Shown here: positions 1-24,613 of the stretch, piece after piece | Position numbering within the stretch: position 1 is the stretch's first letter | Layout of the letters: the number at the start of each line of letters is the position of its first letter | IMG/VR virus record: IMGVR_UViG_3300009414_000071 | Coordinates: 1-24,613 of that record | Source: a virus | Length of the DNA stretch: 24,613 nt | Direction: 5' to 3' (one strand) | The notes under the pieces: model-generated | The model's input: only the letters and a program-made list of their open reading frames with translations | Database searches by the model: none | What the model was told of the DNA's origin: nothing | Translations under genes and position numbers: made by a program

Positions 1-389
1 GTTTTACACAATTGTTCTGCGGATGACCATTTTTCTTTGTTTACCGAATATGTCATACATTCTTTAATATATGTTTTTTCTTTTTGTTTTTTCCGAACAG
101 GAGGTTTTGTTTGTCGTTTGGGTTTGACTTCTATGATGTAGGTTTCGGTTGTGCCATTTGATTTTTTAATTTCTGCAATGAAATCTGGATAATATTTGTG
201 TATTTTTTTGTCTACGGGCGAATAATAAGGAATTGGCAATTCTTCGCTGCCCCATTGTACAATGTTTTTGTTTTCATCTAAATAACGACATACTCTTCTT
301 TCCCACAAAGAACGACATATTATGTTTGTTGGGTCGCCTATATATTTTGAAGGGTTTTGAATTGTATATTTCGTCTTGTATGGCATCAT
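1..389 (-). CDS. gp4: Head-completion nuclease, T4 gp4-like (3' end cut by window edge)
   Basis: Reading the minus strand from an ATG at 389-387 (a second ATG follows at 386-384) gives 129 uninterrupted residues that run off the left edge. The protein has the pattern I know from T4 gp4 and its cyanophage relatives: a 'GDPTNIICRSLWERR' segment (about residues 18-32), 'IPYYSPVDKKIHKYYPDF' (53-70) and 'IIEVKPKRQTKPP' (85-97). T4 gp4 is about 150 residues, so only about 20 should be missing. E30, the PD of 'YPDF' (68-69) and E87-x-K89 fit a PD-(D/E)xK nuclease core, which matches the 'head completion nuclease' label this family often carries. In T4 it acts late in head assembly, finishing packaged heads before tail joining. 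It is divergent from the baseplate operon, with only 32 bp between the two start codons. No clear Shine-Dalgarno precedes it. Confidence 0.85.
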   Translation of the reverse strand, partial: MMPYKTKYTIQNPSKYIGDPTNIICRSLWERRVCRYLDENKNIVQWGSEELPIPYYSPVDKKIHKYYPDFIAEIKKSNGTTETYIIEVKPKRQTKPPVRKKQKEKTYIKECMTYSVNKEKWSSAEQLCK

Positions 390-394
390 AAATA
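387..394 (+). promoter_or_regulatory. Candidate T4-type late promoter (CATAAATA)
   Basis: CATAAATA matches the T4 late consensus TATAAATA at 7 of 8 positions. It ends 27 bp before the ATG at 422, leaving room for a start point and the AAAGGA ribosome site at 408-413. It overlaps the start codon of the divergent gp4-like gene. Position and sequence fit a late promoter for the rightward baseplate operon; no mapping data exist here. Confidence 0.5.
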
Positions 395-421
395 TATAGA
401 CATAAACAAAGGAATGAAACG

Positions 422-1291
422 ATGGGATCATGGCAAAGAAAAATAAATGAATTTGCAGGCAAGGCTCTAGATAAATTAGGTTCTGGTAACATTAGGGCAA
501 TGAGGGCACCAGCACTTTCTTATCCACTATCCGGTAAATTTGATGATATAGAAGATACGGGTGGGTATAGAACAAATTTTGTTGCATCAATTTATTCTAA
601 TAAACAGGTTGTTAGAGTACTGTCGCCTTCAGCAGGCCCGACATTTGCAGATATTACACTTCCTTTGCCACAACAAATCAAAACAGACAATGAGATTGCA
701 TATAGTCAAGGACAATCAGAAGTTAAAGGTGGAATAACCGATCCGACTGTTGGGGGTGCCATTGAATGGGCTTTGGAGAAAACTAAGATTACAGGTGTGA
801 TGGATAAGTTTGGAATTTCGCAAGCACTTGGTCATAGACCTATGGATGAAACTGAGAATGTTTTCGGGGGAGCCAATTTCCGAACACATTCTTATTCTTG
901 GCAACTGATTCCCAAGGTGGAGGGAGCAGGAACAAGGATCACTGATATAGTAAAAAAGTTTCAAACACTCGCATATCCATCTCGCTCAATTGGCCAATCA
1001 TATTCTAGGGTGATTCATCCTCCTGTGTGGTTTATTAGTGTATTGAATTTAAACAAAGGTGACAAAGGTGGACAATTTATGTGGGACATGGGGCCTCTTC
1101 CAAGCGTTCTATCGCGCGTTGGTATAACAACGCAAGGTTCTGCTGGTTCTGGATACGCTGCGCTTGGTGGGTATCCAGCAGCAACAACTTTGGAATTGAC
1201 TTTTCTTGAACTTGAGCCTGCTGTTAGCCTGGGAGATGGTATTGCCAGCAGGAGTCAGGTTAGAATGGGTAAGGGACAAGTTTACGGTTAA
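422..1291 (+). CDS. Baseplate tail-tube cap/initiator, T4 gp48/gp54-like
   Basis: This 289-residue protein starts at an ATG eight bases after AAAGGA (408-413). Residues 146-177 ('ENVFGGANFRTHSYSWQLIP', then 'ITDIVKKFQTLAYPS') and 'HPPVWFISVLNL' (199-210) follow the pattern of the tail-tube-like fold in T4 gp48 and gp54. Those proteins cap the baseplate hub and nucleate the gp19 tube. T4 gp54 is about 320 residues and gp48 about 364, so the size is near gp54. The C-terminal third is rich in Gly, Ala and Ser. The next gene, 11 bp downstream, is a gp53-type wedge protein, which supports a baseplate role. I cannot decide between gp48 and gp54, and only one such gene is visible in the window. Confidence 0.65.
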   Translation: MGSWQRKINEFAGKALDKLGSGNIRAMRAPALSYPLSGKFDDIEDTGGYRTNFVASIYSNKQVVRVLSPSAGPTFADITLPLPQQIKTDNEIAYSQGQSEVKGGITDPTVGGAIEWALEKTKITGVMDKFGISQALGHRPMDETENVFGGANFRTHSYSWQLIPKVEGAGTRITDIVKKFQTLAYPSRSIGQSYSRVIHPPVWFISVLNLNKGDKGGQFMWDMGPLPSVLSRVGITTQGSAGSGYAALGGYPAATTLELTFLELEPAVSLGDGIASRSQVRMGKGQVYG

Positions 1292-1302
1292 AGGTTTAAA
1301 CA

Positions 1303-2376
1303 ATGTATTTTAATTACATACCAAACACAGAATTCAATTTCAGTTGGAGTGAAACTGCTGGTACTAGCGGCGGTTTTATTTCTTCAGTAAACATGAAAGA
1401 CATATTCAAACGAGTTTCGTTTACGCAAAAAACCAAAGACGATGCGGGTTCATTTGAATCTTATGTTGTCTCAGAAGGACAAAAACCAGAAGATGTCGCC
1501 TTTGATTTTTATGGAGATCATGATTTATGGTGGGTTGTGTTATTATCAAATAATATTGTTGATCCGCATGGCGAATGGTTGAAGTCTGGTGGTGAAATAA
1601 CCTCCATGTTTAATACTTTCCTTAGTGGTAATAGTTATTTTGTGTTTGAGAATTTAGATGCATTAGAAGGTGATATTTTAATCCGACGAGATGTTGGTCT
1701 TGATGGGTCTATTGATTTAAACAACTATGGAGAAGTTGATAATTATGATAAACTTCTTCATAAAATAGACGTTAAGAAATCCAAGGGTACAATTAATGAA
1801 AATGACGAGATCTATCTGTTTAGAAAAAGCATAATTGCTGGCGAAGAACAATGGAACTCCATAGATGGGTTTGGTGTTACTGGTTGTTATCAACAACATT
1901 TTGGGGCTACATCTTGTATTGGTTTTACTGGTCCTGAATATGCAGGATCAATGGGTGTAGGATCTGGCCAGGCGGCCGTCGCGTGGGGTCCGCCTTGCCC
2001 GACAGCCGGATCTACGTTTTCAATTGTACGAAGAAAAGAAACCATTTCAAAATCGGCTCACCATTTTGCATATAATAATGATATGGTAAATCCATATAGT
2101 GCATATCCAGTATTAGGTCATGATGGACCTTCGGGAGATTTCTATAGTCAGCAAAATGTTTGTGGAATGACTGGAACAATACTGTATAAATATATGATTA
2201 AGAGTCTATCAGAACAGATTAAAACAATTACTACGCAAGATGATATAATTTTTAAAAATGACGAAAAGCGAACGATAAAATTGGTTGCAAAAAATCTAGT
2301 ACCGGCTTTAATAGACGAATTTAAAATATTGATACAGGGTAATGTTCCAAGAGGAACTACTCATATCATTGAATAA
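1303..2376 (+). CDS. gp53: Baseplate wedge protein, T4 gp53-like, with long C-terminal extension
   Basis: Residues 53-96 carry the gp53 signature: 'YVVSEGQKPEDVAFDFYGDH' followed by 'LWWVVLLSNNIVDPHGEW'. In T4, gp53 joins neighbouring wedges around the hub. T4 gp53 is about 196 residues; this one is 357, and the excess lies C-terminal to the recognisable domain. The extension holds a Gly/Cys-rich insert (about residues 190-237) with motifs such as 'GCYQQHFGATSC' and 'GFTGPEYAG'. Part of it, near 1961-2013, is clearly more GC-rich than the rest of the gene. The last 80 residues return to a charged, ordinary composition. The gene lies 11 bp after the tube-cap gene and 20 bp before the hub candidate. 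The family call is strong; the role of the extension is unknown. Confidence 0.85.
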   Translation: MYFNYIPNTEFNFSWSETAGTSGGFISSVNMKDIFKRVSFTQKTKDDAGSFESYVVSEGQKPEDVAFDFYGDHDLWWVVLLSNNIVDPHGEWLKSGGEITSMFNTFLSGNSYFVFENLDALEGDILIRRDVGLDGSIDLNNYGEVDNYDKLLHKIDVKKSKGTINENDEIYLFRKSIIAGEEQWNSIDGFGVTGCYQQHFGATSCIGFTGPEYAGSMGVGSGQAAVAWGPPCPTAGSTFSIVRRKETISKSAHHFAYNNDMVNPYSAYPVLGHDGPSGDFYSQQNVCGMTGTILYKYMIKSLSEQIKTITTQDDIIFKNDEKRTIKLVAKNLVPALIDEFKILIQGNVPRGTTHIIE

Positions 2377-2396
2377 TTATAATAAAGTGACACATC

Positions 2397-4565
2397 ATGG
2401 TAAAATTTGAACGACAATACCCATCTGATATTATTATAGAAAGTATAAAAATCAAAAGACTGGGGAGTGACCAGGAATATGTTGTAAAGTCATTAAATCC
2501 AAAAAATGACGATGAAGCAGCCACTAGTGATTCGTTTACGAGTATGAGCATTAGTGAAAGCATTTTTGGTTCGGGGGTTAGTGGAATTCTAAAGTTCCGT
2601 GAACCTTCTGCTGGTAACAGCATGATTGGTGATTATTTCAATTTTGTTGGTGGTGAATTGGTTGAGATTGTCATTGAATCACCGGAACCCATTGAAAATT
2701 CAAGAAAAGAATTGACATTTTGCGTCAATGATGTTCAAAAACTGGGCAATGAAGCATCAGAGGCATTAGTTGGTGCAGTAGTAAAGGCAGATGCTGGATG
2801 GCTGGTGAGTTTTATATCATGTGAGAATTTCTACTTGAATTGGGCAGAACTTGATATTGCAAAGCATGAAGATTATATTGGTCATATTGCTTCTGATAGT
2901 AGTTTTGATGAAGAACCAGGACTGGTCAATCAAGTAGCAGAAAAATATTTTAATCCCGGTGCTACAGATTATAGTTTTGCTCAAAATGATATGGAAATTG
3001 AAAACACACACAATAGCGTATGGATCAAAACAAATCAACACATGTATCCATGGGCAAAAGATGTTCATTATTCGAGTTTAATGTCAACTATGACAGATCT
3101 TGCTGAAAATGCTGTCACAGAAGATCAGAAGGGTGTAAATTATCTTTTCTATGCAGATTTGGATGGGTGGCATTTTAAATCAATTCGGAAAATGCTAACT
3201 GATGAAGGTGGTTCATACTTTTTTGGATTGTTGGGTCAAGATCCCAGAGAATATTTTTTCACAGACATAACCATTTCTCCCGAGGATTGGAATTTTGGTG
3301 ATCCTAGAGTTTTAGCAATGAACATTTTAAACGAATATAATCATTTACAGTTGTGGTATGATGGAGCATATTCTTCATATTATGAACTTGTCAAACCAAA
3401 TTATAATGATCCCTATTTCAATTATTTGAATTTTGCATCTACACATAGCACAGAACATATAACATATGATTATCATCAAGACCCGTGGGGTGGTGTGGAA
3501 GATGGGGGGCGAGTAGCAGAACATAAATTGCTTCCGGACAGTATAGATACGTCACCGAAAATACACACCCGAAGGTTCTATGACGAAAATGGATTGTATG
3601 GTTATTTTAGTAATCCATATAATGCTCCTCAATATAATTTGATTGATACAATGGGTTCTATGGACACGAATGGAAAATATGGACCAACAAACGGTGGTGC
3701 TAATTGGAGAACAATGTTCGATCAAACCGATCTTTCTGGTGAGATTCTTTATAAAATACAAAAAGAAATTAAGAAACCCATGCGCGAATCAGGTGCATTT
3801 GGAAGATATATTAAAATGGTCGATGTAAAAGAACGTTGGGAAATATATAAGAATTCTATTTGCTGTGTGGGTGAAGAAACACAGTCTGCGGAGAAGTTTG
3901 CATTTCTTGCAATCATAGACGGTGCAAAAAAGATATCAGGCGATGATGGTCGGGGTGGAATATATGAATACAGTTGGAGAGAAGTAGAATTTTGGCCAAG
4001 GGATCGTTTATTAGAAGAAGAAATGGGTGATGTAATAGAAATAAGTGATGAAAATTCACCACTTAGCATCATTATGACTCCTGGTGGTCTTCAGGGAACA
4101 TTTTTAGACGAAGCAAGCGACGAATGGACAAATCCAGCATATAACATTAGTGAATTGTTGAATACAACTCAAGGAGATGATGTGCTTGTTGGTCCGGGCA
4201 TTAATGCTGCAAGCAGATTGGAGCCAGCAGGAGGTGGAACGGAAGGATCTATAATAATAAACAATTATCCAGAAGCATTCCAAATGATGCCGGTGGGTAG
4301 TTATTTCATAACAGGGGATGAACCCTGCGAAACCAGAGAAAATGATGATGTTGATTTTTACTTTCACGGTCAAATTGTGCAGATGTATAAACTAACAAAT
4401 TATGCACTGCAACATATCGCTCCTGATGTGTTGAATTATGAAGAGGATGATGACCGAGAAGCAAACGAAATTGCCAATGAGGTATATTTCTTTAATGTTC
4501 CAAATGCGCACGATGGAATGTGTCGTTGTGATACTCCTGTTGGTGCTACAGGTGGTGGACCATGA
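2397..4565 (+). CDS. Large baseplate hub candidate (gp27-like N-terminal region)
   Basis: This 722-residue protein opens with 'SMSISESIFGSGVSGILKF' (about residues 50-68), then 'FVGGELVEIVIESP' (about 83-96), and later 'GVNYLFYADLDGWHFKSI' (about 246-263). I associate this pattern with hub proteins of gp27 type in marine T4-like phages, whose tube-like domains form the trimeric centre of the baseplate. T4 gp27 is about 391 residues, so this is nearly twice as long. The C-terminal half is acidic and ends in 'CRCDTPVGATGGGP'. No lysozyme domain is visible. The start has no clear Shine-Dalgarno, but no other in-frame start after the upstream stop is better. The protein at 5509-6303 may supply a hub C-terminal domain. 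The structural role is likely; the exact gp27 equivalence is tentative. Confidence 0.5.
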   Translation: MVKFERQYPSDIIIESIKIKRLGSDQEYVVKSLNPKNDDEAATSDSFTSMSISESIFGSGVSGILKFREPSAGNSMIGDYFNFVGGELVEIVIESPEPIENSRKELTFCVNDVQKLGNEASEALVGAVVKADAGWLVSFISCENFYLNWAELDIAKHEDYIGHIASDSSFDEEPGLVNQVAEKYFNPGATDYSFAQNDMEIENTHNSVWIKTNQHMYPWAKDVHYSSLMSTMTDLAENAVTEDQKGVNYLFYADLDGWHFKSIRKMLTDEGGSYFFGLLGQDPREYFFTDITISPEDWNFGDPRVLAMNILNEYNHLQLWYDGAYSSYYELVKPNYNDPYFNYLNFASTHSTEHITYDYHQDPWGGVEDGGRVAEHKLLPDSIDTSPKIHTRRFYDENGLYGYFSNPYNAPQYNLIDTMGSMDTNGKYGPTNGGANWRTMFDQTDLSGEILYKIQKEIKKPMRESGAFGRYIKMVDVKERWEIYKNSICCVGEETQSAEKFAFLAIIDGAKKISGDDGRGGIYEYSWREVEFWPRDRLLEEEMGDVIEISDENSPLSIIMTPGGLQGTFLDEASDEWTNPAYNISELLNTTQGDDVLVGPGINAASRLEPAGGGTEGSIIINNYPEAFQMMPVGSYFITGDEPCETRENDDVDFYFHGQIVQMYKLTNYALQHIAPDVLNYEEDDDREANEIANEVYFFNVPNAHDGMCRCDTPVGATGGGP

Positions 4566-4584
4566 TACTGTTGGTTGAATTGTT

Positions 4585-5469
4585 ATGAATATGCATAGAA
4601 GTTGTTGTTGTTCCATAGAAGAACCGGAACCGGATGAACCAGATTTGTGGGAATTTATAAATGCAGCGGTTGTTCAACTATCATTAGACTATAGCGGATC
4701 GATGGGGGGCGAAGAGGACACCATACAGGAGTGGGTTGCATATTTTATTAATAGAATGAATGAAAAGTTTGGAGAATTGCCCGAAGATGAAAAGCCAATG
4801 GTTGGTGCAGATATATGGAGTGACGGAACTCCTGTCCTGATATCGCAGGAACCAACATATGACTATGATTCTATACTTACTTTTGTGTTGGGCGGATACA
4901 CGTTGGCGGGGGGTGGCACCAGATACAAGCCATCCATGGAGGAACACATGGCCATTTTTAACGAATATTCTGTGGTGGGAGAACTGGAAGAGGGCTACTG
5001 TTGCGAACCCCCATTGGAAGAGGGCACATGTTGCTTTGCCCTGCTGCCCCCGGAAAATAACGGACTATGTGACGATCCCGATGATGTCGTAGTTAATTGT
5101 GTTTGCGATAATGTAGATAGTGAACAAGATTGTACAGATAATTACCCGGGGCGTGATTTTCAGTCTGATATTGACGTTGTTGAAGGAGTTGCTGTTATGT
5201 TTTTGAGTGACGGTTTGGCAGGTGATCAAATCTGGGTACGCAATGCGGTGGATTCCTCGGGGTATATTAAAAGTGCATATTATACTGTTGGATTTGATAT
5301 TGGTGCGGCAGGTGAAGAACTTTTAGAGTATATGTCATCAGGGACTAACGGGCATTATTTCCCAGCAAGTGATCTAGATACATTGAACTTAATTATTGAC
5401 ACTTTATTACAAGGTGATGATGATGGTGATGATGATGGTGATGATGATGATGGTGGTGGTTCTGGATAA
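4585..5469 (+). CDS. von Willebrand factor A (vWA) domain protein with complete MIDAS and Cys-rich insert
   Basis: The 294-residue product has a vWA fold signature with all metal-ion-dependent adhesion site (MIDAS) elements. These are D35-Y-S37-G-S39 in 'LDYSGSMGG', T112 in 'GGGTRY', and D209 in 'VMFLSDG'. vWA domains bind protein or sugar ligands through a divalent metal. Between the second and third elements sits an insert (about 132-192) with Cys at 139, 140, 149, 150, 162, 172, 174 and 183. The N terminus has a CCC triplet (7-9). The C terminus is a run of Asp with single Gly, encoded by a 12-bp repeat, then GGGSG. No signal peptide or membrane segment is seen. It lies between two hub-type genes, so a baseplate-associated adhesive role is plausible but inferred. 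No Shine-Dalgarno precedes the ATG, and an in-frame TGA at 4576-4578 rules out an earlier start; ATG at 4591 is the alternative. Confidence 0.85.
   Translation: MNMHRSCCCSIEEPEPDEPDLWEFINAAVVQLSLDYSGSMGGEEDTIQEWVAYFINRMNEKFGELPEDEKPMVGADIWSDGTPVLISQEPTYDYDSILTFVLGGYTLAGGGTRYKPSMEEHMAIFNEYSVVGELEEGYCCEPPLEEGTCCFALLPPENNGLCDDPDDVVVNCVCDNVDSEQDCTDNYPGRDFQSDIDVVEGVAVMFLSDGLAGDQIWVRNAVDSSGYIKSAYYTVGFDIGAAGEELLEYMSSGTNGHYFPASDLDTLNLIIDTLLQGDDDGDDDGDDDDGGGSG
5413..5466 (+). repeat. In-frame GGTGATGATGAT tandem repeat encoding an acidic C-terminal tail
   Basis: Three close copies of GGTGATGATGAT, the third with an extra GAT, end in GGT triplets. They encode a Gly-Asp tail on the vWA protein just before its stop. 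Because the units are multiples of three bases, slippage would change tail length without breaking the frame. Confidence 0.85.
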
Positions 5470-5481
5470 ATTAGTATTAGT

Positions 5482-5489
5482 CCTAAATA
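5482..5489 (+). promoter_or_regulatory. Weak late-promoter-like site (CCTAAATA)
   Basis: CCTAAATA matches TATAAATA at 6 of 8 positions. It lies in the 39-bp gap between the vWA gene and the ATG at 5509, upstream of an AAAGGAG ribosome site. Position is suitable, but the match is weak and could be chance. Confidence 0.25.
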
Positions 5490-5508
5490 AAATAGAAAGG
5501 AGCAACTT

Positions 5509-6303
5509 ATGGCTAATGGAGAATACAAAAGACCGACGCCAAAATACCTTATAACAATGGCAAAGGCTGCCAGGGATTTGAACTGGCACCAGGCACAAGG
5601 TATAGTTCCTACAACAACAATAAACCATTCATTGTTTGCATTTGTGGAGGATCGCGGTTGTGTAGGTGGGATGGTTGATAATTCGGAATGTCCCGATGAT
5701 GATCCACTTTGCGAATGCCCCTGCCTAAATTTAAAACCAGACAATTTATTAGGCTCAGTAGCAGGGGCTGAACCCACAGATGATGAATTATTCGAAGCAT
5801 TTAAAGAAACCAAAGAATGCAATCTGATACACGAAGTACTGGGGGAAAGTTACCTTGGTTGTTTTTGGGATTCACCCGACCATCCCTCCAGTTGCGGCTG
5901 TCCTTGTGTTGGTGAAGATTTTAAAAAATATGTTGAATATAACCAAACAGATGCAACATACTGGAATACACCGAAGACCACTCCACTATGGCGAAATGCT
6001 CAAATGACGCTCATGAGTTCCCAAAAAATGAGAATTATATTGAATGGGGATTTGACATTGCGCCCTGGTAAACCCATTACAATTGTAAACAAAACTCCCG
6101 GATCTGATAAAAACGATAGAATGCAAAGATTTACTGGGAGGTGGTTGGTGACGGATATTGAGCATATGATCACATCAACAAGTCATAAAATGGATGTGAT
6201 ACTTAGTAGAGATAGCACAGGAACAGATCCCAATGAATCTGAAAAACTTGGGGTATTTGAATCATTATCCAATTTGCTTGGTTCTTTGTTTGGGTTTGGG
6301 TGA
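5509..6303 (+). CDS. Baseplate protein with hub-type C-terminal domain and Cys-rich N-terminal half
   Basis: The 264-residue product starts after a strong AAAGGAG site. Residues about 170-225 contain 'LNGDLTLRPGKPITIV', 'RFTGRWLVTDIEHMI' and 'MDVILSRDST'. This GD..L.PG / F.G.W.V..I.H / L.RDS pattern is one I associate with the C-terminal part of phage hub and tail-tip proteins. The first half is different: it carries Cys at 51, 61, 68, 70, 72, 104, 118, 129, 131 and 133, including 'CECPC' and 'CGCPC' clusters that look suited to metal binding or cross-links. The C terminus is a short Gly/Leu/Phe-rich tail. With the 722-residue protein it may form one hub whose parts are encoded on either side of the vWA gene. 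The structural role is likely; the split-hub idea is inference. Confidence 0.55.
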   Translation: MANGEYKRPTPKYLITMAKAARDLNWHQAQGIVPTTTINHSLFAFVEDRGCVGGMVDNSECPDDDPLCECPCLNLKPDNLLGSVAGAEPTDDELFEAFKETKECNLIHEVLGESYLGCFWDSPDHPSSCGCPCVGEDFKKYVEYNQTDATYWNTPKTTPLWRNAQMTLMSSQKMRIILNGDLTLRPGKPITIVNKTPGSDKNDRMQRFTGRWLVTDIEHMITSTSHKMDVILSRDSTGTDPNESEKLGVFESLSNLLGSLFGFG

Positions 6304-6329
6304 TTGTTTATTTGATTTTACTATACATA

Positions 6330-6336
6330 TATAAAC
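6330..6336 (+). promoter_or_regulatory. Weak late-promoter-like site (TATAAAC)
   Basis: TATAAAC lies in the 48-bp gap before the gp25 gene and 15 bp upstream of its ATG at 6352, with AAGGA just after it. It matches the first six bases of TATAAATA. The short distance to the ribosome site leaves little room for a transcript leader, so this is only a candidate. Confidence 0.2.
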
Positions 6337-6351
6337 CAAGGAAAACATTCA

Positions 6352-6753
6352 ATGCCAGTAAACCAATATTCAGATTTTGATATCAATTTTAACAGAAATG
6401 AATATATTAATGACGTTTCTGTGATGAAAGACCGACACGCCATAAGACAATCAATTATGAATATTGTATTAACAAGACCTGGTGAAAAACCATTTAAACC
6501 TTCGTTTGGCGTAGGCATTCATGATTATTTGTTTGAAAATTGGACTCCTATGAATGCCTCCTTTTTAGAAAGAGATATAGTATGGGCTGTGCGTGCATGG
6601 GAACCGCGCGCAGAAGTAGAATCAATTATTATAGATGAAGATAATATTGATAGTAATGAGGTATCAATAGAAATAAGATTTGTTATTCTCGGTGGATCAC
6701 TATCCAATCCAATAATAGAAAGCATACAATTAGCACTAACAAAGGTTAGATAA
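6352..6753 (+). CDS. gp25: Baseplate wedge protein gp25
   Basis: This 133-residue protein matches the gp25 family in length (T4 gp25 is about 132) and sequence. 'SIMNIVLTRPGEKPFKPSFG' (34-53) and 'GIHDYLFE' (55-62) are family landmarks. 'WEPRAEVESI' (83-92) contains the EPR motif at 84-86 that is conserved across contractile injection systems (gp25/TssE/Afp). The protein is part of the inner wedge core with gp6 and gp53, at the sheath-baseplate contact. It starts after an AAGGA site and is followed after only 2 bp by the gp6-like gene, so the two are almost certainly co-translated. It has no Cys-rich addition, unlike most of its neighbours. Confidence 0.94.
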   Translation: MPVNQYSDFDINFNRNEYINDVSVMKDRHAIRQSIMNIVLTRPGEKPFKPSFGVGIHDYLFENWTPMNASFLERDIVWAVRAWEPRAEVESIIIDEDNIDSNEVSIEIRFVILGGSLSNPIIESIQLALTKVR

Positions 6754-6755
6754 CA

Positions 6756-8534
6756 ATGGCAAAAAGTAACGTAGACATTCAACTTGGATCTTTAGACTTT
6801 GATGGTATTAAAAATAGCATCATTGATCATTTAAAAAAACAAAACACTCTGAAAGATTATGATTATGAAGGATCTGCAATGCAAGTTCTTCTTGATGTTT
6901 TGGCATATAATACTTCATATTATGGGTTCTATTCTAATATGTTAGCAAGTGAAATGTTTTTAGATACTGCTCAAAAAGAATCTTCTTTGATTTCTCTTGT
7001 TAAACCATTAGGTTATCTTGTGCCCGGTGCAAAGTCTGCCAGAGCATTAGTAAAAATTCGTCAGGGTGGTACAAATGGAACAGTGCCTCGCTATACTAGG
7101 TTTAGTGGGACAAGCAGCAGTGGTATTTCTTATAATTTTTATACAATTGAAGAATATGGATTAGATCTTAACGGGGAGGCTGTGATTTCAATTGTGCAGG
7201 GGAAATCTCTAACAAAAGAACAACCCATATTAATAGATTCAGCAACACAAAAGGGATTTATTTTAGGATTGGATGTTGATATTAGTACTATAAGATTAGA
7301 AGTTTTAGATTATAATGGAGATGGTACATGGGTAGAGTGGGCAAGGGCAGGCAACATTGAACAAGGATTGGATGATACGAGTCAAGTATATTGGTTAGAA
7401 AGAAGTGATATGGGTTTCTTTGTTATATTTGGTGGAAACTTAGAAAATAGTGCATATGTTCAAGTTGGTAGAAGTTTAAAATCAAATGATTTGGTAAGGT
7501 TGAGTTATTTAAAAAGTGAAGGAGAAAGAGGAAATCAACTTGGAAATTTCAGCGTGAATGGTTTTTCTGCAACGACTGAAACTGTTTCATTATCTTCTGG
7601 GGGATCTAATGGACCAGATTTAGAATCTATTAGATTTTTTGCCCCAAAGTGGTTTGCCGCACAAGACAGAGCAGTGACGGTAGAAGATTGCAGAGCATTG
7701 CTCGCTGCGAAAGGTTTTGTTAGCGATTCTAGTAACCCATATTCCAATTTTAATGTATGGGGCGGTGAAGAAATGAATCCACCAAGATATGGTAGGTTGT
7801 TTGTTTCTTTGGGAGACACTACGGAAGAAAATCCGGTTGCTGCAACAAAAGCAATTGATATATTAGAGCAAAAAACGTGTGTGACTGTGTTACCGGAATT
7901 TATGGACGTTGATAGGTTTTATGTTGAGGTTTATGGGAAAATATATTATGAACCGTTAGAAACATCACTAGATGAAAATACTCTGTTATCAATGGTAGTG
8001 AAAAACATTTTTGATAATAATCCGAATGGTTTTCGGCAAACCTATGATAGTGGTGTTATTTCTAATAACATCAATTCTCTAAATGCTGCATTTTATGTTG
8101 GTTCAAATGATATTAAGTTTAAAGTGTCCAATAACGTTCAAGTGTTTTCCCAAACACCGCGAAGCCTAATAAAATTTAGAAACGAATGTGAATCAGGAAG
8201 TTTAATTACAACAGAGTTTATGCCAGGATCAGCATTTGGGGGGTTGGACGATGACCAAAAGATATATCTAAAATCTTATGGTAATGTTAGTAACGGTAAG
8301 CAAAGCATTATTGCTGCGTATTTTGACGAAGAGATAGAAATAAGTCTAGGCTCGGTCGGTCATTTTATTCCAAACACTGGCGATGTTGTGTTCATAAAAC
8401 CGATGATTGCTGCGGAAGATTTTAGTTTGAGTGTAGACATAACAAGTACGGGTACTAATACTTTTATTAATAAAGAAGAAATGTATGCTATCACAAGAAC
8501 CAATCTTGAAATTGTAAAAAGAAACTTAGGATAA
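6756..8534 (+). CDS. gp6: Baseplate wedge protein, T4 gp6-like
   Basis: The 592-residue product shows the gp6/baseplate J-like opening: 'YDYEGSAMQVLLDVLAYNTS' (about 35-54), then 'FYSNMLASEMFLDTAQKESS' and 'LVKPLGYLVPGAKSARA'. In T4, gp6 dimers link the six wedges into the ring around the hub. T4 gp6 is about 660 residues, so this is full-size. Near residues 300-315 'FAPKWFAAQDRAVTVEDCRA' matches the conserved middle of the family. Its gene follows gp25 by 2 bp. Its TAA stop overlaps the next gene's ATG by one base (TAATG), which indicates translational coupling. Composition is regular, without Cys-rich inserts. Confidence 0.92.
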   Translation: MAKSNVDIQLGSLDFDGIKNSIIDHLKKQNTLKDYDYEGSAMQVLLDVLAYNTSYYGFYSNMLASEMFLDTAQKESSLISLVKPLGYLVPGAKSARALVKIRQGGTNGTVPRYTRFSGTSSSGISYNFYTIEEYGLDLNGEAVISIVQGKSLTKEQPILIDSATQKGFILGLDVDISTIRLEVLDYNGDGTWVEWARAGNIEQGLDDTSQVYWLERSDMGFFVIFGGNLENSAYVQVGRSLKSNDLVRLSYLKSEGERGNQLGNFSVNGFSATTETVSLSSGGSNGPDLESIRFFAPKWFAAQDRAVTVEDCRALLAAKGFVSDSSNPYSNFNVWGGEEMNPPRYGRLFVSLGDTTEENPVAATKAIDILEQKTCVTVLPEFMDVDRFYVEVYGKIYYEPLETSLDENTLLSMVVKNIFDNNPNGFRQTYDSGVISNNINSLNAAFYVGSNDIKFKVSNNVQVFSQTPRSLIKFRNECESGSLITTEFMPGSAFGGLDDDQKIYLKSYGNVSNGKQSIIAAYFDEEIEISLGSVGHFIPNTGDVVFIKPMIAAEDFSLSVDITSTGTNTFINKEEMYAITRTNLEIVKRNLG

Positions 8535-9835
8535 TGTTTTACGGATCATTATTCTCAAATCCGAAGAATACAGGCGGTGGTAGTCGGGCAGATCATTACC
8601 GTTTGTTGTTATTGGGTCAGGAAGTACCGGCACTCGATTTAGTAGTTGAGAACGTCATTGATATAGAGCATTTGTTTCCTTTGTGGATACGAGAAAGAAG
8701 TAATAGCAGTTCACCATCTAATCATTTGATAAAATTCACACAAGAATATTATAATTGGTTATATAGCAAGAGTGGTTATGAATTATCTGCAACTGATTTT
8801 CATTCAAACGGATTTCAAAGATTAGTTGATATTGCTGAAACTCCAGTTCAACTCCTAAAACATTTTGTAAACACATATTCAACTGGGTTTCCAAAATGGT
8901 TTGTTGATGAGAAGATGTTATCTGTTGATTCGGGTATTCGTAATTTTATAACTGGTATTCGTACTTTTTTCTATCAAAAGAAAGGCACAGAGGAATCATA
9001 CCGATACTTTTTTGAAATGTTGTACGGGGATCAAAGTGACGATCAAGGTAATCCGATAGATGTAGAAGTTAATATGTACTATCCTAAAGTACATATGTTA
9101 AGATTAAACGGTGGTAGATTTTTTGGATTTCCGTTTCTTAATCCAGATGGCATTACTGGAGAATATTTTGATGCTAAAAGATCATTACGACATTTAGGTG
9201 GAAGTTATCTCAACGGTCCATTCAAAATACAAGATAGTGATTGGTATCAAGAATATTCGTATGTTTTATCTACTGGGGTTTCCTTGGAAGATGAAGATTC
9301 GGGACAACCAATTTATACCGAATCTCTTAAAACCCTTCTGCATCCTGCTGGTATGAAAGCATTCTTAGAAAAGACACAAGAAGATTATGTTGCCCCAGAT
9401 GATTACGATGGAGGTTTTAATGTATGTGAATCTCCAGTACTTGGTAATTATTTTCCGTATAGATTGAATGATAATAGTTCTCTTGCTCATTGTGTTGGTT
9501 GTTCTGGTGCAACAGGCAGTTCACAATATCATTATGATGGACCAACCGCAATGCGAAATTTAGTAGCAGAAGCCAATTTGGGTGGTACTCATGGTTGGAC
9601 GTATGGTAATGCGTGGAATGCTGTAGGAAATTATGGCATTACATTGGATTATCATTTACCAACATATGCATATCCAAATTGGGCGGATGGTATAACGGGA
9701 GATTTAGAACAGAATACATTTGGAAACATATATATTAGTACATTCCTATATCTGTGTCCAAATGATAATAGTCCGAATTTAGGAGTGACTGGTTGTACCG
9801 CGTCTGAAGATGCAGACGGTGGAGCATGTTGGTAG
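8534..9835 (+). CDS. Wedge-associated baseplate protein (gene 7 position), with Cys/Gly C-terminal extension
   Basis: This 433-residue protein is translationally coupled to the gp6-like gene (TAATG). 'GIRNFITGIRTFFYQKKGTE' followed by 'SYRYFFEMLYG' (about 134-165), and 'VNMYYPKVHMLRLNGG' (179-194), follow a pattern I know from structural proteins placed after gp6 in marine T4-like phages: KGTE-S-F.LLFG, then a Pro-Lys-Leu-Arg-Gly stretch. That position corresponds to T4 gene 7, whose product is a wedge protein, though I see no clear similarity to T4 gp7 itself. From about residue 300 the protein becomes Gly/Asn/Tyr-rich with scattered Cys ('HCVGCSGATGSS', and the C-terminal 'VTGC...DGGACW'). 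The first part is likely the conserved core, and the last 130 residues are a phage-specific addition. Confidence 0.55.
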   Translation: MFYGSLFSNPKNTGGGSRADHYRLLLLGQEVPALDLVVENVIDIEHLFPLWIRERSNSSSPSNHLIKFTQEYYNWLYSKSGYELSATDFHSNGFQRLVDIAETPVQLLKHFVNTYSTGFPKWFVDEKMLSVDSGIRNFITGIRTFFYQKKGTEESYRYFFEMLYGDQSDDQGNPIDVEVNMYYPKVHMLRLNGGRFFGFPFLNPDGITGEYFDAKRSLRHLGGSYLNGPFKIQDSDWYQEYSYVLSTGVSLEDEDSGQPIYTESLKTLLHPAGMKAFLEKTQEDYVAPDDYDGGFNVCESPVLGNYFPYRLNDNSSLAHCVGCSGATGSSQYHYDGPTAMRNLVAEANLGGTHGWTYGNAWNAVGNYGITLDYHLPTYAYPNWADGITGDLEQNTFGNIYISTFLYLCPNDNSPNLGVTGCTASEDADGGACW

Positions 9836-9858
9836 AAAGGTAATAAGGTAACATTTAA

Positions 9859-11784
9859 ATGGCTGACATTAATAAAAAAATCATATCTAATGCTATAAAG
9901 AAATATTTACGATCAGAGAAACTGGCATTCGTTTTAGGAAATAGTAACGAAACGATCAATCGTTCGTTAAACAATCAAGAAGATATAATAACATCATCAT
10001 CTGTTGCGTTTACAATAAACCCTAAACAGATAACAGAAGCAATTAGAGTGCCGAAGGAGGTACAGCCAGCAATATGGAAAATTGGATTGACAAAGAAAGT
10101 AGGGACTTTTAGTTCTAACATACCAGGCAAGCCAGATGAAAATAATTGGTCATTGTTTTATGGAACGGGCCAATATGGCAATTATGTATTTCTTATACTT
10201 TCTATAAGTGAAAACAATGACCTCCAGTATGAATCAGATCCTGTCGTTATTGTAGAAAATTTGATTGATATTTCTGGTAATATTGCGAAGACATCTGATG
10301 GGAAAATATTATATTGTGCAGTTCACAAAACAGAAGATAATTGGATAACAAATTATAAAACTCATTACATTCCATATTATAATGTAAAGGACAACATTAA
10401 AGAAAAAGAAGAATATTATACCAGTAATGCTTCCAATGCAACTAGAATATGTGGTGCTGGAAATGAACAACGGTGTGGAACATGTTGTCTTTATTACTCA
10501 GAGGGTGGATACGATCCTATTGCTGGGTTAACGTTCTCTGCTGGCGGTTTCTATAAATGTATAGAGAGTAAATGTTACCAATGTTCTGAAATTGCACAAT
10601 CTTTAGGTATGAGACATATATTCAATAATTGGAGGGGGGGTACTGGTGTAACTGGTGGAACTGGAGGTCGTTGTTCGGTATGCGATTCTGTTAATTTCCC
10701 ATCCGAATGTGGTCCATGTCCGTGTAGTATAAGTTGGAGTGATGATAGTTATTACAAAAATATAATTAAGGATCCAAACATATCATCGGAATTGTCGGAA
10801 TGGAAAAATGCTAATTATGAAAATATTGGTAGGGAAAAATATGGTAATGGATCAATATCGCGTGTTTCTATTAATCTCAGTGGTGTGTCGTTGAATGATA
10901 AAAAACTTTCTTCTGGATGGAAAAATAGAGATTTATATGTTCCCTTTAGTGCAGATTTTTCGTCTTCTGGAAGAGAACCGTTAATAAGAGTATTAACATA
11001 TAAAGATAGTAAGGGTAATCAATATATTAACGGTATTGCACATGCGGTTGATCACGGTGATAAACTTCGTAACATTAAGATTAATACGGCCGTATGGGAA
11101 GATATGTTCCCTAACGTTCCTGCAAACAGGTTGAGTATTGAATTAATTCCGAGTGGTGGATTTCCAGCAAACCTAGATTCGATATTTGGTATGGGTACTT
11201 TGTTGTCTGTTGACATAAAAAATAGTGATATCGAAAACACTGGAACAATTCAAACTGTATTTAATATGGTAAGTATACAAGCCTTTAAGGATGAAAACGA
11301 TATTAATGCCTTGTCTGGATTGGGTCCAAGTCAAATACATAATTTTATTACATGCATTGTCATCGAGGCTCATAAAAAAGAGTATTTAGGTTTGTCCATG
11401 GAGACACTACCGGATAAAGATTCTTTGATGCTTTCGCAGACTAATCCGTATGCTGGTGGGGCAGGAGATTCACAAACTAACAAAACAACAATTAATAGTG
11501 TGAGAGTATTAGCATCAAAAAATAAACCTGGTTCTTCAACGATAGTGGTAATGGAAATAGCGTCTAATTCCCCAGAGAATTTTATAGTGGGGAATGAATT
11601 TAATATAGATGATATTACATGGGTGATTGATTCTGTTTCTATACCAACTTCTTATAGTGGAGATAAAATTAATAAAGCAAAAACTAATATTCTACATCTT
11701 GACAAAACAAATATAAATATAAGCAAAGCAAACGATCCAAACTATGTTTCTTCATGGAGTTTCAGATTCTTCTTGGGTGGTTAG
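9859..11784 (+). CDS. Structural protein of unknown family with central Cys-rich insert
   Basis: I do not recognise the family. The gene fits the operon: same strand, 23 bp after its neighbour, with an AAGGT site. The 641-residue product has three parts. The first (1-190) is mixed alpha/beta and includes 'AIWKIGLTKKVGTF' and 'NWSLFYGTGQYGNYVFLIL'. A Cys-rich segment has Cys at 198, 206, 209, 210, 234, 239, 242, 272, 275, 284, 287 and 289; it includes C-x2-C pairs and a 'GGTGVTGGTGGRC' linker. The third part (about 300-641) is beta-rich, with a coherent stretch that looks like a phage structural domain. The position after gp6 suggests an outer baseplate protein comparable in place to T4 gp8, gp9 or gp10, but I see no sequence proof. 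C-x2-C spacing could hold zinc. Confidence 0.75.
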   Translation: MADINKKIISNAIKKYLRSEKLAFVLGNSNETINRSLNNQEDIITSSSVAFTINPKQITEAIRVPKEVQPAIWKIGLTKKVGTFSSNIPGKPDENNWSLFYGTGQYGNYVFLILSISENNDLQYESDPVVIVENLIDISGNIAKTSDGKILYCAVHKTEDNWITNYKTHYIPYYNVKDNIKEKEEYYTSNASNATRICGAGNEQRCGTCCLYYSEGGYDPIAGLTFSAGGFYKCIESKCYQCSEIAQSLGMRHIFNNWRGGTGVTGGTGGRCSVCDSVNFPSECGPCPCSISWSDDSYYKNIIKDPNISSELSEWKNANYENIGREKYGNGSISRVSINLSGVSLNDKKLSSGWKNRDLYVPFSADFSSSGREPLIRVLTYKDSKGNQYINGIAHAVDHGDKLRNIKINTAVWEDMFPNVPANRLSIELIPSGGFPANLDSIFGMGTLLSVDIKNSDIENTGTIQTVFNMVSIQAFKDENDINALSGLGPSQIHNFITCIVIEAHKKEYLGLSMETLPDKDSLMLSQTNPYAGGAGDSQTNKTTINSVRVLASKNKPGSSTIVVMEIASNSPENFIVGNEFNIDDITWVIDSVSIPTSYSGDKINKAKTNILHLDKTNINISKANDPNYVSSWSFRFFLGG

Positions 11785-11806
11785 TAATCGGTAAAGGAAA
11801 AACAAT

Positions 11807-12832
11807 ATGGCACATTATAATATACAACCATTTTATGGAGGAGGTAATCCATCGTTTCCTCTCTCCGTGGCTCCATACAATAGTAGAGTAGAAGGACAAG
11901 AATTGGTTTTTGGTGATGATGAAATTGATCTTGTTCCTAAAAATTATCAATTTATTGCATTCCGACCAGGATTTCCTTTACAGGCTTCTGAACTCAATGA
12001 AATGCAAGAGCATTTTCAAATGCAACTCACCCTTTCCATTGCAATGATGCATAATTGGATTACTTCTGGTACAGGAAAACATTGGGGATCATATGATAGA
12101 AACAATTCTGGGGGAGAGGGAAGCGAATCAGTTCCGTCTGATGTTCCAGAAAATGGGATAGGTGTTGGGGGAGTATCACCAAATGGAGTATTAGGAGACT
12201 CTAATTATGCAATAAGTGGTCCTGGGTGGAAAGGTTCATGTCCCCTCCACCCATATCACACACCATACATTCCGGGTGATGGTGCAGGACAAGCACCTGT
12301 TACTGCACAATTTAGTACTACTGGGGGCGGATTTGTTCAATTAAGTTTTTGGTCCGGCTGGTGGCTAGTAGAATTAACAGATGATACGGAGATTCTCCCG
12401 GGCGGCTCTCAATTGAAAGACATTAGCGGCATGAAACATTGGGTATATTTGACCAGTTCTAACCCAAATCTTCCAGCATTTACAATTAATGTAGTAACAG
12501 ATCCCATTGGAGGAAATATTGAAAAGGTCGTTGGGTTTAAACTTAGCAGCGATTATTATGGGTGTGAACCATGTGCTGAAGGAGAATCACCGCCATGTAA
12601 TGACGATACAGATTTAGCAGATAATTCAGCAGGGTTTCCGAACTCAATTGCATGTGGTGCCAGTCGTTATGGTATTAGTTTCATGACTGTTGGTGAAGCA
12701 TCTCCCAACAGTGCAGGGGTTTGGTCAGACACACAACTAGGACAAAGACAAAGACTAAGTTTAGTATGTAAAGTAAATCCGGCAGAAGGTACTGTCCGTT
12801 ATATGAATAATATATTAATAGGTCAAAGATGA
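11807..12832 (+). CDS. Putative baseplate/fibre-base structural protein with 'FRPGFPLQASELNEMQ' motif
   Basis: The 341-residue product follows a good AAAGGA site. Residues about 52-70 ('FRPGFPLQASELNEMQEHF') resemble the PG..LQ..ELNE.Q motif of the N-terminal region of phage fibre-base proteins (DUF4815-type in my memory). The region just after it could be a helix. The middle (about 85-180) is Gly/Ser/Pro-rich. A later stretch (about 250-285) contains 'CEPCAEGESPPC' and another Cys, continuing the Cys-rich pattern of the neighbours. The closing 30 residues are ordinary. It stands immediately before the first fibre gene and ends just 2 bp before a perfect late promoter motif. A role connecting baseplate and fibres is a guess from position and the short motif. 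Confidence 0.7.
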   Translation: MAHYNIQPFYGGGNPSFPLSVAPYNSRVEGQELVFGDDEIDLVPKNYQFIAFRPGFPLQASELNEMQEHFQMQLTLSIAMMHNWITSGTGKHWGSYDRNNSGGEGSESVPSDVPENGIGVGGVSPNGVLGDSNYAISGPGWKGSCPLHPYHTPYIPGDGAGQAPVTAQFSTTGGGFVQLSFWSGWWLVELTDDTEILPGGSQLKDISGMKHWVYLTSSNPNLPAFTINVVTDPIGGNIEKVVGFKLSSDYYGCEPCAEGESPPCNDDTDLADNSAGFPNSIACGASRYGISFMTVGEASPNSAGVWSDTQLGQRQRLSLVCKVNPAEGTVRYMNNILIGQR

Positions 12833-12834
12833 TG

Positions 12835-12842
12835 TATAAATA
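12835..12842 (+). promoter_or_regulatory. T4-type late promoter (TATAAATA)
   Basis: This is a perfect 8/8 match to the T4 late promoter. It lies in the short gap between the stop codon ending at 12832 and the ATG at 12867. The distance leaves about 24 bp for start point and ribosome site, as in T4-like late genes. It would give the fibre block its own late transcript. Confidence 0.72.
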
Positions 12843-12866
12843 TAACATAATAGAAGAGATCAAATA

Positions 12867-15227
12867 ATGGGATTCACAGAAGACAATCTATACCAAATAT
12901 GGAACTTAACTCAATCTACTACTTTTGCAGATTGGGTGAGTCATTATAATGCTCTTGTTGTTGAAAAACTCAATCGGATGTCAATCTATACTGGTGCATC
13001 CGGCGATGGTATCGTATTTACATTGGGTACTACTGCTTCAAACGATCCGTTAGGAGGAATAACATCAGGATCTGATTTAAGTGCTGGTGTGTTCAGATGC
13101 TCTCTTGCAGATGTGATTCCAAAGGGAATTACGTTTTCAGGAGATGTTAGCATTGACGGTACTTTAAATTATGATTTATCTAAAGCAGAACTTACTTCAA
13201 TTAAATCAAAAGTATATCCTCTTGGTGGTTACACGGCAACCAAAGGTTTTACTTTTGGTAGGGTAGTAAGGGTTGCTGGAGAAGTTGATGGATGTTCCGG
13301 TGGTCCTGAATATTTTCTTTCCAGAGCAGACAATAAAAATTATGCAGAAGTTTTTGGTGTTATTTCTGGTATTACTTGGCCGCATAGTGGCGGTACACCA
13401 CAAGGACCATATAATTCAGCAAACACTTATATCACAGTCACTACTCACGGTAAAGTTAAGGGTGATTTCACCGGAGCAACAGATTTTTATGGTGGATTGA
13501 GTGCCGGTTCTGTTTATTTTCTAAGTCCCGGTAATAGTGGAGGAATCACTAGAGTTGAACCCGTGGTTAGCGGGCAAGTTAATAAGCCAGTAATGCTTGG
13601 TGTCACTTCTGATGTTGGATATGTGCTACATTATAGGGGTCAATATTTACAGGGTTCTGGTACGGGTGGTACGGGTGGAATTGATAATAACCGATTTATT
13701 GTGAGTATTGATGCAGGAACCGATATCGTCCGAGGCGATGTCGTCGGATATGATGGGAGTTCAGTGACACCAACCAATGCTGATTGGAAAAAACTAAATG
13801 CTTCTAGTGATGATCTTGGAATTGCCGTTGGTATATGTATTACAAGTCCTTTTGTGTTAGATGCACAAACTTATATTCAAATTGTTGGTACAGGATATAT
13901 TGATGATATTCCAACAAGTGATGGTGGTAGTGGTTTGCTATATGTTGGACACGACAGTAAACTAACATCAACAAATCCCGGCGGAGGAGGCGGACAAGTA
14001 AAACCATTTGCAGTTGCATGGCCTAGCGGTGAAGATAGACGAGGTTTCATATTTAATCAAAACCATAATAGTGGTGGTGGTGGACAAGCGGCAGCAGCCA
14101 CACGGGGGGGAGATGGCGGCAGAAATTGGGCATTCCGTTCTACCTCAAGTGGTGGCACTACATATGGTCATGCAATGAATGACAACATTCTCATTAATGG
14201 GAATTTTGATATTTGGCAAAGGGGTGCAGGGGTTCGCGGTTCAACCGGAACAACATACTTCGCTGACCGTTGGGTCCGAATGGATGGTGTTTCCGGTGGT
14301 GGTGGTACGGCAGGAACCTATACTGTTGCAAGAAATACGTTTACTGTCAACCAGACTGATGTGTCCAACGAACCAGTATATTACGTTACCCTACAAAACA
14401 ATGTCCATCCTCAAGGTGGAATAGCGGGCGATTGTGTTTACATTGAAAACCGAGTAGAAGATGTAAGAACATTGCGTAATGAAAACGCAACAATGTCATT
14501 CTGGGCTAAGTCTGGTGTTACAGGTGCTACCATGGATTTGGTGATCAATCAATATGATGGCACAAATACCTTTACATCCTACCCTGCGTCAGTCCAGTTA
14601 GGAACATTGTGGAGTAAATATGAAATTGCATTCCTTGTACCTAATATTACAACAACGCCTAGTGGTAATAAGGATTATGTTGGTTTCGGGTTTAGTACAG
14701 CAAGATTAAACACAACACTAGATTTGGCAAAAGTTAAACTAGAAAGAGGACTAATTGCAACCACTAATCCAAAATCAAACGTAAATGATGAGTTGAATTT
14801 GTGTAGTCGGTTCTATCAGAGAAGTTATGGTGTAGATCAATCTACTCACACACAAACCATGTTAGATTCTAATACCCCCAACGATACTGTTGTTGATTTT
14901 CTTATTACTCCAAGTAAAGATTACTATTACAAGTTCCCAGTCGTAATGAGAGGTGATCCTACAGTTACTTTATATTCACCAAAAACTGGTACAACTGGCG
15001 ATGCACTCAATAGAACATCAGGTAGAGATTTGAAAAAATCCTCTGGTACTAGAGGGTATGAAAGCAAAACGAGAGTCATCTCAGCAGCAGCAACTTCAAT
15101 AACAGCCGAATATAGAACTAAAAATGGTATATACCTATTCGTTCCTGCTGGAACAGTTCTGTTTGATAACGTTTCCGTTCATTACGTTGCAGATGCAGAT
15201 TTAGATGAAAATATGCCAAACACATGA
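12867..15227 (+). CDS. Tail fibre protein with two shaft modules and an 'ILINGNFDIWQRG' domain
   Basis: The 786-residue protein begins with 'FADWVSHYNALVVEKLNRMS' (20-39), a short helical motif typical of the attachment end of marine phage fibres. Two related beta modules follow at about 127-258 and 287-398. Each has an opening 'G..V.Y/VRV' strand, a 'G(V/I)I/CIT' strand, a '(S)VYFLS / LLYVG' strand and a 'KP(V/F)' strand. A Gly-rich linker (399-437) leads to 'NDNILINGNFDIWQRG' (438-453) and 'YFADRWVRMDG', a known phage fibre motif for a beta-sandwich that may bind sugars. The last 150 residues hold a conserved-looking fibre-tip fold ending near 'GIYLFVPAGTVLFDNVSVHY'. It follows a perfect late promoter. 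The fibre call is firm; receptor binding is inferred. Confidence 0.82.
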   Translation: MGFTEDNLYQIWNLTQSTTFADWVSHYNALVVEKLNRMSIYTGASGDGIVFTLGTTASNDPLGGITSGSDLSAGVFRCSLADVIPKGITFSGDVSIDGTLNYDLSKAELTSIKSKVYPLGGYTATKGFTFGRVVRVAGEVDGCSGGPEYFLSRADNKNYAEVFGVISGITWPHSGGTPQGPYNSANTYITVTTHGKVKGDFTGATDFYGGLSAGSVYFLSPGNSGGITRVEPVVSGQVNKPVMLGVTSDVGYVLHYRGQYLQGSGTGGTGGIDNNRFIVSIDAGTDIVRGDVVGYDGSSVTPTNADWKKLNASSDDLGIAVGICITSPFVLDAQTYIQIVGTGYIDDIPTSDGGSGLLYVGHDSKLTSTNPGGGGGQVKPFAVAWPSGEDRRGFIFNQNHNSGGGGQAAAATRGGDGGRNWAFRSTSSGGTTYGHAMNDNILINGNFDIWQRGAGVRGSTGTTYFADRWVRMDGVSGGGGTAGTYTVARNTFTVNQTDVSNEPVYYVTLQNNVHPQGGIAGDCVYIENRVEDVRTLRNENATMSFWAKSGVTGATMDLVINQYDGTNTFTSYPASVQLGTLWSKYEIAFLVPNITTTPSGNKDYVGFGFSTARLNTTLDLAKVKLERGLIATTNPKSNVNDELNLCSRFYQRSYGVDQSTHTQTMLDSNTPNDTVVDFLITPSKDYYYKFPVVMRGDPTVTLYSPKTGTTGDALNRTSGRDLKKSSGTRGYESKTRVISAAATSITAEYRTKNGIYLFVPAGTVLFDNVSVHYVADADLDENMPNT
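13245..13640 (+). repeat. Fibre shaft module, copy 1
   Basis: This stretch encodes residues 127-258 of the fibre. It shares with the modules at 13725-14060 and 15390-15788 the order: opening strand with G/V/R, an 'EV.GV..GI' stretch, 'V.GKVKGDF', 'AGSVYFLS', 'GQVNKPVMLG' and 'VLHYRG'. The similarity is at protein level and was found by eye. Confidence 0.55.
13725..14060 (+). repeat. Fibre shaft module, copy 2 (diverged)
   Basis: This stretch encodes residues 287-398 of the same fibre: 'IVRGDVVGYDG', 'LGIAVGICI', 'YIQIVGTGYI', 'GLLYVGHDSKLT' and 'GQVKPFAVAWP' occur in the same order as in copy 1. It is more diverged, and the equivalence is by eye. Confidence 0.5.
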
Positions 15228-15242
15228 ATGGAGTAATCACTA

Positions 15243-16559
15243 ATGCCAAGTTGTAATAGTAATAGTTCAAACCTAAGCGGAAATGTTAACATCACTAACA
15301 TCACGCATAGTGGTGCTAGGTTGTTAATGACTATACCGCTGTCAGGTTTTTCTGGTGGTGTTGTTGGAGAGTGTCCCGAAATGTGTCATGGTATTACAAC
15401 TGGTGATGCTATTAGGTATAATCCGTTAACATCATATTATACAAAATCACAAGGCGATGTTGCGCAACATGCAGAAGTTGTCGGTGTTGTAGAATCAATT
15501 GATGCTGATAACAATTCGGTTGAGGTAGTATTATCAGGACAGATTAAATATCCTCTTGCTAAAGTTATTAATGCAACACATGTAGATCCTGATATGGATC
15601 CTGATGGAACTAATATTGCAGGAGCAAGTGGTGGAAATGATATTTACTTTTTGAGTGAGATTACGGCAGGTAAATTACAAAACTTAGCACCAGCAACACC
15701 CAGCACTATTGCAAAACCAATTTTTCAAGTTGCACCCGATGGGAATTATACAGGACAGGTGACAAATTATATTGGCTATCAAATAGGTGGAAATGTTAGT
15801 GGAGAAGAAGAGTTTTCAGAACCTGCGGGTGCGCAAAGTAACCAACTTCTTTTTGGTGGAGATGATGGGTTATCTTTAATTGAAAACGGTTGGTACAATG
15901 CTACTATAAGACGATGGTTTTCTTTAAGAATTGATGATAAAGATTATTCTGGAGACACATTTATCAAATCGTATAAAACATTTGGTAAACGAGCAGGTGT
16001 TAGATATAAAGTCACAGTAGAATGTATAGATTCGGCATTATCTACAATTATAAAAAAACGTGCCACACAAAAAGGCCCAGATGGTAAAGTAATTGGGCGT
16101 TATATTGTTGTAGATGCAGACAGATCTACGAGTGTGTTGTGGTTAGAGGGTGTGGGGACATTGCAGGATAGTAAAAAAATACATATTGGCACATCCACTT
16201 ATGATATTTCTTATTCCGTCATTACAGCATTCGCACTCCCCAAAGTGTACTCAAGAAATCCAGTTGCATCGTATGTGGATATAAATAATAATGCTATAAC
16301 TGTCCAAGAAGTTCTCTTCTTAAAAGTTCCAGCAGATGGTAAGGGACTTTCAGTGACTTTGGTTCCTAATGCCACATTTAATACCATAACGGTTAGAAAC
16401 CAGTTTGATGTAGGAAATTCTACACATATCGTAACTGATCTAACAGCAACTGTTAAGGAGATTGCTGATGCAGTGGCAGACTTAAATATTAAAATAAATA
16501 ATACCCCTGCTTCTTCTGAAGCAAATAAATTTCAAACAAGAATCTCCAGAGTAGAGTAA
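15243..16559 (+). CDS. Fibre-associated protein carrying a single shaft module
   Basis: The 438-residue product follows an ATGGAG-type site 15 bp after the fibre gene. After a Ser/Asn-rich start, residues 50-182 repeat the shaft module of the preceding fibre: 'GDAIRYNP', 'AEVVGVVESI', 'VEVVLSGQIKYP', 'DIYFLSEITAGKL', 'AKPIFQVAP' and 'NYIGYQIGG'. The rest (about 200-438) is a separate beta-rich region that I do not recognise; it includes 'GWYNATIRRWFSLRIDD' and, near the end, a likely helix 'VKEIADAVADLNIKI'. Two Cys close together ('ECPEMC') sit just before the module. A helper or short-fibre role next to the main fibre is plausible. No catalytic motif is visible. Confidence 0.7.
   Translation: MPSCNSNSSNLSGNVNITNITHSGARLLMTIPLSGFSGGVVGECPEMCHGITTGDAIRYNPLTSYYTKSQGDVAQHAEVVGVVESIDADNNSVEVVLSGQIKYPLAKVINATHVDPDMDPDGTNIAGASGGNDIYFLSEITAGKLQNLAPATPSTIAKPIFQVAPDGNYTGQVTNYIGYQIGGNVSGEEEFSEPAGAQSNQLLFGGDDGLSLIENGWYNATIRRWFSLRIDDKDYSGDTFIKSYKTFGKRAGVRYKVTVECIDSALSTIIKKRATQKGPDGKVIGRYIVVDADRSTSVLWLEGVGTLQDSKKIHIGTSTYDISYSVITAFALPKVYSRNPVASYVDINNNAITVQEVLFLKVPADGKGLSVTLVPNATFNTITVRNQFDVGNSTHIVTDLTATVKEIADAVADLNIKINNTPASSEANKFQTRISRVE
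15390..15788 (+). repeat. Fibre shaft module, copy 3
   Basis: This stretch encodes residues 50-182 of the 438-residue protein. It is aligned by eye to copies 1 and 2 through the 'YFLS...AGKL' and 'KPI' strands and the closing '.YIGY' strand, suggesting duplication between neighbouring fibre genes. Confidence 0.55.
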
Positions 16560-16571
16560 GAGAGATTTAAA

Positions 16572-19500
16572 ATGGTAGTTATTCGTGGTAGTAGTTTCTT
16601 TCAACCAAGTTCAGTAACAGGAATTACTGGACCCACTGGACCTACTGGCCCTACTGGCCCTACTGGTCCCTCTGGAAGAGGCGCAATCGGGCCCACTGGT
16701 TTGAGCGGCGGTCATATCATCGATGCTTATATTGTCAATACGGATAAACTTCATACAATATTTGCACTTTCGGATGGTAAAACTGCTGGATATACTACCA
16801 CAACAAAAATTCAAGGACCAACCGGAAACACTTATGTAATAATAGACGGGGGTAACACTTGGGGGTCTTCTGCTCCTCGGGGTGGTGCTACTGTATATAA
16901 AGAAGACAACTATGTAAACATAGACAATAATAATATTACCATCAAGTCTCTTGAGGTTCGTGGTGGTAGTATTAGTTTAATACAAGATGAATCTCTCAAC
17001 ACTATTAATATTCATTATGATTTGGGTAATACTGCTGCGGGATATGCCAACTTAGTATCTGGTAGTACGGGTCAGTTAGTTGGTTTTAAGACGAGCAATT
17101 CATCTTTGTATGGGTTTACGGGTACAACTTACGACAATAAAACAAAATCTCTTGAATTAAAAATAAAGGGTTATAAAGAACGATCCAAATATTTTGAAGT
17201 GTCTACAACAGATACCACAAAGGATTTTTATAATATTAATGTTGGAAGTGAGCCGGAATATTTGTTTTCTGGTACAGTTGATCCTAACAAGCACAAAACA
17301 TTTATTCTTGATATGTTTCAGGTGTGGCCGTTGCCAGGAGCCGGGCCCGACCTTTCAAGTGATGATAGGAGAGTAATTGTTGGTATTACGGCTGCATCGT
17401 TTGGTTACACGGGCAATTCAGATCACGACAACAAAAAATTAAGTAAATCCTTTTCTCTTATAGTTCATGGAGCAACCAATTCAGCATTTCTTGATTATAG
17501 GTTCAAAAATACAATTTGGCCTTATGATAATCAACCTTGTTTTAGTGGTGGAACAGACATCTTTAATTTTTTCTGGTTGCCTTGTGAAAAACGAGCAAGT
17601 GATCCAGAAAATCCTGACAATTTTGATATTTGTCCTGATGGGGTATCATGGCATGGGAATGTTGTACAATGGCGTTCATCTGATACCGACATGAAAGATG
17701 AAAAACCCTTTTGGTGTAACGAAGAAATGGGCGAACCAGCAGGTTTTAGAGGTGGTGTAGTTGATTATCCTCAGATTCATATATCTTCAACTGGAACTAC
17801 AGGATCAACAGGTGCTTGTTGTATGGGTGATGGAAAATGTATTCATACAACATTAGCGTTGTGTTCTGGTTATTTTATGGGATCGGGAGTAAAATGCGGT
17901 TCTACGGGGGCTACAGGTTCTTGTTATGGTGTAGGACCGTGTTGTGTTCATTATGGGGATCAGAACAGCATTGAATGTTTTGATGATTTAGACATCAATG
18001 AATGTATTAATCTGGGTAGTATGTTGAATGTTACCACTCAATTTGGAGGAATAAATTTAGATTGCTCAGATGTGTATTGTAACAGTATTCAGACCAAAAA
18101 GGGTGCATGTTGTGATGGTGTTGGTTATTGTGATTATAAAACAAAAATAGATTGTGTAAATAGTGGTGGCTATTTCTTGGGTATTGGTTCTTCGTGTGTT
18201 CTTAATAATGGTACAGATGTGTGTTCTGGTGGAACAGGTGCGTGTTGTAATTCTAACAGTTGTGTTGATACATACTCTGGTGCATTGTGTATAGATGGAG
18301 GAAATGTGTATGCGGGTCATGGAACAAAGTGTGCGGATACTATATGCAGTAGTCGTAGGGTTGGAAGAAGCACAAGTGTCATTCCATTAAAATTAAAACC
18401 AGGTGACATATATGGCGGCGGTATGGTAGTTGGTTTATACCGTCCATTTGGTTCTGTGCTGCTCGGCAATAAATATTTTGGTGGCGATAATAATACACAC
18501 TGGCGACATCTTATGATGGGTGCTACTGGATCAACATCTGATTCGGGATATACTGCTGATATTTATAGATCAAAATATGATTATTGTGGTTATGGTTTTA
18601 GTGCTGATAGAAGTTGTTCAGATCTTGGTCCATTGGACAGTAACATAAATGATAGTATTCCTGATGCATATTATATAATCACATCTCTTTCACCAATTGC
18701 AATAACAGGCGACAGAGATGTGGTAAATTTAAACGATCATCCGGGTGCAACACAAGAATTTTATTGGGGAAACCGGGGAAGCGCATGGGGTCCGTTGTAT
18801 AATCAAAACATAAATAAATTTAATGATTTGAACACTTCTTATAATAGAATATTTGATATGTCTGAGGGATATTGGTATATGCATGGGTATACTGGATCGG
18901 CAAATAACATCTCAACTTATACTTTCCCGTCATGTAGAAAAATAAGACGAACGGATGATAGTGTTATTGAAACTCTTCTTAGAAAACCAGTGCAATCTGC
19001 ACATGGTCTTTGGCATCGCAATTGGGGGCTGTATAATAATATACGAATTATTAGTGCGGATAATGCACTTTCACAAGGATATGGTGTTAGCGGTGCATTT
19101 AGTTCAGATCAATTTGGACCAGGATTAACAGGTTCTTACATGTCATCTATTCGCGTTGCTAGATTGTTCTCCGATCACATATCTGGAACAGGCGATACGG
19201 GAGGTATTGAGGGCATTACTGGTGGAAATATACCACAACTTTCATCGTGGTATGTTCCAAGTTATGATGAAATGTCATTTATCGCAGCAAATTGTATAGA
19301 TGATTCCCCGTATAATTTTAATCTCAATTATCATCTCTTTACGCACGATGAAGGAATTCCTTTTGATGGGTGGTACTGGACATCTACAGGAGCATTCGAT
19401 GAAAATAAAGGATTTAATGCTGGTGTTGGTGAAGGTATTATTAGATTAGATACTTCAGGATTGACTGCTGACCCTGGAACTCTTGCATGGGCGGTAGAGT

Positions 19501-19691
19501 TTGATGCGGATGGAAACAAAAATAATTTCTCGTTTGGTAAGAAGAATAGAATAGAACAGAAATATCAAGTTAGACCTATAAGAATAATCAGAGCAGATGG
19601 GTTATATGCTACTGGTGGATCAGAAAACGAAAAACTTTGGAAGTTGCCAAATCTTCTTCGTGATTCTGATAAGGGTATTAATCAAAAATAA
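16572..19691 (+). CDS. Collagen-stalk tail appendage with Cys-rich modules and Lcl_C/DUF1566-like tip
   Basis: The 1039-residue protein starts 'MVVIRGSSFFQPSSVTG' and then has a Gly-X-Y stretch (17-46, mostly GPT). Such stretches form trimeric collagen-like stalks in phage fibres. Residues about 50-400 are a beta-rich shaft. Residues 414-592 hold four Cys modules of form G-(A/P)-C-C...C...C...G....C...C. The C-terminal region has 'WYVPSYDEM' (893-901), 'GWYWTSTGAFDE', 'TLAWAVEFDADGN' and 'YQVRPIRIIRADG'. This matches the DUF1566/Lcl_C pattern (W..PS..E, W.S, V.F..G, VRP.R) named after the Legionella collagen-like adhesin, where it forms the ligand-binding tip. Collagen stalk plus Lcl_C in one protein is the same arrangement as in that adhesin. 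Role inferred: receptor contact. Confidence 0.82.
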   Translation: MVVIRGSSFFQPSSVTGITGPTGPTGPTGPTGPSGRGAIGPTGLSGGHIIDAYIVNTDKLHTIFALSDGKTAGYTTTTKIQGPTGNTYVIIDGGNTWGSSAPRGGATVYKEDNYVNIDNNNITIKSLEVRGGSISLIQDESLNTINIHYDLGNTAAGYANLVSGSTGQLVGFKTSNSSLYGFTGTTYDNKTKSLELKIKGYKERSKYFEVSTTDTTKDFYNINVGSEPEYLFSGTVDPNKHKTFILDMFQVWPLPGAGPDLSSDDRRVIVGITAASFGYTGNSDHDNKKLSKSFSLIVHGATNSAFLDYRFKNTIWPYDNQPCFSGGTDIFNFFWLPCEKRASDPENPDNFDICPDGVSWHGNVVQWRSSDTDMKDEKPFWCNEEMGEPAGFRGGVVDYPQIHISSTGTTGSTGACCMGDGKCIHTTLALCSGYFMGSGVKCGSTGATGSCYGVGPCCVHYGDQNSIECFDDLDINECINLGSMLNVTTQFGGINLDCSDVYCNSIQTKKGACCDGVGYCDYKTKIDCVNSGGYFLGIGSSCVLNNGTDVCSGGTGACCNSNSCVDTYSGALCIDGGNVYAGHGTKCADTICSSRRVGRSTSVIPLKLKPGDIYGGGMVVGLYRPFGSVLLGNKYFGGDNNTHWRHLMMGATGSTSDSGYTADIYRSKYDYCGYGFSADRSCSDLGPLDSNINDSIPDAYYIITSLSPIAITGDRDVVNLNDHPGATQEFYWGNRGSAWGPLYNQNINKFNDLNTSYNRIFDMSEGYWYMHGYTGSANNISTYTFPSCRKIRRTDDSVIETLLRKPVQSAHGLWHRNWGLYNNIRIISADNALSQGYGVSGAFSSDQFGPGLTGSYMSSIRVARLFSDHISGTGDTGGIEGITGGNIPQLSSWYVPSYDEMSFIAANCIDDSPYNFNLNYHLFTHDEGIPFDGWYWTSTGAFDENKGFNAGVGEGIIRLDTSGLTADPGTLAWAVEFDADGNKNNFSFGKKNRIEQKYQVRPIRIIRADGLYATGGSENEKLWKLPNLLRDSDKGINQK
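16620..16709 (+). repeat. Collagen-like Gly-X-Y repeat (9-bp ACTGGACCT-like units)
   Basis: Ten Gly-X-Y triplets (residues 17-46) are encoded by near-identical 9-bp units reading Gly-Pro-Thr. The periodicity is interrupted once (about residues 35-37). Confidence 0.9.
17811..18347 (+). repeat. Four Cys-rich 'GACC' modules in the collagen-stalk protein
   Basis: Residues 414-592 contain four diverged copies beginning 'GACCMGDGKC', 'GPCCVHYGDQ', 'GACCDGVGYC' and 'GACCNSNSCV'. Each has a conserved C-C pair, a Cys a few residues later, a 'C..(S)GG.(Y/F)' stretch, and a closing G-x-C then C. The Cys number suggests three disulfide or metal-bound pairs per module. Confidence 0.85.
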
Positions 19692-19712
19692 TTGGAGATG
19701 AATATATAATAG

Positions 19713-22700
19713 ATGATAAGAACATACGGATCAAGCAGAATAGAAGATATCACTGGTTCGCTTGGCTTCGCCGGGCCCAGCGGTCCTATCGGAGCCATTG
19801 GAGCCACCGGGGCTACCGGAGCCACTGGACATACTGGCCCTGCTGGACCAATAGGAAGTGGCATATCAAATATTTCTTTGTTTGGTGAAAGTTATGCGAT
19901 AGAGGGATCTAATCCTCCTGCTGATGGTGATGGTGGTGTTAGTGATAAATTTGGTAAGTACGGAATAAGGGAAGCGGGTGATTATAAAATTTTCGGTGAT
20001 CCGAGACACAATACGGGTGGTGGTAGAGTACGGGTATACAAAAAAGGAAACACTGCCGGATGTACAGCCGGTTCTAATTGGTATAATGAAATAGATCTAT
20101 CACCCATCGGCGTTGGTGATGGTTGGGCAACGGGTCGAAATACAGATATTACTATTTTTGATAACGGGGATGTTGTGGTTGTCGCTGGTGCAGAAGGGGC
20201 AGAAGTCGGCGGCAATGCAACCGGTGCTGTATATGTGTGGAAAAGAGATTATTCTACAGAAGTGTGGACACAGGTACAAGAAATAGGGGCCCCTGGTGTT
20301 CAATCCACCTGGAGAAAAGTAGGACGGGGTGCATGTTTAGTTGATGCTAAAACAAACTCTCTTTTCTTTTCAAAAGCACCGGGGCAGGGCAGCGACACGC
20401 AATCAGCATTCATTTGGCATTTTACCACATCCGATAGCGGAGATACTTGGACTGAAAATACAACATGGACTGCTAAGACACTGGATGAAATAAGAGGATG
20501 GACCTCCTCAACAGATGATGGGGGCATTAGTGGGTTCAGTGATAGTCAAATTACTGAAGACAGAATGATACTGGCAGCACACGCCGATGATGCGTATATG
20601 GGTGGCATTACAATATATGAATATACAGATAGTACATGGCAAAGGGTGTTTTATAAAAAAGGAATATGCGAGTCGGGGTCGCCCTGCGAGCCCGGACCCT
20701 ACAAGCCTTCTCTTGGTTTAGATTCTGCGATTCATAAAGATATTGCTGTTGCTGGTTCGCCAAATAGTATAAATGGTCATTTGATCCCACGGAAGGGGAT
20801 CAACTATCCTCCGGGACATGAAAACTTAAAGGTGGGGGAGAATGCAAATTATGGTGCTTATAATGGATCTGTTTTTGTTTATAGGAGAAATAGTGATGGA
20901 AACTGGACACATAGTCAATTAATAGATAATCCATTTCCAGAAGCGGGTGCAAATTTTGGACATGGTGTTGATCTGTGGAAAAACATTCTTGTTATTGGTG
21001 CGTGTGGTGCCGGAAACCATAACAATGCTACTGACGGCTCACCTGGCAGAGTGTATATCTATAAAGATGAAAGTCAAGCCGGGGGGCCATCGAAGTTCGT
21101 ATTAAAAGATATTATATATCCATCTAAGAATTATGTGTGGGTCGATGAGGGTGGGATTGCTGGCGATAGTGTTACAGGTATTGGATGGGGAATAAAGATA
21201 TCCTACAGGGGAGGGGATATTGCGGTTGGCGCGCCGTCTGGATTTACTGGGGGTGCCCCCACGGTCGGTTCTGCCTTTATATTATCTGAAGATTATTTAA
21301 ATATTACTATTTCTGATGTCAGAGATGAGTCTGATTATGATACAGAGTGGTGGGGTAGAAAATTAGAATATTCAATTGGTGTTAGTGGTGCAAAAGGACC
21401 AACGGGGACTGATTATAATTATGAATATACAATCACGAATGCTGGCGAAAATGTGGGGGCTGTACCAAGTCAAGAGAGTCTTAACTATGGTAAAATTTAT
21501 AAAACCAGAGAGGGTGCAACTGCATATTTTAGAACCTTAACTGTTAGTGGTAATGCTATATCAATAAATTCTACAAACGATTATACTATTCTTCTTGCCG
21601 GAAATGAATATATTAGTTCAGGTGGCATTATTGGTAATACTGGCGAGTTGGTTTATTCTTTTAGTGGAGCATCTGCTCAAGGTGTTAAGAATACACATTG
21701 GGACGGTACTAGATTGGTTGCAAGACTAGAAAATTACCGAGAAACTATATCCAATAATAATTATAATGTTCTTGTTGCACCAGAAGGCCCCAATCCAATA
21801 AACACAACCGAAAATGTTAATTCTGGATTTTTAGACGGATCTATTATTCCCTTTTCCTACATTGTAACGCAACCGAGTCTGCCAGGCACATCAACGATAA
21901 TTAAGAGTGTTAAGAGTGGGTTGCATATGGGAACGACTAGTGATAACGAAGGACTCAGTGCTGATATAATTCATACATTTGGTGACACGATATTTGCGAC
22001 TCCTTATGTTCCCCCAACTAGGATCGGTTCTTGTTGTTATTGTAAAATGGTTAGCAGTGATCCAGATTTTCCTGAAAGAGAGGGAACTATTCCCGATTGC
22101 TTAGATTTTACAACTGATATTTATTGCGATTCTATTGGTGGCAGTTTCAACACTATTCCATGCGCAAATAGACCAGAAGGACCGGGTTGCTATAAGGGTA
22201 GTGCTTGTTGTGTAGGTGGTAGTTGCATAAATACAAACTCTGAGAAATGTACATTGTTTGGTGGTTTTTATATTGATAATACTGATTGTGAAGAAGTAGA
22301 ATATGAACTTGGTGGGTGTCCAGCAACATGTGAAGATCATGGTGCATGTTGTGTTGGTAACTTATGTTATGATTTGACTGAGGTAGAATGTTCATTTGAA
22401 CCAAATAGTACATGGTCCGCAGGTAAAACATGTAAAACATACAATTGTTGTTTTGCTCAACTTGGCGGTTGTTGTGTTGACGAGATGTGTTATGAAACGT
22501 CACCATATATTTGCAGTACATTATTTTCGGTTGATGGAACTCCTGGTGTATTTTGGGGGACTGGCTCTAGTTGCGCCGGACCAAAAAGAAACACTGAAGC
22601 ATATGCACCTTATGAATGTTTGATGGATGATGGAATAATAAGCGAACCATTAGATGAAGATGGATTGTGTCCTGACGGTGAATTGCCTCCGTGTAGGGCG

Positions 22701-24613
22701 CAATGTCCGGGTTGGCAGCGACTGGGGGAGCAGTTCCCTTGTTATGATGGAGAAGGCAACGAGGTCAGCATATGTGCATGCGACGGGGCAGATTGTGGTG
22801 AATGTGAGATTGGAGTTTGTTCTACGGGTGAAACACAATCATCAGGAACTATGATATTGGCAGATAATACTTGTTGGGAATGTTGTTGCGAGGGTGCAGT
22901 ACCGGAAAGACCAGTATTATTTGGTGCATGTTGTGTTGATGATGACCCGGATTATCCTGAACCATACTGTGATGAAACAAACATGTTAGATTGTGCCATG
23001 AAGGGTGGCATGTTCATGGAAGGGTTAGAATGCAGTGATGAAACTTGTAATTTCGGAGCATGCTGCGACAAATACCGAGGAACTTGCCGAGATGAGACTT
23101 ATAAGATGGACTGTATGGGAGTGAATGAAAAGTGGTATGGAATATGTGATGGGGTGGCATGTACTTGTGATGATATAATCTATTCTGTTAACACTTGGTA
23201 TGAAACAGGCGGGGTTAATGATTTACTTGATTTGATTTCTCGTTTGGGTGAGTGTGGACCTGATTGTGATTGTAATGAAGATGGTGTAGTTGACTCAGAT
23301 GATGTGTGGTGCTTGTTTGCGTGGGGCTGGGATCCTGGAGATGATCCACATCGTTTTAACTTTAGATCTAGAATATTAGATCCTCGTATTGATCCTACTG
23401 ATTCTCCTAGCAACACATTTGATTGGAATTTTATGCAATGGCATTGGTGGCCAGGTCATACACATCGCTTTGGTACATATGGTCAAACTGAGGTTGGTGA
23501 GTTTCCACCTGGTTCATACGGTGAAGATACAATAATACATGATTTGTGGGATGCAGATTTCTGGGCGAGTCAGGGACCGCCTTCGATTATATGGAGTAAT
23601 TTTGAAGGATTTTATACATGTGAGGTTCGATTGTCGTGGACGAAGATATTAAATTGCCAAATTTGTGATTACACAGGGTCCGGCGGAGGAGGAAGTCCTT
23701 ATGATCGTATGTGTAAAGATTGTCGTATTGATAACAATTATTTTAAATTCCACAATAATTCAGCAGTGCCATGGCTGAAAATTGGTGCCGTTGATTATTA
23801 TTGCACTACTTGTGCAAAACGTGGTAGGTGTTGTATGGGACCAACTTACGGTGGAGAATATGATTTCATGGCTCACTTAAATGAAAATCAAAGTCCAGAG
23901 GCGGTGGGAGCATTCCTGGATGATCTAGATTTAAAACTATACAACGATGATGATGTAGTAATAGATGAAAGGCCCGTATATTCAGATTGTTACATGACGC
24001 ATGCTGTGTGTGACGCACACATGGGACATTTTGAACCCGTTGATACTGTTGCATATGGTGTTGATGCGCCAAGGATGGATCTGGTCCCACCGGCGGCAGG
24101 TTATGGTTGTTGTGGAAAGAGTTGTCAACAGGTTCCGGTGCCGATGAGTGACGACGATTCAGAGTGGATGGAGATTAGGAATTATGATCCACTATATCCA
24201 GAGCAATGTGAATTAGATAAAATTGTGTGTTGTACAAAGAGGCTGGGTCTAATAGAAACAGATACTTGGGAAGAGTGTTTAAATGCCGATTTTGCGCTTA
24301 GTGGGAAATTGGGAGTTCCCTTATCACCAAGATTTAAAACAATAGATGAAGTACCTGATTCTATTAAAGACAATTTGGGTTGTGGAGACACTGGATGGGG
24401 TGCTTGTTGTGGATGTGCTGTACAAGATGGGGTGTACTATCATGATTGTGTGATGACAAAAGATATTATGGTGTGTTTAGATATGGGTGGCCACTGGGCT
24501 GGTACAGATACAATGTGCATAGACCAACCTTTGTGCGATGGTATACCTGCTGGTGGCACAAAATATGGATGGACTTGTGAAGATTGCAGTGATAATATAA
24601 CTTGCCCCGGTGA
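19713..24613 (+). CDS. Giant tail appendage protein: collagen stalk, FG-GAP-like propeller, Cys-rich modules, dockerin-like loop (3' end cut by window edge)
   Basis: From the ATG at 19713, after a TTGGAG site, the frame stays open for 1633 codons to the window end; I read it through and found no stop. Residues 15-50 are Gly-X-Y collagen repeats. About 120-520 carry several FG-GAP-type blades, for example 'TGAVYVWKRD', 'NGSVFVYRRNSDGNW', 'FGHGVDLWKNILVIGA' and 'GDIAVGAPSG'; such blades form beta-propellers in surface proteins. About 520-770 is an unrecognised beta-rich region. From 772 on there are about ten Cys modules, with C-C pairs near 774, 832, 879, 920, 1073, 1117, 1373, 1466 and 1565. 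Residues 1186-1197 form a calcium loop of dockerin type. It is probably an adhesive appendage, one of the largest proteins of the phage. Confidence 0.85.
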   Translation, partial: MIRTYGSSRIEDITGSLGFAGPSGPIGAIGATGATGATGHTGPAGPIGSGISNISLFGESYAIEGSNPPADGDGGVSDKFGKYGIREAGDYKIFGDPRHNTGGGRVRVYKKGNTAGCTAGSNWYNEIDLSPIGVGDGWATGRNTDITIFDNGDVVVVAGAEGAEVGGNATGAVYVWKRDYSTEVWTQVQEIGAPGVQSTWRKVGRGACLVDAKTNSLFFSKAPGQGSDTQSAFIWHFTTSDSGDTWTENTTWTAKTLDEIRGWTSSTDDGGISGFSDSQITEDRMILAAHADDAYMGGITIYEYTDSTWQRVFYKKGICESGSPCEPGPYKPSLGLDSAIHKDIAVAGSPNSINGHLIPRKGINYPPGHENLKVGENANYGAYNGSVFVYRRNSDGNWTHSQLIDNPFPEAGANFGHGVDLWKNILVIGACGAGNHNNATDGSPGRVYIYKDESQAGGPSKFVLKDIIYPSKNYVWVDEGGIAGDSVTGIGWGIKISYRGGDIAVGAPSGFTGGAPTVGSAFILSEDYLNITISDVRDESDYDTEWWGRKLEYSIGVSGAKGPTGTDYNYEYTITNAGENVGAVPSQESLNYGKIYKTREGATAYFRTLTVSGNAISINSTNDYTILLAGNEYISSGGIIGNTGELVYSFSGASAQGVKNTHWDGTRLVARLENYRETISNNNYNVLVAPEGPNPINTTENVNSGFLDGSIIPFSYIVTQPSLPGTSTIIKSVKSGLHMGTTSDNEGLSADIIHTFGDTIFATPYVPPTRIGSCCYCKMVSSDPDFPEREGTIPDCLDFTTDIYCDSIGGSFNTIPCANRPEGPGCYKGSACCVGGSCINTNSEKCTLFGGFYIDNTDCEEVEYELGGCPATCEDHGACCVGNLCYDLTEVECSFEPNSTWSAGKTCKTYNCCFAQLGGCCVDEMCYETSPYICSTLFSVDGTPGVFWGTGSSCAGPKRNTEAYAPYECLMDDGIISEPLDEDGLCPDGELPPCRAQCPGWQRLGEQFPCYDGEGNEVSICACDGADCGECEIGVCSTGETQSSGTMILADNTCWECCCEGAVPERPVLFGACCVDDDPDYPEPYCDETNMLDCAMKGGMFMEGLECSDETCNFGACCDKYRGTCRDETYKMDCMGVNEKWYGICDGVACTCDDIIYSVNTWYETGGVNDLLDLISRLGECGPDCDCNEDGVVDSDDVWCLFAWGWDPGDDPHRFNFRSRILDPRIDPTDSPSNTFDWNFMQWHWWPGHTHRFGTYGQTEVGEFPPGSYGEDTIIHDLWDADFWASQGPPSIIWSNFEGFYTCEVRLSWTKILNCQICDYTGSGGGGSPYDRMCKDCRIDNNYFKFHNNSAVPWLKIGAVDYYCTTCAKRGRCCMGPTYGGEYDFMAHLNENQSPEAVGAFLDDLDLKLYNDDDVVIDERPVYSDCYMTHAVCDAHMGHFEPVDTVAYGVDAPRMDLVPPAAGYGCCGKSCQQVPVPMSDDDSEWMEIRNYDPLYPEQCELDKIVCCTKRLGLIETDTWEECLNADFALSGKLGVPLSPRFKTIDEVPDSIKDNLGCGDTGWGACCGCAVQDGVYYHDCVMTKDIMVCLDMGGHWAGTDTMCIDQPLCDGIPAGGTKYGWTCEDCSDNITCPG
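19755..19856 (+). repeat. Collagen-like Gly-X-Y repeat
   Basis: Twelve Gly-X-Y triplets (residues 15-50 of the giant protein) with Ala-Thr, Pro-Ile and Pro-Ala fillings. They have no break and are preceded by a short N-terminal peptide like that of the preceding collagen-stalk protein. Confidence 0.9.
20070..21275 (+). other. FG-GAP-like beta-propeller region
   Basis: This part encodes about residues 120-520 of the giant protein. Repeating pieces of form G-(A/S)-V-(Y/F)-V-(W/Y)-x-R...W and (I/V)-x-V-x-G-A fit the FG-GAP_2 type of blade. The spacing is irregular, and I count four or more candidate blades by eye. Confidence 0.65.
22026..24455 (+). repeat. Array of diverged Cys-rich 'GACC' modules
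   Basis: Module starts recognisable by a C-C pair after Gly: 22026, 22197, 22341, 22467, 22923, 23055, 23823, 24105 and 24399. Several include 'GACCV(D/G)..C', then a C-x-(I/L/M)-x-G-G stretch, and a closing Cys pair. They are closer to the modules of the preceding gene than to any other part of the window. Confidence 0.8.
23268..23303 (+). other. Dockerin-type calcium-binding loop
   Basis: It encodes 'DCNEDGVVDSDD' (residues 1186-1197). Ligand positions 1, 3, 5, 9 and 12 are D, N, D, D, D with Gly at 6 and Val at 7-8, which fits the EF-hand-like dockerin loop. It is followed by 'WCLFAWGWD', like the 'LL..WG' helix of dockerin repeats. Just before it, 'GGVNDLLDLISRLG' could be a second helix without its loop. 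Confidence 0.65.

Follow-up and report, generated by a model that had tools for sequence, protein, structure and literature searches.

Viral genes encoding vWA domains have been described in several settings. The closest earlier case that we found is gp164 of Bacillus phage 0305phi8-36, which excerpts from one paper (PMC2147016) describe as a baseplate/fibre gene whose vWA domain is swapped in relatives and whose region is proposed as a host-recognition determinant. Excerpts from other papers report viral vWA genes linked to CobT or AAA genes (PMC8651126, PMC7911831), list vWA among the domains of extracellular injection-system loci (PMC8213781), or list viral vWA genes with no tail role named in those excerpts (PMC9960720, PMC8504454). 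In a further excerpt a VWA protein is represented by one spectrum from purified virions, a low count of the kind that may reflect contamination (PMC10892097), and the tail of phage Milano is described, again in part of a paper, as held by disulfides (PMC10811340).

The other term of the comparison is the baseplate hub. In the cultured phages that we examined, the phrog_350 hub is encoded by a single gene: phiM12 gp113 (416 aa), S-B64 gp129 (473 aa), Melnitz gp116 (483 aa) and AS-zj gp356 (412 aa). The hub gene follows gp48 and gp53 in phiM12, Melnitz and AS-zj and lies immediately before gp5 in phiM12 and AS-zj, while the annotation of S-B64 has it in a different place. In HTVC008M one frame matches the hub throughout, with one in-frame TGA reported. 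The phiM12 record carries its own note of an HHpred match of the hub to T4 gp27. An hhalign comparison with one T4 gp27 sequence gave P 0.44, a value that reflects a single sequence; a T4 gp27 query matched only T4 among six records, and no solved gp27 was among the matches of the hub profiles to the PDB. A search of six records for the gp5 OB-fold tail lysozyme gave no match, and its control was likewise unmatched. In the open-licence papers searched, neither a gp27-like hub split around another gene nor the Cys-Cys-Cys tag described below was reported.

The stretch that we analysed (the window, 24,613 nucleotides) comes from an uncultured marine T4-like phage and has the gene order gp48-gp53-hub ... 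gp25-gp6, as do phiM12 and AS-zj; Melnitz shares gp48-gp53-hub. The features of the hub region located below (1303-8534) all lie on the plus strand. Baseplate wedge genes like gp53 (1303-2376; Pfam Phage_gp53, E 8.5e-13), gp25 (6352-6753; Pfam GPW_gp25, E 2.1e-16) and gp6 (6756-8534; phrog_219, E 1.9e-81) surround two genes that match consecutive parts of the phrog_350 profile. The first, 2397-4565, encodes 722 aa and covers profile positions 14-101 and 173-277; the second, 5509-6303, encodes 264 aa and covers positions 349-435. The profile was matched in order across both genes, the positions being those obtained from a 55-kb record of the same virus. When a profile of four intact hubs was used instead, the first gene aligned to residues 23-316 of the phiM12 hub (P 4e-8) and the second to residues 343-415 (P 5e-10). 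As judged from these alignments, the two genes together make up one gp27-like hub, the first encoding its N-terminal part (hub N) and the second its C-terminal part (hub C).

The window hub differs from the single-gene hubs of phiM12, S-B64, Melnitz and AS-zj in being split in two, in having a Cys-rich expansion at the break and in having another gene between the parts. Hub N has the ending NAHDG-x-C-x-C (4503-4529), and hub C carries a Cys cluster from C51 to C133 (5659-5907) in which C51, C61, C68, C70, C104, C118, C129 and C131 were invariant in 11 sequences. The initial annotation had placed the intervening vWA gene between two hub-type genes. The location was right, but the two neighbours turn out to be parts of one protein, and the position is sharper than first claimed because the vWA gene sits where this gp27-like hub is broken in two. 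We refer to this position as the slot.

The slot gene of the window (4585-5469) encodes a protein of 294 aa. The MIDAS residues that had been read from the sequence are all present, namely D35-x-S37-x-S39 (4687-4701), T112 (4918-4920) and D209 (5209-5211), and all five are identical in the sole diverged relative that we found, a protein 57% identical by BLAST (L006/L016). The Cys-rich insert noted at about residues 132-192 (4978-5160) is also real. It lies between helix 3 and strand 4 of the vWA core in a predicted model, on what would be, from vWA topology, the face opposite the MIDAS, and the relative keeps five of its eight Cys and eight of the 11 in the whole protein. The first nine residues, which include a Cys-Cys-Cys (CCC) tag at residues 7-9 (4603-4611), are unchanged in the relative. 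The acidic Gly/Asp tail at residues 277-294 (5413-5466) is present as described but not conserved, being missing from L006.

No curated profile recognized the protein. Its best Pfam match was CobT_C, at E 0.043 and 13.9 bits against a cut-off of 21, and it had no match in PHROGs or NCBIfam; a diverged family member can fall under a profile cut-off. Searching solved structures by sequence gave only weak matches to unrelated proteins. The AlphaFold model, made from two sequences, was weak (pLDDT 41.8, pTM 0.41), so the fold assignment rests on structural match lists rather than on the model. The order of strands and helices in the model is, we take it, that of a vWA domain. Among the 50 Foldseek matches listed, 49 were vWA or I-domain entries, judged by title or by the known make-up of the protein, and the other was 5zjp; the best E among the matches listed was 2e-3, with none at 1e-3. 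VIA-align, which was a second look at Foldseek's own matches, gave a top match with Z 12.4 and rmsd 3.1 over 153 aligned residues, and all 50 matches listed were of vWA type, again by title or by the known make-up of the complexes concerned (TFIIH, Integrator, proteasome Rpn10 and ArnAB). The nearest folds among the matches listed were TFIIH p34/p44-type, Integrator INTS13/14, CMG2/TEM8 and the pilus proteins PilB and Mfa5. Structure prediction of the protein alone, a check proposed at the outset, thus gave a vWA-type fold through both lists, and we regard that predicted fold as established at superfamily level. The protein shares with the vWA/integrin I-domain superfamily the same strand and helix order and a DxSxS-T-D MIDAS; it differs in its lack of a significant profile match, the Cys-rich segment that separates helix 3 from strand 4, its CCC tag and its place in a phage hub cluster.

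When viral contigs were scanned four times, using the vWA protein entire or in parts, the scans between them gave the same six IMG/VR contigs. Five are identical to the window over their overlap, three containing all 294 residues and two ending inside the gene; the sixth holds the 57% identical relative. A tblastn search of 50,697 phage records found no relative of the protein, and pattern scans of bacterial and archaeal genome contigs found neither the vWA protein nor hub C.

We then looked at how the hub is arranged in relatives. A scan with hub C gave 242 relatives, the best 80 of which were kept and added to those found earlier. In all, 95 loci were labelled, nine of them by hand from gene lists, and these represent 58 distinct hub C sequences. 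The hub is fused in 19 of the 58, split into overlapping genes in 12 (one classed by its likeness to a tree neighbour) and split with a slot gene in 26; one is unclassed. Complete fused hubs are unusually large, measuring 1,457-2,016 aa (L063, L064, L076-L078, L080, L083, L084, L090, L091, L097, L098, L104, L107, L112, L113 and L140). In the three fused proteins that we read, the point matching the break falls within a Cys-containing stretch. Hub N ends near HDG-x-C-x-C in most slot forms, L066 and L085 being the exceptions, and in the overlapping-split hubs this ending is varied or absent. The 26 slot genes comprise 17 of a GATase-like/Cys-rich family, assigned by profile match, five others, two vWA genes and two unassigned. 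A vWA gene between hub genes, proposed at the outset as something to look for in related phages, occurs in only two of 58 distinct hubs; conservation lies instead in the slot and its CCC tag. Three further contigs, found by scanning with the hub C parts of the clade that carries vWA and labelled after the tree was made, had no vWA gene: in one the contig ends within a slot gene, another has a fused hub and the third a probably fused hub that is cut. In some loci the slot gene and hub C are separated by an extra gene, which encodes about 158 aa with a single Cys (L067:8413-8889, L068 and L075:8392-8865).

The CCC tag marks slot genes closely. We counted distinct plus-strand ORFs of at least 150 aa in the window and loci L013-L115, leaving out slot genes that start off the contig. 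CCC occurred within the first 18 aa of 22 of the 539, and all 22 were slot genes, the window protein and 21 others. Among complete distinct slot proteins, 22 of 23 carry the tag, L085 being without it. What follows the tag differs widely: the bodies are for the most part unrelated and span 262 to 2,745 aa. For the commonest body, a model of residues 1-449 of the L023 protein (15 sequences; pLDDT 66.6, pTM 0.76) matched GH42/GH164 enzymes, IFT52 and STM3548/STM1381 with a best E of 4e-4. These proteins have a GATase1-like domain in common. With TM-scores of 0.26 or less by query length, the match is one to a partial domain only. Several slot proteins have Cys-rich stretches and Pro- or Thr-rich runs after this body. 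Large Cys-rich slot proteins, several of them GATase1-like, occur at L023, L026, L027, L028, L036, L043, L049, L050, L052, L054, L055, L058, L062, L066 and L067; in the seven large ones scanned, one of them cut, Pfam found no family above its cut-off.

A vWA-like stretch lies in another slot protein, at residues 276-524 of L081 (hhalign P 1.2e-5, probability 81%). When the vWA profile was searched against 2,023 distinct frames, this stretch was its top non-self match (E 0.002, the next being 0.72). Its MIDAS is lost, so metal binding is not needed in every slot protein. The string DVSGS in L041 also led us to ask whether the second domain shared by the L041, L081, L092 and L101 slot proteins is related to vWA; hhalign gave no support (P 0.07 or worse), and we dropped the idea.

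The contents of the slot are exchanged among close relatives. The hub parts of L016, which has the vWA gene, and L041, which has another body, are 76.6% (hub N) and 67.8% (hub C) identical over aligned parts, and their slot proteins had no BLAST match at E 1. On the hub tree L016 and L041 are sisters (99/89); the two plus the window, which carries a long-branch flag, make up a starred clade (100/98). The slot gene of L041, by contrast, matches the slot genes of L101, L081 and L092 (E 2e-13, 5e-13 and 9e-10), which belong to a separate clade. This recalls gp164 of 0305phi8-36 as described in the excerpts cited above, where a vWA domain is likewise exchanged for other domains in relatives. The likeness is one of description: in those excerpts vWA is the central domain of one gene in another phage group, whereas in the window it forms a separate, tagged gene that divides the hub gene in two.

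Comparison of the window with L006/L016 suggests when the vWA gene moved. The proportion of synonymous sites changed (pS) was 0.28 in the vWA gene, against 0.64 in gp48, 0.68 in gp53, 0.58 in hub N, 0.70 in hub C and 0.58 in gp25, while the nonsynonymous proportion (pN) was similar throughout (0.24 in the vWA gene, against 0.34, 0.22, 0.24, 0.28 and 0.19 in the same five genes). Fourfold sites gave the same picture, with 12 of 57 changed in the vWA gene, 71 of 135 in hub N and 36 of 55 in hub C (vWA against the hub parts together, 107/190, Fisher P 2e-6). The ratio dN/dS was 0.83 for vWA, 0.25 for hub N and 0.17 for hub C, where dS is near saturation. Because pS is less than half that of the five neighbouring genes with pN similar, the vWA gene seems to have passed between the lineages after their hubs parted, and its protein seems to have changed fast, as read from this one sequence pair. 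Synonymous constraint on the vWA gene may be an alternative cause of the low pS. Nor is the slot the only place where pS is low: codons of about 162-261 of hub N (2397-4565) also have low values against L016 (0.29-0.42); this stretch is perhaps another exchanged block or perhaps itself under synonymous constraint. The first 50-70 residues of hub C (5509-5718), just downstream of the slot, differ strongly from L016 (pN 0.47-0.58), and this is a possible exchange junction.

Change within the vWA protein was uneven. No MIDAS residue of the five had changed, against 24 of 37 residues in loops on the MIDAS face, 36 of 103 in secondary structure, 14 of 44 in opposite-face loops without the insert and 30 of 61 in the insert. 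MIDAS-face loops changed more than the rest of the domain (24/37 against 80/208, Fisher P 0.004), with loop borders set by hand from the low-confidence model. Since only two distinct vWA sequences were found, a single pair underlies both the selection values and the loop counts.

We consider it somewhat probable that the vWA protein is an exchangeable, hub-docked module of the tail tip that mediates metal-dependent binding, probably to the host surface. Starting from the computed features of the protein and its gene (fold, MIDAS, slot, tag and exchange), we infer where in the virion it would sit, how it would dock and what kind of ligand it would take. In the proposed mechanism, the CCC tag, the Cys pair at the end of hub N and the Cys cluster of hub C would together dock the module on the hub, through a metal site or disulfides. 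The vWA body would then be displayed at the tail tip, where a Mg- or Ca-loaded MIDAS could bind an acidic group carried by some molecule of the host surface, and exchange of the module would change what the tail tip binds. The initial annotation had left open a baseplate adhesin or an assembly factor. Of the two, the adhesin is favoured because the slot is exchanged, most relatives have large Cys-rich proteins in it, dN/dS is raised and change is concentrated around a fixed MIDAS. An assembly factor is the less likely of the two, and partnership with a MoxR/CobS-type ATPase in particular is unlikely for reasons given below.

More tentatively, and with rather less confidence, we suggest a plug-and-socket arrangement in which the hub break is a cassette site and the CCC plug completes a Cys cluster shared by the two hub halves. 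If so, unrelated bodies (vWA, GATase-like with Cys-rich fibres, and others) would be swapped with the hub left untouched. Receptor recognition in T4-like phages is usually assigned to the distal tail fibres; with a module site in the hub, marine T4-like phages would have a second point at which to alter binding, and the searchable three-residue tag would point to a likely role for dozens of proteins that lack annotation. The proposal makes it testable how well a hub tolerates splitting and whether a three-Cys tag suffices to dock a foreign body.

The strongest rival is that the protein is a structural component of the hub, its vWA domain and MIDAS clipping the hub halves and the spike together inside the baseplate with no host contact. 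The position of the gene at the hub break point and the Cys features in all three products would suit such a clip, and vWA domains often mediate protein-protein contacts according to an excerpt (PMC7911831). We nevertheless think it unlikely: slot bodies that are unrelated and range from 262 to 2,745 aa suit a displayed module better, the 19 fused and 12 overlapping-split hubs of the 58 manage with no slot protein at all, and rapid change at the MIDAS face also speaks against it.

It is decidedly improbable that the protein is not part of the virion but serves in assembly or remodelling, as the vWA adaptor of a MoxR/CobS-type AAA+ ATPase while the tail is built. Such a role would fit the statement, in excerpts from two papers (PMC7911831, PMC8651126), that viral vWA proteins often accompany AAA+ ATPases, as well as the weak Pfam match to CobT_C, and the 55-kb record of the same virus does hold a CobS-like AAA+ gene, which matched TIGR01650 at E 7.9e-19 with a score well short of the cut-off set for that model. 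That gene, however, has its own divergent CobT-like partner with a vWA MIDAS motif, about 31 kb from the vWA gene, and AAA_5 genes also occur where the hub has no vWA, in one record with another slot type (G003) and one with a fused hub (G004). This separate pair, together with the AAA_5 gene in a fused-hub record, makes a MoxR/CobS-type partnership unlikely for the slot protein. The slot gene shares a MIDAS with CobT/MoxR-associated viral vWA proteins but is not beside an AAA+ gene, and a Pfam scan of 12 window proteins found no AAA family. The AAA+ search matched three of six records, the other three of which may be fragments. The CobS-like gene lies at L116:2449-3672 on the minus strand (record G001) and the partner, a 750-aa CobT-like/peptidase gene, at 4067-6319 on the plus strand; the partner matched phrog_459, 'peptidase', at E 1.2e-177, Pfam listed nothing for it, and we call it CobT-like by layout and motif.

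That the gene is a moron or selfish element that landed by chance between hub genes and has no tail role is very improbable, for although it is gene-sized, exchanged and different in G+C (43.1%, against 37.3% and 40.9% in the two hub parts), 26 of the 58 distinct hubs have a gene in the slot, and chance insertions would not carry the common tag of 22 of 23 complete slot proteins. Searches for T4-type late promoter boxes and sigma-70 promoters showed no excess over shuffles.

Fibre genes of the window and a related phage drew our attention as well. We considered an integrin-collagen pairing between the vWA protein and the collagen-like fibres of the window and set it aside: integrin-binding collagen motifs contain an acidic residue, and the Gly-x-y stretches at the starts of two ORFs have none. 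A giant partial ORF at 19713-24611 has collagen-like repeats, many Cys-pair repeats, a weak match to a tail-fibre PHROG and a possible FG-GAP repeat, an integrin-alpha-like propeller repeat (E 0.0094, below cut-off). A collagen-like, Cys-rich protein of fibre type in a related phage (2,615 aa; L118:1301-9148, minus strand, record G006) contains a vWA stretch that is MIDAS-like. That stretch matched VWA_2 at E 2.4e-5, below cut-off, and a Pfam scan of the whole protein at E 0.01 listed Collagen only; its presence there, as judged from sequence, fits the idea that vWA serves as an adhesive unit in this group of phages.
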